Origin: Nitrosomonas sp.
Lineage (GTDB): Bacteria > Pseudomonadota > Gammaproteobacteria > Burkholderiales > Nitrosomonadaceae
Direction of reading: 5' to 3'
Assembly: GCA_020890945.1 (NCBI GenBank)
Contig: JAJHPK010000023.1
Location: 30,015 to 94,014, forward strand
Length of the DNA: 64,000 nucleotides
Both the position numbers and the translations under genes were made by a program. Positions 1-64,000 of this stretch are shown here, piece by piece. Position 1 is the stretch's first letter. Every line of letters starts with the position of its first letter. The notes under the pieces were generated by a model. The model did no database searches. It was not told where the DNA came from and was given only the letters and a program-made list of their open reading frames with translations.

Positions 1-2
1 AC

Positions 3-344
3 TCACCAGAACTCGTCTGTCAGATACGCTACGCCAGTGAAACACGCATGCTTCAGCAATCTGCTACAACCGATCCCTATTCAGCTGCCACAGTGGATTT
101 TGACAACCTTTTCCGCTTTAGAGCTGTCGTGCTGGGCTCACCCGGCCGGATCGGCAACATCACGCTGACGGTGTATGAATTGGCCAAGGAGGCGCCTCCC
201 GTCATTATTCACCAGGTACGATATCAGGCGCCTTTCAACATGAATAATGAAATTCCTACTTTAACGGGCTGGAACCATGTCTACGCAAACTATCTTGGAC
301 GCGAGCTGCGCTATGGCTGCGCACTGAAGGCAGGACAATCATGA
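3..344 (+). CDS. C-terminal part of an unidentified protein, cut by the window edge
   Basis: The frame is open from the first bases of the window, so the ATG at 48 is probably internal and the true start lies outside. About 113 residues are visible and I do not recognise a family. Two segments resemble each other (residues around 'VCQIRYASE' and 'IIHQVRYQAP'), which suggests a repeated beta-rich unit. Its stop overlaps the start of the CapA-like gene in an ATGA junction, so the two are almost certainly co-transcribed. Base composition is clearly more GC-rich than most of the window. Confidence 0.6.
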   Translation, partial: SPELVCQIRYASETRMLQQSATTDPYSAATVDFDNLFRFRAVVLGSPGRIGNITLTVYELAKEAPPVIIHQVRYQAPFNMNNEIPTLTGWNHVYANYLGRELRYGCALKAGQS

Positions 345-1273
345 TCTGCCGCAAGCTCACCAATATTCTGCTGCTGTGCATATTGAGCGCAACCCTTCCC
401 ACCCATGCTGCCGGGCCAGTTGATCCGAGCACTACTGTGCGCATGGTCTGGATGGGAGACATCATGCTGGCCGATGGGCCGGGACGCCTGATCGCAAGAG
501 GTGGCGATCCCTTTCAGCCCTTTGCCTCGCGACTGACTGACGCCGATATTCGGGTGGCCAATCTGGAATGCGTCATCGCCGAAGGCGGTAAAGCACTCAA
601 CAAACCCTGGACTTTCCGTGCTTCCCCAGCTGTACTGCCATTGCTCAGAAGCCATGTTGATGCCGTATCACTGGCCAACAACCACGCAGGCGATTACGGC
701 AAGGAAGCCTTTTCGGAAATGATCACTCGCTTACAACAGGCCAATATGCCTTATTTCGGCGGCGGTATGGATTGGCGTGAAGCTCACAAGCCACTGATCA
801 TCGAGCGCAAAGGCCTGAAAATAGCCTTGCTGGGATATGATGAATTCTTCCCGCGCGTATTCGAAGCTGGCGAGAAATCATCTGGAGTAGCGTGGTCAGA
901 AGATGAGCAGGTTGTGTACGATATCCAGCAGGCACGCAAGCAGGCGGATATCGTCATCCCCTTCATGCACTGGGGTCAGGAACACGAACCAATCGCTAAT
1001 GATCGCCAGCGCGAACTGGCTCGTCTGATGATCGATGCTGGCGCCGATGCCGTGGTGGGCACACACCCGCATGTCGTACAAGATACGGAAACCTACCGGG
1101 GAAAACCCATCATTTACAGCCTCGGCAACTTCATTTTCGACGGTTTTTCATCCATCGAAAATAATACTGGCTGGGTGCTATGGATGGATGTAACGATTCA
1201 GGGCGTGACAAGCTGGCGCGTCGAACACGCCCGTATCGATCAACAAGGCACTCCACACCCGCTAAGCAATTAA
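341..1273 (+). CDS. CapA family (poly-gamma-glutamate synthesis type) exported protein
   Basis: This 310-residue protein starts with a signal peptide of about 24 residues (hydrophobic LLLCILSATL, then THAA). The CapA/PGA_cap metallophosphatase-like fold follows, with recognisable blocks in order: MGDIMLADG near residue 38, NLECVIAEGG, SLANNHAGDYG, HWGQEHEP, GTHPHVVQ and YSLGNFIFD near the end. Family members take part in export or anchoring of poly-gamma-glutamate or other capsule-like polymers, but many are uncharacterised. No capB or capC gene is visible, so the substrate is unknown. The start overlaps the upstream gene by 4 bases. Its GC-rich composition contrasts with the genes to the right. 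Confidence 0.85.
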   Translation: MICRKLTNILLLCILSATLPTHAAGPVDPSTTVRMVWMGDIMLADGPGRLIARGGDPFQPFASRLTDADIRVANLECVIAEGGKALNKPWTFRASPAVLPLLRSHVDAVSLANNHAGDYGKEAFSEMITRLQQANMPYFGGGMDWREAHKPLIIERKGLKIALLGYDEFFPRVFEAGEKSSGVAWSEDEQVVYDIQQARKQADIVIPFMHWGQEHEPIANDRQRELARLMIDAGADAVVGTHPHVVQDTETYRGKPIIYSLGNFIFDGFSSIENNTGWVLWMDVTIQGVTSWRVEHARIDQQGTPHPLSN

Positions 1274-1326
1274 ATTCAAACCAAAGAAAGCAAAAGGATA
1301 TTCACTCTGCTTTTCAGGCTTCGGAG

Positions 1327-2940
1327 CTAAGGAGCTAATTTACCTACCGATTGTGTTCTACTTAAAGGATGCTGTTTCATCAATTGTTGTCGATGTAGTT
1401 CAAGCCGCTTGTCATCAAAAGTGATGTGCATTTGGTTTTGTGCGGCAACTTCAGCAATCTGAAGACGAAACGATTCTGTCCCATTGATGGCCAGGTGACT
1501 GCCGTATTTCTTCATGGCCACTTGTAAAATATCTCTCAAGGCTTCGCGCGATGTATCCGGCAAGACGATGAGCCGTTTGCCGTCATCGCGGATGGTGGCT
1601 GATCCTGTTTTATAAGTGATTGTGCCGATTTTGGTGACCGATTCCACACAATTGCTGTTAATGAATCCATTCTTAAAGTGACTATTAGCGCCGGAGTCAT
1701 CACTGTTTAGCTTAGCCAATATCTGGTTGCCTTTAAATTGACCCACTTTTCTGGATCGTAAAACAGCCAATGCTTCAGAATTACAATTTTTTGCTTCTTT
1801 AGCTAACCAATCCAGCCACCCCATTCTGGAATGACTGGTTTTAGAGTGCTGGTAGGCTTTCAGATAATCACTTTTAATAACTGCTATCGTTGTTTTGAAT
1901 TGCTGGTGTGCAGTTGCATACAATGCTTTTTGAGCGAGTCTTCCGGCTTTAATGCTTTTAATGATGTTACGCTTGAGCTTTGCTTCCTGCTTGGCGCGTT
2001 CAATGAGTTGATCTCTCTTTTGTCGCAATATGGCCCACTGAGTTGTTCGCTGTCTGGCGTTATCCGTTTGTTCTTGCTGGTATCGCGCATAAAGCTTTGA
2101 GGTATCGATTTGCTTCTGAAGTGGTTTGGGTTGATATTGTTTGGCGTTTTGTTGTGACGATTGTGTAGAATGTTGCTTCTCTACAAAAGCACCCAGTTTT
2201 TGAGTTAAATTCCCCTTGGATAGAGAGCGATCAATAGAGCTCGCTTTGACAGCTACGCCATTGTTGGCAACCAATACAAACCCGTTGCCACGTTCCTTGA
2301 TTTCAAGTCCATGTCTTTCAAGAACCTGATGCAAATCCTGCCAGTTGTCCGCGTCTTTGATTACAGTAAGCGCCTCGCACTTGATCCAGCTAAGCAAACT
2401 CTCCACACCGGTTCTGACTTCAATTTCTTGCGCTATTCTGGAGGTTTTATCGCTTTGGGTTTCATGATTAACTGTTGTTAAGCTATATTCTTGTTCGATC
2501 TGTTCACAAAGCTTCGCTACTTTCTTGTAATCATAATAGGGGTTATGGATTGTGAGGTTTTTGGGGTGAATCTTATTGATTGCGATATGGATGTGTAGGT
2601 TATTGGTGTCATCGTGGACTACGCTGATGCGTTGATGAGTATTAAAACCCAAAACATCGCAAAACCTTTCTTCAATGGCATTGAGATCTTCAGGAGATAA
2701 ACGCTCTCCTTCCGGGAAGCTCAGTACCAAATGACTGGTTTTATCTGATTTGGCACGCTTATTCATTTCCTGTGTGTTTTGTATCTCTAGCAATGCAGCT
2801 ATCTGATCATCTGAATAACAGTTCGACACCTTGATCTGACTGACACGCTCACTCTTGTCTTGAGGGTCGGTTAAGTACTGTATCAGCGCAGAGAAGCTGC
2901 TTTTGCGCACTGATTTGATGGGTATGATTTTAGCGATCAT
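1327..2940 (-). CDS. traI: MOBP-type relaxase, RP4 TraI-like
   Basis: This 537-residue DNA strand transferase would nick oriT and pilot the transferred strand. The N-terminal 250 residues follow RP4 TraI closely. The nicking tyrosine is at position 22 (LIQYLTD), a serine/histidine block is near 70, and the metal-binding histidines are H116 and H118 in LHIHIAINKIHP, the same numbering as RP4 TraI. The central part is lysine- and glutamine-rich. The last 100 residues (GTITYKTGSATIRDDGKRLIVLP onward, read in short blocks) match the LPD7-type relaxase-associated domain. RP4 TraI is about 730 residues, so this is a shortened version. It lies 40 bases downstream of traJ on the same strand. Confidence 0.9.
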   Translation of the reverse strand: MIAKIIPIKSVRKSSFSALIQYLTDPQDKSERVSQIKVSNCYSDDQIAALLEIQNTQEMNKRAKSDKTSHLVLSFPEGERLSPEDLNAIEERFCDVLGFNTHQRISVVHDDTNNLHIHIAINKIHPKNLTIHNPYYDYKKVAKLCEQIEQEYSLTTVNHETQSDKTSRIAQEIEVRTGVESLLSWIKCEALTVIKDADNWQDLHQVLERHGLEIKERGNGFVLVANNGVAVKASSIDRSLSKGNLTQKLGAFVEKQHSTQSSQQNAKQYQPKPLQKQIDTSKLYARYQQEQTDNARQRTTQWAILRQKRDQLIERAKQEAKLKRNIIKSIKAGRLAQKALYATAHQQFKTTIAVIKSDYLKAYQHSKTSHSRMGWLDWLAKEAKNCNSEALAVLRSRKVGQFKGNQILAKLNSDDSGANSHFKNGFINSNCVESVTKIGTITYKTGSATIRDDGKRLIVLPDTSREALRDILQVAMKKYGSHLAINGTESFRLQIAEVAAQNQMHITFDDKRLELHRQQLMKQHPLSRTQSVGKLAP

Positions 2941-2980
2941 CGTATTTAAGCTGCTTAAGTCAAAAGGACTATTCCGAAAA

Positions 2981-3349
2981 TTATTTTTTAAGTTTTATGA
3001 TGACATCCAACATCGTGTTTTGGGTATTTCGAATACTGTCCAAGGGCATATGCAATTCTGGCTTGCCAATTAATTTTGTACGTTTGTCGTTGGTAAGCCA
3101 CAGTTTGAGTAATCCACCGAGCCTACCAAGATCACCGTTAATTTTTAGCAGACTATCTACCTGTCTGCTGTCAACAATACTGGGTACTTGATAACCCATG
3201 CCCAGATTGCGCAGGTACTCGGCAACGGTCATTCCGGCGTCCGTTGCTTTATTCTTTATTTCAGCTTCTTCGATTGGCAAAACAGGAACCCTGAGCTTTT
3301 TCTCTCTTCTTTCTTTTTTGATTGTCGTGAGATTCTTTCTGTCAATCAT
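2981..3349 (-). CDS. traJ: TraJ-like oriT-binding relaxosome protein
   Basis: This 122-residue basic protein resembles RP4 TraJ and MobC-type accessory proteins. It has a positively charged N terminus, then a ribbon-helix-helix-like segment (KNKATDAGMTVAEYLRNLGMG, residues about 32-52), then a helical stretch with INGDLGRLGGLLKLWL. RP4 TraJ binds the inverted repeat beside nic and recruits TraI. Here a 16-base palindrome lies beside the nic region, about 60 bases upstream of this gene. The gene is transcribed away from oriT and followed by traI, the RP4 order. Confidence 0.85.
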   Translation of the reverse strand: MIDRKNLTTIKKERREKKLRVPVLPIEEAEIKNKATDAGMTVAEYLRNLGMGYQVPSIVDSRQVDSLLKINGDLGRLGGLLKLWLTNDKRTKLIGKPELHMPLDSIRNTQNTMLDVIIKLKK

Positions 3350-3371
3350 GTCAGTTTTCCTCGAAGAGCAA

Positions 3372-3470
3372 GATCAATGTTGAGCACAGAGTGCGAATAA
3401 GTTGTGGAGGAGATGGCCATCTCCACATATCTTGCCCGGTTGTGTGAGTTTCATAAAGGATACTAACACT
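3372..3470. other. oriT with IncP-type nic region
   Basis: Three blocks match the RP4 origin of transfer as I remember it, in the same order. GTTGAGCAC followed by GTGCGAATAAG lies at 3379-3401. A dyad lies at 3404-3426, with the perfect palindrome GGAGATGGCCATCTCC at 3409-3424 as the likely TraJ site. The nic region TATCTTGCCCGGTTG lies at 3428-3442 (RP4: TATCCTGCCCGGCTG). By analogy the nick falls between 3434 and 3435. A GGATAC block follows at 3458-3463. The site sits between divergent traJ and traK. The AT-rich stretch with A-tracts from about 3470 to 3640 could be the curved TraK-binding region. Confidence 0.8.
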
Positions 3471-3655
3471 ATAATCGATGATTGCAAATAGGTTATTTTC
3501 GTTATATCATCATTTCAATTAGTATAAAAATACTTTAAAGAATCTTCTTTCAACGAAATAACAGTCGCTTAGCAACAAAAAGAAACAGAAAAGAAAGCAA
3601 GAAATTAAAAAAACTGTTTGTACGCCAAGATAATTATTTTTGTGGAAATTGTGTG

Positions 3656-4096
3656 ATGACCAAATCCTTATCCGATCGAATCGCATTTTATGCGGATAAA
3701 AACAAAAGTCCTCCTAAGCAATATTTACCGGCATTCATCGCGTTGAAGCCTGATATTGAGCAGGCATTGAAGGATGGCTGGACGATTCGGCAAATCTGGA
3801 ACATTTTGCACCAGGAAGAAAAAATCAAATGTTCTTATCAATGGTTCAGGACTTTGGTCAATCGGCATATTGGCGAGGACAGAAAGCAGCATTCGCCTAG
3901 TGATCACGTAAAATCGGCAAGAGTGGATAACAAAACCCGAGTATCCGCCATTATCCGAATTCCGCACTACAAGGCTGAAACTTTCGGCAAAGATTTATGT
4001 GAAATCCTTCAATCAAAATTTACCTTCGATGAAGCGCTTAAAGATAGCGCATTGCCGGTGATGGTACGACAAAGATTAACGATTATCCGCAGGTAG
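3656..4096 (+). CDS. traK: TraK-like oriT-binding protein
   Basis: This basic protein of about 146 residues resembles RP4 TraK over its first 75 residues: SLSDRIAFYADK, then KPDIEQALKDGWTIRQIWNIL, then YQWFRTLVNRHIG. TraK binds and wraps the AT-rich side of oriT to help relaxosome assembly. The gene is the first one to the right of oriT, as in RP4. A GTG at 3653 directly precedes the ATG chosen here and neither has a strong ribosome-binding site. The C-terminal half (from about residue 85) is not recognisable from RP4. Confidence 0.75.
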   Translation: MTKSLSDRIAFYADKNKSPPKQYLPAFIALKPDIEQALKDGWTIRQIWNILHQEEKIKCSYQWFRTLVNRHIGEDRKQHSPSDHVKSARVDNKTRVSAIIRIPHYKAETFGKDLCEILQSKFTFDEALKDSALPVMVRQRLTIIRR

Positions 4097-4137
4097 CAGC
4101 TCTTCACCAATATTGAAAATGTGTCTGCAGTTTTAGC

Positions 4138-4563
4138 ATGAACAGCAACAAATTAGATGCGCTCATTGAAAGAATAGTATCGGAACACGGCATTGTTCTA
4201 ACACAGGATGATCCGATATTGATGATGCATACGCTCAATGATGTATTACTCGAACAAAATGAAAAAACTCATGCTGAGCTTCTAAGCAATTACCAGGCGA
4301 CATTGGAAGAGAATTTTAATCGGTGGTGCGAATTTTCGACCAAAAAATCCAATGCCATGATCAGTGCATCCGTGAGTAATGCGCAATTAACACGAGACCA
4401 ATTCCTCGAAAGCTGTATTCAGTTGATTGATGAAAGGATAAAAAGTGGAGAGGGTCAAGAGATTTATGAGCTGACCAGAATTTCCAGGCAGGTGGCTATT
4501 ATCAATTTGTTGGCATCAACATTAATCTTGCTGTCAGTGGCGATTATTTTGATGTTGCTATAA
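4138..4563 (+). CDS. traM: TraM-like conjugal transfer protein
   Basis: This 141-residue protein resembles RP4 TraM. The N-terminal block is ALIERIVSEHGI..LTQDDPILMMHTLNDVLL, followed by a helical, probably coiled-coil middle with NRWCEFSTKKSNAMISASV. A single C-terminal membrane helix (about residues 115-141, INLLASTLILLSVAIILMLL) completes it. Role in transfer is accessory and poorly known. It follows the traK-like gene by 41 bases. In RP4 an ATPase gene, traL, lies between traK and traM. It is absent here, so the module is trimmed. Confidence 0.7.
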   Translation: MNSNKLDALIERIVSEHGIVLTQDDPILMMHTLNDVLLEQNEKTHAELLSNYQATLEENFNRWCEFSTKKSNAMISASVSNAQLTRDQFLESCIQLIDERIKSGEGQEIYELTRISRQVAIINLLASTLILLSVAIILMLL

Positions 4564-4691
4564 AAGTTTTAGTTAGCTATTTAAAGATCGCAATGTATCA
4601 GAAATTAATGAAGCGCAATATGTATGAGTGCAATTACAAAACAAATTCAGTTTACGTGTAAATATTAATAACAGTTTGATGGAGAAAGACA

Positions 4692-5039
4692 ATGGAAAAG
4701 GTAAGCTTACCATTGCCCGCAATTCGCTGTTTATCCAAGAAAGAAGCAGCCAGTTATCTTGGAATCGGCGTTACTCTGCTAAGTGAATTAGACATTCCTT
4801 TTGTGAAACTAGGTCGACGTTGTCTATATGACAGAGTTGATTTAGATAGCTGGATAGAGGAATATAAGCAGTGCGAGCACGGGCGGGCTAAGAAGGAGGC
4901 AATATGGCCCAAACCCAAGAAGAAGTCTACCGGAGACAAGATTCTCGTTTCTGGTGGATTGCAACAAAGCTCCCAAACGGCAAAAGAATACGCCAAAGTT
5001 CTGGGACTGAAAACCGACAAGATGCCGAAGCACTGCTAG
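4692..5039 (+). CDS. AlpA/excisionase-type HTH DNA-binding protein
   Basis: This 115-residue protein has an excisionase-type winged helix-turn-helix in residues about 12-55: LSKKEAASYLGIG, then FVKLGRRCLYDRVDLDSWIEEYKQ. Such proteins act as recombination directionality factors or control integrase expression. GGAGAAAG lies just upstream of the ATG. The C-terminal 45 residues are encoded in a second frame over the first 136 bases of the integrase gene. Related small HTH genes beside this integrase type seem to share that overlap, but this is from memory. It may set integrase expression by translational coupling. Confidence 0.75.
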   Translation: MEKVSLPLPAIRCLSKKEAASYLGIGVTLLSELDIPFVKLGRRCLYDRVDLDSWIEEYKQCEHGRAKKEAIWPKPKKKSTGDKILVSGGLQQSSQTAKEYAKVLGLKTDKMPKHC

Positions 5040-5967
5040 CCAAAATCCGGCTTGAAGCCTTTCGGGACATCATTTCGGTATTAAACCCCAGCGCTCATGG
5101 CAAGAAGCCGTGGTACGGTATCTCACAATCAAAGCGAGTTTACGAAGTTATCGCGATGTAAACCGGATTTGCCGCAAGCTTGATCCTTTTCTAGGTCGCT
5201 TATTATTAGAACAGATTACTGGTGATGTAATTTGGTCAGTTATACAAGGAGTGCTTTCTAAAGGAAATAAACCTGCGACTGTAAATCGTTATTTGGCATT
5301 AATTCGTTGTTTATTGCGAATGGCGCGAGATGAATGGCAATGGATTGAAACTATCCCAAAAATTCGCTTTTTAGCGGGTGAAATGGAGCGTAATCGATGG
5401 TTAACAAGAGAGGAAGCTAATCGATTAATAGCTGTTAGTCCTATTCACTTGGCGGCTTTAATTCGTTTTGCTCTTGCTACTGGCTGCCGTGCTAGGGAAA
5501 TAACTGGTTTGGAGTGGAATCGGGTTGATTTGCAACGTAAAACTACCTGGCTTAACCAAACCAAGAATGGAACACCGCGAGGTGTGCCGCTGAATTACGA
5601 TGCTATCGTTGTTCTTGAAGAGCAACTCGGAAAGCATGAACAGTTTTGTTTTACCTATCAAGGTAAGCCTATTCTCTGGGAAATTACAAACAGTGCGTGG
5701 CATACCGCTCTAGCTAAAGCAGAATTGAAGGATTTCCGATTTCATGATCTTAGGCATACTTGGGCTTCATGGCATCGTCAAGCTGGCACAAGTTGCGATG
5801 AATTGAAAGATTTAGGCGGCTGGAAATCCAGGATCATGGTAGATCGGTATGCAAAGTATGCTACTGAGCATTTACGAGTTGCAGCGGCTAGAATCGAGGA
5901 TGGACGTGGTGGGAATGTTTTGAATCTGTCACGTTTTTGTCACGTTCAAAAAGAAAAAAGGAATTAG
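4904..5967 (+). pseudogene. Tyrosine recombinase/integrase, frameshifted near codon 55
   Basis: The gene starts at ATG 4904 behind a strong AAGGAGG (4893-4899). The first frame encodes the arm-binding N terminus (MAQTQEEVYRRQDSRFWWIA onward) up to about base 5068, then drifts into meaningless sequence and stops at 5161. From about 5071 the next frame reads HHFGIKPQRSWQEAVVRYL and continues without interruption to 5967. One missing base near 5068-5071 explains this. The catalytic half is intact: ATGCRAREITGLEW carries the first arginine, HDLRHTWASWH the H-x-x-R pair, LGGWKS the next position and VDRYAKY the tyrosine. Repaired length would be about 354 residues. Sequencing error or programmed frameshifting are alternatives. 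The gene ends 25 bases from the tRNA-Lys 3' end. Confidence 0.85.
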
Positions 5968-5992
5968 CGTTTGCATAACCCCTTGTTTTAAT

Positions 5993-6068
5993 TGGTAGGT
6001 CGTGGCAGATTCGAACTGCCGACCAACGGATTAAAAGTCCGCTGCTCTACCGACTGAGCTAACGACCC
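5993..6068 (-). tRNA. tRNA-Lys (anticodon TTT)
   Basis: Read on the minus strand, a complete 76-nucleotide cloverleaf can be drawn. It has a 7-bp acceptor stem GGGTCGT/ACGACCT, D arm GCTC..GAGC, anticodon stem GCGGA/TCCGT with loop CTTTTAA (anticodon TTT, lysine), T arm GGCAG/CTGCC around TTCGAAT, and an encoded CCA end. The first acceptor pair is G-U rather than G-C, on the side facing the integrase. The gene is the likely attachment site of the adjacent element, whose end rebuilds the tRNA 3' part. Confidence 0.95.
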
Positions 6069-6489
6069 AAAATTAAAGAAGCGGAATTATAACTGATAAA
6101 CTGAATGATATGAAGTCGTACAATGATACTTAAAGGCCTGAAAATTGAAATGATGTTGATATTGAAATCAATTGATCAAAAGAAGGTCAAAAGAAATTCT
6201 GTAATTATTCCAGCAGTTATGATTAAGTTTTAAGAAATTTTATTCAGTCTTGTAGTGCCGATAGAAAAGTAGTTTAAAACCAATTAAAACGGCAATTACA
6301 AGATGTGCTTTGTGAGAAATGGCATACTTTATAGGACTAAGATCAGCGGAAGGTCCTATATCTTGTTTTAAATAATTCTAGGAAAATGGCATTGTGTTAT
6401 GAGTGTAACTGATTATTTATATTAAAAATTAATTGCGTTTCATGATCCTCACTTATAATTTTTTTGACCTATTTTTAGGAGCATTTAAC

Positions 6490-6701
6490 ATGCCACAAGT
6501 TTTTGATTTGACCACACTCAATGGTAGCGATGGTTTTAAAGCAAATAGCTTTTCTTCTTTAGGTGCTAGTAATGCAGAAGATATGAATGGTGATGGTTAC
6601 GATGATTTAGTATCGGATCATCGGTAATCTTTGATAAAAATACTCTATTTAGTGCAATATTTGATTCGTTGGCTCTCAATGGCAACAATATTTTTCAATG
6701 A
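6490..6701 (+). pseudogene. Remnant of an FG-GAP repeat (integrin-alpha-like) protein
   Basis: ATG 6490 follows a good AGGAG. It encodes MPQVFDLTTLNGSDGF, then an FG-GAP-like calcium motif DMNGDGYDDLV, and stops at 6627 after a short nonsense tail. Shifting frame at about 6615 restores FG-GAP-like sequence (SSVIFDKNTLFSAIFDSLALNG) up to a stop at 6701. Intact relatives are long surface or secreted proteins with many such repeats, so this is a decayed stub of one to two repeats. Nothing similar is seen downstream. Confidence 0.6.
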
Positions 6702-7232
6702 ATTCAATACATAGATGACGCAAATCACATATTGGTAGTAACTGAAAAGTTACCACCTATGCAAATTCAAAATTGACCAAACCTTATAGCGACATGCGTG
6801 CTATCCCACTATGTATAAGTCACCCAGACTGAAATGGTTTTTCTCCCTATTAATTTTTTTGAGCATGGCAATAATGGATTAGAAGTCAGTGGTTTTTTCT
6901 TGTAGCAAGTATTTTACTTTTTCCCGAGATTGGAGTCGCTTAAGTCACAAAACTCAGAAATCACGATGCGCAGGGAACCTAGCTGTATTTGCGTCAACAC
7001 CTAATACCTTACAAATAAATTAGGAATTAAACTGAAATGAGAGATCTGCGTCATCTTGGAAAGATTTCTAGCAATGTTTATCAGCAGTTTCTAGAGAGGC
7101 ACAAAACCAATAGTAAAATATGTATCAAGCTTATAGAAAAAACCACTTTAATTGCTTCATCTATTTCAGTTGAGTAAAACTTTTGTAATTATGCAGAAAT
7201 CTTTTCTAGAAATTAAATAATGGAGTAATACA
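6702..7232. other. Intergenic stretch with no recognisable gene
   Basis: About 530 bases of AT-rich sequence follow the FG-GAP stub. I read it in all frames and found many stops and no convincing protein, RNA or repeat. It may be further decay of the same gene or of an inserted element. The promoter and ribosome-binding site of the next gene (GGAGTAATACA before ATG 7233) lie at its right end. Confidence 0.5.
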
Positions 7233-7652
7233 ATGAAATACTATTACACACCCCTTATCGGATTAGTTTTAATGCTGTATTGCACGTCCTATCTGGCTCA
7301 TGCTGGCGTCAATACTTATATATGCAAAATTTATCAAGCAGTAGAAATGTCTGATGAAGGGCAGATCATAAGACACAAAGGTATTTGGGAATCCATTATA
7401 GGCAGTAGCTTTACGGTAAACCGAGATACTGGAGAGATGATTGGACTTCCTTTTGCAACAGACGGGTGGCTTGGAGATGTGCAAGTTCTTAATCGCGGTG
7501 GAAAAGAGAATTCATACAGAGCAATAGTTCTTTCAGGAAAACCCAATGTCTCAGCCAAATACATTTATATTGCAGAGTATAAAGACAAGTTATCTAAGCC
7601 ATTCTGGGGAAATGGCGACGATCACGTTATCTTCAGCGGACTATGTGACTAA
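7233..7652 (+). CDS. Small secreted protein of unknown function
   Basis: A 139-residue protein with a clear signal peptide (IGLVLMLYCTSYLAHA, probable cleavage after residue 24). The mature part has a single cysteine near the start and one near the end (FSGLCD), which could form a disulfide. It contains short blocks GIWESIIGSSFTVNRDTGEMIGLPF and DGWLGDVQVL. I do not recognise a family. GGAG lies 9 bases before the ATG. It stands alone between non-coding stretches, so context gives no function. Confidence 0.65.
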   Translation: MKYYYTPLIGLVLMLYCTSYLAHAGVNTYICKIYQAVEMSDEGQIIRHKGIWESIIGSSFTVNRDTGEMIGLPFATDGWLGDVQVLNRGGKENSYRAIVLSGKPNVSAKYIYIAEYKDKLSKPFWGNGDDHVIFSGLCD

Positions 7653-8004
7653 CTCAGGCGACATAACAAATTATGAGTCAGACGCACAAGTGTGTTGGTT
7701 ATAGTAATTTGAAATCTGCAGGAATTAAGTGATATTCACCATTCATTTGAACGAATAGAGCCAGAATTGGCTACCTTTTAATTTGATCATCCATATTTTC
7801 TAGTGCCACAATCCACGTTGCGAACAGTGGTTTATAATAAAAATAAACGACTCAAAATGCTTGATATAAATTCAACAATCATTCAATGCGATACTGAGTT
7901 AAATGCACTCATAAAATTTTTTAGGGCAATTTAATCTGATAGGATGCGCTCACTTTTGATGAAATGATTATCTTGTTACTAATAGATATATCGTTGAGGA
8001 GACC
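7653..8004. other. Intergenic stretch before the GGDEF-EAL gene
   Basis: This is 352 bases of AT-rich sequence with no open frame worth calling and no RNA gene or repeat that I can see. The right end carries the ribosome-binding site GAGGAG of the next gene. A short frame ending in FERIEPELATF is too small and unsupported to call. Confidence 0.45.
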
Positions 8005-10335
8005 ATGAATAGTAATGACCAGACTAAATCTCAGCTATATGAAGAAATACAGCAATTACGTTCTGAACTCGCTGTCGCTAGATCGATTGTAGCAAGACGC
8101 ACAAGTGACCTTTCCATCAGTGAAGAACGATTTTCACTGGCAATGCGCTCCACCAATGATGGACTTTGGGATTGGAATCTTGAAACTGACGAAACTTACT
8201 ATTCTCCGAGTTGGAAAGCCATGTTGGGTTACGAAGAAAATGAGCTAGAAAACAGCTTAAACACATGGGTAAGTTTAGTTCATCCGGATGATAAAGCAAT
8301 CGCGCTGCAGAAAACTCAAGATTATATACATGGCAGAGCCAATTCATTTGAAGTTGAATTTCGCATGCGCCATAAGGATGGTCATAACATTTTTGTATTA
8401 TCACGTGGATTTCTGGTTAAACGCGAAGTTGATGCCAAGCCAATTCGTATGGTGGGTACGCATGTCGATATAACCGAACGCAAAAAAGCCGAAGCGTTTG
8501 ATAAAAGATCTGCTGAAATACTGGGGATGATTGCAAAAGGTCGCTGTGCTTCAGACATCTATGATGCGATTGCGCTCATGTACGAAGGCCGTCATCCAGG
8601 TATGCGGTGTTCCATGCTTGAATTGAGCGGCAACAAGCTTTTGCACGGTGGCGCACCGAGCTTGCCGAAAGAATATTGTGAAGCTGTGCATGGTTTGGAA
8701 AATGGTCCTAGCGTTGGTTCCTGCGGAACGTCAACTTTCACGGGACAACGTGTGTTGGTTGAGGATATTGAAACTGATCCTAAATGGGAAAAAATTAAGC
8801 ATATCGCTTTGCCACATGGTATGCGCAGTTGTTGGTCAGAGCCGATCAAAAGTTCTGATGGTAAAGTGCTGGGCGCATTTGGCATGTATTACAACCACCC
8901 TGCTCTTCCTAATGAAAAAGAATTGCAAGATCTCATATCTGCCGCACAGTTAACTGGAATCGTGATGGAGCGTGATCATGTTCAAAAACGTATTCACAAA
9001 CTTGCTTATACCGACGAATTAACAGGCCTTGCCAGCCGCGCTGCTTTTATTCAACATTTAGAGGAAATCACTAAAACGTCGTTACGGCATGATCGTCGTT
9101 TTGGACTGCTGTATATCGATTTAGATGATTTTAAGAGTGTTAACGACAGTCTTGGACATGATGCGGGTGATTTGCTGCTAAAGATAATTACGCAACGGTT
9201 GCTTAACACATGCCGCGAAACTGATTTCATCGCGCGTCTTGGCGGCGATGAGTTTTGTATTCTGATTGAAGAGATTGAAGAAGATTACGCTGCCAATGTG
9301 GCAAAACGTTGTCTTGAAGTTGTGCGTCAACCTCTGGAGCTTTATACGAGAAAGCTTACACCAACCTGTAGTATCGGAATTGCCTATTATCCCGAGGATG
9401 GAAACGATCTATCGTCATTATTAAAAGCTGCGGATATTTCGTTGTACTCAGCCAAGGGCAATGGCAAAAGTCATTATGCGTTTTATAAAAGAGAACTGAC
9501 TCAAAAAGCAGAGTATCGCTTTCAAATGGAACAGTCTCTGAGAGAGGCAATCGAAAAGCAACAATTAACGCTAGCTTATCAACCTCAAATTAATATCAAT
9601 TCAGGGAAAATTGTTGGTGTCGAGGCGCTATCGCGATGGCATCACCCGCAATTAGGTCATGTATCTCCCAAAGATTTTATCGCAACCGCCGAAAGAATCG
9701 GCATGATTAAGCCATTGACAGAATGGGTATTACGTACCGCATGCATGCAGTTGATTGCTTGGAAGGCACAAGGTTTTCACGCGATTCGCTTGGCTGTTAA
9801 TATTTCTCCAAGCATTTTTCTCGATGAAAAATTTGTATTATTGATCAAACGTATCATCAATGACATACAAATCATTCCCTCGGAATTGGAATTAGAAGTC
9901 ACTGAAAGCGTCGTTCAAACTGACCCGAGAAATCTGTTAATTTTTAGCAAACTAAAAAGCTTAGGTGTTTTTCTGTCGATCGATGACTTTGGAACGGGTT
10001 ATTCGTCTTTTGCTTCTCTCAAACATTTAAAAGCCGACTATCTAAAAATCGATAAATATTTTATTGACGATATGCTTGTTGATAAAAAATCATTGATGCT
10101 TGTCAGTTCCATGATAGAAATGGGGCAAAAACTGGGATATGGAATCATTGCGGAAGGTGTTGAAACATCAGAACAGCTGGACGCTATCAAAACGCTTGGT
10201 TGTGAAACGGTGCAAGGTTATGTATTCAGCAAACCGATCAATGCCGAAAGCATTCTAAAATTACTCAACCGAGAAATTCAAGAAAATGCATTGAAATCGA
10301 CAGCCACTACAAGACTCCATGTAGTCAGAAAATAA
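8005..10335 (+). CDS. PAS-GAF-GGDEF-EAL cyclic-di-GMP signalling protein
   Basis: This is a 776-residue cytoplasmic protein without membrane segments. A short N-terminal coiled coil leads into a PAS domain (about 38-160, ending VGTHVDITERKKAE), then a GAF domain (about 165-325). The diguanylate cyclase domain (about 335-500) has GGDEF at 413-417 and an RETD inhibitory site five residues before it. The phosphodiesterase domain (about 515-760) has EAL at 540-542 and the active-site blocks ELEVTES, DDFGTGYSS, LKID and AEGVET. Both catalytic domains look intact, so it could make or break cyclic-di-GMP according to the input sensed by PAS and GAF. GAGGAG precedes the ATG. It appears monocistronic. 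Confidence 0.93.
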   Translation: MNSNDQTKSQLYEEIQQLRSELAVARSIVARRTSDLSISEERFSLAMRSTNDGLWDWNLETDETYYSPSWKAMLGYEENELENSLNTWVSLVHPDDKAIALQKTQDYIHGRANSFEVEFRMRHKDGHNIFVLSRGFLVKREVDAKPIRMVGTHVDITERKKAEAFDKRSAEILGMIAKGRCASDIYDAIALMYEGRHPGMRCSMLELSGNKLLHGGAPSLPKEYCEAVHGLENGPSVGSCGTSTFTGQRVLVEDIETDPKWEKIKHIALPHGMRSCWSEPIKSSDGKVLGAFGMYYNHPALPNEKELQDLISAAQLTGIVMERDHVQKRIHKLAYTDELTGLASRAAFIQHLEEITKTSLRHDRRFGLLYIDLDDFKSVNDSLGHDAGDLLLKIITQRLLNTCRETDFIARLGGDEFCILIEEIEEDYAANVAKRCLEVVRQPLELYTRKLTPTCSIGIAYYPEDGNDLSSLLKAADISLYSAKGNGKSHYAFYKRELTQKAEYRFQMEQSLREAIEKQQLTLAYQPQININSGKIVGVEALSRWHHPQLGHVSPKDFIATAERIGMIKPLTEWVLRTACMQLIAWKAQGFHAIRLAVNISPSIFLDEKFVLLIKRIINDIQIIPSELELEVTESVVQTDPRNLLIFSKLKSLGVFLSIDDFGTGYSSFASLKHLKADYLKIDKYFIDDMLVDKKSLMLVSSMIEMGQKLGYGIIAEGVETSEQLDAIKTLGCETVQGYVFSKPINAESILKLLNREIQENALKSTATTRLHVVRK

Positions 10336-10584
10336 CAAATACGATTCAATACCGAATTTGATATGAAATTGCACACTATGGAGAAGTAACTTCTATCGCA
10401 AACGATGTTCTTACCATCAATTTTGCTCCCGATTTAATTCGCGATATTAGCGATAACCCCATCATAATCTTGTCACGGCGTTGTTTATTCAGCGTGACTT
10501 TATTTTCTCAAAAATATATCATCGAACGGTTAAATTAAATTTACAGGGCTTATTCTTATTTTTATGCCCACTTAGGGATTTTCA

Positions 10585-13491
10585 ATGGATCATCACAATT
10601 TATTCAACTCGTTACAAGAATTATCCAGTGTCGGTAATGAAACAAGTCAATTGAAATACTACTCATTACCCGCTTTAGGAAAAAATGGCATTGGTAGGAT
10701 TTCTCGTTTACCCGTTTCTATCCGGATCATATTGGAATCTGTATTACGGAATTATGATCATAAAAAAATAACCGAAAAGCACGTACAACAACTTGCTAAT
10801 TGGCAACCTAATGCAGCACGAGTCGATGAAATACCTTTTGTGGTATCGCGTATTGTTTTACAAGATTTTACCGGCGTACCTTTGTTAGTAGACCTGGCAG
10901 CCATGCGTAGTGCTGCGGTGAATCTTGGAAAAAACTCTAAATTAGTGGAACCCTTGGTACCGGTCGATTTGGTGGTGGATCACTCGGTCCAAGTCGATTA
11001 CTATGGGACGAAGCTCGCACTCGGTAGCAATATGGAAATGGAGTTCTCTCGTAATCGCGAACGCTATGAATTCATAAAATGGGGAATGCAAGCTTTCGAT
11101 AGTTTCAAAGTAATTCCTCCTGGAATCGGTATTGTGCATCAAGTGAATCTGGAATATTTGGCGCGCGGCGTACACCAGAAAGACAATGTTGTTTTTCCAG
11201 ATACATTGGTCGGAACAGATTCCCACACCACCATGATCAATGGTATTGGCGCAGTCGGTTGGGGAGTGGGTGGAATTGAAGCTGAAGCGGGGATGTTGGG
11301 GCAACCCATTTACTTTCTTACTCCCGATGTAATCGGTGTAAACCTTACCGGAAAATTGCCTGAAGGCGTCACGGCAACCGATCTGGTACTAACCATTACA
11401 GAAACACTTCGAAAAGCCAACGTAGTGGGTAAATTTGTCGAGTTTTTCGGAGAAGGAACAGCTTCTCTCGCACTACCTGATCGTGCCACGATTGCCAACA
11501 TGGCACCTGAATACGGCGCCACAATGGGTTTTTTCCCGGTGGATGATGCAACGATCACTTATTTCAAGGAAACAGGAAGAAGCCAGCAGGAAATTGATTT
11601 ATTTCAAAGTTATTTTAAAGCACAAGGACTCTACGGTATTCCCTCACAAGGCGATATCGATTACACACGCGAGTTGACGCTTGATCTTGGTTCTGTGGTC
11701 CCCTCTTTGGCGGGACCGAAACGGCCTCAGGATCGGATTAATCTTGGGAACGTCAAAAGCAATTTCATCGAATTGTTTACTAAACCCGTAGCCAGTAACG
11801 GCTATGGAAAAAACGCTCAAGATCTTGAGCAGTGTTATTACACGCGCGATATACAAAGCGAACACTCTGATTTGTGCATACCTATTGAAACTATTACCGC
11901 AGCTGATACTTCTGCAAAATCTTCGAGTAAAGATGCCGCCAAGACAAAAATACATGGGGGCGCTGTTCGCCACATTGTTGAAATGGCCAGTAATCGCCCG
12001 GTTCATGCTGAAGTTGATTCACATGCAAATCAAATCGTTGGCTCCTCCGTCGATCTGCGTCATGGTGATGTTCTAATTGCAGCAATTACCTCTTGCACAA
12101 ATACGTCTAATCCGAGTGTGTTACTTGCTGCAGGATTGCTAGCAAAGAAAGCCGTCGAAAAAGGCCTATCGGTAAAATCACATATTAAAACATCGTTAGC
12201 GCCTGGCTCTCGTGTTGTCACTGATTATTTGACCGCCACGGGATTGATGCCTTACCTTGAACAATTAGGTTTTGATTTAGTTGGTTATGGTTGCACTACT
12301 TGTATCGGTAACTCTGGGCCATTAGCAAGTCCTATCGAAGAAGCCGTTATAAAAAATGATTTGGTATGTGCTGCGGTGTTGTCAGGCAATCGTAATTTTG
12401 AGGCGCGCATTCACCCCAATATACGAGCCAATTTTTTATCCTCACCCCCACTCGTCGTGGCTTATGCTATCGCTGGCAGTGTATTAATAGATATGACACA
12501 ACAGCCTTTAGGGATTGGTAAAAACAATCAACCCGTTTGGTTAAAAGATATCTGGCCTAGCAGCGCTGAAATTCACGATCTCATGAAATATGCAACTAAC
12601 GCCGACACTTTCCGCAAGCTTTATGGTGATTTTACGAAAGATCACGATCTATGGAATAGCATCACATCAGTCACCGGAGATACTTTTAACTGGCCAAAAT
12701 CAACCTACATTGCACATCCACCATTTTTTGAAGATTTTTCATTACAAGCGAAAATTAATCTTACCTCGGCAAATATAAAAGGTGCTTATGCTTTGGGGGT
12801 ATTCGGCGATTCTGTTACCACCGATCACATCAGTCCAGCAGGTTCGATCAAGGAAACCTCACCAGCGGGTCAATATCTGCTAGCGAATCATGTCGATAAA
12901 ACAGATTTTAATAGCTATGGCGCACGCCGTGGCAATCATGAAGTGATGATGCGAGGAACGTTTGCCAATGTGCGTATCAAAAATTTGATGATTCCTGGTA
13001 GTGAAGGCGGTATTACTCTGTGCTATGCCGATCTTCCCAATAAACCTGTTGAAATGAGCATTTATGATGCCGCCATGAAATATCAACATCAGAAAATCCC
13101 GACGGTAGTATTTGGAGGCAAGGAATATGGCACAGGATCGAGCCGAGACTGGGCTGCGAAAGGTACTCAGTTATTGGGCGTAAAAGCAGTCATAACCACC
13201 AGTTTTGAACGCATTCATCGCAGCAACTTGATTGGGATGGGAGTGCTTCCTTTACAGTTTAAAGGCAACGATACTGTGCAGTCGTTAAACATCAAGGGTG
13301 ACGAACAATTTGATATTGAAGGTTTGGAAAAAATTGCACCACAAAAAGATGTCACGTTAATTATTCATAGAAAAGACGGTTCGAATCAATCTGTACAGTT
13401 ATTGTGCCGCATTGATACTCCTATTGAAGTCGATTATTACAACCAAGGTGGAATTCTGCCGTACGTGCTGAGAAAACTCATGACAGAGTGA
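10585..13491 (+). CDS. acnA: Aconitate hydratase A
   Basis: A 968-residue cytoplasmic iron-sulfur enzyme that interconverts citrate and isocitrate in the TCA cycle. The three cluster cysteines are at 504 ([10 protein letters not shown]), 570 and 573 ([12 protein letters not shown]), with the 66-residue and 3-residue spacing of E. coli AcnA. The substrate-binding block [13 protein letters not shown] lies near residue 212. The swivel domain carries [10 protein letters not shown]. It is about 75 residues longer than E. coli AcnA. Much of the excess is an insertion around residues 395-460 between the HIGH-similarity core and the cluster domain, rich in serine, lysine and aspartate. AGGGA precedes the ATG. 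No neighbour is functionally linked. Confidence 0.95.
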
Positions 13492-13524
13492 TGTGAATAC
13501 CAGCTAGACTTATTGATTTATAAA

Positions 13525-13679
13525 GGAACTGTAGTAGATTAACTAAAATGACAATCTAATTTAATGAAGATAAGTCATTGTAGATTATTGAAGAAATGCA
13601 ATCAAGGTTGTTGGAATATTTTGTGTTGGAAGTTACAGAGCAATCAGCTGCCGATATCTTGGGAATTCAACTTAATTGA
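13525..13679 (+). pseudogene. Decayed N-terminal scrap of an IS1595/IS1016-like transposase
   Basis: From ATG 13564 one frame reads MKISHCRLLKKCNQ. The neighbouring frame, from about 13605, reads RLLEYFVLEVTEQSAADILG before a stop at 13677. Joined, these resemble the N terminus of IS1595-family (IS1016-like) transposases, where a basic start leads into 'YFVLEVTARSAADILGI'-type sequence. The bases just upstream (from about 13525) could be the remains of an end repeat. No catalytic domain follows, so only a scrap of about 38 codons remains. The family call is from memory. Confidence 0.5.
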
Positions 13680-13776
13680 ATAATGACTATGCTTTTTTAA
13701 TATCGGTAAGCAACTGAGCTATTCAATCAATGCTCAAAGCATATTAATACAGTAGGGTTAACAAGAAGAAGCCATC

Positions 13777-16101
13777 ATGAAAAATATACTATTCGTAGTT
13801 ATTGTTGTCGCAGGCTATTTCTGGAGCTCTATCAGCTATGCCGCTGATCCTTGCAGCGACGATCCGTCATGTATCAAAGCTGAAAATGCTCATTTTGACA
13901 ATCCCAATCATTATGTTTTTGTAGCCGCATATCCCGGTGACGAATTACTTATCTATCCGCTGATGAAAGATCATTGCTCTGAAGCAGGCAATTATTGCGC
14001 CATGGTTATTGCTACACAAGGCAAATCAGGTTGTGAATCAACTTCTGATAACAATTGCGGAAAATTGCGTACCTTAGAGCTCGAAAATTCTTCGAAATAT
14101 TTGAATGCCGATGTGTGGCACTATGACTTACCTGATAGTAACGCTATGGTACCAAATACGCTGGAACAAACTCGGCTTACCTATCAACAAATTGCACAAA
14201 GCATCGGATTAAATCATTTATCCAATTATTTTGAGTATATTTTCAACAAAATACGATTATCAAATGGCAACCCACTTGTCGTAATGAGCTTAAATCCTTA
14301 TCGCAATGCAATTAGTCACTCAGATGATTATGTCATGCGCGTTTTGGACGAATCGATAGAAAATGCTGTGGAAACATTGCAGAAATCTGGGACGGTTATT
14401 TCTCATTTGTATGTAGCTTCCAGAGTGATTAATCATCCCGATGCCATCAGTAAGGACAACAATCCATTTATGCTGTGTCGGAAAGGTAACGAACAGCTCC
14501 GTGCAACACATACCGCTTTTACTAATTTCGAGGTATTCAAGCATGGCTTTTACGATATTTATCCATCGCAGATTTTTCATACTGGCAATATCGAAAATGA
14601 CCCAACTCGTTATGAATTTTGCTTGGATCGCGCTCAAAAATATTTTTCCACCAATCAAAGTGAAAAATTTTTTGGATTCGGTTTGACTGAATCCAGTCAA
14701 CTCATTGAAATTAAAGATTTATCAAACGCTTTTGCCTTTTATCCGAAGGATTTAGCAGAAGTCACAGATTACTTAAACAAGAATACTGAAAAATTAATCC
14801 CCGTCATCGAAATTGGACGATTTCTGTTTAACTCGAGCACTGGCATTTTTGAAAATCTCGATATTGTTCCGTTGATTCACACGATTAAAAATACCTCGTA
14901 TCAAGGACCTGTTCTTTTTCTTGTCGATGAACCTTTGTGGCGTATCCGCTTAGCCTGTTTCAAACAAAACGCAGTTGCTTGTAATGAAATCGACAATAAC
15001 TATGCAAGTACTCTAGATCTGTTTAGAAAAATTGGCCGCGAACTGCGTAAAGCTCTGCCTGAAACAGGATTAATCCACATCGAAGCTTTTGCAGAACTGA
15101 TACTGCAAAAAAGGAAAAATCCATCAGCCAATGTCGTTATGTTCGATAATGCTGAATATCTGGGCTACGATTGTTATGGGTCGTTTGACAGTTGTGGTAT
15201 TGCAGACGTTTCATCAACTTTTCTTAGTGCTGACACAGCAAATCTTGCGAACTTTAGTATTGTTAGCAATTTCAGTAATTCATATCCAGTGAACCTCACG
15301 CCTTACAAAATTACGGATTCAGACATTATTAAATTTCTTATTGGGCAATTACCCGATTTTTCATTTCCCAGCCTTTTTAAAGGCCTTGATTCTTTCTTCG
15401 ATATGAATAAGGAATTAATTTTGGTATGCGACAGCTCCAACAACGAGTGCATCATAACCAATCAAGCTGAGAATATCAGTTCCTCATCTATGTCACAAAA
15501 CATATATATCGATTGGGTGAGAAATGCTCTTTCATCCATGGAAGCATCCAATCCTATCGGACGAAAAATCTTCCTCATTCCAGGCGCTTTTCAGGATTTT
15601 CATATGTTTCCTACTGAAAATTTAGCTATTGATCAAATAAACGCTTTTACACAAGTTTTGGATTCGTCACCTCTATTTGGCGGTATGGGTGTGTTCATTT
15701 GGGGAGACATTCAAGAAGGTTCTTTACCATTTATTGGGGCACGTTCTCTCCAAAAAGTAAGACTTACTTTAGCGGATATTTTCCTTGAACGTATGAATTC
15801 AAAAAGAACCCCCAATAGAGCACTAAATTTGAAACCGGCCATGAGTTTAGTGGGGGCAGTCGGATTGCGCGGATCTTTTGAACAAATCGAGATGCTTGGG
15901 CAGACTACGGGGGATATTTATTTTCAAAGCGCCGGAATGGATGTTTGCACATTAACTATAGAAAATCATTTGCAACAAACACTTAAGCTAGATGAACTTA
16001 ATTATATTTCGATTCCGAATTTGACTCCTCCTATTCAGGCAGAAGCTATTTGTTTTAAGGATCAACAAAAATTTGACCGGAAAATTCTCTTTGTAAATTA
16101 G
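13777..16101 (+). CDS. Large exported protein with a degenerate PIG-L/LmbE-like N-terminal domain
   Basis: A 774-residue protein with a signal peptide (about residues 1-22, VVIVVAGYFWSSISYAA). The region after it looks like a PIG-L deacetylase fold. YVFVAAYPGDELLIYPLM sits where family members have a His-Pro-Asp-Asp-Glu motif, and ISHSDDYVMRVL where they have the second histidine motif. The first histidine and an aspartate are missing from the first motif, so zinc binding is doubtful. Residues about 320-680 include VLFLVDEPLWRIRLAC and NAEYLGYDCYGSFDSCG and may form a hydrolase-like barrel, but I cannot name it. Cysteines are frequent, as expected of a periplasmic or secreted protein. Confidence 0.65.
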   Translation: MKNILFVVIVVAGYFWSSISYAADPCSDDPSCIKAENAHFDNPNHYVFVAAYPGDELLIYPLMKDHCSEAGNYCAMVIATQGKSGCESTSDNNCGKLRTLELENSSKYLNADVWHYDLPDSNAMVPNTLEQTRLTYQQIAQSIGLNHLSNYFEYIFNKIRLSNGNPLVVMSLNPYRNAISHSDDYVMRVLDESIENAVETLQKSGTVISHLYVASRVINHPDAISKDNNPFMLCRKGNEQLRATHTAFTNFEVFKHGFYDIYPSQIFHTGNIENDPTRYEFCLDRAQKYFSTNQSEKFFGFGLTESSQLIEIKDLSNAFAFYPKDLAEVTDYLNKNTEKLIPVIEIGRFLFNSSTGIFENLDIVPLIHTIKNTSYQGPVLFLVDEPLWRIRLACFKQNAVACNEIDNNYASTLDLFRKIGRELRKALPETGLIHIEAFAELILQKRKNPSANVVMFDNAEYLGYDCYGSFDSCGIADVSSTFLSADTANLANFSIVSNFSNSYPVNLTPYKITDSDIIKFLIGQLPDFSFPSLFKGLDSFFDMNKELILVCDSSNNECIITNQAENISSSSMSQNIYIDWVRNALSSMEASNPIGRKIFLIPGAFQDFHMFPTENLAIDQINAFTQVLDSSPLFGGMGVFIWGDIQEGSLPFIGARSLQKVRLTLADIFLERMNSKRTPNRALNLKPAMSLVGAVGLRGSFEQIEMLGQTTGDIYFQSAGMDVCTLTIENHLQQTLKLDELNYISIPNLTPPIQAEAICFKDQQKFDRKILFVN

Positions 16102-16163
16102 GTCCCTAGTTTATGATGTGATAAACAATTTTGTTTAAGCAGCATTTTTGTGAGAAAAGTGCA

Positions 16164-16982
16164 ATGAGAAAATATCAAATAAAAGCTCCTGATGTATTGT
16201 TGCTATCGAAGTTTGATCCTGATGATACGGGTGAGTTTAAAAAAACACCCAAGGATAAGGATAAAGCTAAAACGCTAGCAAAAGAATACATTGAAAAAAT
16301 GGATCAACTTCAAGAACGGCTGTATGCCGACGGTAGCCGTTCACTGCTCATTGTCTTACAGGGAATGGATACCAGCGGCAAAGATAGCACGATCAAGAAC
16401 GTTATGTCAGGCATCAATCCTCAAGGATGCCAGGTCGTAACATTCAAGACCCCATCGGATCAAGAACTAAAACACGATTTTTTATGGCGCGTGCATTACA
16501 AAGCACCGGCCAAAGGACAAATCGGAATTTTCAATCGCTCCCATTATGAAGATGTACTGATTACACGTGTTCACAAGAAAATATCCGAAAAAGTAACTAA
16601 ACAGCGTTTTGATCAAATCAACGAATTTGAAGAATTGTTGTCCGAAAATGGTACGGCGATTGTAAAGTTTTTTTTATATATTTCTAAAGACGAGCAAAAA
16701 ATAAGATTAGAAGAACGCATCAATGATCCGGAAAAACGTTGGAAATTTAATGCTGGAGATTTGGAGGAACGTAAATTCTGGCAGGAGTATATGAAAGCCT
16801 TTGAAGATATGATTACCTCCACCAGCACAGAACATTCGCCTTGGTTTATCATTCCATCCAACCGAAAATGGTATCGTAACTTATTGATTGCTCAAATTGT
16901 AGTAAATGTCCTGGAAAATATGAAATTAAAAACGCCACCAGAGCCTCCAGATATTGATTTTGCCACGCTAAAAATAGAGTAA
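16164..16982 (+). CDS. Polyphosphate kinase 2 family protein
   Basis: About 272 residues. The PPK2 core shows the phosphate-binding loop GMDTSGKDST (near residue 69), the Walker B-type block FNRSHYEDVLI and the lid region RINDPEKRWKFNAGDLEER. PPK2 enzymes move phosphate between polyphosphate and nucleoside mono- or diphosphates in the cytoplasm. Subclass (AMP or ADP acceptor) cannot be told from sight. I prefer ATG 16164 (MRKYQIKAPDVLL) because the alternative start at 16131 is TTG and adds an atypical leader. It lies 43 bases before the CYTH-CHAD gene on the same strand, which supports a shared polyphosphate role. Confidence 0.9.
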   Translation: MRKYQIKAPDVLLLSKFDPDDTGEFKKTPKDKDKAKTLAKEYIEKMDQLQERLYADGSRSLLIVLQGMDTSGKDSTIKNVMSGINPQGCQVVTFKTPSDQELKHDFLWRVHYKAPAKGQIGIFNRSHYEDVLITRVHKKISEKVTKQRFDQINEFEELLSENGTAIVKFFLYISKDEQKIRLEERINDPEKRWKFNAGDLEERKFWQEYMKAFEDMITSTSTEHSPWFIIPSNRKWYRNLLIAQIVVNVLENMKLKTPPEPPDIDFATLKIE

Positions 16983-17025
16983 GTGATCTCTTTAGTCACA
17001 TTGCCGTTCACTATCAGGAATAGTT

Positions 17026-18528
17026 ATGGAAATTGAACTCAAATTAGGTTTGCACCCAGAACATATTGCACGCATTAAGAACGCGCCGTTATTTCGTAAA
17101 ATCAAACCACAGCAGCATCGTTTGCAAAGCATTTACTTCGACAGCGACACTTTTCAACTGGAACATCGTGGCATCGCTTTACGTATTCGCCGCGTTGGCA
17201 AGCACTGGATTCAAACCGTGAAAGCAGAATCTCAATCTGGCGGATCATTAACCCATCGCCCAGAATGGGAAACAACCGTCAAAAAAGGCGGGCATCCGGA
17301 TTTCTCGGTTTTACCAGCAGAAGCGGTCGATTTATTAAAAGATATCGATCTCAAACAGATTGCTCCCATTTTTGTTACCGAATTTAAACGCTCAACTTGG
17401 ACACTGAAAGACGGAGACAATGAAGCAGAAATTGCATTGGACGTAGGAAAAATAACCGTCAATCATTTGCAACGGGACATTTGCGAAGTGGAATTTGAAC
17501 TCAAGTCAGGTAGCGCGGAATTTTTATTTGATTTGGCCGGACAATTATTGCAGCATGCCCCGTTATTCATAGAGTCTAGAAGTAAAGCAGAACGAGGTTA
17601 TTTATTGGCAGGTGTCGGAAACTCGAAGCCTGTTAAAGCGATTCCGGTAAAATTTGATTCGAATAACAGTATTAGTGATGTTTATTGTCTCATTATCAGA
17701 AATGCATTGACACAATTACTTGGCAACATACCGGGTTATTTCGAACATATTGAAGATCCAGAATATTTGCATCAAATCCGTGTTGCTTTACGCCGTATCC
17801 GAACGGGCGTTTCACTGATTCAGACGATTGGACAACCGATACCTTCCTGGAATAAAGCATTACGCAAGCTAATGCAAACACTCAATGAAGCAAGAGACTG
17901 GGACGTATTGGAACAAGAAGTTCTGCCCGATATTTTAGGAAAAATGGCGCCTTTATCAGAAGAGCCGATTGATCAAGCGACCTCAAAGAGCATCCAAACT
18001 GAGGCGATTACAGTCCGGAAGCTTACACAAAAAAAATTACACAAGACAGAATTTACTGAGCTCGTTTTAGCGATTGAACATCACTTATTAACTGTATCAT
18101 CAAAAGTCCACGAACCTGTTTTAGAACAGAATGTTCGCCAATGGGGAGCAAAAATTCTGGAAGATCGTTGGGAATTATTACATCAATGCTGCCAAGGGTT
18201 AACGGCACAGACTACTGCAGAACGACATCGTGCGCGTATTGCCGCAAAAAAAATGCGTTATGCAACAGATACTTTATTTTCTGCGTTTGATATTAAAAAT
18301 GCCAAACGGTTTATTGAAATGCTCGCAAATTTACAAGATGAGTTGGGTTATACCAACGATAGACGTGTTGCGCAGCAACTTCTTCAACAACTTGCCAAAA
18401 CAAATAAATCCATTGCCTTCGACTTAGGTAGAATCACTTACGCATTGCAAATCGAAACGCAGCAGCAAGAAAAAAAACCAAGCGAAGCCTGGCGAAGCTT
18501 GTCGCGTATGAAATTGTTTTGGCGATGA
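17026..18528 (+). CDS. CYTH and CHAD domain protein (inorganic triphosphatase-like, polyphosphate-associated)
   Basis: A 500-residue protein of the YgiF type. The N-terminal CYTH domain (about 1-200) starts with the ExExK signature EIELK at residues 2-6 and contains RIRRVGKHWIQTVK. Such domains hydrolyse tripolyphosphate or bind triphosphates. The C-terminal CHAD domain (about 215-490) is alpha-helical with conserved histidines and basic residues, for example LHQIRVALRRIRTG and ERHRARIAAKKMRYA. CHAD domains bind polyphosphate granules. The neighbouring PPK2 gene fits a shared role in polyphosphate turnover. ATG 17026 follows a weak AGGAAT. Confidence 0.9.
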   Translation: MEIELKLGLHPEHIARIKNAPLFRKIKPQQHRLQSIYFDSDTFQLEHRGIALRIRRVGKHWIQTVKAESQSGGSLTHRPEWETTVKKGGHPDFSVLPAEAVDLLKDIDLKQIAPIFVTEFKRSTWTLKDGDNEAEIALDVGKITVNHLQRDICEVEFELKSGSAEFLFDLAGQLLQHAPLFIESRSKAERGYLLAGVGNSKPVKAIPVKFDSNNSISDVYCLIIRNALTQLLGNIPGYFEHIEDPEYLHQIRVALRRIRTGVSLIQTIGQPIPSWNKALRKLMQTLNEARDWDVLEQEVLPDILGKMAPLSEEPIDQATSKSIQTEAITVRKLTQKKLHKTEFTELVLAIEHHLLTVSSKVHEPVLEQNVRQWGAKILEDRWELLHQCCQGLTAQTTAERHRARIAAKKMRYATDTLFSAFDIKNAKRFIEMLANLQDELGYTNDRRVAQQLLQQLAKTNKSIAFDLGRITYALQIETQQQEKKPSEAWRSLSRMKLFWR

Positions 18529-18664
18529 TGCTCCGTAAAGAAATGTAATCGATAGCATCTGTCCGACACGATTTTTTCTAGCCTGACCTTTTTCTGACAA
18601 TTTATCGCCGCTGACCACGAGGGATAAGCTTAGGTCGCGCGAAACAAATTTATCGTATAAAAAT

Positions 18665-18698
18665 AGTCAATTCCTTTGACATATGTCTATAATTGACT
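18665..18698. promoter_or_regulatory. Nested dyads over the probable coq7 promoter
   Basis: A perfect 8-base inverted repeat, AGTCAATT at 18665-18672 and AATTGACT at 18691-18698, encloses a perfect palindrome GACATATGTC at 18678-18687. A TTGACA at 18676-18681 falls inside, with an imperfect TATATT 19 bases later. The placement about 30-60 bases before coq7 suggests an operator over a promoter. No regulator can be named. Confidence 0.4.
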
Positions 18699-18726
18699 TT
18701 TATATTTTCTTGTTATCAGTGTAACT

Positions 18727-19353
18727 ATGATCAATATTGATAAACTTATCATCGGTTTTGATTCCGCTCTGCGTACCTTGTTTGTACCGGCGCAGACAAT
18801 CCGTTCCATCCCTGGCAAAGATAAACCTGAAAGTGAGCTCACTGATGCCGAAAAAGAGTTATCGGTTGCATTGATGCGAGTCAATCATGTAGGTGAAGTT
18901 TGTGCACAGGCACTGTACCAAGGTCAAGGGCTAACAGCGCAAAATGAAGATGTGCAGAAAACCTTGATGCAAGCTGCTCGAGAAGAAACTGAGCACTTAG
19001 CCTGGACAGAGCAACGCATTAGCGAGCTAGGCGGTCGTAAAAGCTTTTTGAATCCTTTGTGGTATGGCGGATCATTTGCCATTGGATTTGTCGCGGGATT
19101 GTTAGGTGACAAATGGAATTTGGGATTTTTGGCTGAAACAGAACGTCAAGTGGAGGAGCATTTATCAAGTCATTTACATCGGTTACCGTTTAACGATCAG
19201 AAAAGCCGCGCGATTGTGACACAAATGAAAATTGATGAAGCCAGCCATGCGACAATGGCTCTTTCACATGGAGGGGCTGAATTGCCCGCACCGGTTAAGG
19301 TAGTCATGAAGCTAGGTTCTAAAATAATGACTAAAACCGCTTATTGGGTCTAA
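18727..19353 (+). CDS. coq7: Demethoxyubiquinone monooxygenase
   Basis: A 208-residue carboxylate-bridged diiron enzyme that carries out the C6 hydroxylation late in ubiquinone biosynthesis. The ligand motifs are visible as two repeats: [15 protein letters not shown] with EETEHLAW in the first half, and ERQVEEHL with [10 protein letters not shown] in the second. Length and start are typical of the betaproteobacterial enzyme. It is the first gene of a rightward run (coq7, yqgE, ruvX, pyrR, pyrB, dihydroorotase homologue) with short gaps or overlaps. The upstream region carries a nested dyad. Confidence 0.95.
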
Positions 19354-19393
19354 AAAGATTGCTATGTTTTTGCTCGACGCTTAATCAAAAAAT

Positions 19394-19957
19394 ATGAAAA
19401 ACGTCAATCTAACGCATCATTTCCTGATGGCCATGCCAACCATGAAGGACTCGGTTTTTTCTAAAACATTGACGTATATTTGCGAACATAATGATCGCGG
19501 CGCATTCGGTCTTGTCATCAATCGTCCGACTGACTTGAATTTAATGGGACTTTTTAAACAACTGGGTATCCCCCAATTGGATGAATCAATCAATAAATTA
19601 ACGCCAATACTGTTTGGCGGTCCTGTGCAAGTGGATTGTGGATTTGTTTTGCATAACCCGGTCGGAAAATGGCAATCAAGTTTAGCCGTGAACAAAGAAA
19701 TCGCTTTAACCACATCGCTGGATATCATGAAGGCGATTGCAAATGATGAGGGCCCCGAAAATACTCTGATAGCGTTGGGTTATGCTGGATGGTCTCCCGG
19801 GCAAATCGAACTTGAACTCAGTCAAAATACATGGTTGACGGTGCCTGCTTCGCACGAAGTTATATTTAACCTGGCATCCGAAGAAAAATTTACTGCGGCA
19901 ATGCAATTGCTTGGAATCCACGATGCCAATTTATCTCATGAAATAGGGCATGCGTAA
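19394..19957 (+). CDS. yqgE: YqgE/UPF0301 family protein
   Basis: A 187-residue protein of the AlgH/YqgE family. It starts NLTHHFLMAMPTMKDSVFSKTLTYICEH and contains GAFGLVINRPTDLNL and LIALGYAGWSPGQIELEL, all hallmark blocks. Biochemical function is unknown. The gene is classically placed directly before ruvX (yqgF), as here with an 18-base gap. It lies 40 bases after coq7. Confidence 0.93.
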   Translation: MKNVNLTHHFLMAMPTMKDSVFSKTLTYICEHNDRGAFGLVINRPTDLNLMGLFKQLGIPQLDESINKLTPILFGGPVQVDCGFVLHNPVGKWQSSLAVNKEIALTTSLDIMKAIANDEGPENTLIALGYAGWSPGQIELELSQNTWLTVPASHEVIFNLASEEKFTAAMQLLGIHDANLSHEIGHA

Positions 19958-19975
19958 TCTCAAGAATACAATCAA

Positions 19976-20467
19976 ATGATCGAAGGGTTTCTCTACAATG
20001 GCTTGTCTGGTGAAGAGAGCTTGCAACAATTACCCAGCGGTACTATTTTAGCGTTCGATTTTGGTAAAAAACGTATTGGTGTTGCGGTTGGCAATACGTT
20101 AACAGCCCTAGCAAGACCATTAGAGACGATTCATCATGAAGTGAATGCACAGCGCTTCTCCGCCATTGAAAAATTAATTCAAACATGGGAGCCAGTCCTA
20201 TTAGTCGTCGGTCTGCCGACGCATATTGACGATACACCGCATGAAATGACACATCTGAGTCGTCGCTTCGCGCGGCGGCTGTTGGGACGCTTTAGCATTC
20301 CTATTGTCTTAAAAGATGAGCGGTATACCAGTCAAACAGCAGCGATCGAATTGCGTGCAGCAGGTGTCATAGGTCAGAAACAAAAATCAGTTCTAGATCA
20401 AATAGCTGCGCAGCAAATATTACAATCCTTTTTTGATGAACAAAAATATGCAGCTACCGGATCCTGA
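19976..20467 (+). CDS. ruvX: Putative pre-16S rRNA nuclease / Holliday junction resolvase-like YqgF
   Basis: A 163-residue RNase H-fold protein with ILAFDFGKKRIGVAVG near residue 23 (first catalytic aspartate), LLVVGLPTHIDD in the middle and LKDERYTSQTAA plus LDQIAAQQILQSF at the end. In E. coli the homologue matures the 5' end of 16S rRNA. The N terminus has about 20 extra residues before the fold. The start at 19976 is the only ATG in reach. Its 3' end overlaps the pyrR coding region by about 20 bases. Confidence 0.92.
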   Translation: MIEGFLYNGLSGEESLQQLPSGTILAFDFGKKRIGVAVGNTLTALARPLETIHHEVNAQRFSAIEKLIQTWEPVLLVVGLPTHIDDTPHEMTHLSRRFARRLLGRFSIPIVLKDERYTSQTAAIELRAAGVIGQKQKSVLDQIAAQQILQSFFDEQKYAATGS

Positions 20468-20954
20468 AGAACTTTTTGAAGTTTTAGCAAAAAAAATACA
20501 CGCGGCGAAAATTCCGGATATTGCCTTGGTTGGTATTCATACAGGCGGTGTGTGGTTAGCACAGCGGTTACATCAAAGATTAGGAATCGAACATCCGCTG
20601 GGCATGTTAGATGTATCTTTCTATCGTGACGATTTTGACAAAAGAGGTTTGCGAGCACATGTAAAACCCTCCGCAATTCCGTTTGATGTTGAAAAGGTCA
20701 ATATTCTTTTGGTCGATGATGTACTTTACACTGGGCGAACCATACGGGCGGCGATTAACGAGTTATTTGATTACGGTCGGCCAGGTTGTATTCATTTAGC
20801 CGCATTGATAGATCGAGGTGGCAGGCAGTTACCGATTGCGCCGCAATATGTCGGTACAGAACTCAAAATACCCGACGAAAAAATGCTGGAGTTACGACAA
20901 GATGCGGATGGAAAGCTCAGTTTAAAAATATACGATAAAAATTTCGATGAATAG
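20448..20954 (+). CDS. pyrR: PyrR: pyrimidine regulatory protein / uracil phosphoribosyltransferase
   Basis: About 168 residues. The phosphoribosyl-pyrophosphate loop [19 protein letters not shown] is intact, as are [14 protein letters not shown] and [17 protein letters not shown]. In firmicutes PyrR is an RNA-binding attenuator. In proteobacteria it sits before pyrB and may act as an enzyme only. I chose ATG 20448 (MQLPDPEEL), which fits family starts. ATG 20436 and TTG 20433 are in frame just upstream. It overlaps ruvX upstream and pyrB downstream (8 bases), so translation is probably coupled. Confidence 0.92.
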
Positions 20955-21906
20955 CAAAAACCCGCAACTGAATGAAAATGGTGCGTTAAAGCATTTATTG
21001 ACTACAGAAGGATTACCGATTTCTGTTTTATTGCATATTTTAGATACTGCCGAGTCATTTGTTGGAGTAACTGAGCGGGATGTAAAGAAAATACCACTAT
21101 TGCGCGGCAAATCGATTTTTAATCTGTTTTTTGAACCAAGCACTCGAACCCGCACAACATTTGAAATTGCAGCAAAACGCTTGTCAGCCGACGTCATCAA
21201 TCTCAATATCGCGGCTTCATCCGAATCCAAGGGCGAAACGTTGCTGGATACCGTAAATAATTTATCTGCAATGAACGCGGATATGTTTGTAGTCCGTCAT
21301 TCGCAAAGCGGTGCAGCCCATTTGATTGCTAAACATGCCCGGTCAGATATTCGGGTGATCAATGCAGGTGACGGCAGTCACGCGCATCCTACGCAAGCAT
21401 TGTTAGATATGTTTACTATCCGGCGTTATAAACGAGATTTCCACAATCTTCGCGTAGCGATTATTGGAGATATTCTACATTCACGGGTAGCGCGTTCTGA
21501 GATCCATGCATTAACTACGCTGGGAGTGCCAGAAGTGCGCGTCATTGCACCTAAAACTCTTTTACCAAAAATGGTTGAGCGACTGGGTGTGCATGTTTAT
21601 CACTCATTGGAGAAAGGGTTAAAGGACATCGATGTATTGATGATGCTTAGATTACAAAACGAGCGCATGACTGGGGCCAATTTACCTAGCTTTGAAGAGT
21701 ATTTCAAATATTATGGATTGACGCCAGAAAAACTATCATTAGCTCGTAAAGATGCCATCGTCATGCATCCCGGCCCAATGAATCGAGGCGTAGAAATAGA
21801 TTCCGCTGTTGCCGATGGAAAGCAGTCGGTGATCTTACCGCAAGTGACTTTTGGCATAGCTGTTCGTATGGCGGTCATGTCAATTCTGGCAGGAAGCCAA
21901 ACATGA
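20947..21906 (+). CDS. pyrB: Aspartate carbamoyltransferase catalytic subunit
   Basis: A 319-residue enzyme that joins carbamoyl phosphate and aspartate in pyrimidine synthesis. The carbamoyl phosphate-binding block [19 protein letters not shown] is near residue 61, with [14 protein letters not shown] in the middle and the C-terminal [12 protein letters not shown], all intact. No pyrI regulatory gene is present. Together with the following dihydroorotase-like gene, this is the PyrB-PyrC' arrangement of Pseudomonas-type class A transcarbamoylase. Start overlaps pyrR by 8 bases. Confidence 0.96.
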
Positions 21907-21916
21907 AAGGTTTGGC

Positions 21917-23191
21917 ATGAGAATTCATATTAAAAATGGACGGGTAGTAGATCCCAAGCAAGGAATTGATGTTGTTCAAGATGTATTTATTGCCAAAGGA
22001 AAAATAGTTGCGATTGGTACACCTCCTAATGAATTTCAAGCCAATCGCGTTATCGACGCACAATCATTGGTCGTATGTCCCGGATTAGTTGACTTATCAG
22101 TGAGATTACGCGAACCGGGGCTTGAATATAAAGCGACCCTGGAATCTGAAATGGCTGCTGCCGTTGCAGGAGGCGTTACAAGTTTCGCGTGTCCACCCGA
22201 TACCGATCCACCGTTGGATGAACCAGGTTTGGTAGAGATGCTTAAACATCGCGCACGCAATCTTAATCAAGCGCATGTATACCCGGTAGGTGCGTTGACA
22301 CAGGGACTTAAGGGAGAACGGCTGACTGAAATGGCCGAACTGTCTGACGCTGGATGCGTAGTTTTTGGTCAACCGGATGGTTTGCTATCCAATTTGCGAG
22401 TGTTGATGCAGGCAATGCACTATGCATCCACTTTTGGTTTTTCAGTGTGGTTGCGCCCGCAAGAAATCAGTTTAACGCACCACGGAGTAGCACATGACGG
22501 AGAAGTGGCTACGCGCTTGGGCTTACCAACCATTCCAGTGTGCGCCGAAACTATCGCAATTTCAAATATCATCCTGTTAATGAAAGAGACCGGCGTCAAA
22601 GTACATTTGTGCCGAATTTCCAGCGCGGAAGGATTGGTATTGATACGCGAGGCCAAACAGCAAGGGTTACCTGTTACATGCGACGTCACAATTAATCATT
22701 TGCATTTGTCGGACATGGACATTGGCTTTTTTGATTCCAATTGTCACTTAATGCCTCCATTGCGTGGGTTTAGCGACCGTAATGCATTGCGCCAGGGGTT
22801 GTTGGATGGAACTATTGATGCCGTTTGCTCAGATCATGCACCCGTAGATGAAGACGCGAAATTATTACCGTTTGGCCAAGCAGAAATTGGTGCGACAGGC
22901 GTCGAGTTACTGTTGTCACTGACGTTAAAGTGGGGTGCAGAAATGCGTCTGCCGCTCTCGAAAACATTGCGTAAAATTACTTGCGATTCGGCACCAATAC
23001 TGGGTATCGATGCAGGACATTTATCGGTCGGCAGCGCGGCTGATCTGTGTGTTTTCGATCCCGAGGAATATTGGCGAGTATCATCAAACTCGATTTTGAG
23101 CCAGGGAAAGAATACCCCTTTTCTAGGGATGGAACTGACAGGAAAAACCAAATATACCCTGGTTAATGGCCAAGTTGTTTTTGAAAGTTAA
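21917..23191 (+). CDS. pyrC': Dihydroorotase homologue, probably non-catalytic (PyrC' type)
   Basis: A 424-residue amidohydrolase-fold protein of the class I dihydroorotase family. Active members have His-x-His in the block GLVD.H.H.REPG. Here the block reads PGLVDLSVRLREPG, so both metal-binding histidines are replaced (by serine and arginine). The later block DAVCSDHAPVDE keeps the aspartate and histidine. Loss of the first histidine pair is the mark of the inactive PyrC' that holds PyrB in the dodecameric class A complex. The gene follows pyrB by 10 bases, as expected. A catalytic dihydroorotase would then be needed elsewhere in the genome. Confidence 0.88.
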   Translation: MRIHIKNGRVVDPKQGIDVVQDVFIAKGKIVAIGTPPNEFQANRVIDAQSLVVCPGLVDLSVRLREPGLEYKATLESEMAAAVAGGVTSFACPPDTDPPLDEPGLVEMLKHRARNLNQAHVYPVGALTQGLKGERLTEMAELSDAGCVVFGQPDGLLSNLRVLMQAMHYASTFGFSVWLRPQEISLTHHGVAHDGEVATRLGLPTIPVCAETIAISNIILLMKETGVKVHLCRISSAEGLVLIREAKQQGLPVTCDVTINHLHLSDMDIGFFDSNCHLMPPLRGFSDRNALRQGLLDGTIDAVCSDHAPVDEDAKLLPFGQAEIGATGVELLLSLTLKWGAEMRLPLSKTLRKITCDSAPILGIDAGHLSVGSAADLCVFDPEEYWRVSSNSILSQGKNTPFLGMELTGKTKYTLVNGQVVFES

Positions 23192-23221
23192 CTCCTTTTT
23201 ATTTATTAATATATCAATACT

Positions 23222-25315
23222 ATGTCAAATCCTTTGCTTGATTTTTCTGGATTACCTCATTTTGCCGAGATTCAGGTTGAATACATTACTCCGGCAATGA
23301 ATGCGTTATTAAAAGAAAACCGTGCGCTGCTTGAACAAATAAGAAACGATCCATCGACACCGACTTGGCAAAACTTCGTACAACCTGTGGTGGATGCAAA
23401 TGAGCGCCTTTCTCGGGCATGGGGACAGGTTTCGCATTTAAATGCCGTAATGAATAACCCACAATTACGCGAAGCTTATAATGAAAATCTACCGTTGATA
23501 ACACAGTTCTATGCCGAGCTATCGCAAGATTTGAAATTGTTTGAGAGGTTTAAACAGTTACGCAATAGTGCTGAGTTTGATCGCTTAACCGATGCACGAA
23601 AAAAAATTGTCGATGATGAATTACGCGATTTCCGGCTAGGTGGTGCAGAATTATCCGTCGAGAAAAAAAAACGCTTTCTTGAGATCCAAGAAGTGTTATC
23701 TAAATTATCTTCAAAATTTAATGATAACTTGCTTGATGCAACCAATGCCTACAATTTGTATATTGATGATAAGGAGGCCTTGAAAGGCATCCCTGACGAT
23801 GTATTGCAAATGGCGCAGGAGCAAGCGGCAACGGAAGGTAAAACAGGTTGGAAATTTACGCTGCACATGCCTTCGTATCTTCCGCTGATGCAATACGCGG
23901 ATAACCGCGAATTACGTGAAAAAATATATCGCGCTTATGTCACGCGGGCAAGTGAATTAGAAACTGAGCTAAAAACTGAGCGTGATAACATGCCGATCAT
24001 CAACAGCATCCTGAAGTTACGTCAGGAAGCGGCTATTCTGCTGGGTTATAGCAATTATGCGGAAGTCTCACTGGCAACAAAAATGGCGACATCACCACAA
24101 CAGGTTTTGGATTTTTTGAAGCAGTTAGCTGATAAAGCAAGACCGCATGCGGAAAAGGATTTGCGCGAATTGCGAGAATTTGCTGCGAAACAACTCAATT
24201 TGCCTGACTTACAAGCTTGGGATTTAGCCTACGCAAGTGAAAAGTTGCGTGAAGAACGTTATGCCTTTTCCGATCAGGAAGTAAAACAGTATTTTCCTGA
24301 AAATAAAGTACTTGAGGGTATGTTTCATTTGGTGGAAAGTCTTTATGGTCTTCGTATTACGAAAGTTTCTGCCGAAAGAAATATTCAAACCTGGCATGCG
24401 GACGTCAAGTTTTTTGATATCCATAATGCAAGTGGTCAACTGATCGGGCAATTTTATTTGGATTTATATGCCCGCCCTAGTAAACGTGGCGGTGCCTGGA
24501 TGGACGATGCAATCACGCGTCGACGCATTGAAAATAAAGCCAATAACCAATCAGCCATACAAATTCCCGTAGCGTATTTGACATGCAATTTTTCCGCACC
24601 AGTGAAAGCGAACCATCATTTACGTCCGGCTTTATTTACGCATGCTGAAGTCATTGTGTTATTTCATGAGTTCGGACACGGCTTGCATCATTTATTGACA
24701 CAAGTAGAAGATTTAAGCGTATCTGGAATCAACGGAGTCGAGTGGGATGCTGTCGAATTGCCGAGTCAATTTATGGAAAATTTTTGCTGGGAATGGAGCG
24801 TATTACAAGGAATGACGCAACATGTTGAGAGCGGTCAGTCTTTGCCACGTACACTGTTTGACAAGATGTTGAAAGCCAAAAATTTCCAAAGCGGCATGCA
24901 AATGTTGCGGCAAATTGAATTTGCATTATTTGATATGCTCATTCATTGTGATTTCAAACCGGATGCTGGTAAAACAGTGCTACAGTTACTGAGTGAAGTT
25001 CGCAAGGAGATTGCTGTAATCATACCCCCCGACTTTAATCGTTTCCCCAATAGTTTTGCGCATATTTTTGCTGGCGGCTATGCAGCGGGTTATTACAGTT
25101 ATAAATGGGCAGAAGTACTCTCTGCCGATGCCTATAGCTTGTTTGAAGAAACACAAATTGATGGCGCCGTTAATGCTGCAACGGGATCAAAATTTATTAA
25201 AGAAATTCTGGCTGTTGGGGGAAGTCGCCCGGCCATGGAATCTTTTGTCGCATTTCGTGGGCGTGAACCGGAATTACAAGCACTGTTACGTCACAATGGA
25301 ATAGTCATAGCCTGA
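23222..25315 (+). CDS. prlC: Oligopeptidase A (M3 metallopeptidase)
   Basis: A 697-residue cytoplasmic zinc peptidase that degrades short peptides, including cleaved signal peptides. The zinc motif HEFGHGLHHLL lies near residue 480, with the third ligand region VEWDAVELPSQFMENF about 25 residues later. The N-terminal helical part LLDFSGLPHFAEIQVEYITP is typical of the family, and the length is close to the E. coli enzyme (680). It lies 30 bases after the dihydroorotase homologue and may be read through from it. Confidence 0.95.
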   Translation: MSNPLLDFSGLPHFAEIQVEYITPAMNALLKENRALLEQIRNDPSTPTWQNFVQPVVDANERLSRAWGQVSHLNAVMNNPQLREAYNENLPLITQFYAELSQDLKLFERFKQLRNSAEFDRLTDARKKIVDDELRDFRLGGAELSVEKKKRFLEIQEVLSKLSSKFNDNLLDATNAYNLYIDDKEALKGIPDDVLQMAQEQAATEGKTGWKFTLHMPSYLPLMQYADNRELREKIYRAYVTRASELETELKTERDNMPIINSILKLRQEAAILLGYSNYAEVSLATKMATSPQQVLDFLKQLADKARPHAEKDLRELREFAAKQLNLPDLQAWDLAYASEKLREERYAFSDQEVKQYFPENKVLEGMFHLVESLYGLRITKVSAERNIQTWHADVKFFDIHNASGQLIGQFYLDLYARPSKRGGAWMDDAITRRRIENKANNQSAIQIPVAYLTCNFSAPVKANHHLRPALFTHAEVIVLFHEFGHGLHHLLTQVEDLSVSGINGVEWDAVELPSQFMENFCWEWSVLQGMTQHVESGQSLPRTLFDKMLKAKNFQSGMQMLRQIEFALFDMLIHCDFKPDAGKTVLQLLSEVRKEIAVIIPPDFNRFPNSFAHIFAGGYAAGYYSYKWAEVLSADAYSLFEETQIDGAVNAATGSKFIKEILAVGGSRPAMESFVAFRGREPELQALLRHNGIVIA

Positions 25316-25413
25316 TGAATATTGAGCTTAATACTTTTAAGCTAAGGAATTTGTTGAACCTGATTTGCAAATATGGCAAGATCGCCTAGCAATTTAATTA
25401 ACCTTAAGAAAAC

Positions 25414-26196
25414 ATGACAAATTACACACCTTTAAAAATAGCTATTTTACTCGCAACAATTGTTTTTTTTACGGGTTGCGCTTCCACAAATAGACAAACA
25501 GAAGTAAGCGATCCTTTAGAACCCATGAACCGTGCAATTTTCAAGTTCAATGAAAAATTTGATAAACACGTGTTTGAACCAGCCGCACGAGGCTATCGAT
25601 GGATTGTTCCAGATCCCATTGAGATGTTGGCGGGAAATTTTTTCTCCAACTTGAATGATGTGGTTGTTTTAACGAACTCGATTCTACAATTAAATTACAA
25701 AAGCGCTGCTGCAACCGGTGCCAGAATATTTGTCAATACAACATTTGGCATGTTTGGCTTACTGGATATAGCGAGCGATATTACCGCAGCAAGCGATGTA
25801 AATCTCAATAAACGTAACGAAGATTTTGGCCAAACCTTGGGTCGATACGGTCTTGCACATGGCCCTTATATCGTATTACCTTTTTTAGGACCTAGTTCAT
25901 TACGCGATGGTTTTGGGTTAGCCGTGGACAGTTTCTTCATGGACCCTGTAACACAAGGTGTGACAGGAATTTTCTTACGCAACGTTGACTATCTTAACGC
26001 CGCTTCATTACGCTTCCCCGTTGCTGCTGGTCGCGTGATTAATACTCGTGCGCAACTGTTGGATACGAAGAAAACCATTGATGAAGCTGCTTTGGATCCT
26101 TATGAATTTATGCGGGATGCCTATATTCAACGAAGACAAAGCTTGGTTAATAATGAAGATACGGTAGATGAAGTTCATTGGAACCGTTATCGCTAA
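25414..26196 (+). CDS. mlaA: Outer-membrane lipoprotein MlaA
   Basis: A 260-residue lipoprotein (lipobox FTGC, cysteine 22) of the VacJ/MlaA family. It removes misplaced phospholipid from the outer leaflet of the outer membrane and passes it to MlaC. Family blocks visible are DPLEPMNRAIFKFNEKFDKH, then FFSNLNDVVVLTNSILQ, NEDFGQTLGRYG and GPYIVLPFLGPSSLRDG. An mlaC gene is in this window about 17 kb away on the other strand. MlaFED are not in the window, so the pathway is dispersed. Confidence 0.93.
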   Translation: MTNYTPLKIAILLATIVFFTGCASTNRQTEVSDPLEPMNRAIFKFNEKFDKHVFEPAARGYRWIVPDPIEMLAGNFFSNLNDVVVLTNSILQLNYKSAAATGARIFVNTTFGMFGLLDIASDITAASDVNLNKRNEDFGQTLGRYGLAHGPYIVLPFLGPSSLRDGFGLAVDSFFMDPVTQGVTGIFLRNVDYLNAASLRFPVAAGRVINTRAQLLDTKKTIDEAALDPYEFMRDAYIQRRQSLVNNEDTVDEVHWNRYR

Positions 26197-26231
26197 TTTG
26201 AGATATTCTTTAAATTTTAGATTTTCTATTT

Positions 26232-27383
26232 GTGAATAACTCAATTGTTATTGTAGGAAGCGGATTGGCCGGATACGCCGTAGCACGCGAATTGCGTAAA
26301 TTAAACGCGACTATTCCGGTCACTTTGTTGTCGGCGGATCATGGTGGTTTTTATTCCAAACCTATGTTGTCAAACGCATTATCAACGGGCAAGCATCCTG
26401 CAACGTTACTCAACAGCAATGCAGATCAAATGCGTTTACAGCTTAAAATTGATATTCGTTCCAATTGTTCGGTTACGGCGATTGATTCTGCTCGAAACAC
26501 CGTGCACTTGGCAAACGGTGAAAAAATTTCTTATGAGCAGTTGGTATTAGCCATCGGGGCGGAACAAATTCGTTTGCCGTTACAAGGCGATGCCGCCGAG
26601 AAAATTTATACCGTGAATAATCTGGATGATTATCAAGTTTTTCATTCCGCATTAACAGAAAAAAAACATATCAGTATTATCGGTGCAGGGCTGATCGGAT
26701 GTGAATTCGCAAATGACTTGGCTACAGCCGGTTATCATGTGCATGTCGTTGATATCAGTTTAGAACCGTTGGGAAGATTACTGCCACCCGAGGCGGGTGC
26801 TTTTTTTCGGCATCGATTGGAAGCGGCCGGCATAGTATTTCATTTAAACACATCCGTACAATCAGTCGATCAAGATGCTCAGAAAATGCGTGTGACGCTA
26901 AAGAATGGCGAAATCATTGAATCTGATCTTGTGTTGTCAGCCATTGGCTTGAAACCTAATACAGAACTTGCGCATGCGGCAGGTTTGCCTGTAAATCGAG
27001 GCATTATCGTCAATCGATTATTGCAAACTAAAATAAGTAATATTTATGCACTAGGTGATTGCGCAGAGGTGGAAGGAAAAGTGTTGCCATTCGTCATGCC
27101 AATTACACATGCCGCAAAAGCTTTAGCGGCTACTCTAACGGGAAACCTGACTCCGGTCCGTTATCCGGCCATGCCGGTGATGGTAAAAACAGCATCCTGT
27201 GCAACTGTTGTGTCTCCGCCCGAATTTAATATGCCTGGCGAATGGCAGATCGAGGCAGATGAAAATGGCGCAAAAGCACTGTTTATCAACGAAACTGGAG
27301 AATTGACAGGGTTTGCGCTGCTCGGAGCAGCTACTATCGAAAAAAATTCGCTTACGTCTCGTTTACCACCGATATTAATGTAA
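26232..27383 (+). CDS. FAD-dependent pyridine nucleotide-disulfide-type oxidoreductase (rubredoxin reductase-like)
   Basis: A 383-residue flavoprotein. The FAD dinucleotide fold GSGLAGYAVARELRKL is at the N terminus, the NAD(P)H fold IIGAGLIGCEFANDLA is near residue 150, and NIYALGDCAEVEG carries the FAD-binding aspartate near 275. It is closest in style to rubredoxin:NAD reductases such as AlkT/RubB. No rubredoxin gene lies beside it, so the electron acceptor is not known. The start is GTG (26232). It lies 35 bases after mlaA. Confidence 0.8.
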   Translation: MNNSIVIVGSGLAGYAVARELRKLNATIPVTLLSADHGGFYSKPMLSNALSTGKHPATLLNSNADQMRLQLKIDIRSNCSVTAIDSARNTVHLANGEKISYEQLVLAIGAEQIRLPLQGDAAEKIYTVNNLDDYQVFHSALTEKKHISIIGAGLIGCEFANDLATAGYHVHVVDISLEPLGRLLPPEAGAFFRHRLEAAGIVFHLNTSVQSVDQDAQKMRVTLKNGEIIESDLVLSAIGLKPNTELAHAAGLPVNRGIIVNRLLQTKISNIYALGDCAEVEGKVLPFVMPITHAAKALAATLTGNLTPVRYPAMPVMVKTASCATVVSPPEFNMPGEWQIEADENGAKALFINETGELTGFALLGAATIEKNSLTSRLPPILM

Positions 27384-27443
27384 GTACTTATCAATAGTAG
27401 AAATTCTTGAGCTTCATTTCACCAATATTCCGTCAATTCGACT

Positions 27444-28049
27444 ATGAAATTTTTCTTCGATCTTTTTCCTGTCATTTTATTTTTTGTAGCATTTAAACTT
27501 TACGATATTTTTGTTGCCACAGCAGTAGCGATTGCTGCTTCAATATTACAGATACTGTGGGTATGGTGGCGACATCGTCAAATAGAGAAAATGATGTGGA
27601 TCAATTTGATGATTATCATTGTTTTTGGTGGAGCTACCTTGGTGTTACAAGATGAAACATTCATCAAATGGAAACCAACCGTATTGTATTGGTTATTTGC
27701 AACGGGGTTACTTGTTTCAAATGTAATCTTCAAAAAAAATCTGATACAAACGATGATGGAAAAACAAATGGCATTGCCAATTCCAGTTTGGAATCAATTA
27801 AATATCAGTTGGATTATCTTTTTTGTCGTCATGGGGTTAATCAATTTGTACGTGGCATTCAACTTTCCGATTGATACTTGGGTATCGTTCAAATTATTTG
27901 GCGCTACGGGGCTTATGCTGGTTTTTATTGTGGGACAAATATTGATGTTAAATAAATACCTTAAAGATGACTCGAATACTTCCTTGGTTAATGCACAGGA
28001 TGTTGATGAAACAGGGAAAAACATACTTAAAAAAAATGAGAAGGAATGA
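27444..28049 (+). CDS. yciB: Inner-membrane protein YciB (septation protein A family)
   Basis: A 201-residue protein with about five membrane helices, starting [20 protein letters not shown], followed by [12 protein letters not shown] and [14 protein letters not shown], all typical of YciB/IspA. The family affects cell envelope integrity and intracellular septation, with unclear mechanism. The C terminus has a charged tail (NILKKNEKE). Its stop overlaps the start of yciI in an ATGA junction, the usual pairing. Confidence 0.92.
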
Positions 28050-28351
28050 TGTTATACGCAATTTGTGGTGAAGATGTTCCAAACAGTTTAGAAAAAAGAA
28101 TGAGTGTTCGTTCAGAGCATCTGAAAAGGCTTCAGCTCCTGCAGGAAGCAGGACGTTTGATTTTGGCAGGTCCACATCCAGTCATTGATAGTTTAGATCC
28201 AGGTCCAGCAGGATTTTCCGGTAGCCTGATCGTGGCAGAGTTTGATTCTCTTGATGCCGCAAAAACTTGGGCAGAAGCAGATCCGTATGTGAGTGCGGGT
28301 GTTTATGCAAAAGTGTCGGTAAAACCTTTCAAGAAAGTATTCCCAACATGA
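28046..28351 (+). CDS. yciI: YciI-like protein
   Basis: A 101-residue ferredoxin-fold protein of the YciI family. It shows the conserved [11 protein letters not shown] with the histidine, then LAGPHPVID and the aspartate-rich [12 protein letters not shown]. The molecular role is uncertain. The fold is related to dehalogenase-like and EthD-like enzymes. The ATG at 28046 overlaps yciB, and a second ATG follows directly. Confidence 0.9.
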
Positions 28352-28512
28352 TATTTATGCATAAAAACAAAATTCTTTAGGATCTTTTAGTCGAATCAAG
28401 CATCAAATCTATCGTATAAAGATTCACGTTCAATCAGTTAAAGCGTATACTTTTGCAGTTGAATATATTCGTGAATATAAATTTATTTCAATCTCTCAAA
28501 AAAGGAAATTCC

Positions 28513-29298
28513 ATGCGTGTGAAGAAATTTTCGCAATTAATGTTAGGCAGTATTCTATGTTTTGCAACGCTATCAGTTCAAGCTGCTGCGGTAGCAAAAG
28601 TAAATGGCGTTGCGATTCCGCAATCACGTCTTGATTTAATGGTTAAAGCAGCCGTCGCGCAAGGACAAACTGATGGACCTGAAATGCGTAAAGCACTGCG
28701 TGAGAATCTGATTGCTGAAGAAATCATTGCACAAGAAGCACTCAAAAAGAAATTAGATAAGGATCCAGAAGTTGTTGCACAAACAGAAATAGCGCGTCAA
28801 GCGGTGCTGGTTAGAGCGTATCAAGCAGACTATATTAAACACAATAAAGTAAGCGAAGAAACACTGCGCAAAGAATACGACATGCTTAAGGTGCAAATGG
28901 GCGACAAAGAATATAAAGCGCGCCATATTCTTGTAGACAACGAAAATACGGCTAAAGATATTATTGCCAATCTCAAAAAAGGCGGTAATTTTGCAAAAAT
29001 TGCTGAGGAAAAATCTTTAGACGAGGGAAGCAAAGCCAATGGAGGCGAGCTTAATTGGAGTCCACCAGCGGCTTATGTTAGACCATTCTCAGAAGCATTA
29101 GTAAAATTGTCAAAAGGCAGTTTAACGGATCAACCCGTTCAAACTTCGTTTGGATGGCATGTCATTCAATTGATGGATACACGTCCTATGACTGTCCCAC
29201 CTTTTGAAGAAGTGAAACAAAATATTCAACAACGTGTGTTACAACGTGAGTTTGGCACAGTAGTACAAGATTTACGTAGCAAAGCTAAAGTTGAGTAA
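28513..29298 (+). CDS. Periplasmic parvulin-type peptidyl-prolyl cis-trans isomerase
   Basis: About 262 residues after choosing ATG 28513, which has AAGGAA 6 bases upstream and begins the signal peptide (MRVKKFSQLMLGSILCFATL, ending VQAAA). An upstream in-frame start at 28453 would put 20 atypical residues before it. An N-terminal SurA-like helical region leads to a rotamase domain (about 130-225) with KARHILVDNENTAKDI, then GGELNWSPPAAYVRPFSEAL and TSFGWHVIQL. It should help fold exported proteins. It probably has its own promoter in the 160-base gap after yciI. Confidence 0.93.
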   Translation: MRVKKFSQLMLGSILCFATLSVQAAAVAKVNGVAIPQSRLDLMVKAAVAQGQTDGPEMRKALRENLIAEEIIAQEALKKKLDKDPEVVAQTEIARQAVLVRAYQADYIKHNKVSEETLRKEYDMLKVQMGDKEYKARHILVDNENTAKDIIANLKKGGNFAKIAEEKSLDEGSKANGGELNWSPPAAYVRPFSEALVKLSKGSLTDQPVQTSFGWHVIQLMDTRPMTVPPFEEVKQNIQQRVLQREFGTVVQDLRSKAKVE

Positions 29299-29351
29299 CT
29301 TTCCAAGTTATTGAGTTAACCTCGAGTAGCAAGGACTAATTGAAGCACTGA

Positions 29352-30428
29352 TTATGCCGCAACGGTTCTTTCTACTCGTGGCGCTAACGCGCATAGCAAT
29401 TCATAGCTGATCGTATTAGAGCGATTAGCTATTTTATCGACGGGTATTCCGTTTCCCCAAAGAACTACTGAGCTATTAATCGTTGCGTTTGGAATATCCG
29501 TAAGATCCACTGTTAACATATCCATCGAAACTCTCCCTAGCAATCTACTCGGCTGATTATCCACTAATACAGGCGTTCCCGTTGGGGCATGACGAGGGTA
29601 ACCGTCAGCATAACCACACGCAACAATACCAATGCGCATCGACCGAGACGCATGAAAAGATCCTCCATAGCCTACTCTATCTCCAGCTTTTAAAGCTTGA
29701 ATCGCAATGATTTTACTCGATAATGTCATCACCGATTTGAGATTGAGATCGTCAGCCGTTTGATCAGGAAATGGTGAAGCACCGTACAATAAAATCCCCG
29801 GACGAACCCAATTGCCATGGGTTTCAGGATACCGTACCAATGCCGCCGAATTTGCAAGTGACATGGGATAAGGATACTGTTGCGTACAAGATTGAAAACA
29901 CTGTAATTGCTCAAGAACGCTTTCTTTCTGGCCGGAATCATCTGCGCATGCAAAATGCGTCATCAACGTCACATTACTCGCATAGTCATGCTCTTGTAAT
30001 TTTTTAATGTTATATAAGAATTGTTCGGGCTTTAATCCCAAACGATTCATGCCGGTGTTTATTTTTAAAAACAAACCGAGATTACGGTTTTTTGAAGATA
30101 ACAGCATACTGACCTGCTCGCTCTGATGAATGACGGCAGTAAGCTGATATTGGTGGAGCAAATGCAATTCGTTGATCGAGAAAAAGCCTTCTAATAATAC
30201 GATAGGTTGTTTGAATCCAGCTTCTCGCAAAGAAATGGCTGCATCCAATTCTAACAAAGCAAATCCGTCGGCATCTTTCAATGCTGTTGCAGTTGCCAGA
30301 AGTCCATGGCCGTAGGCATCGGCTTTAATAACCGCCATGATACGAGAATTTGGAGCGTATTGGCGGGCTACCAATAGATTATGTGTTAAGGCAGATAAAT
30401 TAATTGAGGCTTGAGTAGGGCGTGACAT
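29352..30428 (-). CDS. alr: Alanine racemase
   Basis: A 358-residue pyridoxal-phosphate enzyme that makes D-alanine for peptidoglycan. The cofactor lysine is K35 in VIKADAYGHG. The catalytic tyrosine is in GDRVGYGGSFHA near residue 255, and MNRLGLKPEQF lies in the barrel. The C-terminal domain has LLGRVSMDMLTVDLTDIP. It is convergent with the isomerase gene and divergent from the lplT gene with a 210-base gap. Confidence 0.95.
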   Translation of the reverse strand: MSRPTQASINLSALTHNLLVARQYAPNSRIMAVIKADAYGHGLLATATALKDADGFALLELDAAISLREAGFKQPIVLLEGFFSINELHLLHQYQLTAVIHQSEQVSMLLSSKNRNLGLFLKINTGMNRLGLKPEQFLYNIKKLQEHDYASNVTLMTHFACADDSGQKESVLEQLQCFQSCTQQYPYPMSLANSAALVRYPETHGNWVRPGILLYGASPFPDQTADDLNLKSVMTLSSKIIAIQALKAGDRVGYGGSFHASRSMRIGIVACGYADGYPRHAPTGTPVLVDNQPSRLLGRVSMDMLTVDLTDIPNATINSSVVLWGNGIPVDKIANRSNTISYELLCALAPRVERTVAA

Positions 30429-30637
30429 CGAATTTTATTACGAAAATAAATGAAAGTAAGTGTTATTATTCTCAATAAATAATAAACTAAATTGGTCTAT
30501 CAAATGACGTTATTCACTAAATGCTGGTAAATGAATTTTCAATTACCAACAGGCGTATCAAATATCTGCAGCTAGATTTCACTGAATAGAAATAAGTAGT
30601 CACTATCAATACATTTTGAAAAATATGGGGAATTAAT

Positions 30638-31912
30638 TTGGAACGTGGTTTTTACACAATTATGACGGCGCAGTTTTTTTCATCGTTGGCCGATAATGCG
30701 CTGTTAGTGATTGCAATTGCTTTGTTAATTGATTTGCATGCGCCGGCTCATTTAACTCCGATTTTAAAATTTGTTTTCGTTTTATTTTATGTGATTTTAG
30801 CTCCATTTGTAGGCGCATTTGCTGATTCCATGCCTAAAAGCAGGGTCATGTTTGTCAGTAACTCCATTAAAGTCATCGGCTGTGGGTTGTTATTTCTTGC
30901 ATCACATCAATACTCGGCATTAGCAGCATATGCGGTTGTGGGCTTAGGGGCCGCAGCATATTCACCAGCAAAATACGGAATTCTGACCGAATTATTGCCA
31001 CCCGAAAAACTTGTGATCGCCAATGGCTGGATCGAAGGACTGACGGTAGCTTCAATCGTGCTAGGAACGGTATTAGGAGGTACTTTAATTACGCCAAGCG
31101 TTGCGAATACTTTGCTTAGTTTTGATTTTCCTCTGATTGGAACAGGCATCGACAATTTTATTGAAAGTAGCATTTTGATAGTCGCGATTCTTTATGCCAT
31201 TGCGGCTATTTTTAATTTATATATCCCTAATACCGGGGTAGATCATCGTCTTCCCAACAAAAATCCTTTGTTTCTCATTCATGAATTTGGTCATTGTTTA
31301 AAATTGTTATGGACTGATAAATTAGGTCAAATTTCTTTGGCGGTTACCACTTTATTTTGGGGCGCCGGCGCAACGCTGCAATTCATTGTATTGAAATGGG
31401 CTGAAGCTGCTTTAAATTATCCTTTAAATCAAGCCGCTCAGTTGCAAGGTGTTGTGGCGCTAGGAATAGCTGTGGGAGCGGTACTCGCTGCTCGATGGAT
31501 TTCTTTGCGACAGTCGGTTAAGGTGATTCCATTAGGAATTGCCATGGGTATTGTCGTAATGACCATGACCATGGTGACAAATCTGTGGATTGCAATCGTT
31601 TTGTTGATGATTATCGGTGCATTGGCTGGCTTTTTTGTTGTGCCGATGAATGCATTATTGCAACATCGTGGACATATCCTTATGGGAGCTGGGCATTCGA
31701 TCGCGGTGCAAAACTTTAATGAAAACTTGAGTATTCTTACGATGCTGTCTGTTTATGCCCTATTGGTATGGTTTGAGGTGCATATTTATGTAGTCATCGT
31801 TGCTTTCGGATTGTTCGTGTCTATCACGATGGCACTGATTCGTAAATGGCACTTGCTGAATCAAAGCAAACAAGATTCATTACATTTGATCGGGGAAAAG
31901 AAAGTCCATTGA
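30638..31912 (+). CDS. lplT: Lysophospholipid transporter LplT (major facilitator superfamily)
   Basis: A 424-residue inner-membrane protein with about 12 membrane helices. The start ERGFYTIMTAQFFSSLADNALL and the block FVGAFADSMPKSRVMF (helix 2-3 loop) are typical of LplT. E. coli LplT flips lysophospholipids inward for re-acylation by Aas, but no aas gene is adjacent here. The likely start is TTG 30638 behind GGGGAA. ATG 30662 is the alternative. Confidence 0.9.
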   Translation: MERGFYTIMTAQFFSSLADNALLVIAIALLIDLHAPAHLTPILKFVFVLFYVILAPFVGAFADSMPKSRVMFVSNSIKVIGCGLLFLASHQYSALAAYAVVGLGAAAYSPAKYGILTELLPPEKLVIANGWIEGLTVASIVLGTVLGGTLITPSVANTLLSFDFPLIGTGIDNFIESSILIVAILYAIAAIFNLYIPNTGVDHRLPNKNPLFLIHEFGHCLKLLWTDKLGQISLAVTTLFWGAGATLQFIVLKWAEAALNYPLNQAAQLQGVVALGIAVGAVLAARWISLRQSVKVIPLGIAMGIVVMTMTMVTNLWIAIVLLMIIGALAGFFVVPMNALLQHRGHILMGAGHSIAVQNFNENLSILTMLSVYALLVWFEVHIYVVIVAFGLFVSITMALIRKWHLLNQSKQDSLHLIGEKKVH

Positions 31913-32040
31913 TTCAACGGTCTTATTCCAAGAACAACGCGCAATTGTAAGGTCATGAATTATCGCTAATAGCTGATCATCGCTATTGTGCGCTGATAGA
32001 TTCATCAGATCGTTTGTTCAACATAAGGATTTACGAGAAT

Positions 32041-32074
32041 TAGTCATAATTTTGTAACAATCTTGCAATATTAT
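32041..32074 (+). promoter_or_regulatory. Pho box and -10 element before the pstS-like gene
   Basis: TAGTCAT (32041-32047), four bases, TTGTAAC (32052-32058), exactly ten bases, then TATTAT (32069-32074) as -10. This is the spacing of PhoB-activated promoters such as E. coli phoA, whose repeats are CTGTCAT-like 7-mers. A third 11-base-phased repeat, TTGCAAT, follows. Transcription would start near 32081, about 40 bases before the gene. Confidence 0.65.
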
Positions 32075-32121
32075 TGATATTGGGGAATGACTCGTTTAAT
32101 TTTTTGTTTATTGGAGAAAGC

Positions 32122-33120
32122 ATGTTTTCTATATTTAACCCTAAAGTACTAATAAATGGCATCGTTGTCAGCACATTAGTTTCAATTACTTCGGTTAACG
32201 CAAGTCCTATCGTTAAAGTTGATGGATCCAGTACCGTATTTCCGATCACTGAAGCAGTTGCAGAAGATTTTCAAACAGCTAAAAAAGGTGCTATTCGTGT
32301 TACCGTGGGCATATCAGGTACTGGGGGTGGATTCAAGAAATTCTGTCGCAATGAAATCGATGTCGTCAACGCTTCTCGTCCCATCACGGTTGCAGAAATG
32401 GAGGCTTGTAAAGAACAAGGCGTCCAATTTATCGAAATGCCGATCGCTTATGACGCATTAACCGTGGTGGTTAATCCCAAAAACACTTGGAGTAAAACCA
32501 TTACTGTCGAGGAATTAAAGAAAATTTGGGAACCTGCAGCACAAGGAACAATTACGCAATGGAATCAAATTAACCCTGCTTGGCCAGAGAAAAAGATTAA
32601 ATTGTATGGTGCCGGTGCAGATTCTGGTACTTTCGAATATTTCACCGAAGCTATTGTAGGGAAAGCTAAGTCGAGCCGTGGTGATTTTACTGCATCGGAA
32701 GATGACAACGTTTTAGTACAAGGTGTCGCGAGTGATATTTATGCACTTGGTTTTTTCGGCTTCGCTTATTACACAGAAAATAGTAAACGAGTCAACGCCG
32801 TTGCCGTCGATAGTGGTACAGGTGGTGTGCTACCTTCCGCTGCAACTGTCGAAAACAACAGTTATAAACCACTCTCTCGCCCTATCTTTATTTACATCAA
32901 TGCAAAATCAGCAGACAAACCCGAAGTCGATGAGTTTGTTAAATTTTATATGAGTAATGCTGAAAAACTCGTTACTGAAGTAAAATATTTTCCACTCTCG
33001 AAAGAAGTTTATCACTTGAACTTAGAACATATGCAAAAGAGAAAACTGGGCACGGTGTTCAAAGGTTCAGGCGTCAACATCAAATTGGAAGATATTCTTA
33101 AATTGGAATCCAGTTTGTAA
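32122..33120 (+). CDS. pstS: Phosphate ABC transporter substrate-binding protein, PstS/SphX-like
   Basis: About 332 residues. ATG 32122 follows TTGGAGAAAG and begins a signal peptide ending near NAS. The start of the mature protein, VKVDGSSTVFPITEAVAEDF, has the phosphate-binding serine/threonine block. VGISGTGGGFKKFCRNEIDV and YGAGADSGTFEYFTEAI follow. The protein binds phosphate in the periplasm for high-affinity uptake. No pstC, pstA or pstB is adjacent, and a terminator follows, so it is a stand-alone gene under a Pho-box promoter. Confidence 0.9.
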   Translation: MFSIFNPKVLINGIVVSTLVSITSVNASPIVKVDGSSTVFPITEAVAEDFQTAKKGAIRVTVGISGTGGGFKKFCRNEIDVVNASRPITVAEMEACKEQGVQFIEMPIAYDALTVVVNPKNTWSKTITVEELKKIWEPAAQGTITQWNQINPAWPEKKIKLYGAGADSGTFEYFTEAIVGKAKSSRGDFTASEDDNVLVQGVASDIYALGFFGFAYYTENSKRVNAVAVDSGTGGVLPSAATVENNSYKPLSRPIFIYINAKSADKPEVDEFVKFYMSNAEKLVTEVKYFPLSKEVYHLNLEHMQKRKLGTVFKGSGVNIKLEDILKLESSL

Positions 33121-33152
33121 TTTCTCGCTTTTTATTACTGCAAGCCTAGCTT

Positions 33153-33188
33153 AAAAGCAGATCCAAGATAACTGATGGATCTGCTTTT
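33153..33188 (+). terminator. Rho-independent terminator after pstS
   Basis: A perfect 12-base stem, AAAAGCAGATCC and GGATCTGCTTTT, with a 12-base loop. The stem ends in a run of T. It lies 33 bases after the pstS stop and 51 bases before cysG. Confidence 0.85.
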
Positions 33189-33239
33189 ATATTTGTAAGC
33201 CACTTTCTTTCTTAACACTGCTCAGGTAGAGTTTCCAGC

Positions 33240-34703
33240 ATGGATTTCTTACCTGTTTTTTTAACGCTTAAAAATAAACCGTGCCTAGTGGTTGGAGGCG
33301 GCGAAGTTGCTACACGTAAAATTACAATGTTGCTTCGGGCGGGGGCTCGGGTTTATGTTGTAGCGCGACAGTTAAACTCAGCTCTGACGGATTTTTGCAC
33401 ACAACAACGGATCGAACATCTTGGCCAAGATTTCCAGCCAATCCATTTGGCAGACTTTGTATTAGTCATCGCGGCGACCGATGATGATTCGCTAAACCAG
33501 TTAGTATCCCAAGCGGCTCAAGAACGTAACATTCCTGTCAATGTCGTTGATAACCCGCAGTTATGCACTTTCATCATGCCATCGATCGTCGATCGATCTC
33601 CACTACTGATTGCGATCTCGAGCGGTGGACAAGCGCCCGTACTCGCACGGTTGTTACGAGCACAGTTAGAAACATGGATACCCTCAGCATACAGTCGACT
33701 CGCAAAGATGGCAGGAAAATTTCGAGACCCGGTCAAGCAACATTTTAAAAATACCGAGAAAAGACGATTCTTTTGGGAAAAAATATTGCAAGGCCCTTTT
33801 ACAGAAATGATCTTATCAGGCAAAGATCAGGCTGCGGAGGACTATTTGTTGCAATCGTTACAATCCGAAGTGGATGCCCCCCCTAAAGGAGAAGTGTATT
33901 TAGTCGGCGCAGGTCCTGGCAATCCTGATTTATTGACTTTTAGAGCCATGAGATTGATGCAACAAGCTGATGTAGTGGTTTATGACCGTTTAGTCTCACC
34001 TGAAATTCTCGATCTGGTGCGACGGGATGCTGTGCGTATCTATGCCGGAAAAGAGCGCAATTACCATGTGATGCAACAAGAATCCATCAATCAATTGTTG
34101 GTGCGATTGGCTCAGGAAGGAAAGCGCGTACTGCGATTAAAAGGAGGTGACCCGTTCATCTTTGGTCGTGGTGGTGAAGAAATTGAAACCTTGGCATCTT
34201 ATCGCATCCCTTTTCAAGTAGTGCCTGGCATTACGGCTGCCTCAGGCGTTGCGGCCTATGCAGGAATTCCATTAACACATCGTGAATATGCACAATCCTG
34301 TATTTTCGTCACGGGACACTTGAAAGACAACAGCATCGATTTGGATTGGGCGACACTTGCGAAACCCAATCAAACCATCGTGATATATATGGGACTGCTC
34401 GGACTAACGGTTCTATGTCAGCAACTGATCAATCATGGTTTACTCTCAGAAACACCTGCGGCAATCATCCAGCAAGGCACGACACAGAACCAGAAAGTCG
34501 TGACGGGTACGCTGAATACATTGCCAGAGCTTGCGAAAGCAAACAATCTTAAGGCGCCAACTTTAATCATCGTAGGCCAAGTAGTGCAATTACATGCCAA
34601 ACTGGCATGGTTCAATCCAGATGATGAGATTTCTCAAGGCAGGATTCTGCCAATGACGACACAAAACAAAGCAAATACACTGAATTCCTCAGAAACCTCA
34701 TAA
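33240..34703 (+). CDS. cysG: Siroheme synthase, trifunctional
   Basis: A 487-residue fusion. The N-terminal CysG-B part (about 1-210) is the precorrin-2 dehydrogenase and ferrochelatase, with the NAD fold CLVVGGGEVATRKITMLL. The C-terminal CysG-A part (about 215-460) is uroporphyrinogen-III methyltransferase, with YLVGAGPGNPDLLTFRAMRL, then VVYDRLVSPEIL, RLKGGDPFIFGRGGEE and PGITAASGVAAYAGIPLTHR. It makes siroheme for sulfite or nitrite reductases. ATG 33240 follows the pstS terminator. It is convergent with the next gene with an 8-base gap. Confidence 0.95.
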   Translation: MDFLPVFLTLKNKPCLVVGGGEVATRKITMLLRAGARVYVVARQLNSALTDFCTQQRIEHLGQDFQPIHLADFVLVIAATDDDSLNQLVSQAAQERNIPVNVVDNPQLCTFIMPSIVDRSPLLIAISSGGQAPVLARLLRAQLETWIPSAYSRLAKMAGKFRDPVKQHFKNTEKRRFFWEKILQGPFTEMILSGKDQAAEDYLLQSLQSEVDAPPKGEVYLVGAGPGNPDLLTFRAMRLMQQADVVVYDRLVSPEILDLVRRDAVRIYAGKERNYHVMQQESINQLLVRLAQEGKRVLRLKGGDPFIFGRGGEEIETLASYRIPFQVVPGITAASGVAAYAGIPLTHREYAQSCIFVTGHLKDNSIDLDWATLAKPNQTIVIYMGLLGLTVLCQQLINHGLLSETPAAIIQQGTTQNQKVVTGTLNTLPELAKANNLKAPTLIIVGQVVQLHAKLAWFNPDDEISQGRILPMTTQNKANTLNSSETS

Positions 34704-34711
34704 GAACATCA

Positions 34712-35134
34712 TTATTCAGCTCTTTTTTGCTCTAGCAATTTAATTTTCTGAAAAATTTCTTCTCTTTCCGCCTCTAACGATTGATAACGCGAATACAATT
34801 GATCTAAATCCTGATTATATTTCTGGAGGCGTTCATCTTTGTCTTTTCTTCGTTGAATCATATCATCGTAATTAGGGACTGGGATGCTTTTACCGGTAGG
34901 ATTGAAAGGCATGGGATCAACAGGCATTGCCAGTTCATTACGACGCATTTCTTGCGTCATTAAAAACTGTTGGTAGGCAGCCTGAGATTCTTGAGAAAGC
35001 CTCGCCATGTTTCCTTCCAATCGCAGAATTTCGGCATTCTTGACTTCATCAGGCGTAGGGATTTTTTTGATATCCATTTCTGCAAATGCTAGAGATGCTA
35101 CAAATATCGAGATGATAAACAATAAGTTATACAT
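34712..35134 (-). CDS. Small exported coiled-coil protein of unknown function
   Basis: A 140-residue protein with a signal peptide (LLFIISIFVASLAFAE, cleavage near 18). The mature part is almost wholly charged helix, with a coiled coil predicted by eye from about 100 to 140 (YNQDLDQLYSRYQSLEAERE). A proline-rich linker MPVDPMPFNPTGKSIPVP lies in the middle. No family is recognised. It sits between cysG and the thiolase gene and does not overlap either. Confidence 0.6.
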   Translation of the reverse strand: MYNLLFIISIFVASLAFAEMDIKKIPTPDEVKNAEILRLEGNMARLSQESQAAYQQFLMTQEMRRNELAMPVDPMPFNPTGKSIPVPNYDDMIQRRKDKDERLQKYNQDLDQLYSRYQSLEAEREEIFQKIKLLEQKRAE

Positions 35135-35220
35135 GGTTTAGTAGGGTCTATTAAAGATGATCATCGAGGTTTCGTAAAATAATAAGAAACACAATAGAAT
35201 CATAGTGTAAATGTGTTTTA

Positions 35221-36399
35221 TTAAAGCCGTTCAAAAATAGCGGCAATGCCTTGCCCACCACCGATACACATTGTCACTAACGCATAACGATTTTGACAGC
35301 GATGCAATTCATAAATTGCTTTGATCGTTAAAATGCTACCTGTCGCACCAATGGGATGTCCCAATGCTACCGCACCGCCGTTTGGATTGGTTTTTTTAGG
35401 ATCCAAACCTAATTCTTGCATCACAGCACAAGCTTGTGCGGCAAAGGCTTCATTGGATTCGATTACGTCAATATCGGAAAGTTTAAGTTTCGCACGTTTT
35501 AGCGCGTGTTGAACTGCGGGAACAGGGCCAATCCCCATATATTTGGGATCAACTCCTGCATGCCCATAAGATACTAATCGGGCTAACGGTTTTAAATTTC
35601 GTTTTTCTGCCGCTTTACTTTCCATTAAAACCAATGCGGCTGCGCCATCGTTAATGCCAGAGGCATTTCCGGCCGTAACAGTTCCCCCTCTTTTAAAAAC
35701 AGCATTCAGTTTAGCCAACTGCGCCAGATTGGCATTGGCGCGAGGATGCTCATCGGTATCAAACAGAGTTTTTTCTTTATTTGCGATAATTTCAATCGGA
35801 ACGATCTGACTTTTAAAATATCCTTTTTTAATTGCATGCATCGTGCGCTGATGACTTTCAACTGCAAATTCATCTTGTTGCTCTCGGGTAATATGCCATT
35901 TCTCGGCAATATTTTCGGCGGTAATTCCCATGTGTATAGCATCAAATGGATCGGTCAAAGCACCCACCATCATATCGATAGCAGCAGCATCATTCATCCG
36001 CTGCCCCCAACGCAATGACGGAAGCAAAAAACCAGCTCGACTCATCGACTCAGCTCCTCCGGCAATGGCTGCTTGCGTATCACCTAACAAAATAGTTTGG
36101 CTTGCGGAAATAATGGCCTGTAATCCACTTCCGCACAAACGATTAACCGTAAGCGCCGAAGTATGCTGCAACAATCCGCCATTGATAGCGGCAACTCTGG
36201 CGAGATACATATCACGGGCCTCCCCATGAATGACATTACCAAAAACCAAATGTCCTATCTCGCTGGGGTCAATCTGCGCCCGAGATACGGCTTCATGTAC
36301 TACTTTAGCCGCCAAATCGGTTGGTGCAATCGATTTAAGTGAACCGCCGTATTCTCCGATCGCAGTACGAACGCCACTTAAGATAACGACATCCTTCAT
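35221..36399 (-). CDS. Acetyl-CoA acetyltransferase (thiolase)
   Basis: A 392-residue type II thiolase that condenses or cleaves acetyl-CoA units. The nucleophilic cysteine is C89 in NRLCGSGLQAI. The histidine is in NGGAVALGHPIGATG near 349 and the second cysteine in MCIGGGQG near 379. No beta-oxidation or phaB/phaC genes are adjacent, so whether it serves polyhydroxybutyrate, ketone or fatty-acid metabolism cannot be told. Confidence 0.92.
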   Translation of the reverse strand: MKDVVILSGVRTAIGEYGGSLKSIAPTDLAAKVVHEAVSRAQIDPSEIGHLVFGNVIHGEARDMYLARVAAINGGLLQHTSALTVNRLCGSGLQAIISASQTILLGDTQAAIAGGAESMSRAGFLLPSLRWGQRMNDAAAIDMMVGALTDPFDAIHMGITAENIAEKWHITREQQDEFAVESHQRTMHAIKKGYFKSQIVPIEIIANKEKTLFDTDEHPRANANLAQLAKLNAVFKRGGTVTAGNASGINDGAAALVLMESKAAEKRNLKPLARLVSYGHAGVDPKYMGIGPVPAVQHALKRAKLKLSDIDVIESNEAFAAQACAVMQELGLDPKKTNPNGGAVALGHPIGATGSILTIKAIYELHRCQNRYALVTMCIGGGQGIAAIFERL

Positions 36400-36441
36400 T
36401 AGTCTGCCTTTAAGAAAGATTCTGCTGAACAGCGTAACTGA

Positions 36442-38355
36442 CTATTTGGGCGAAATAAATCCGAGACGTTGCTTCAGCGATGGTGATTTTTGTCCAGGAT
36501 TAAGAACTTTTGCATAATACATTGCATTCTCCATGACTTTTTTAACGTAATCACGCGTTTCATTAAAAGGGATGGTTTCTGCATAAATTGCACCTTCCAG
36601 TGTACTGACATCATCACGCCAACGTCTCGCCCGACTTGGACCCGCGTTATATGCAGCCAGCGCAAGCACAGGCTGGTTGTCTAAACTGATGAGTACATGA
36701 TTCAAATAATAGACACCCAACTGCAAGTTGGTATTCACATCCGCCAACATGTACTGATGAAAATTATTCATTCCCAACTTCTTCGCAACCCAGTTGGCTG
36801 TCGCGGGCATCAGTTGCATTAATCCTGCTGCGCCTGCATTAGATCTGATATCCGTAATAAAACGACTTTCTTGCCGAATCAATCCATACACCAAGGCCTC
36901 ATCTAGTCCATAGGGATGAAGAACATTTTGCATGATTTCTCGATGAGGAAATGGATAGCGCATTTTAAAATCGTGCTGCGATACAGTACGGTTAGCAGTA
37001 TTAATCGATCGATCATAGAGTCCGCTGCGACGAGCAACCTCTGCTGCGGCCAGTAACTCGGGGTCAGAGAAGCCACGTACTGTCCAACTCCATTCAAGAT
37101 AAGCTTCAGTACGCAAATTCATACGTGCAAAAGCTATGGTTGCTTGTACTCCAGGTCTTTGCGACATTGCGGAGACGTCCCGACTGCTGGTTTGATAGCT
37201 TTTATCTACGAAGTAGAGCTCTTTACCCAGCTCCTCTTTGGCTAATTGCCCATAGAAGCTATGCTCTTCACTGAGAGAAGTCAAGATCGCTTGAGCATCC
37301 GCGATTTGTTTTTTTTCTTTTAAAGCACGCGCTTTCCAATAGCGCCAGTTATCAAACTGCTGTTCACCAGAAGACATACGGGAAATAGCAGTGAGAACTT
37401 CGTTCCAATTTCGAGCACGTAATGCGGCACGTACATGCCATCCTAATGCTTTATCGGATGCAGGATAGGGTTGTATATTATTTTGTGCTTCTTTAAACCA
37501 GCTTAGAGCCCTCGGATCATGCCGCATCGCAGCACGGTATCCAAGTTTAACCAGAAAATAGGAACGGTCCGACGCAGGCAGGCGATTTTTTACTTTCTGC
37601 CATTGCGAAAAAGCTTGATCAATATCATTTCGTAACAACTGCAATAGTGCAAACAAAGCAATTTCTCGAGCGCTACGTGAATTCACCTGACCATGAATAG
37701 CATCTAGGTATTTTTTGGGATTTCTCGCTGCACGATCTAATTCTTTGAGATTAAGTGTTTCATTCGCATTTGACAGATATCGGCTAATACGAATAGCTGC
37801 GGTTGTTTTACCTTCTGCCAAAGCCACTCGGATTCTTTTCCAGATATCGCTCAGAGAAATTTGACCGCTATCGATCAAAGCTTGAAATACAGGCGAACAA
37901 CTATCGAGTATGTTGGAAGTAAACCATAAAGCGCGAACTTCCGCGATAACAGCGACATTCTTGATATCCAAATGACGTTGATAGTAATAACACTGCAATT
38001 CGGTGTCTTTGTTAACGACTAAGGGATATTCGGCATCAAACACTTGCCATTGGCGGGATTTTCCTAGTACTTTCAGCCAATCACCGCGTAAGCGATCAGC
38101 GACCAAACTTCCTTCGTAGCGCGATAGAAAATTGCGAATCGTGGTCGAATCAACAGTATTGATTACGCTACGATGCTGGAAATAATCGACATAAGGCCAC
38201 AAAACATGTTTTTCTAGCCTTGTGGCATAACTATTTAAAAGCTGAATATTGCCTTTTTGGAACGCATCACGTGCAGCCAGAAAGTCGCTATCCTGATTTG
38301 CCAGTGATGATGCAGCAAAACACAGAATCATTAAGGCAAAAAGATAACTTTTCAT
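36442..38355 (-). CDS. slt: Soluble lytic murein transglycosylase
   Basis: A 637-residue periplasmic enzyme that cleaves peptidoglycan with 1,6-anhydro product. A signal peptide (LFALMILCFAASSLA) precedes a long helical superhelix (about 25-450). The catalytic domain (about 465-620) has the glutamate in IRQESRFITDIRSNAGAAGL, then MQLMPATANWVA and LALAAYNAGPSRARRW. Length matches Slt70-type enzymes. It lies 42 bases after the thiolase start on the same strand and is transcribed before it. Confidence 0.95.
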   Translation of the reverse strand: MKSYLFALMILCFAASSLANQDSDFLAARDAFQKGNIQLLNSYATRLEKHVLWPYVDYFQHRSVINTVDSTTIRNFLSRYEGSLVADRLRGDWLKVLGKSRQWQVFDAEYPLVVNKDTELQCYYYQRHLDIKNVAVIAEVRALWFTSNILDSCSPVFQALIDSGQISLSDIWKRIRVALAEGKTTAAIRISRYLSNANETLNLKELDRAARNPKKYLDAIHGQVNSRSAREIALFALLQLLRNDIDQAFSQWQKVKNRLPASDRSYFLVKLGYRAAMRHDPRALSWFKEAQNNIQPYPASDKALGWHVRAALRARNWNEVLTAISRMSSGEQQFDNWRYWKARALKEKKQIADAQAILTSLSEEHSFYGQLAKEELGKELYFVDKSYQTSSRDVSAMSQRPGVQATIAFARMNLRTEAYLEWSWTVRGFSDPELLAAAEVARRSGLYDRSINTANRTVSQHDFKMRYPFPHREIMQNVLHPYGLDEALVYGLIRQESRFITDIRSNAGAAGLMQLMPATANWVAKKLGMNNFHQYMLADVNTNLQLGVYYLNHVLISLDNQPVLALAAYNAGPSRARRWRDDVSTLEGAIYAETIPFNETRDYVKKVMENAMYYAKVLNPGQKSPSLKQRLGFISPK

Positions 38356-38434
38356 TAACTAATGATCGTAATAATAATTGAGCTGCATCAAATATTGATA
38401 ACCGTGTTTTACTAGAAATTGATTCGACTATCCA

Positions 38435-39778
38435 TTAAACAACACCTTGTCCCAACATAGCATCTGCTACTTTAACAAAACCGGCAATGTTGGCACCGTC
38501 TACATAGTTAACGCTACCATCGGGTTTGGTACCGTATTTTAGGCACGAGTTATGTATTGCCCACATGATATCTTTCAAACGTGAGTCAACTTCTTCGCGC
38601 GTCCAGGATAAGCGAATTGCATTTTGACTCATTTCTAAGCCAGATGTTGCGACACCGCCGGCATTACTTGCTTTGCCCGGCGCATAAAGTACCTTATTAT
38701 GCAGGAAACATTCTACAGCTTCAGCGGTAGACGGCATATTGGCACCTTCTGCAACACAAATCACGCCATTTTTAACCAAGGTTTGTGCATCCTCTCCGGT
38801 AATTTCATTTTGCGTTGCACACGGCAAAGCAACATCAACAGGCACATGCCAAGGCTTGACGCCTGGTAAAAAAGGAACATTGACACGCCTAGCGTATTCA
38901 TCCAAACGGCCATACAAATGATTTTTGACTTCTGACAATTCAGCCAATTTTTCTGGTGTAAAACCGTTGTCATCCACGATTGTTCCGCTGGAATCCGATA
39001 CGGTTACGACTTTAGCACCCTGCGCCATCGCCTTTTCAACCGCAAATTGCGCCACATTGCCAGAACCAGAAACCGAAACACGCATACCTTCTAATGAACG
39101 TCCGACATGTTTCAATACTTCCTGAGCAAAATACACGGTACCATAACCGGTTGCTTCAGGTCGTATCAATGAACCGCCAAAACTGAGCCCTTTTCCGGTA
39201 AAAACACAATCCGCACGATTGGACAGTTTTTTCATCATACCCGCCATGAAGCCGACTTCTCTCCCTCCCACACCGATATCACCCGCAGGCACGTCTGTAT
39301 CAGAACCAATATGACGGAACAATTCACTCATAAAGGCTTGGCAAAATCTCATCACTTCTCCGGGACTTTTTCCTTTAGGATCAAAGTCAGCCCCCCCTTT
39401 ACCACCACCCATTGGCAATGTGGTTAAAGCATTTTTGAATGTTTGTTCAAACGCAAGGAACTTAAGGATGGATAGATTTACCGATGGATGAAAACGGATG
39501 CCTCCTTTGTAAGGACCAATGGATGAACTATGCTGGATACGGTAACCACGATTCACGCGGACTTCACCATGATCATCAATCCAAGAGACACGAAACATAA
39601 TGACACGTTCGGGTTCCACAAGCCTGTCTAACAAACCATGTTCCGCATAACGTGGATGCTCTATGATAAAAGGCCACAAACTTTCAATGACTTCAGTAAC
39701 AGCTTGCATGTATTCTGGCTGATTTGGATTGCGTTCAGTAACATAGTCACTGAACTCTTGCAGACTTTTGTATTTCAT
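38435..39778 (-). CDS. gdhA: NADP-specific glutamate dehydrogenase
   Basis: A 447-residue hexameric-type enzyme for ammonium assimilation by reductive amination of 2-oxoglutarate. Visible blocks are YKGGIRFHPSVNLSILKFLA, the catalytic lysine in LPMGGGKGGADFDPKGKS near residue 125, DVPAGDIGVGGREVGFMAG and the nucleotide fold VSGSGNVAQFAVEKA. Length and motifs match E. coli GdhA. It has its own upstream region of 168 bases shared with no divergent gene. Confidence 0.95.
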   Translation of the reverse strand: MKYKSLQEFSDYVTERNPNQPEYMQAVTEVIESLWPFIIEHPRYAEHGLLDRLVEPERVIMFRVSWIDDHGEVRVNRGYRIQHSSSIGPYKGGIRFHPSVNLSILKFLAFEQTFKNALTTLPMGGGKGGADFDPKGKSPGEVMRFCQAFMSELFRHIGSDTDVPAGDIGVGGREVGFMAGMMKKLSNRADCVFTGKGLSFGGSLIRPEATGYGTVYFAQEVLKHVGRSLEGMRVSVSGSGNVAQFAVEKAMAQGAKVVTVSDSSGTIVDDNGFTPEKLAELSEVKNHLYGRLDEYARRVNVPFLPGVKPWHVPVDVALPCATQNEITGEDAQTLVKNGVICVAEGANMPSTAEAVECFLHNKVLYAPGKASNAGGVATSGLEMSQNAIRLSWTREEVDSRLKDIMWAIHNSCLKYGTKPDGSVNYVDGANIAGFVKVADAMLGQGVV

Positions 39779-39946
39779 TTATTCCCCCGATAAGTAAAAG
39801 GCTACTCTTAAATAATCCAATTCTGCCAAATTAATTCATGCCACGCACTGCATTTTTATGATTTCTTGAATAAAGATACATCAAATCTTTCGATTGATAA
39901 AAAGACGTCAGCAAAAATTTTTTAATGGTCTGTATTAGATAAAAAA

Positions 39947-40744
39947 TTACTTATGAACCTTGTCGCGGTTCTTTTTGATCAAATCGTACGCAGTTTGAAT
40001 TTCTTTTGCTTGCTCCGTAGCGACGGCAATCATGTCTTCTGGAACCCCTTGTCCCATCAGTTTATCTGGATGGTATTGGCTCATTAATTTACGATACGCC
40101 CGCTTAACCTCTTCGTCCGAGCTCGTTTTTTCAACGCCTAATGCTTTGTAAGCATCCTCGAGCGCATTTTCAGAAGTTGCTTGCCCGCTCGCGAAATGCG
40201 CCCGATTCATCACCATATCGATCAGTTGATCAAGCGCGTCAGCGCCGTAACCGAGTCTATTGGCAATAATTTCTAGTATACCCCGTTCATTTGTATTGAG
40301 TTGACCATCTGATAACCCCAAGATCACAAGATAAACCAGCAGCATTTCTTTTAGATTATCTGAATAGCCACATACTGCGATAAATTCATTCAGTTGCGGA
40401 TGTACATCGTAATCGACCTTGGCGCCTTGCTTAAAGAGCTCGATTGCCTTTAGACGATGCTGAGCATCCATTCTCAATTTCTGCATGAATTGTTCAACAT
40501 GCGATATTTCTGTTTCTGAAACACGGCCATCTGATTTAGCTAAAGCGCCCATCAAAACGAATACGGTTTCAAGAAAAACTGATTGTCGGCGCACTGCAGT
40601 AAAGGGATTCATGCCCGCTGCACCGAGCATGCGCATACGATCTAAAATGCTACCGATGAAGTAGCCTATGAAAATACCGAAAAATCCGAGCGCAAAATAG
40701 CCGGCAATGGCACCTAATATTCTAAACAATGGAATTCGAAGCAA
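39947..40744 (-). CDS. djlA: DjlA-like membrane-anchored co-chaperone
   Basis: A 265-residue protein with an N-terminal membrane helix (about 8-32, GAIAGYFALGFFGIFIGYFIG), a TerB-like helical domain (about 50-175) and a C-terminal J-domain with the HPD motif in YHPDKLMGQG. It would stimulate DnaK at the inner membrane. The start appears to be TTG 40744. The first in-frame ATG would remove the membrane helix, so TTG is preferred. Confidence 0.9.
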   Translation of the reverse strand: MLRIPLFRILGAIAGYFALGFFGIFIGYFIGSILDRMRMLGAAGMNPFTAVRRQSVFLETVFVLMGALAKSDGRVSETEISHVEQFMQKLRMDAQHRLKAIELFKQGAKVDYDVHPQLNEFIAVCGYSDNLKEMLLVYLVILGLSDGQLNTNERGILEIIANRLGYGADALDQLIDMVMNRAHFASGQATSENALEDAYKALGVEKTSSDEEVKRAYRKLMSQYHPDKLMGQGVPEDMIAVATEQAKEIQTAYDLIKKNRDKVHK

Positions 40745-40839
40745 AATTAGAAAAAATTTAGATGATAGCGATTGAGCGATAATCTATTACTAGTCAATAA
40801 TAACGCTAGCGCTATTTGTCATCAGTATTTGGTAAACGA

Positions 40840-41085
40840 TCAAGCTTGATGAGTTGCCCATTCCTCGGGTGTAAACGTTCGCATTGAAAGTGCATGGATA
40901 TCTTGTTTCATACGATCTCCAAGCGATTTATAAACTAACTGATGCTGTTGAACCATGCTTTTTCCGTGAAATTGCTTACTCACGATATACGCTTGAAAAT
41001 GCTTGCCATCATCACCTTGTACTCCCACATATTCGCAAGGTAACGCTGATTCTATAAAAATTTTGACTTGTTCTGCAGTAACCAT
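40840..41085 (-). CDS. BolA/IbaG family protein
   Basis: About 81 residues from ATG 41085 (MVTAEQVKIFIESALPCEY), which has AAAAAGGAAGA upstream. A longer frame into the permease gene exists but is not needed. The BolA fold shows the helix-turn GDDGKHFQAYIVSKQF and the conserved histidine in HALSMRTFTPEEW. BolA-type proteins bind monothiol glutaredoxins and iron-sulfur clusters. The genomic place after mla-type and ABC exporter genes is typical of ibaG. Confidence 0.88.
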   Translation of the reverse strand: MVTAEQVKIFIESALPCEYVGVQGDDGKHFQAYIVSKQFHGKSMVQQHQLVYKSLGDRMKQDIHALSMRTFTPEEWATHQA

Positions 41086-41105
41086 ATCTTCTTCCTTTTT
41101 ATCTT

Positions 41106-41861
41106 TTAGTGACGTAACTTGTAACCCGTTTTGAGTAATCGAATCGCGTAAACTGAAATCGCAAATAAGCATATTGCCACAATCAGCAGGCTAACATATG
41201 GCGAAATATCCGACACCCCGAAAAAACCGTAACGAAACCCATCAATCATATAAAAAAAAGGATTTAAATGGGAAAGATACTGCCAGCCTGCAGGTAGCGC
41301 ATGAATAGTATAAAACACACCGGATAGAAAACTAAGCGGCAGAATAATGAAATTTTGAAAAGCCGCCAATTGATCAAATTTGTCTGCCCAAATTCCAGCA
41401 ATCAAACCCAGTGCGCCCAGAATAGCGCTACCCAACATGACAAACAGTAATGCCCACAGCGGCAAATGTAATGGTATCTCAAAAAATATCAGTGTCACGA
41501 TATAAACACCAAGCCCTACCAGCAAGCCACGAGCGATTGAAGCCAACACATAAGCAAAAAAAATCTGTTGATACGTAAGGGGCGATAACAAAATAAACAC
41601 AATGTTTCCACTGATTTTGGACTGGATCATACTCGACGAAGAATTGGCGAAAGCATTTTGAATCACCGCCATCATCACCAAACCGGGTATCAAAAAAATG
41701 GTATACGGAATGCCAGGATAAACTTCTCGCTGAGCGTCCAATACCTGCAGAAAAATCAGTAAATATAACAATGTCGAAACCATCGGAGCTAAAACTGTTT
41801 GGAAACTCACCTTCCAAAAACGTAATAGTTCTTTATGAAATAACGTTAAAAAAGCTGTCAT
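41106..41861 (-). CDS. ABC-2 type transporter permease
   Basis: A 251-residue integral membrane protein with about six helices, of the YadH/NodJ type. It contains LLYLLIFLQVL, GIPYTIFLIPGLVMMAVIQN and LPLSFLSGVFYTIHALP. It pairs with the ATPase directly upstream, with which it overlaps by 4 bases. Substrate is unknown. Similar pairs often follow mla genes in betaproteobacteria. Confidence 0.9.
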   Translation of the reverse strand: MTAFLTLFHKELLRFWKVSFQTVLAPMVSTLLYLLIFLQVLDAQREVYPGIPYTIFLIPGLVMMAVIQNAFANSSSSMIQSKISGNIVFILLSPLTYQQIFFAYVLASIARGLLVGLGVYIVTLIFFEIPLHLPLWALLFVMLGSAILGALGLIAGIWADKFDQLAAFQNFIILPLSFLSGVFYTIHALPAGWQYLSHLNPFFYMIDGFRYGFFGVSDISPYVSLLIVAICLFAISVYAIRLLKTGYKLRH

Positions 41862-42775
41862 TGCACTTCAGTCGCATTGTTTTTCATCATTGATACGAAG
41901 ACATCTTCCAGATCAGGTTGTTGCAAACGCAATTCTTGGACTTGGATGCCAGCCGTGCGCAGCGAAGCCAAAACAACCTCTAGCTGCTGATAGCTTTCCA
42001 AATGCAGCTCAACGATTCCATTGCCATGCGTTATCTGTAACAATTTCAACTCTGACGGCAAAACATCCGGTTGCAAGCGCAATTGTACAGCGTAACCATG
42101 CGAAATCTTGTTGATCAAATTTTTTGTCGTATCCAATGCGATAATTTGTCCTTGCTTGAGCATTGCAACACGACTGCAAAGCGTTTCGGCTTCTTCCAGA
42201 TAATGTGTGGTCAGCACAACGGTGTGGCCATCACAATTGAGTTGCTTGATAAACTCCCATAATGTTTGACGCAGCTCCACATCAACGCCAGCGGTAGGTT
42301 CGTCAAGAATAATTACGGGCGGTTTGTGTACTAACGCTTGAGCAACTAACACACGTCGCTTCATGCCACCCGACAAACTACGCATATTGTCATCGGCTTT
42401 TTGAGCCAAATCTAATCTTTCCAGGATTTCGTCAATCCAATCCGAATTCTGCTTGATTCCGTAATAACCTGATTGAATTTGAAGTATTTCACGCACGGTA
42501 AAAAACGGATCAAACACCAATTCTTGCGGGACTATCCCCAAGTTTCGCCGTGCATTCTGATATTGCGTGACAACGTCATAACCCATGACCCGAATAGAGC
42601 CGCTGGTCGCTAAAGTTAATCCCGCAATAATACTAATTAAGGTCGTTTTACCGGCGCCATTGGGTCCTAGCAACGCAAAAAACTCGCCCTGTCGAATCTC
42701 CAGATTGACATCTAGCAGAACAGGCAACTTACCGTAGGTTTTATATACCTCGGAAATTTCAATTGCTGGCAACAT
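41858..42775 (-). CDS. ABC transporter ATP-binding protein
   Basis: A 305-residue ATPase of the YadG type. Walker A is LLGPNGAGKTTL near residue 35, the signature is LSGGMKRRVLVAQAL near 137, and Walker B is PPVIILDEPTAGVD directly after it. The C-terminal 85 residues form the extra domain common in this export subfamily. With the downstream permease it makes a complete half-size exporter set. The ATG is at 42775, 99 bases after the STAS-domain gene. Confidence 0.93.
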   Translation of the reverse strand: MLPAIEISEVYKTYGKLPVLLDVNLEIRQGEFFALLGPNGAGKTTLISIIAGLTLATSGSIRVMGYDVVTQYQNARRNLGIVPQELVFDPFFTVREILQIQSGYYGIKQNSDWIDEILERLDLAQKADDNMRSLSGGMKRRVLVAQALVHKPPVIILDEPTAGVDVELRQTLWEFIKQLNCDGHTVVLTTHYLEEAETLCSRVAMLKQGQIIALDTTKNLINKISHGYAVQLRLQPDVLPSELKLLQITHGNGIVELHLESYQQLEVVLASLRTAGIQVQELRLQQPDLEDVFVSMMKNNATEVQ

Positions 42776-42874
42776 TCAGAAGTTTGCGCAAACGTCATAA
42801 CAGTAATTGTTATGCTTATTGAAGCGAGTTTGTGTCGATGAATACAACTTGAGCTTCAAAAGCCGGACAATGAC

Positions 42875-43168
42875 TCATACAGAATTTTTTCCAGCAGGAA
42901 TGATTTCCGTTATGCCGTACAGTTGAATTAGGCTAGCTACGCTCGATGGCATATTGATGAAGTTTAACTCGAAGCTACTTTGATGCGCTGCGCGCAACCA
43001 TTCCAAAAACATGCTGATAATGGTGGAGTCCACTTCTGTCACCTGACTTAAGTCGACAATACAAGCGACCTGATCGAGCATAGACAGCCCCTGCTTGGTT
43101 AAAGCAGTAATGTTATCAATGGTCGCAGGACCTTGCACAACTATCATTTTGTTTTCAAAAACGACCAT
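42875..43168 (-). CDS. mlaB: STAS-domain protein, MlaB-like
   Basis: A 97-residue cytoplasmic STAS-domain protein. The phosphoacceptor-like loop is in IVDLSQVTEVDSTIISMFLEWLR, typical of MlaB. MlaB regulates the MlaFE transporter ATPase. It sits 31 bases downstream of mlaC, as in standard mla operons. The MlaFED genes that should precede mlaC are not in the window. Confidence 0.8.
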   Translation of the reverse strand: MVVFENKMIVVQGPATIDNITALTKQGLSMLDQVACIVDLSQVTEVDSTIISMFLEWLRAAHQSSFELNFINMPSSVASLIQLYGITEIIPAGKNSV

Positions 43169-43199
43169 AAATTAAATCAATACGCCAATAGATAAACGA

Positions 43200-43826
43200 T
43201 TATTTGCCTTCTAACGATTTGTTTTTGTCAGACAGTGTTTTAATCAAACCATCGATACCGTTTTTACGCACTTGGCTATTAAAAGAACCACGGTAATTCG
43301 TTACCAAACTCACACCGGCAACCGTCACGTCATAAACCTTCCAGCCGTTAGTTTTTTTCTCCATGCTGTAATCGATTGGCACAGGCTGTTTTCCGTTTCC
43401 TTGAATGACCACGCTTCTAACAACCGCATCGCCTTTATCGCCCAAAGCTGGCAAAGGGTTTACTTTAATGGTTTCATTATAATAAGTATTCAAAGCGTTA
43501 TAGTAAGTACGAACCAACAAAGTCCTGAATTCATCGACCAATCTATTCTGCTGATCTGGAGTAGTAGTCGACCAATGTTGTCCCATCGCCAATTGGGTCA
43601 TACGATTAAAATTGAAGTGCGGCAAAATCTTTGTTTCGATCAAATTTAGTAATTTTTCTTTATTACCATTTTTCAGATCGTCATCTTTTTGAATGACATC
43701 AATCACTTCATGAACAGTTTTTTCAACAAGTTTATCCGGTGCTAGATCTGGATTATTCGACCAAGCTGGAAATGCTACCAGCCCAAAAACTGTGATAAAT
43801 AAAACGGCTAAAAAATTTTTTTTCAT
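43200..43826 (-). CDS. mlaC: Periplasmic phospholipid carrier MlaC
   Basis: A 208-residue protein with a signal peptide (AVLFITVFGLVAFPAWS) and the MlaC/Ttg2D fold. Visible blocks are LNLIETKILPHFNFNRMTQLA, then MGQHWSTTTPDQQNRLVDEF and the C-terminal WKVYDVTVAGVSLVTNYRGS. It shuttles phospholipid between MlaA at the outer membrane and MlaFEDB at the inner membrane. Directly upstream is pmbA rather than mlaD, so the operon is interrupted or rearranged here. Confidence 0.93.
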   Translation of the reverse strand: MKKNFLAVLFITVFGLVAFPAWSNNPDLAPDKLVEKTVHEVIDVIQKDDDLKNGNKEKLLNLIETKILPHFNFNRMTQLAMGQHWSTTTPDQQNRLVDEFRTLLVRTYYNALNTYYNETIKVNPLPALGDKGDAVVRSVVIQGNGKQPVPIDYSMEKKTNGWKVYDVTVAGVSLVTNYRGSFNSQVRKNGIDGLIKTLSDKNKSLEGK

Positions 43827-44010
43827 CTAAGACTCTCATGACTATCATGTGTAAACAGGTTGTTGATAATAATAGAATCACGCTGCTTTAGCAAAATTCT
43901 ATGAGAATAATTCAAAAATTCGGACCCTATCGACAAATAGCATAACCGTCATTGCTTCCAGTATTGTTAGAAAATAAAAGTCAATCAATAATCCTAACTA
44001 TTGATAACGA

Positions 44011-45369
44011 TTAATTACCGGCAATAGTCATCCGGTCAATCAAAATCGAACCGCTTTGTTTAGCTCCTCGTACAACCACATCATTACCAATTGCCACAAT
44101 GCCGCGATAAATATCTTTCAAATTGCCAGCAATGGTAATTTCTTCAACAGGATAGGCAATGCGTCCCTTTTCCACCCAGAACCCGGATGCGCCCCGCGAA
44201 TAATCTCCGGTTACTCCGTTGACACCATGTCCTAACAACTCGGTCACCAACAAACCTGTCTGCATTTTTTCTAACAATCCAGCAATATCTAGCGTGTTGG
44301 TGCTTTGTATCATCAAATTATGCGTACCGCCAGCGTTACCCGTGGTCGTCATTTTCAGCTTACGTGCTGAATAACTACTCAAAAAATAGCCTTGCACGAT
44401 ACCATTTTCGACAATTTTTCGTTCTACCGTCGCCACACCATCCTCGTCGAATGAACTGCTACCAAGTCCTTTATGGAGATGCGGAGATTCTAAAATCTGC
44501 ACATGCGGCGCAAAAACTTGCTGACCTATACTGTTCAGAAGAAAGGAAGATTTTCGGTACAAGCTGCCGCCGCTAATCGCAGCAGCAAAATGCCCGATTA
44601 AGCTCGATGCGATAGGCGCTTCAAACAATACCGGTACTTCACAAGTAGCGATTTTTTTCGCCCCCAGGCGGGCTGCGCTTCGCATCCCTGTTTTACGGCC
44701 AATCTCTTTGGCCGACTCTAAATCTGCTGCATCTCGTGCAACGCTATACCAATAATCGCGTTGCTTGCTATCGTTCTGCTCCGCGATCAATGCACAACTC
44801 ACACTATGTTGCGATACCGGATAACCACCCATAAAACCCAGGCTGTTGGCATAAATAAACTGCGATTGACTCGTTGATACCGTCGCTCCTTCCGAATTAG
44901 TAATTCTAGCATCGGCTGCAAAACCTGCTTGTTCACAATCTTTCGCTAATTCAATCGCTTGCTCAACAGATAATTGCCAAGGAAAATATAAATCCAACTG
45001 CGGATAGTGATGAGCTAACTGTGTTTTTTCCGCCAATCCCGCGCAGTCGTCTTCAGCGGTGTAGCGTGCAATGGATAAAGCCGCCGCAACCGTATCACGA
45101 ATAGCTTTGGGGGAAAAATCCGAAGTGCTGGCATTGCCACGCTTTTGACCTATGTATACGGTTACCGACAAACCTTTATCGCGATTATATTCAATTGTTT
45201 CAACCGCATTTTGACGAACAGTAACGGTTTGGCCGAAACCATCTGTAACATTGGTTTCACATGCAGTCGCGCCACCTTGTTTAGCTTCGGTCAATATATC
45301 ACGCGCAATTTGTTCCAATGTGTTGAGCGAGTAAGAAAAGCGATTGTCTGAGACGGTAAGATCATTCAT
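44011..45369 (-). CDS. pmbA: Metalloprotease PmbA/TldE
   Basis: A 452-residue member of the TldD/TldE family. Blocks visible are TVTVRQNAVETIEYNRDKGL, then YGQ-type FGQTVTVRQ, HKGLGSSSFDEDGVAT, TGNAGGTHNLMIQ and VTELLGHGVNGVTGDYSRGASG. PmbA pairs with TldD in a protease that matures modified peptides and degrades CcdA. As usual for TldE it lacks the TldD-type zinc motif. It is divergent from yjgA, the common arrangement. Confidence 0.95.
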   Translation of the reverse strand: MNDLTVSDNRFSYSLNTLEQIARDILTEAKQGGATACETNVTDGFGQTVTVRQNAVETIEYNRDKGLSVTVYIGQKRGNASTSDFSPKAIRDTVAAALSIARYTAEDDCAGLAEKTQLAHHYPQLDLYFPWQLSVEQAIELAKDCEQAGFAADARITNSEGATVSTSQSQFIYANSLGFMGGYPVSQHSVSCALIAEQNDSKQRDYWYSVARDAADLESAKEIGRKTGMRSAARLGAKKIATCEVPVLFEAPIASSLIGHFAAAISGGSLYRKSSFLLNSIGQQVFAPHVQILESPHLHKGLGSSSFDEDGVATVERKIVENGIVQGYFLSSYSARKLKMTTTGNAGGTHNLMIQSTNTLDIAGLLEKMQTGLLVTELLGHGVNGVTGDYSRGASGFWVEKGRIAYPVEEITIAGNLKDIYRGIVAIGNDVVVRGAKQSGSILIDRMTIAGN

Positions 45370-45476
45370 AAGTAGATTTTCTGAAAAAGGAGACTAAAAA
45401 TAAATCCTTGTAATACCACTAAGCAAAAGCGTTATGATAGCAGCTTCCTAGCACCGCATTATACAGCCTGACAACC

Positions 45477-46010
45477 GTGTCCAATATTTCACAACAAGAA
45501 CATAGCGATTCTCACGAAATGAGTGATGAATCTACCATTCCCAGCAAAACCAAACGTAAAAAGGACATGCATGCATTGCAAGAAATCGGAGAGCAATTGG
45601 TTGAACTGGATACGAAAAAACTCGCTGAATTCGATTTACCGGAAATTCTAGCTGATGCCATTCGTTTTGCGCGAACCATCGATAAACATGGCGCACGTCG
45701 CAGGCAACTCCAATACATTGGTAAGTTGATGCGGCAAGTCGATGTCTTGCCCATTCAAGAAAAACTAGCCGTATGGAATCAAACATCGTTGCAACATACG
45801 GCACGCTTGCACAATTTGGAGCGTTGGCGAGAACGATTACTGAGCGACGAGGCAGCACTGACGGAGTTTGCGCAAACATATCCCACCGTTGACTTACAAC
45901 AATTGCGAGTGCTAATACGTAATACTCATAAAGAGAGAGCAGCCAATAAACCTCCCAAAAGCTATCGCTTGATTTTTCAAGCCCTACAATTAGCGATTGA
46001 AAAAGTTTGA
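45477..46010 (+). CDS. yjgA: Ribosome-associated protein YjgA (DarP)
   Basis: A 177-residue basic protein of the DUF615/YjgA family, which binds late 50S ribosomal precursors. Visible blocks are PSKTKRKKDMHALQEIGEQL, then RQLQYIGKLMRQVD and LERWRERLLSD, with the C-terminal NKPPKSYRLIFQAL. The start is GTG 45477; an ATG at 45519 would still keep the conserved part. It is divergent from pmbA with 107 bases between, which must hold both promoters. Confidence 0.92.
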   Translation: MSNISQQEHSDSHEMSDESTIPSKTKRKKDMHALQEIGEQLVELDTKKLAEFDLPEILADAIRFARTIDKHGARRRQLQYIGKLMRQVDVLPIQEKLAVWNQTSLQHTARLHNLERWRERLLSDEAALTEFAQTYPTVDLQQLRVLIRNTHKERAANKPPKSYRLIFQALQLAIEKV

Positions 46011-46048
46011 ATAATGCATCATTTTTGTCAGAATCTCCTATCCTTAGT

Positions 46049-46558
46049 ATGTTGCTAAAAAACGCCATGCAAAAAATCATGAATAGCATTTGTTGCCGCT
46101 CAGCATATCGACTAATTTGGCCAATTGTATTTTTGTGTTGCTTGACAATATCTACCACAATTAACGCTCAACAAGGACCACAACCGCGTCTGCCTACTAT
46201 CGAATTGTCGCTTCATATGTATGTCATACAAGCCGAAGTGGCTCGCACAGATCAACAGCAATCACAGGGCCTGATGCATCGCCAATCCATGGGTGATCAT
46301 GAAGGCATGCTGTTCGTGTATGACCGGCTAGAAATACGCTGTTTTTGGATGCGCAACACACTGATTCCGCTGACCATCGCTTTTATTGGCGACGATGGTG
46401 CGATTGTTAACATGCGAGATATGGAACCGGAAACTGAAAAACCCCATTGCTCAAATCAACCGGTCCGTTTTGCGTTAGAAATGAATCAAGGGTGGTTCAA
46501 AAAAAGAGGAATGAAACCGGGTTTTAAAGTACAGGGACTGCCTCATCCAATGCCCTAA
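46049..46558 (+). CDS. DUF192 family exported protein
   Basis: About 169 residues. The DUF192 domain (from about residue 55) has the hallmark GLMHRQSMGDHEGMLFVYD, then CFWMRNTLIPLTIAFIGDDG and ALEMNQGWFKKRGMKPG. An N-terminal hydrophobic segment (LIWPIVFLCCLTISTTINA) is a signal peptide. I chose ATG 46049. ATG 46067 and 46079 are also possible and none has a strong ribosome-binding site. Function of the family is unknown. It follows yjgA closely. Confidence 0.88.
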   Translation: MLLKNAMQKIMNSICCRSAYRLIWPIVFLCCLTISTTINAQQGPQPRLPTIELSLHMYVIQAEVARTDQQQSQGLMHRQSMGDHEGMLFVYDRLEIRCFWMRNTLIPLTIAFIGDDGAIVNMRDMEPETEKPHCSNQPVRFALEMNQGWFKKRGMKPGFKVQGLPHPMP

Positions 46559-46616
46559 GTTTTGTTCATTCATTTATACCATTGACTAGCCCTGCTAAAT
46601 TATTTCCGCTACTTTT

Positions 46617-47771
46617 GTGAATGATTTTTCTAACATTGTTTGGCGTGAATCAGACGTAGAACAAAGTGCACGTTGGCATTCTGAAAAAAACATACCACCG
46701 CCCAAACGCATTCAAGTTATTGATGACACAATAACCGCCGACGACGCTTACCACTTAGCATGTGAAGGGACTGGATTACTGTGGCGAGGCGATTTCCAGA
46801 ATGCACGTCAATTACTCAATGCCATTGCCAAACGCATCGATAAAAAAAATGCAAAAAAACCGGCTATCGCCGTAACGTCCCGCGAAACATTTAATTTGTA
46901 CCGGCAAGCACAATCCCAACGGGCACGGACACTTGACAAACTATTGATACCTTTTGAGACGGATCATCGCATTCCCTTACGGCGTGCGCCAGACGTACAT
47001 TCCGCGTGCATGCAAGTTTATGGCGAAAATCATGAGCCTTATGTCATCTCTCTCAGAGAATTATTAGGATTGATCGGCGCTCACGAATGGCGTAAGAAAG
47101 GTGTCGACATTACGGTACTGAATGGAAAAATTCATCCTCATTACGGAGTTTTTGCACCGATTCGCCAAGAATATCTTCAATTATTAGCAGAAACTCCATT
47201 ACCCAGCACTATTACCGAAGATTTTACTGCTTTCGATATTGGTACAGGAACAGGTGTTATTGCAGCTTTACTGGCACGGCGGAAAATTCAACACATTATT
47301 GCTACTGATCAAGATTCTCGTTCAGTCGATTGCGCACGTCAAAATATTTCGCGTTTAGGATTTCAAAAACAAGTACAGATAACTCAATGCGACCTTTTTC
47401 CCAAACAACAGCAAGCTGATTTGATTGTTTGCAATCCTCCATGGCTTCCGGCTCGTCCAAGTTCGCCTTTGGAACATGCCATCTATGACTTGGATAACCG
47501 CATGTTAAGCGGCTTCTTAGACAACGTGAGTAATTACCTTAAACCTAAGGGTGAAGCTTGGTTGATCATGTCGGATTTCGCTGAGCAGTTAGGATTGCGG
47601 ACACAAGACCAACTTGTGAAAATGATTAAAGATGCAGGATTAAATATTGTGGAAAAACGCGATATCAAACCAAGTCATCCGCGTTCATCAGACACATCGG
47701 ATCCTCTGTATGCGGCGAGAAAATCTGAGGTTGTTTCGTTGTGGCGATTCAATCTCGAAACAAAAAATTAA
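46617..47771 (+). CDS. Class I SAM-dependent methyltransferase
   Basis: A 384-residue protein with a GTG start (46617). The methyltransferase fold occupies about residues 195-340: AFDIGTGTGVIAALLARR for SAM binding and ADLIVCNPPWLPARPSS with the NPPW motif of N-methyltransferases (HemK/RlmG-like). The N-terminal 190 residues are unusual for that family and may bind substrate. The target, probably RNA or protein, is unknown. It is convergent with the pyrophosphohydrolase gene. Confidence 0.85.
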   Translation: MNDFSNIVWRESDVEQSARWHSEKNIPPPKRIQVIDDTITADDAYHLACEGTGLLWRGDFQNARQLLNAIAKRIDKKNAKKPAIAVTSRETFNLYRQAQSQRARTLDKLLIPFETDHRIPLRRAPDVHSACMQVYGENHEPYVISLRELLGLIGAHEWRKKGVDITVLNGKIHPHYGVFAPIRQEYLQLLAETPLPSTITEDFTAFDIGTGTGVIAALLARRKIQHIIATDQDSRSVDCARQNISRLGFQKQVQITQCDLFPKQQQADLIVCNPPWLPARPSSPLEHAIYDLDNRMLSGFLDNVSNYLKPKGEAWLIMSDFAEQLGLRTQDQLVKMIKDAGLNIVEKRDIKPSHPRSSDTSDPLYAARKSEVVSLWRFNLETKN

Positions 47772-47788
47772 CGCTTGATGACAGGAAT

Positions 47789-47828
47789 TGATTCAAACTT
47801 TCTTAAGCTACTCCCCATTTTTGAATCA
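47789..47828. terminator. Possible bidirectional terminator between convergent genes
   Basis: TGATTCAAA and TTTGAATCA form a perfect 9-base stem with a 22-base loop, located between two convergent genes. The right arm overlaps the stop codon of the minus-strand gene. No strong T run follows, so function is uncertain. Confidence 0.4.
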
Positions 47829-48155
47829 CAATTTGTCGTATTTTTTGGCTTGTCCGATAGATTTCTCGACCGGATACTTTAAAGCATTCTTTTTCATCTT
47901 CTCGAATACAATTTCTTTAACGTCCCAGCCGTATTTTTCGGTCAATAAAAATGCAAAGGCGAGCACATCGGCCAATTCCTCTTTGACCGCGTCGCTATCT
48001 GCTTGCTCGGAAGATTTCCACAAAAATGTTTCTAATAATTCTGCCGCTTCGATATTTAATGCCAATGCAAGATCCTTAGGATTATGAAATTGCGCCCAAT
48101 CTCGTTCATCACGAAATCTCAACAAAGCTTCAATAATTTCTTGAGTATCATTCAT
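47826..48155 (-). CDS. MazG-type nucleotide pyrophosphohydrolase
   Basis: A 109-residue all-alpha NTP pyrophosphohydrolase of the RS21-C6/dCTPase type. Metal-binding acidic residues show in NIEAAELLETFLW (ExxE) and KEELADVLAFAFLL (ExxD). WAQFHNPKDLALAL is also typical. It would clean up damaged or surplus nucleotides. The upstream 384-base gap separates it from the outer-membrane gene. Confidence 0.9.
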   Translation of the reverse strand: MNDTQEIIEALLRFRDERDWAQFHNPKDLALALNIEAAELLETFLWKSSEQADSDAVKEELADVLAFAFLLTEKYGWDVKEIVFEKMKKNALKYPVEKSIGQAKKYDKL

Positions 48156-48424
48156 TTAAAATCTTAATGCCGGTTAAAAAAGATTGATTGACGCATTTAT
48201 CAACCTTAGTTTTTCCGTTTAAATGACTGCATGTCACCTGATGAAAATTTTAAGGTCACGTTAAATCGAAAAATTATAAATTTCTGTATACGACCAGTGA
48301 GTAAGCATATGAAAATATCAAAAACACAACTCATCATACATTTTCTGTCTAAAAATCAACGGCACCAACTTATGGCTTACCTTGGTCTTCTACCCCAACT
48401 CAAGCTAAGGTCAAAAAACATTTG

Positions 48425-48467
48425 TTGATCCAGATCAAATAGACTGCAGAAACATTTTCTATATACT
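48425..48467 (+). promoter_or_regulatory. FNR/CRP-type class II promoter
   Basis: TTGATCCAGATCAA (48425-48438) is a perfect match to the FNR consensus TTGAT-N4-ATCAA. A TATACT at 48462-48467 lies at the right distance for a class II promoter with the site centred at -41.5 and start near 48473. It would drive the outer-membrane protein gene at 48540 with a leader of about 67 bases. The rest of the 384-base gap (48156-48539) holds nothing else I can support. Confidence 0.6.
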
Positions 48468-48539
48468 ACTAGATCGATTAATCTCGATGCAACAAAAAGA
48501 AAATAAATTATTTCAGCACAAACAGGAAGGGAGGCCTCA

Positions 48540-49439
48540 ATGCATTTTTTTTCAAAGAAAACATCATTTCATCGCCCACTAACATGCTTGGCAGTTATTG
48601 CATTGACTGTCGCGGCGCCGTCTACGTGGGCGCGCGATACTTCTGCTGATCGTATTAGGCTACTGGAGCAAAAGCTTCAAGCCATCCAGATAGAACTTGA
48701 ACGAGTAAAGTCTGAATCGTCACAAGCTACACAAAAAGTTAACACTATCCAGCAAAAGACTGATCAAACAGAACAAAAAGTTACTACATTGGAGCAGAAA
48801 AAGGTTCAGTTACAAGAAAGAGTTGGTAGTGATGTAACGGAAAAATCTCGTATGTTATTTTTCCGGGGTGGTTTTACGCATATGATGAATCAACGCGATG
48901 GCGTTACGATCAAAAGCGATGTATTGCCGATCGGTGCTCAAGATGAAGCCGGTAAAAACGGCTGGTATGCAGGGGCAGGTATTGACTGGGCATTGACCAG
49001 AGATATGTGGGGTTTTGTTCCGAAAACCACTGTATTTGCTGAACTCATGTTTGAATACAAACAATTCGGCTCACACGTTCTCGGTAATGGCGCAGTTGGC
49101 AACGTACCCAGTATGTTAGCTGGCGGCGCTTTAAATCCAATTAATGTTACCGTCAGCCAATTTACTTTAACCGCATCGCCTAAAATTAAGTTTTTTGAGG
49201 GATCAAAAATTAGACCGTGGATTATTCCAGCAGGTTTGGGTATTCACGTATTGAGCCCTCCATCTCAATCCATCACTTATATCGTTCCAGGCGTGCAATT
49301 TGGTGCAGGGATAGATTACAACTTCTGGAAAGACTTTTTTATCGGTATTGATGGTCGTTATCATTTAACAGCTGGAAAAACCGACGGCATCAATTTAAGT
49401 GGCATGACAGCAGGCGGATATATCGGGATTGGCTTCTAA
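48540..49439 (+). CDS. Outer-membrane beta-barrel protein with periplasmic coiled coil
   Basis: A 299-residue protein. The signal peptide ends near STWA. Residues about 33-100 are a heptad-type coiled coil rich in glutamine, glutamate and lysine (LEQKLQAIQIELERVK, then QKTDQTEQKVTTLEQK). The rest (about 105-299) alternates like an eight- to ten-strand barrel and ends in aromatic GYIGIGF, the usual outer-membrane insertion signal. No precise family is named. A strong AGGAAGGGAGG precedes the ATG, and an FNR-type site lies upstream, so it may be induced at low oxygen. Confidence 0.8.
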   Translation: MHFFSKKTSFHRPLTCLAVIALTVAAPSTWARDTSADRIRLLEQKLQAIQIELERVKSESSQATQKVNTIQQKTDQTEQKVTTLEQKKVQLQERVGSDVTEKSRMLFFRGGFTHMMNQRDGVTIKSDVLPIGAQDEAGKNGWYAGAGIDWALTRDMWGFVPKTTVFAELMFEYKQFGSHVLGNGAVGNVPSMLAGGALNPINVTVSQFTLTASPKIKFFEGSKIRPWIIPAGLGIHVLSPPSQSITYIVPGVQFGAGIDYNFWKDFFIGIDGRYHLTAGKTDGINLSGMTAGGYIGIGF

Positions 49440-49464
49440 AGCTTGATATTTCGTTGCATCTTTA

Positions 49465-49503
49465 AATGTGTGATGTGTAGCAACTTGATACACATCACAC
49501 ATT
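49465..49503. terminator. Bidirectional terminator between convergent genes
   Basis: AATGTGTGATGTGT and ACACATCACACATT form a perfect 14-base stem with an 11-base loop. A/T-rich flanks on both sides serve as tails. It lies between the outer-membrane protein gene and the DUF2780 gene. Confidence 0.8.
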
Positions 49504-49530
49504 CATTTAAATCTGAAATTCACTAACGTT

Positions 49531-50082
49531 TTATCTCATACCCAAAGCTGATTGCAGAAGACCGGCCGATGCATCTCCACTGGCTTGTTTAACGTAATTA
49601 GTCACGACTGGAATAAATTTCCCAACCATGTCTGGAGACAGATTGAGTTGCTGGAAAGATCCCGCAAGTGCAGCCGCACCACCTAGTGAACTACCTCCTC
49701 CTACCATGGAAGACATTCCACCCAAACCTGATGCACTCGACACAGAAGGCGCCGCGCCCAACATAGTACTCATGCCTGGCACTGACTGCGAAAGCGAAGC
49801 AAATGCTTGCGGATTCATATTACCTTTGGCGGCCTGGAAGATCGCACCAGCGCCACCCAAAGCTTGTTGAGGTGAAACGCCTAGCTTATGTACTAACATA
49901 TCGACTAATCCAATTTGGTTAAGTCCTGTGGCACTAGCCGCTGCTCCACTGCCTGCATTGAGCACTTGTTGACCGGTTTGTGCTGCAACACCGGTATTGG
50001 TAACTCCTGGATTAGTAGCACAACCGATCAGCGATGATAACGTAACCGCACCAATGAATTGAATGTATCTAACTTTATACAT
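49531..50082 (-). CDS. DUF2780 (VcgC/VcgE-like) lipoprotein
   Basis: A 183-residue lipoprotein with lipobox LIGC (cysteine 21). Two copies of the family's helical pattern are seen: LVDMLVHKLGVSPQQALGGA with AIFQAAKGNMNPQAFASLSQ and VPGMSTMLGAAP, then a serine/glycine linker, then LNLSPDMVGKFIPVVTNYVK. The function of the family is unknown. It stands alone and ends at a strong shared terminator. Confidence 0.82.
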   Translation of the reverse strand: MYKVRYIQFIGAVTLSSLIGCATNPGVTNTGVAAQTGQQVLNAGSGAAASATGLNQIGLVDMLVHKLGVSPQQALGGAGAIFQAAKGNMNPQAFASLSQSVPGMSTMLGAAPSVSSASGLGGMSSMVGGGSSLGGAAALAGSFQQLNLSPDMVGKFIPVVTNYVKQASGDASAGLLQSALGMR

Positions 50083-50226
50083 AAAACCACTCCTTAATTA
50101 ACAGTCAATGAAATAACGAGAGACGAAACTCATTATAGTCGTACTAATACTTTTTCAGAAACGACCTATGGTAATAGGTCATTCTTTTTTTATCATACCT
50201 ACTTTCCATTCATTTCTGCGCAAATT

Positions 50227-50260
50227 TCGTCATCATCTTGTCATATTGCTTCGATACAAT
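50227..50260 (+). promoter_or_regulatory. Pho box and -10 element before a 60-residue gene
   Basis: TCGTCAT (50227-50233), four bases, TTGTCAT (50238-50244), exactly ten bases, then TACAAT (50255-50260). Repeat sequence, repeat phase and -10 spacing all fit a PhoB-activated promoter, the same geometry as upstream of the pstS-like gene in this window. Transcription would start near 50267, about 40 bases before the gene. Confidence 0.65.
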
Positions 50261-50306
50261 CCTTCAAAATTTCAATGTTATAAACACTGTAGGAGAGAAA
50301 ATAATC

Positions 50307-50489
50307 ATGCAATATTTAATTAAAGAATGGCCTAACAAAATGGCAACACTAATGACCGAAGATGGTGTTGTGTTATGGACTTTTAGTAACGTCAAAGAAG
50401 CAGAAAAGGTTTGGAAAGACTGGTGTTCATTAAAAAATCAAAATAATCAGAATGCTAATAACGCTGCTTTTGATTTAATTTATTATTAA
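50307..50489 (+). CDS. Small 60-residue protein of unknown function, probably phosphate-regulated
   Basis: ATG 50307 follows AGGAGAGAA and begins MQYLIKEWPNKMATLMTEDG. An aromatic and acidic middle follows (VLWTFSNVKEAEKVWKDWCS), then an asparagine/glutamine-rich tail. The compact strand-strand-helix pattern suggests a small soluble fold. I do not recognise a family. The longer frame from 50238 would start inside the Pho box and is rejected. Its stop overlaps the stop of motD by 3 bases (50486-50489 region), so the two convergent genes share their ends. The Pho-box promoter suggests induction by phosphate starvation. Confidence 0.7.
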   Translation: MQYLIKEWPNKMATLMTEDGVVLWTFSNVKEAEKVWKDWCSLKNQNNQNANNAAFDLIYY

Positions 50490-51265
50490 TCGATTGGCAA
50501 TTCGGTTACTTTGTCGGGATTAGCCGCTAGAATCATAATCGCGACCCGGCGGTTTCTTTTTCTTCCTTCTATCGTTTCATTCGATTCAATCGGTCTATTT
50601 TCCCCATAACCGATCGCCGTCAATCGATTCGCATCAACGCCCTGTTCAATAAATAGACGAACCACGCTGCTTGCACGTGCGGTCGATAATTCCCAATTGG
50701 ACGGAAAATTTTCAGTATGAATGGGAAAATTATCCGTATGTCCTTCCACACGAATTTCATGTTCTTGGTTTTTTATAACTCGCGCTACAGCTTGCAGTGC
50801 CGTACTGGAATTGTCTGCGAGTCGGGCTTGCCCAGGAGAAAACAGTACACTTGCGTTAATCTCTACGGTAATGCCGAGCGCACTTTGTGTTACTCTAACC
50901 TGGCCATCTCTCACCAAAGGTTCCAATGCTTCCAGAATGCTTTTGGCCATGCCGCGCATTTTTTCACGCTTTTGAATTTTATTAATAGGCTCCAATAATT
51001 CGATCCCATCATTTTGCTTGAGTTGTTGCAGTTGAATCGGTGTTAATTCCATGGCGGCCATTTGACCAGGTGACGCATCATTCTTAAAGGCACTAATGAG
51101 CGAATGACTCAAAACTTGATATTTTCCTTCATTCACCGACGATACTGCATACATGACAATAAAGAAAGCAAATAGCAACGTAATAAAATCAGCATACGAA
51201 ACCAGCCAACGGTCTGGATTATCGCTCTGAAACTCACTGTTATTGCGTCTTTTTCGCTTTATCAT
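50486..51265 (-). CDS. motD: Flagellar motor stator protein MotD (MotB-type)
   Basis: About 259 residues. One N-terminal membrane helix has the proton-carrying aspartate D26 in VSYADFITLLFAFFIVMYA. A plug and linker follow, then an OmpA-like peptidoglycan-binding domain with EVRVEGHTDNFPI and LSTARASSVVRLFIEQGV, then GYGENRPIESN. I chose ATG 51265 (MIKRKRR). A TTG at 51274 is possible. It is the last gene of the flagellar operon and pairs with the MotC gene just upstream. Confidence 0.9.
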   Translation of the reverse strand: MIKRKRRNNSEFQSDNPDRWLVSYADFITLLFAFFIVMYAVSSVNEGKYQVLSHSLISAFKNDASPGQMAAMELTPIQLQQLKQNDGIELLEPINKIQKREKMRGMAKSILEALEPLVRDGQVRVTQSALGITVEINASVLFSPGQARLADNSSTALQAVARVIKNQEHEIRVEGHTDNFPIHTENFPSNWELSTARASSVVRLFIEQGVDANRLTAIGYGENRPIESNETIEGRKRNRRVAIMILAANPDKVTELPID

Positions 51266-51289
51266 TGTTAGCAAACTTATCTTTGTATG

Positions 51290-52048
51290 TTAGACACAGT
51301 AACCTTGCAACCTGCTTTCAATAAAACGTGGATTTTCTCCATTGGCAATTGCAGCTAAGCCATCCACCAAAATTTCTTGTATAACCAGTTGTTCGCTGAT
51401 AATACTTTTCAATTTATTGGCAATGGGTAAACATACCAAGTTAGCAAACCCCACACCATAAATGGTAGCGACAAAAGCTACCGCAATACCGCTACCCAGA
51501 AGACTAGGATCAGTTAAATTTTCCATCACTTGGATGAGACCGAGTACCGCGCCAAGTATCCCAATAGTAGGCGCATAACCTCCAGCGGCTTCCCAAATGC
51601 GCGCAGATTGCCGTTGTTGGTTTTCATTGGCGATAATATCGATTTCCATAGCTTCACGGAGTTTATCGGCTGTATTGCCATCGGCCAAAAGTTGCAAGCC
51701 TTTCTTCATCAGGGGTTCTTTAACCGTTGGTACATAATTTTCCAATGCCAGCAAACCATCCTTACGAACAATATAAGCCCAATTGATAATTTGCTTAATG
51801 ACGATTTGTGGTGAGTGAATCGGGGGAAAAAACACCCATGACGCCATTTTGACGCCACGAATAAAAATTTTGATGGGACTTTGCAATAAAACGGCACCGA
51901 TGGTACCGCCAACAACAATCAAAAATGCTGCTGTTTGAAGCAACGACCCAGCATTACCGCCTTCGAGAAGTTGTCCGCCAATGACAGCAACAAATGCTAA
52001 TAGCAATCCAAAAACGCTATTAAAATCCAAGGTTGATTTTTTTTTCAT
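51290..52048 (-). CDS. motC: Flagellar motor stator protein MotC (MotA-type)
   Basis: A 252-residue inner-membrane protein with four helices, of the MotA/PomA family. Visible blocks are FGLLLAFVAVIGGQLLEGG, LIVVGGTIGAVLLQSP and the C-terminal helices with GGYAPTIGILGAVLGLIQVM and GIAVAFVATIYGVGFANL. It forms the torque-generating stator with MotD. It lies 28 bases after fliA. Confidence 0.92.
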   Translation of the reverse strand: MKKKSTLDFNSVFGLLLAFVAVIGGQLLEGGNAGSLLQTAAFLIVVGGTIGAVLLQSPIKIFIRGVKMASWVFFPPIHSPQIVIKQIINWAYIVRKDGLLALENYVPTVKEPLMKKGLQLLADGNTADKLREAMEIDIIANENQQRQSARIWEAAGGYAPTIGILGAVLGLIQVMENLTDPSLLGSGIAVAFVATIYGVGFANLVCLPIANKLKSIISEQLVIQEILVDGLAAIANGENPRFIESRLQGYCV

Positions 52049-52076
52049 TTAATCGAAATAAATCATCGCTTGTTGA

Positions 52077-52793
52077 TTATGTATTTCTTAATTTGCTGCG
52101 TAATCGGGCGATGGCTTGAGTATGCAATTGACACACACGGGATTCACTGACGCCAAGCACTTCACCGATTTCCCGTAGATTCATTTCCTGCTCATAATGC
52201 ATACCCATGACTTGCTTCTCTCTTTCAGGAAGATGATCAATCGCCGCAATCAATGTGGCACGAAAATTTTCATCCAAAAGTGCATTCAGTGGATCACCTT
52301 CTGCATCAGAAACGAAACGATCTAAGAAGGGTTCCTCATCATCTTGCTGAAAATCTTCGTAATAAATGAGCTGAGCGCCGCGAGCGCTTTGTAGCGTCGA
52401 TTGATATTCATCCAGCGTCATGTTTAACTCTTCTGCTAACTCCTGTTCATTGGGCGAACAACCTTTACGTTGTTCCAAAGAAGTAACTGCGGCCTCAATT
52501 TGACGCATTTTTTTGCGTAATCCGCGTGATAACCAATCCGCTTCTCGCAATTCATCCAAAATCGAACCACGAATGCGTTGTGCAGCATAGCTTTCAAATT
52601 GCCGGCCATAGGAGCCTTCATAGCGAGTAATCGCATCCAGCAATCCGATCATGCCGGCTTGAATCAAGTCATCGACTTGAACGCTCGCCGGCAATCGCGT
52701 CATCATGTGATAGGCAATCCGCTTCACTAATGGAGTGTATTCCGTAACAAACTGTTCAGTATCAATTTTCTTAGTTCCGCTCGCTGTATACAT
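52077..52793 (-). CDS. fliA: Flagellar sigma factor FliA (sigma-28)
   Basis: About 238 residues. Region 2 has VKRIAYHMMTRLPASVQVDDLIQAGMIGLLDAI. Region 3 follows, and region 4 ends with LPEREKQVMGMHYEQEMNLREIGEVLGVSESRVCQLHTQA (read in short blocks). It directs late flagellar gene expression. I chose ATG 52793; a GTG at 52802 overlaps the fleN stop. It follows fleN by a few bases in the operon. Confidence 0.95.
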   Translation of the reverse strand: MYTASGTKKIDTEQFVTEYTPLVKRIAYHMMTRLPASVQVDDLIQAGMIGLLDAITRYEGSYGRQFESYAAQRIRGSILDELREADWLSRGLRKKMRQIEAAVTSLEQRKGCSPNEQELAEELNMTLDEYQSTLQSARGAQLIYYEDFQQDDEEPFLDRFVSDAEGDPLNALLDENFRATLIAAIDHLPEREKQVMGMHYEQEMNLREIGEVLGVSESRVCQLHTQAIARLRSKLRNT

Positions 52794-52798
52794 ATTGA

Positions 52799-53695
52799 TC
52801 ACACCGTAAGATTTGCCATACTTAAATGACTGGTTTGAAGAAGTCGTTGCATGAAATGATCAATTCCGCCACTATATTTATCCGGACAAGGTGAGCGAAA
52901 AATGTCGTGAGATAACTGCCGAAAACGAACTGCTGCTTCTGAATTAGGAAATGCATTCAGTACCGACTTACATATTTGCGCGGCGCTTCGCAATTTTTCA
53001 TCGGTGTGAATATGCCCCACAAACTCCAGCGTAACAGATAGATATTGTCGTGCGACGTTATATAAATTTTGGAAGATAGCGAAAGATTCTTTTTCGGAAT
53101 CAACTTTGTTCACTAACACAAGAAAATGTTTTTTGGCATACACTTGACTCATAATTTTGATCAATGCATATGCCCCTGTCAGTGAAGTTGCTGAACCTGA
53201 AATCACAATCATGACCTGCTCAGATGCTAGACTTAAAGGTAAAACATGAGTCATACCGGTAATAGCTGTATCAACCAATACGATGTCCACCGATTCAGTC
53301 AATTCAGAAAAACTTTGCAGTAACCAGTCTTGTTGATCGGGATTTAATTTATTTAATGCGCGTATGCCTCGTGTAGCAGATAACACGCTGATGTTTTCCG
53401 GACCTCGCAATAACACTTGATGCATGGATTTATCACGATGAATGACATGCAGCAAGTCAAAGCGGGCGCGAAGTCCTAAATGACTGCAAATATTGTTGTG
53501 ACAGGGATTTTCATCGATTAATAATACGCGTTGGCCATTTTCAGCCAATGCAATGGCAAGATTGATCGCAATACTGGTTTTTCCGACCCGCGGTTTACCG
53601 CCCGCAATCGTAAAAACACGTGCGCGGTCGTGCGCTTTAAATGCGACGAGATTGCGTAATCCAGCCGCTTGATCTTGCAGGATCATTCTACTCAT
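52799..53695 (-). CDS. fleN: Flagellar number regulator FleN/FlhG (MinD-like ATPase)
   Basis: About 298 residues. The deviant Walker A reads GGKPRVGKTSIAINLA, keeping the signature lysine but with Pro-Arg in place of the usual Gly-Gly. RVLLIDENPCHNNICSHLG is the switch I/A'-type block, and VDIVLVDTAITGM is the Walker B. It works with FlhF to set flagellar number and place. ATG 53695 overlaps the end of flhF. A TTG at 53701 is an alternative. Confidence 0.92.
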   Translation of the reverse strand: MSRMILQDQAAGLRNLVAFKAHDRARVFTIAGGKPRVGKTSIAINLAIALAENGQRVLLIDENPCHNNICSHLGLRARFDLLHVIHRDKSMHQVLLRGPENISVLSATRGIRALNKLNPDQQDWLLQSFSELTESVDIVLVDTAITGMTHVLPLSLASEQVMIVISGSATSLTGAYALIKIMSQVYAKKHFLVLVNKVDSEKESFAIFQNLYNVARQYLSVTLEFVGHIHTDEKLRSAAQICKSVLNAFPNSEAAVRFRQLSHDIFRSPCPDKYSGGIDHFMQRLLQTSHLSMANLTV

Positions 53696-54992
53696 AACCA
53701 AACCCCGCCTTTGATTTGAACATACTTGATCCCTCGTCTTGACTGCTATGATTGGCCATAATCAAAGCAAATTCAGCATCCTGGAGCGTAAATGCCGAAT
53801 CGGATTGAGACGATTTGAAAATGCGGTGCAACAAATAGCGAGAATGCGCAGCGTGAATATCTTCTGGAACTTTTTGTCCGTTTGCCACGTAATGTAATAG
53901 TAGCTTTCTGCGTATCACAGCATCCAATACAACACCTAAGGATGCTGTTTCATCTACTTTAGTGATGATGCAACCATGAATACCATATTTCTGATAAGCA
54001 GAAATGACTTCGTCTAAGGTTTTGCCATTCGACGCGGCACTTAAAATCAAAACACGTTTGACGTCTACCCCGCATTGCATCAACATTGACAGTTGTTCGT
54101 TGACCATGCGATCGCGCTGACTCATTCCCACGGTATCAATCAGCACCATATGTTTGCGTTTCAGCTCGGATAAAGTCAGATGCAAATCCTCCGTATCTTT
54201 GATATTTCGTACTGGAACACCAAGCAATTGTCCGTAGATTCTTAATTGTTCATGACCACCGATACGGTAGCTATCCGTCGTTAACAACGCTACTTTATCG
54301 GCACCATGTCGAATCACACAACGTGCAGCCAGTTTTGCAGTGGTCGTGGTTTTTCCTACGCCTGTAGGACCAATAATTGCATAGACACCGCCTTTTTCGA
54401 TCATTTCATCGTTTTCAACCGTTTGCAGGTTCATCGACAAAGCAGAGATCGCTTGCTTCAAGCTCTGTTCGTAGTTAAATTCAGGAGTTAATTTATCAAC
54501 CAGTCGTCGTGATAACGAAGGACTAAAACCAGCCTCCAGCATAGTGCAAAGTATTTTTGCTTTCTCAGGCTTGCGTTGAGCAAAATTACCCCAAGCGACA
54601 TTCGCTAACTGATCTTCAAGTGTCGTTTTCATCGCTTGAATTTCTGCGATGATCGTTTGCGCGAATTTATCTGATAGCACTTCTGATGAAATTTTTGAGT
54701 TTCGCGATGTTTTATCTCGATTATTCTCATAGACAGTCACCGCATCCATGTCTAATGTCGTGTTCAGCTTATTTTTATTTGCTGCCCGTGGGCGAATAGT
54801 CGCAGGTGCTGCTACCGAAGCTTCTGATTGTGGCTGCATTAGATTTGACATTTCTGCATCTGCTAATGCCATGATTTCAACACCTTCTTTCGTTTTCCGA
54901 TTTGAAAGTATCACCGCATCATTGCCCAGTTCTTCTTTAACCTGGCGCAATGCTTCACGTGATGTCGATGCTACGTAACGTTTTACTTTCAT
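53688..54992 (-). CDS. flhF: Flagellar placement GTPase FlhF
   Basis: A 434-residue SRP-type GTPase. The N terminus MKVKRYVASTSREALRQVKE is typical, a variable basic linker follows, and the NG domain (about 140-430) has GPTGVGKTTTTAKLAARC, DSYRIGGHEQLRIYG, LIDTVGMSQRD and ITKVDETASLG, all intact. It marks the pole and recruits early flagellar parts. Start overlaps the end of flhA by 4 bases. Confidence 0.95.
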   Translation of the reverse strand: MKVKRYVASTSREALRQVKEELGNDAVILSNRKTKEGVEIMALADAEMSNLMQPQSEASVAAPATIRPRAANKNKLNTTLDMDAVTVYENNRDKTSRNSKISSEVLSDKFAQTIIAEIQAMKTTLEDQLANVAWGNFAQRKPEKAKILCTMLEAGFSPSLSRRLVDKLTPEFNYEQSLKQAISALSMNLQTVENDEMIEKGGVYAIIGPTGVGKTTTTAKLAARCVIRHGADKVALLTTDSYRIGGHEQLRIYGQLLGVPVRNIKDTEDLHLTLSELKRKHMVLIDTVGMSQRDRMVNEQLSMLMQCGVDVKRVLILSAASNGKTLDEVISAYQKYGIHGCIITKVDETASLGVVLDAVIRRKLLLHYVANGQKVPEDIHAAHSRYLLHRIFKSSQSDSAFTLQDAEFALIMANHSSQDEGSSMFKSKAGFGYE

Positions 54993-57064
54993 TGACTACC
55001 CCCAATGATGGAAGTGATTTTGATTTTTCGTGTATCCGGAATTTCTGAATGCGACAGTACTTTGAGTTGCGGTAGCACACGCCGTAAGAATTTTGCTAAC
55101 AGTTGACGAATCGAGCTTGGTACCAGCAACACGATTGGCAATCCCAGTTTTTCTTGATGACTCGCTGCGATTTGTGCTTCTTTCAATAACGTGTCGGCAA
55201 GCCCTGGCTCAATTCCACTGCCGGTTTGCATCACTTGTAGCAATATGTTTTCCAATTCATGATGCAAACTCATGACTTGTAACTCGACACCTGCCGGAAA
55301 ATACTGTTCGCTAATTGCGCGACCCAGCGCATTTCTGACAAATACCGTCAATTCAACCGCATCTTGCGTTCGCGTCGCGTTATCGATCAAAACGTCAATG
55401 ATGGTGCGCATATCGCGAATATGAACACTTTCTTCTAGCAAGTTTTGTAAAACTTTTTGTACGGTTGATAGTGGTAATAGTTTTGGCACGAGATCTTCTA
55501 TCAACTTCGGCGATTGCACAGTCAAATGATCTAGCAATTTTTGCAATTCCTGACGACCTAACAATTCGGCAGCATTGGAATGAATCAGATGATTAATGTG
55601 TGTTGTCACGACCGTGCTGGCATCCACCACGGTATAGCCATTGATTTGCGCAGTCTCGCGTAGAGAAGACTCAATCCAAACCGCAGGGAGCCCAAACGCT
55701 GGATCACTGGTAACATTGCCGGGCAATTGCATGGTGACTCGCCCTGGATTAATGGCCAAATACATATTCGGGTAGGATTCTCCCTGGCCCATCACAGATC
55801 CTTTCAAAGTGATGCGATAAGCACTGGGACGCAACTCGAGATTGTCACGGATATGTACTACAGGTGGCAGAAAACCGATTTCTTGCGCAAACTTTCGGCG
55901 TATCCCATTAATTCTTTTTAATAAATCGCCTTGTTGTGCTTTATCTACCATTGGAATGAGGCGATAACCAACCTCTAGCCCTAAGGTATCCACGGGCGCC
56001 ACATCATCCCAACTGGCATCCGTTTTTTCAACCACCGGCGCTTCAACTACAGCCGGTTTGGTTTCCTGAACAGCCATTGATTTCTTTTTGAAATACGCAA
56101 TACCGCCGAGAATAGAAGCAATCAATAAAAATACAAAATTCGGCATGCCGGGAATTAATCCCATGATGCCTAGGATACCCGCCGTTATCATCAGAATTTG
56201 AGGCTGATTAAACAACTGACTCAACACTTGTTCACCCAGATCTTGGTCGGTCGTGACGCGGCTAACAACAAGACCTGCCGCAGTCGAAATAATTAATGCA
56301 GGAATTTGTCCCACTAGACCGTCGCCAATGGTCAACATCGTGTAATTTTTTGCGGCTGCACCCAGTTCTAAGTCGTGTTGCAACACACCAACGATGAGTC
56401 CACCGATAATCGTAATCAACATGATCAAAATACCTGCAACGGCATCGCCGCGAACAAACTTGCTAGCGCCATCCATCGAACCATAAAAATCGGCTTCTTG
56501 AGAAATGGCAGAGCGGCGTTTTCGTGCTTCGTCTTCGCCAATTAGGCCCGCATTCAAATCGGCATCGATTGCCATCTGCTTGCCTGGCATGGCATCCAAT
56601 GTGAACCGTGCGCTGACCTCGGCAATCCTTCCTGCACCTTTGGTGATAACGACAAAATTAATGACTACCAAGATGATGAATACTACTAATCCTACTGCGT
56701 AATTACCGCCAACCAGGAAGTGTCCAAATGCTTCGATTACTTTACCGGCTGCATCTGGACCTGTATGACCTTCCAGTAAAACAACCCGGGTTGATGCAAT
56801 ATTCAGTGACAACCTAAGTAAGGTGGTAATCAAAAGAATGGTTGGGAAAACCGCAAAATCCAACGGATTGCGCGTATATAAACTGACCATTAAAACAATA
56901 ATGGATACTGCGATATTGAAAGTAAAAAACAAATCCAACACAAAAGGCGGCAATGGCAATACCATCATTGCAAGGATCATAATAATCAGCAATGGGCCGG
57001 CCAATGTTTTTAAATTACTGGCTTCAATCCAAGACGATAATGTAGCGACATTATTCATATTCAT
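54989..57064 (-). CDS. flhA: Flagellar export gate protein FlhA
   Basis: A 691-residue protein. The N-terminal half has about eight membrane helices (first LIIMILAMMVLPLPPFVLDL) and the conserved FHIPEP-type region AEVSARFTLDAMPGKQMAID. The C-terminal cytoplasmic half binds export substrates and chaperones, with GLPAVWIESSLRETAQINGY and VVTTHINHLIHSNAAELLGR. Length and motifs are standard. It lies 50 bases after flhB. Confidence 0.97.
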   Translation of the reverse strand: MNMNNVATLSSWIEASNLKTLAGPLLIIMILAMMVLPLPPFVLDLFFTFNIAVSIIVLMVSLYTRNPLDFAVFPTILLITTLLRLSLNIASTRVVLLEGHTGPDAAGKVIEAFGHFLVGGNYAVGLVVFIILVVINFVVITKGAGRIAEVSARFTLDAMPGKQMAIDADLNAGLIGEDEARKRRSAISQEADFYGSMDGASKFVRGDAVAGILIMLITIIGGLIVGVLQHDLELGAAAKNYTMLTIGDGLVGQIPALIISTAAGLVVSRVTTDQDLGEQVLSQLFNQPQILMITAGILGIMGLIPGMPNFVFLLIASILGGIAYFKKKSMAVQETKPAVVEAPVVEKTDASWDDVAPVDTLGLEVGYRLIPMVDKAQQGDLLKRINGIRRKFAQEIGFLPPVVHIRDNLELRPSAYRITLKGSVMGQGESYPNMYLAINPGRVTMQLPGNVTSDPAFGLPAVWIESSLRETAQINGYTVVDASTVVTTHINHLIHSNAAELLGRQELQKLLDHLTVQSPKLIEDLVPKLLPLSTVQKVLQNLLEESVHIRDMRTIIDVLIDNATRTQDAVELTVFVRNALGRAISEQYFPAGVELQVMSLHHELENILLQVMQTGSGIEPGLADTLLKEAQIAASHQEKLGLPIVLLVPSSIRQLLAKFLRRVLPQLKVLSHSEIPDTRKIKITSIIGGSQ

Positions 57065-57114
57065 TAGTACCGACTATTTGGCGTATACACCTTGATCTTT
57101 CTGGTTAAAATTCG

Positions 57115-58260
57115 TTATGAAGCAGCGTGTTCGGGTTGATCCATTCCCTCTGGAACATCCACATCAACCGGTGGCCGAGGCTCGTTGCCGCCATACTCTT
57201 GATAGCGTTTGAGCTGAAAAACGTAAGCCAAAACCTCGGCTACAGCGGTATATAATTTTTCCGGAATTTCACTTTCCAGTTCTGCGTGGTAATACAGCGC
57301 GCGTGCTAGTGGCGGTGCTTCGAGAATCGGTATACGGTGCTCGTTTGCTACTTCACGAATCCGTTCCGCGAGTAAGTGAACACCTTTGGCAACGACAGTT
57401 GGCGCGCGCATCGATTCATTTTTATAACGTAACGCCACGGCGTAATGCGTTGGGTTTGTCACAATCACATCCGCCTTAGGCACTTCCGACATCATGCGAC
57501 GGCGCGCTGCTTCACGTTGCAATCCCCGTATCCTGGCTTTGACAAAAGGATCACCCTCGCTTTCTTTATTTTCTCGACGAATTTCGTCTTTAGTCATTCG
57601 CAGTTGTTTAGCGTGCTGCCACATTTGGAAAGGAACATCGATGACAACTACCAGTGCCATTGCACCTACCGTCAGAATAAAACTAATAGCTAAATACTCT
57701 GCGGTTTCAGAAATGCCTGCATCAATTGGCATTGCAATTAATGCCATCACTTCGTATCTGTTATGCCAAATGACTAATGCCCCAACACCGCCGATTACAA
57801 TGGTTTTTAAAATAGCTTTGACCAATTCAACCAAGCTACGCGCAGAAAAAATACGTGCAATCCCTTTAATTGGATTAATTCGACCAAAATTGGGCATCAA
57901 TGCTTTAGTACTGATCATCCATCCACTGAGAAACATTGGTGCAAAAAAAGCTGTAACGATCAAAATCAAAAGTAACGGTGCGATAGCAATTAAACTTTCC
58001 AAGGCTAATGAAACAAAATGCGTCATCATCAAATTGGGTTCAAATGCCAATTCGCGTTCCATTTGCATGCCTGCCTTCATAATCAACTTGAGCTTCTCCA
58101 TCACGCTGGAACCGAGTAAAATGAGACTCCCAGCCGCAACCATTAGTAGCGTAAACGTGGTAAGTTCTTGTGAACGCGCAACCTGACCCTCCTCTCTCGC
58201 CTTTTCTAAGCGCTGGGGCGTCGCCGGTTCGGTGCGTTCTAAATCATTTTCTTCAGCCAT
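57115..58260 (-). CDS. flhB: Flagellar export switch protein FlhB
   Basis: A 381-residue protein with four N-terminal membrane helices and a C-terminal autocleaving domain. The NPTH cleavage motif is in VIVTNPTHYAVALRY near residue 270. The start ENDLERTEPATPQRLEKARE is typical. It switches export from rod-hook to filament substrates. It is the first visible gene of the leftward flagellar operon and is divergent from the acylase gene. Confidence 0.97.
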   Translation of the reverse strand: MAEENDLERTEPATPQRLEKAREEGQVARSQELTTFTLLMVAAGSLILLGSSVMEKLKLIMKAGMQMERELAFEPNLMMTHFVSLALESLIAIAPLLLILIVTAFFAPMFLSGWMISTKALMPNFGRINPIKGIARIFSARSLVELVKAILKTIVIGGVGALVIWHNRYEVMALIAMPIDAGISETAEYLAISFILTVGAMALVVVIDVPFQMWQHAKQLRMTKDEIRRENKESEGDPFVKARIRGLQREAARRRMMSEVPKADVIVTNPTHYAVALRYKNESMRAPTVVAKGVHLLAERIREVANEHRIPILEAPPLARALYYHAELESEIPEKLYTAVAEVLAYVFQLKRYQEYGGNEPRPPVDVDVPEGMDQPEHAAS

Positions 58261-58431
58261 GACAACTCCAAATTCTTACAAATGAATTATCATAGTGACT
58301 GGCTAGTTTTGATATTAAGAACAAACGAAGAATCATCCCGTTTTTTTATGCGATACTGGAATCCCCTAATAAATGCAACGCCTTAATTTTTCAAACAAAC
58401 CAATATTCGAATAGTTAAAAATATCGAGAAT

Positions 58432-60810
58432 ATGCACACTACTTTACAAATCATTCGCTATTGCTTGATAACATTCCTAATAATTGCCACTGTGTTGATA
58501 GGCATTTTGGGATTTCTCTTATTTGGCAGCTTGCCAAATTATGAGGGAGAGAAATCTTCATCAGGTCTATCCTCTCCCGTTTCGATCGAAAGAGATTCCC
58601 TTGGCACAGTAACCTTGAAAGGGAAAAATCGATTGGATTTGGCACAAGCAATGGGATTCGTGCATGCTCAAGAGCGTTTCTTTGAGATGGATTTATTACG
58701 CAGGCAAGCTGCCGGTGAATTAGCAGAATTATTTGGTGCCAGCATGCTGGCGCGCGATATCAAAGTAAGGAAATTTCGTTTACGCGCCCGGTCTAGCTCA
58801 GTGATCGAGCAACTTTCCGAATCTGAACGCCAATTATTGGATGCTTACCGCGTCGGCGTCAATCATGGAATCGAAGCATTGATTACACGCCCGTTTCCCT
58901 ATTTATTAACGCAAAAACAGCCTTCGCCGTGGAAAAATGAAGATAGCATTTTGGTGATTTTTGCGATGTTTTTAACGCTGAATGAATCGAATATTTTCCG
59001 CGAATTAAAATTATCAACGATGTATAACGTACTTCCCAAGGAAATATACAGTTTCCTAACCGCACAAAATGGTGCTTGGGATACGCCGCTTGTTGAAGAA
59101 AATATTTCATTACCACGAATTCCTTCACTCGATGAAATTGAAGTGCAAGAATTTAACGAACTTGCCTTTTCTGAAGACGATTTTGAGGATGAAGCAATTC
59201 CTGGCAGTAATAGTTTTGCGGTTTCAGGGGCATTGACGAAAGAATCTGCTTTAGTTGCTAATGACATGCACTTAACATTGCGCGTTCCAAACATTTGGTT
59301 TAGAACGCGTCTGATTTACCCTTCGACTTCTCTGCCTGATCAGCAAAATGATATTACGGGAATTAGTTTACCAGGAACGCCTTCCTTGATTATCGGATCG
59401 AACCGATTGGTTGCTTGGAGTTTTACCAATAGCCAAGGTGATTTTGCTGATTGGATTAAAATTAAAGTCGATGAAAATAACAATTCCCAATATCTCACGG
59501 CAACAGGTTGGAAGTCTTTTGATATCTATGAAGAAAGAATTCGTGTGCATAATGAAGCGGATGAAGTTCTGGCCGTCTACGAAACCGAGTGGGGTCCTGT
59601 CCTAGCAGAAGACCTCGACAAAACTCCGCTGGCTTTAGCATGGACAGCATTGAGACCTGAAGCAATTAACCTAAAGCTAATTGAATTGGAATACGCCACG
59701 AACGTGCATGAAGCCGCGAAAATCGCGCAACTTTCTGGCATTCCTGTGCAAAACTTTATCGTTGGGGATAAACAAGGTAGTATTCTGTGGACACTGGCAG
59801 GTCGCATCCCTACACGGACAAGAAATTATGATCCACAATTGCCCGCTCATTGGGGTAATGAAAATACTGGCTGGACCGGATGGTTGGAACCGGAGCAATA
59901 TCCTCTCATTAGTAACCCCGACTCACAAAGACTGTGGTCTGCTAACTCACGCATGGTTTCAGGTGAACAACTCGATTTGCTAGGGGATGGTGGTTATGAT
60001 TTAGGTGCAAGAGCACGACAAATTCATGATCGCTTAATGGAACTTGATCAATTTACCGCTGCGGATATGCATGCGATACAGTTAGATTATAGCGCAGATC
60101 TCTTGTCGCATTGGTATGATCTATTGACAAAAACTTTGCAGAGTAGTGATGAAAACTTATCTTGGCGTTCTCCAATACAGACAGCACTGGCAGACTGGGA
60201 CAGGAAAGCCTCAGTAGACTCTACGGCTTATCGCATTGTTTATACTTACCGGCATCAAGTCATGAAAACCATTTTAAGCCGTTTTATTACACCTATTCGA
60301 AAAGTAGATAGCGATTTTAAAATGCCGAGATTAAGCCAGGCAGAAACCATCGTATGGCAATTGATCGAACAACAACCTATGCATCTGCTTCCGGCTGCCT
60401 ATCAAAGCTGGGAGGAGTTCTTGCTGCAATGCGCTCAACGCACTGCAGAAAAACTTCAGAAACAAGGTGATCTTTCAGAACGCACGTGGGGAGCAATCAA
60501 TACGGCTCGTATTCGTCATCCGCTTAGTAAAAGATTACCCACTTGGATTTCAAAATGGCTTGACATGCCGGCTGATCAATTACCAGGCGATCACAATATG
60601 CCACGCGTTCAAACACCTACTTATGGAGCCTCACAGCGGTCGGCAGTTATTCCAGGCAAAGAAGAATTGGGCTACTTCAGCATGCCAGGTGGACAAAGTG
60701 GGCATCCCCTTTCACCGTATTATGGCAGTGGCCACAGTGATTGGGTGCAAGGAAAGGCGACACCTTTCTTACCTGGAAAAACAGAAAAACAAATGCGATT
60801 AACGCCTTAG
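58432..60810 (+). CDS. Penicillin acylase family N-terminal nucleophile hydrolase
   Basis: A 792-residue exported protein with an N-terminal hydrophobic segment (LITFLIIATVLIGILGFLLFG). Precursors of this family self-cleave to two chains. The nucleophile is probably S259 after G258 in IPGSNSFAVSG, which starts the beta chain. ALVANDMHLTLRVPNIWF, SFTNSQGDF and the C-terminal GGQSGHPLSPYYGSGHSDWVQG are family blocks. Natural substrates include acyl-homoserine lactones and other N-acyl amides, so quorum-signal degradation is possible but not shown. Confidence 0.92.
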   Translation: MHTTLQIIRYCLITFLIIATVLIGILGFLLFGSLPNYEGEKSSSGLSSPVSIERDSLGTVTLKGKNRLDLAQAMGFVHAQERFFEMDLLRRQAAGELAELFGASMLARDIKVRKFRLRARSSSVIEQLSESERQLLDAYRVGVNHGIEALITRPFPYLLTQKQPSPWKNEDSILVIFAMFLTLNESNIFRELKLSTMYNVLPKEIYSFLTAQNGAWDTPLVEENISLPRIPSLDEIEVQEFNELAFSEDDFEDEAIPGSNSFAVSGALTKESALVANDMHLTLRVPNIWFRTRLIYPSTSLPDQQNDITGISLPGTPSLIIGSNRLVAWSFTNSQGDFADWIKIKVDENNNSQYLTATGWKSFDIYEERIRVHNEADEVLAVYETEWGPVLAEDLDKTPLALAWTALRPEAINLKLIELEYATNVHEAAKIAQLSGIPVQNFIVGDKQGSILWTLAGRIPTRTRNYDPQLPAHWGNENTGWTGWLEPEQYPLISNPDSQRLWSANSRMVSGEQLDLLGDGGYDLGARARQIHDRLMELDQFTAADMHAIQLDYSADLLSHWYDLLTKTLQSSDENLSWRSPIQTALADWDRKASVDSTAYRIVYTYRHQVMKTILSRFITPIRKVDSDFKMPRLSQAETIVWQLIEQQPMHLLPAAYQSWEEFLLQCAQRTAEKLQKQGDLSERTWGAINTARIRHPLSKRLPTWISKWLDMPADQLPGDHNMPRVQTPTYGASQRSAVIPGKEELGYFSMPGGQSGHPLSPYYGSGHSDWVQGKATPFLPGKTEKQMRLTP

Positions 60811-60846
60811 AAGCCTTATTCGATTGTCGTAAATTAATTTTGTGCC

Positions 60847-61572
60847 ATGAAACTATCTATTATCATTCCAGCATTTAATGAAGAACGTTTGATTACGCAT
60901 TGCTTGGATTCAATCTTTGATGCCATGAATGCGCAAACGGAAGCTGATTTTTCTTATGAAATAATCGTAGTGGATAACAATTCTACCGACAGTACTGCTC
61001 AGTTAGCACAGCGAGCAGGTGCTCAAGTGGTTTTTGAACCCATTAATCAAATCGGGCGAGCGCGCAATGCAGGTGCTGCTGTTGCCACAGGCGATTGGTT
61101 ACTGTTTGTGGACGCAGATAGCTTACTTAATCGCGGTATGGTGACCGATATCATGAAAATGATACAAAGTAACCGCTATGTGGGTTGTGGCAGCGTAATG
61201 CATATGCCAGATTTACCCTGGTGGGGAAGTGCCGCGATGCAACTCTGGACAATTTTATCGGTAACCTTCAAATGGGCTTCAGGTGCGTTAGTAGTGTGTA
61301 GGACGGATGCTTTTCGGGAAGTAGGTGGTTTTAATCAGGAATTGTTTGCCGCAGATGAAATCAATCTCAGTCAATTATTGAAACGATGGGGACGTCAGCG
61401 CGACCTGAAATTTACTATTCTAACTCGTCATCCTTTGATTACCTCACCTCGCAAAGTAAAGCTTTATTCTGGACGAGAAATCACTGCGCAGTTAGTGAAC
61501 GTCTTATTGCATCCGCGCCGAACCTTGCTGGATAAAAAAAAGCTACCGATTTGGTATGATGGGCGACGCTAG
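60847..61572 (+). CDS. Family 2 glycosyltransferase
   Basis: A 241-residue GT-A fold enzyme starting SIIIPAFNEERLITHCLDSI. The nucleotide-binding aspartate is in IIVVDNNSTDSTAQLA and the metal-binding motif in LLFVDADSLLNRGM, with FAADEINLSQLLKRWG near the acceptor site. No membrane segments are obvious. Sugar and acceptor are unknown. It lies 36 bases after the acylase gene on the same strand. Confidence 0.9.
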   Translation: MKLSIIIPAFNEERLITHCLDSIFDAMNAQTEADFSYEIIVVDNNSTDSTAQLAQRAGAQVVFEPINQIGRARNAGAAVATGDWLLFVDADSLLNRGMVTDIMKMIQSNRYVGCGSVMHMPDLPWWGSAAMQLWTILSVTFKWASGALVVCRTDAFREVGGFNQELFAADEINLSQLLKRWGRQRDLKFTILTRHPLITSPRKVKLYSGREITAQLVNVLLHPRRTLLDKKKLPIWYDGRR

Positions 61573-61653
61573 AGTCAATTGAATTTATCTACTATTATAT
61601 TGGCGATAGAATAGTAGCAATTAATAGATTCCTAAATTAGGTGGAGGGTAACA

Positions 61654-62172
61654 GTGAAGTACTTTTTTTATTTTGTGGCAGTGCTAACAGTTTTTTTTAC
61701 CCCGATGACGACCATTCATGCATCGGAGCGAGTTCCATTCGGTCATCAAGTATTTCAAGTGCAAAACTACAGCCGCGCAACTGATCAGATTGCAATCTCC
61801 GGATTAATTGGTGACGGTGGCATCAAATCACTGGCTTCGCATGGTTTTAAAACGATCATTGATATGCGCACCGCCAACGAAGGGACTGCTGATGAAAAAG
61901 CATTGGTTGATGTTAATGGCATGAATTATATCAACATCCCCATGACTGTCGCTGGCATCAGCGAAGAACAATTATCAGCGTTTACCAAAGCCATTGAATC
62001 AGCGGAAAAACCTGTTCTCATTCACTGTGGATCTGGCAATCGAGCTGGGGCCATGTGGGCCGCTTATCTCATTAGAAAAGGCACTGCCCCAGAGCAGGCA
62101 ATCGAAGCAGGCCGTAAAGCGGGTATGCGTCCTCCGCTTGAAGAAAAGATTCGAGAATCTTTTATCAATTAA
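61654..62172 (+). CDS. Exported CX5R phosphatase-like protein (DSP/DUF442 type)
   Basis: A 172-residue protein starting at GTG 61654 behind GGTGGAGGG, with a signal peptide ending near IHA. The fold is dual-specificity-phosphatase-like: KTIIDMRTANEGT, then VLIHCGSGNRAGAMWAAYLI with the catalytic cysteine and arginine spaced CX5R. The nearest families are the beta-lactamase hydrolase-like (Blh/DUF442) phosphatases. A periplasmic site is inferred from the signal peptide. Substrate is unknown. Confidence 0.85.
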   Translation: MKYFFYFVAVLTVFFTPMTTIHASERVPFGHQVFQVQNYSRATDQIAISGLIGDGGIKSLASHGFKTIIDMRTANEGTADEKALVDVNGMNYINIPMTVAGISEEQLSAFTKAIESAEKPVLIHCGSGNRAGAMWAAYLIRKGTAPEQAIEAGRKAGMRPPLEEKIRESFIN

Positions 62173-62316
62173 TTTGCCAAGTATAAAAATAGTCTTTTCT
62201 GCACAACGCGAATCAGGCGACAAGTATTCGCAAGATTCATAAAACTATCGCCGAGATTGCTAATGCCTGACAGCTTAATCTTGGCAGTCGCCCACTTTGT
62301 TTTTCACCAGCGATTA

Positions 62317-62338
62317 GCCTAACGCTATTTCATTAGGC
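62317..62338. terminator. Possible terminator between convergent genes
   Basis: GCCTAA and TTAGGC form a 6-base stem with a 10-base loop between the phosphatase and the YgfX-like gene, followed by an A/T-rich stretch. The stem is short, so this is tentative. Confidence 0.35.
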
Positions 62339-62357
62339 GAAAATAATCTTTTAAATT

Positions 62358-62771
62358 TCAATGTTTCCACTTTAACCACACACGCAGCCGCCTAAACTCA
62401 TTCTTTTCCATGCAATCAGGTAAAAGCACAACACTATAGAGAGAACGCTTCAGTTTATTTTTAAGGTTCAAAATTACAAGAGTGGGCGCAATGAAGGAAT
62501 TTGATTCCACGACACAATGAATCGTTTCTCCTGAATACGTCATTAACCGACATTGTTTTTCCTCAGACAGTTCAAAAGCCGTTATCGCATTACTTGTTGT
62601 AAGCAAAGCATATCTTCTTAAATAATATACATAACTAACCAATATCGCACAAACTAACAGCAGCTCTATTGGTAGTGGCAAGGTCAGGTGATACGAAACA
62701 AAAACCATGAGCCCGTGAACAAAACTCATGATTATCGCTAAATAATTTGAAGATCTGATACGAATCAACAT
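62358..62771 (-). CDS. YgfX-like small membrane protein
   Basis: A 137-residue protein with two N-terminal membrane helices (about 12-30 and 33-51) and a soluble domain. The C-terminal block VVLLPDCMEKNEFRRLRVWLKW is typical of YgfX, once described as toxin CptA. The usual partner gene ygfY/sdhE is not next to it here. No function can be assigned with confidence. Confidence 0.65.
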   Translation of the reverse strand: MLIRIRSSNYLAIIMSFVHGLMVFVSYHLTLPLPIELLLVCAILVSYVYYLRRYALLTTSNAITAFELSEEKQCRLMTYSGETIHCVVESNSFIAPTLVILNLKNKLKRSLYSVVLLPDCMEKNEFRRLRVWLKWKH

Positions 62772-62967
62772 TGTAGCACTGACAAATTTTTATGTTGATA
62801 GCATTCTAAAATAGCGAAAATATTTTTCTTTAATGGTAAACACCTTAGTTATTCGACTAATAAGTCAAACGATATTGTTAGTCACCTAGCAGAAAAAGAG
62901 TCGCTATAGCATAAAACTGTTCACATACTGAAAAACGAAAAATAGGAGCCTAACCCCTTGTTCTAGA

Positions 62968-63573
62968 TTAAATTGATGGTTCTTTTCTTCGACGAGCCAC
63001 AAATCCGATTAACCCTAATCCCACTAATAACATAGCATAGGTTTCAGGTTCTGGAACCACACCAATCACTTGGAATGCTGCAACATAATCGCCAGATCCG
63101 CTGCCACCATCTGATTGAAACATGGAACCTGAACCATCACCAATGTAGCCAGGAATACCCATAGCAACAGGATCGTACCACCCCATATAGTAACTACCGG
63201 CATCAAGATTTATACCAGAAATAGTAGAAGAAATCATCGCAACATCATTGCCCAATTCCACGCGCCCATAACTAGAAACGGTCTCAACATACAATAAGTT
63301 TGTAAGTGAAGAGTCCCAAATAGTGATATCGATCATACGATCAGGTGGACCATAACTACTTTGGATAGCAAAATTCGTACCTGTAACTGTACTATTAGTG
63401 CTTAAAGTAAAAAGGTCATAAACATGATAGGTTCCATTGCAGCTTGAACACCAAGAATTTAAATTTGGGTTATTAGCGTAAGCAAACGCAGAGGATGTAT
63501 ATAAAACATCCGCTTTAGTAAAACCAACTGGGCATGCAAGACTGATCGCAATTATTAAAGAACTTAATTTCAT
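62968..63573 (-). CDS. PEP-CTERM sorting domain protein
   Basis: A 201-residue exported protein with a signal peptide (LSSLIIAISLACPVGFTKA) and a C-terminal PEP-CTERM tag: VVPEPETYAMLLVGLG, a membrane segment and an arginine-rich end RRRKEPSI. Such proteins are processed by exosortase EpsH and often go to the extracellular matrix. The middle part is beta-rich with a WCSSCNG cysteine pair and is not recognised. No exosortase gene is in the window. Confidence 0.88.
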   Translation of the reverse strand: MKLSSLIIAISLACPVGFTKADVLYTSSAFAYANNPNLNSWCSSCNGTYHVYDLFTLSTNSTVTGTNFAIQSSYGPPDRMIDITIWDSSLTNLLYVETVSSYGRVELGNDVAMISSTISGINLDAGSYYMGWYDPVAMGIPGYIGDGSGSMFQSDGGSGSGDYVAAFQVIGVVPEPETYAMLLVGLGLIGFVARRRKEPSI

Positions 63574-63937
63574 TCTGTTACTCTCTCTAGAAAATATTTT
63601 TGGAAGTGATTCTGATTTGTCATGTAGGGATTAGACTTAATCCTAGCTTAATAATAGTGAATTGCTCGTTATTGGTACGTATGTCGTCGAGCCAGCACAG
63701 TTGAACTATCACAATCAGTCCAGGTAACACGGAGACTACAAATACATTCCTTAATAATCCACCGAAGAATATATAGATTTTCTTCCTTTAAGACAATTAG
63801 CTAAATGTCCCTAAAGCCGCCTGTGCAAGTAATCAGACATAAGGACGAATGCACAGACAATGCGGTGATAATAGTATATGAATATCACGACTTTGGTTGA
63901 CAGTTTTGATAAATTAACTGTTTTCAAGGAGTCGTTG
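63574..63937. other. Intergenic stretch between the PEP-CTERM gene and the right edge
   Basis: A 364-base AT-rich gap. I see no open frame or RNA gene in it. It must hold the PEP-CTERM gene promoter at its left end and, if the next gene is a transposase, the end repeat of that element at its right part. I cannot point to the repeat. Confidence 0.45.
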
Positions 63938-64000
63938 ATGAATCTACAAGCACAAAGAGATATATCTCGCAAACTCAAAGTATTTCAACATGCCGTCAAA
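63938..64000 (+). CDS. First codons of a probable transposase, cut by the window edge
   Basis: ATG 63938 follows AAGGAG and encodes MNLQAQRDISRKLKVFQHAV before the window ends. This resembles the N terminus of IS481-like or related integrase-core transposases that open with a short QRDI-RKLKV helix before a helix-turn-helix. Only 21 residues are visible, so the call is tentative. Confidence 0.45.
   Translation, partial: MNLQAQRDISRKLKVFQHAVK

Follow-up and report, generated by a model that had tools for sequence, protein, structure and literature searches.

Two of the closest described systems are covered by PMC5704250, the consulted sections of which list an IncP island in Brucella suis 1330, Burkholderia glumae and Acidovorax avenae, situated at the guaA 3′ end, 12.7–14.1 kb in size and carrying TrbJ/TrbK/TrbL and RepA. 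The same sections describe IME_Sag2603_tRNAlys of Streptococcus agalactiae, an IME at the tRNA-Lys 3′ end in tandem with a decayed element, and list no relaxase for SGI1. A full-text literature search, judged on title or start of abstract, found no paper on ICEs or IMEs of Nitrosomonas. How IMEs arise from ICEs has usually been guessed from distant homology.

The window analysed here (the whole stretch of DNA, 64 kb) is part of contig C14 of the Nitrosomonas genome G000. It contains the tRNA-proximal end, approximately 6 kb, of a 33.2-kb element located at C14:2814–36051 (33,238 bp). This element is quite probably a helper-dependent IME of a lineage derived from IncP-type ICEs, with the copy in G000 being degraded; this reading is based on att repeats, gene content, a shared gene junction, the lack of traG after traI, identity across species and the presence of candidate helpers. 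The features of this end, by window position, are as follows:

1–1326 (+), inner end of the island cargo (an orf and a PGA_cap gene)
48–344 (+), cargo orf, 3′ part
341–1273 (+), PGA_cap gene
1327–2940 (−), traI, MOBP relaxase (NF041893, 505.7 bits)
2981–3349 (−), traJ (NF010451, 138.5 bits against a cut-off of 134)
3357–3437 (−), oriT/traJ leader, inverted repeat (Rfam traJ-II, RF01760, 59.1 bits against a gathering threshold of 40)
3653–4096 (+), traK′-′traL chimera with an early stop (family matches, comparison with relatives)
4138–4563 (+), traM (PF11657, 63.5 bits)
4564–4691 (+), traM-xis junction, common to four TraG-less elements
4692–5039 (+), xis, excisionase-type HTH (PF12728, 29.5 bits, above cut-off)
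4904–5161 (+), N-terminal part of the integrase, in a different frame (relatives read through in one frame)
5110–5967 (+), tyrosine integrase, catalytic part (PF00589, 105.8 bits)
5981–6037, att copy at tRNA-Lys, 57 bp, reaching into the anticodon loop (C14:35995–36051; contig self-comparison)
5993–6068 (−), tRNA-Lys (TTT), integration target (ARAGORN; Rfam RF00005, 73.7 bits)

The tRNA-Lys named in the preliminary description was recovered by both ARAGORN and Rfam. The second att lies at C14:2757–2813, 27 kb to the left of the window; it is identical to the tRNA-side att at 57/57 bp in the contig self-comparison and is a copy of the tRNA-Lys 3′ half. No second att was present within the window among the repeats listed for positions 1–8000. 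The gene cluster first described is real, but its extent is not, as what had been taken for a compact 4.7-kb element is one end of a 33-kb island. As in a canonical IME, the element has its own integrase and bounding att repeats, and the same att end point was found in the 21.7-kb element of G063:C18 and in G095. Of 30 tRNA-Lys loci fetched, 29 had any 3′ flank, with 19 of these 29 carrying no Lys-type integrase. Comparison of the empty site of G094 with the filled site of G095 gave a match starting at the outer end of the second att of G095. The filled site in G095 holds a related island without tra genes. The empty site that had been predicted for related genomes was thus found for tRNA-Lys loci, although not for the flank of G000 itself: no match of more than 150 bp to its 5′ tRNA-Lys flank was present among the other 29 loci fetched. 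A tRNA-Lys near acnA was absent from 20/20 regions examined in relatives.

The cargo of the island includes TonB-receptor, ECF sigma/FecR, ExbB and RND genes, with iron-uptake genes among them. At its inner end, window positions 1–1284 are 99% identical to contig C34 of G000, beside the trbL of that contig, within a 1.4-kb stretch (C34:14557–15985 and C14:29870–31298, 99% identity) which adjoins trb genes. Such a stretch could have served for Hfr-like movement of the island, past or present, by homologous recombination with a resident conjugative element and not by the integrase. This is most unlikely, as att repeats are found at both ends in G000, G063 and G095 and the tRNA-Lys location recurs in several genomes, which argues for site-specific integration as the way in.

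The relaxosome block holds TraI, TraJ and oriT of IncP type, all above their thresholds. The oriT lies between traJ and traK with a 16-bp nic-type core at 3424–3439. Within the genus this core occurs 40 times in 25 of 85 genomes, always (40/40) at most 600 bp from the start of traI, with the reversed pattern giving 0 occurrences in the 85 genomes. Folding of the oriT stretch as DNA was no better than that of shuffled sequences (z −0.09), and structural claims therefore go no further than the match to Rfam and the inverted repeat seen in the sequence. The core is identical in the elements of G000, G022 and G063, the ICE-type loci and the sh817 plasmid, in a comparison made without G079, the traJ-traK stretch of which is unseen with the element split over two contigs. 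This identity is what would be expected if the element were moved mainly by the relaxase of a co-resident ICE or plasmid acting on its oriT, its own relaxase genes being dispensable. Such mimicry appears improbable, since G000, G022 and G063 all have an open TraI frame, and the element contrasts in this with SGI1 as listed in the sections of PMC5704250 consulted. In addition, Tyr22, Ser74, His116 and His118 of TraI, which we take to be the catalytic residues, are conserved in the aligned G000 and G022 copies.

Of the IncP Tra1 layout proposed initially, traI, traJ, oriT and traM stand (traM also matching NF010470 with 84.4 bits, below the cut-off of 139), while the supposed traK is a chimera. 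It joins the N-terminal part of TraK (residues 17–72, matching the TraK family PF17273) to the C-terminal part of TraL (residues 72–146, corresponding to TraL positions 155–228) by a deletion of 572–576 bp in comparison to eight relatives, which indicates that traL was lost by deletion in the G000 copy. The deletion is seen only there, leaving this copy without the intact TraK and TraL of the IncP Tra1 relaxosome. In G022:C61 both are intact, TraL having its full 243 aa, and TraL is nearly complete in most of the relatives fetched.

The absence of a coupling protein and mating-pair genes was upheld. With 23 proteins of the sh817 plasmid as queries, only TraI, TraJ, TraK, TraL and TraM matched, with no match to traF, traG, trbB–H, trbJ or trbL in C14:1–36200 or the window (E 1e-3). 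The element thus has its own relaxase and oriT without a T4SS channel, as in a canonical IME, and lacks the coupling protein and trb operon of a self-transmissible IncP-like ICE. The usual setting of the traI-traM block in Nitrosomonas is an IncP-like ICE or plasmid with traG beside traI: traG starts after traI in 30 of 33 assessable named loci (those of 37 with at least 200 bp after traI). The remaining three are the Lys-type loci G022:C61 and G063:C18 and one locus with a truncated traI. The idea that the relatives of the traI block are themselves channel-less elements was rejected, as the traG search placed traG beside traI in most of them. Most occurrences of the block are beside traG, either in ICE-like elements located at other tRNAs or on a plasmid. 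In four genomes (G000, G022, G063 and G079) the block is joined to a tRNA-Lys integrase with no traG after traI, 5.0 kb being readable past traI in G022 and 2.3 kb, all that could be read there, in G079:C109. Genome G000 also carries other remnants of the family on contigs C76, C102, C62 and C17.

The junction of traM with xis was compared across nine loci and matched in these four genomes, with no match in three Lys-type islands without traM beside xis or in two ICE-type loci (G029 and G074:C171). The arrangement first described, in which the block adjoins xis and a tyrosine integrase gene at the tRNA-Lys 3′ end, is supported, but the integrase is not intact. Xis, which has a TIGR01764 match just below the cut-off, is 94% identical in G022:C61 and G063:C18. 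The G000 integrase is frameshifted, its N-terminal frame being 4904–5161 and the remainder running from 5110, whereas its relatives have a single open frame of 354–358 aa, with those at tRNA-Lys showing 79–97% identity. Unless the frameshift is a sequencing error, it would be a pseudogene, and no intact Lys-type integrase was found elsewhere in the G000 genome. With the chimeric traK/traL in addition, the G000 copy has probably lost the ability to move on its own.

Element DNA of G022 and G063 is 96.5% identical over 8.7 kb and 99.6% over 5.3 kb starting at the traI end, with G079 at 92.6–99.0% to both, whereas their chromosomal cysN region, the one region compared, is only 74.7–78.4% identical. 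The TraG-less form therefore appears to have moved between species; two of these three genomes are presumably MAGs. The TraG-less loci could instead be decayed IncP-like ICEs, dead remnants without a mobile life of their own, as the damage in G000, the further remnants in that genome, and the truncated trbB (3–175 of 319) and insertion in traM of the G063 element would suggest. This is nevertheless unlikely, as the cross-species identity, together with traI-traM, xis and int being open in G022, argues against decay in place. Overall, sequence comparison supports a reproducible element type in four genomes, which combines an IncP-type relaxosome lacking T4CP and mating-pair genes with a xis-integrase module at tRNA-Lys.

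The free tree (22 rows, after removal of two with long branches) did not support a single clade of TraG-less TraI, as TraI of G000, G022 and G063 do not group together in it; neither was such a clade rejected, with the forced tree 14.5 lower in lnL (p-AU 0.086). The blocks may therefore have recombined. On the traI side G000 has the PGA_cap gene whereas the other three elements have a repeat-rich ORF, so that two separate losses of traG are possible.

IncP-like TraG and TrbE relatives were found in 4/4 genomes with a TraG-less element, a small sample, against a background of some TraG match in 48 and a TrbE match in 37 of 85 genomes. They are candidate helpers. In G000, traG has its single match on C54, as traF-traG, and trbE its single match among the trb genes of C34; these genes are distant (TraG 66%, TraI 39–41%). 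As the traI-traM block lies mostly beside traG in ICE-like elements and a plasmid, the IncP-like helper plasmids proposed earlier are better worded as IncP-like ICEs or plasmids, with one gene set in the same genome. The mobilizable-element interpretation is partly supported.

For the IME we infer the following mechanism. The tyrosine integrase, with Xis for excision, would recombine att sites of approximately 42–57 bp formed by the 3′ half of tRNA-Lys, starting at the anticodon loop. TraI, assisted by TraJ and TraK, would nick the oriT situated between traJ and traK. Having no coupling protein or mating channel, the element would depend for transfer on TraG and the Trb channel supplied by a resident IncP-like ICE or plasmid. 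The lineage would have originated through the joining of an ICE-type traI-traM block with a xis-int module of tRNA-Lys type, traG and trb being lost. More tentatively, it is possible that a single exchange of integrase and excisionase converted an IncP-like Nitrosomonas ICE into a circulating satellite, an IME lineage which kept relaxosome and oriT, dropped channel and coupling protein, took a tRNA site other than those of the ICEs seen here and spread among distant species of ammonia oxidiser, using the machinery of their resident IncP-like ICEs and plasmids. One genus, and sometimes one genome, contains ICE-type loci, TraG-less derivatives, islands in which the same integrase has no tra block next to it, and a conjugative plasmid related to these, with their junctions visible, so that both the sequence of events and the helper used can be tested. 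Through such elements, genes for iron uptake and other functions may also spread among ammonia oxidisers.

The nearest precedent, as far as the consulted sections of PMC5704250 describe it, is the IncP island, likewise a chromosomal IME-type element with a tyrosine integrase, a MobP TraI-like relaxase, TraJ, TraK and proposed IncP helpers. The Nitrosomonas element differs in lying at tRNA-Lys and not at the guaA 3′ end, in having TraM (and TraL in relatives), and in its length of 33 kb (21.7 kb for the G063 element); of the Trb proteins of the IncP island, TrbJ and TrbL were among the queries and neither gave a match in C14:1–36200. IME_Sag2603_tRNAlys, by its description in those sections, shares the tRNA-Lys 3′ end but has a Firmicute host. 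Closer to hand, the Nitrosomonas IncP-like ICEs G029 and G022:C8 have the traI-traJ-oriT-traK-traL-traM block next to an integrase gene that lies at a tRNA, with TraI 83–84% identical to that of the G000 element. They differ in having traF-traG beside traI, with trbB–trbH, trbJ and trbL 37–40 kb away, and in an integrase only 41–42% identical, located at tRNA-Thr or tRNA-Met, with no relative of the element's xis beside it; no second att was seen for them across 70.6 and 73.9 kb of sequence. The plasmid of Nitrosomonas sp. sh817 (NZ_CP133084.1) shares TraI at 80% identity, the same 16-bp nic-type core and the same traI-traM gene order, and differs in being a replicon typed as conjugative which has traG and trb genes.

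Gene calls with profile and tRNA searches recovered, in the window, the whole series of the preliminary description (traI, traJ, oriT, traK, traM, xis, integrase and tRNA-Lys), the traK being altered as described below. The source genome (G000) is a draft of 2.68 Mb in 106 contigs, the window lying on contig C14 at 30015-94014.

1327-2940, minus strand: traI
2981-3349, minus strand: traJ
3653-4096: traK-like gene
4138-4563: traM
4692-5039: excisionase-type gene (xis)
ending at 5967: integrase
5993-6068, minus strand: tRNA-Lys(TTT)

The oriT was identified with the Rfam traJ-II model (59.1 bits against a gathering value of 40), which was also found in the conjugative plasmid of Nitrosomonas sp. 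sh817, on contig C54 of G000, on G022:C61 and in genome G029. Of 85 genomes of the genus, 25 carried its 16-bp nic-type core, with 40 copies in all, each of them no more than 600 bp away from the start of a traI; the reversed pattern gave no hit. TraI matched at E 1e-10 in 41 of the 85, so the exact core is missing at some of the more divergent TraI loci; in G079 the traJ-traK stretch was absent from the contigs read. Alignment of six sequences showed that the relaxase residues Tyr22, Ser74, His116 and His118 of TraI are shared with an IncP-1 plasmid relaxase.

Of the earlier traK only the first half resembles TraK; the second half resembles TraL positions 155-228 in profile searches. When the locus was aligned with the sh817 plasmid and seven relatives, a deletion was evident that fuses both genes in one frame, with a stop earlier than in TraL. 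In comparisons with eight relatives the deletion measured 572 bp in seven cases and 576 bp in one. The integrase is spread over two frames, compared with a single frame of 354-358 aa in relatives, and this split may stem from sequencing error. A second, more distant copy at tRNA-Asn on C23 is also broken, at another place, and a third (C14:2246-2740) is a 3' fragment; thus no intact integrase of the tRNA-Lys type was found in G000 (search at E 1e-60). The window copy looks like a damaged latecomer in a lineage in which the traI-traM block, with no traG after traI, is joined to xis and a tRNA-Lys integrase.

A sequence of 541 bp whose end lies in the tRNA is repeated at C14:2273-2813 with 97.6% identity, and its last 57 bp (C14:2757-2813) are identical to C14:35995-36051 (window 5981-6037), starting a little beyond the 3' end of the tRNA and reaching into the anticodon loop. 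The distance between the repeats gives an element of 33,238 bp. Since a further integrase gene of the Lys type, represented by its 3' part, stands left of the distal att, the arrangement is tandem, an array type described in a review of integrative and mobilizable elements (IMEs; PMC5704250). Pfam assigned ten scanned cargo proteins as a Crp-type regulator, an ECF sigma factor, FecR, three TonB-dependent receptors, PepSY_TM, Fic, an ExbB-type protein and an RND pump; ExbD, an adaptor, an outer-membrane factor and PIN were recognized by eye. Window 1-1284 is part of this 33-kb island and recurs, at 99% identity, beside trb genes on G000 C34. Of 23 sh817 proteins compared with C14:1-36200 at E 1e-3, only TraI, TraJ, TraK, TraL and TraM matched, and TraF, TraG, TrbB-H, TrbJ and TrbL did not, which bears out the reported loss of the coupling protein and mating-pair genes.

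Among the integrase loci fetched, fourteen had a Lys-type integrase (identity at least 79%, close to full length or truncated where the contig stops). traM stood beside xis in four (G000, G022, G063, G079) and not in six (G034, G084, G032, G066:C21, G095, G030); in four the contig ended too early to judge (G091, G100, G074:C208, G025). The 128-bp traM-xis stretch, searched by BLASTN in nine loci, matched in only four (G000:C14, G022:C61, G063:C18, G079:C15; 81-84% identity to ours) and not in three islands of the Lys type where traM does not adjoin xis or in two loci of the integrative and conjugative element (ICE) type. The G063 element has att repeats at both ends, with the same end point as in G000, and measures 21.7 kb. 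Against that of G022 it shows 96.5% identity in a match of 8.7 kb and 97.1% in one of 1.7 kb, and within this the 5.3 kb that begin at the traI end are 99.6% identical; the G079 element is 94.2-98.2% identical to G022 and 92.6% (740 bp) to 99.0% to G063. Around cysN (4.4 kb), which in G022 shares a contig with the element, the chromosomes are only 74.7% (G022-G063), 78.4% (G022-G079) and 75.0% (G063-G079) identical. Either the TraG-less form itself crossed species, therefore, or another carrier moved it. Our copy is 83-87% identical to these three elements (74.4-78.9% around cysN) and differs from them in what flanks its traI end. In G022 (C61:42-4814, locus L044) and G063 (C18:48788-55159) a long repeat-rich ORF with internally similar stretches adjoins traI, in the position of traG in ICEs; its open frame runs to 2123 aa in G063 and covers 1590 aa of the G022 contig. 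It also occurs in G079:C109 by DNA match, and in G063 small lipoprotein-like ORFs, recognized by eye, adjoin it.

Close TraI relatives were found in 37 named records (32 Nitrosomonas, five MAGs with broader titles); at E 1e-3, TraI matched in 17 of 61 genomes and in 0 of 24 outside the genus. traG starts after traI in 30 of the 33 loci with at least 200 bp there, L175, L207, L209 and L210 being left out for short flanks. The exceptions are L176 and L206, which would correspond to the Lys-type loci G022:C61 and G063:C18, and L211, with a truncated traI. G029 and G022:C8 have the ICE layout integrase-traM-traL-traK-oriT-traJ-traI-traG-traF, adjoin tRNA-Thr and tRNA-Met, and carry parB, trbB-H, trbJ and trbL, with trbB 37-40 kb from traI.

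Among 30 integrase loci fetched, 11 lay at tRNA-Lys (79-100% identity to ours, 100% being our own), nine at tRNA-Asn (74-78%, bar one decayed copy at 67%) and three at tRNA-Thr, with no tRNA in the short stretch of seven; the choice between tRNA-Asn and tRNA-Lys tracks integrase identity in these loci. In the tRNA-Asn element G000:C23:498-1953 (L032), xis and the integrase N-terminus are 96% identical to ours, the catalytic part only 76%. An empty tRNA-Lys site had been proposed as a check on the insertion. Among the best 30 of 75 tRNA-Lys matches, 29 had a 3' flank, some short; the integrase was present in ten of these (fragmentary or truncated at a contig end in three) and absent from 19. 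For at least six of the occupied genomes, another genome has the same tRNA 5' flank and no such integrase at that site. In the pair G094/G095, the 3' flank of the empty G094 site aligns with G095 starting at the outer end of the second att of G095, with about 250 bp found only in G094. The compared G095 stretch gave no match to sh817 tra/trb proteins. The G095 (C1, tRNA at 1628596) and G084 (C1, tRNA at 686952) islands with Lys-type xis-int had no tra/trb match in the 40 kb scanned for each; the second att of G095 is 46 bp, 8.7 kb away, and in G084 the match, 9.4 kb away, spans just 18 bp.

IncP-like TraG and TrbE relatives occur in all four genomes with a TraG-less element, against a background at E 1e-10 of 48 and 37 of 85 genomes, respectively, which on sequence grounds makes it plausible that such genes act as helpers. 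TraG and TrbE identities are 93% and 94% in G022, 92-93% and 94% in G063, and 66% and 88% in G079; those of G000 (66% on C54, 75% on C34) are among the most distant. C34 (trbB-H, trbJ, trbL and parB) and C54 (traF, traG, traI and traK) form a divergent IncP-like conjugative gene set, the C54 TraI frame being only about 415 aa, similar to that on G070:C2 (418 aa). Four more broken pieces of the same tra family lie on C76, C102, C62 and C17, the last two near tRNA-Thr and tRNA-Met; these remnants show repeated arrival and decay in G000.

The element is probably an IME that came about when the relaxosome block of an ICE was fused to a xis-int module for tRNA-Lys, with loss of traG and trb; it would be expected to need the help of ICEs or plasmids of the IncP-like kind. 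Its nicking, coupling and transfer are presumed from what is known of the family. No literature on Nitrosomonas ICEs or IMEs was found by title or abstract start, most subscription journals being outside the coverage. The nearest described IME found was the IncP island, which shares the relaxosome type but, unlike the tRNA-Lys element here, lies at guaA and carries TrbJKL (PMC5704250).
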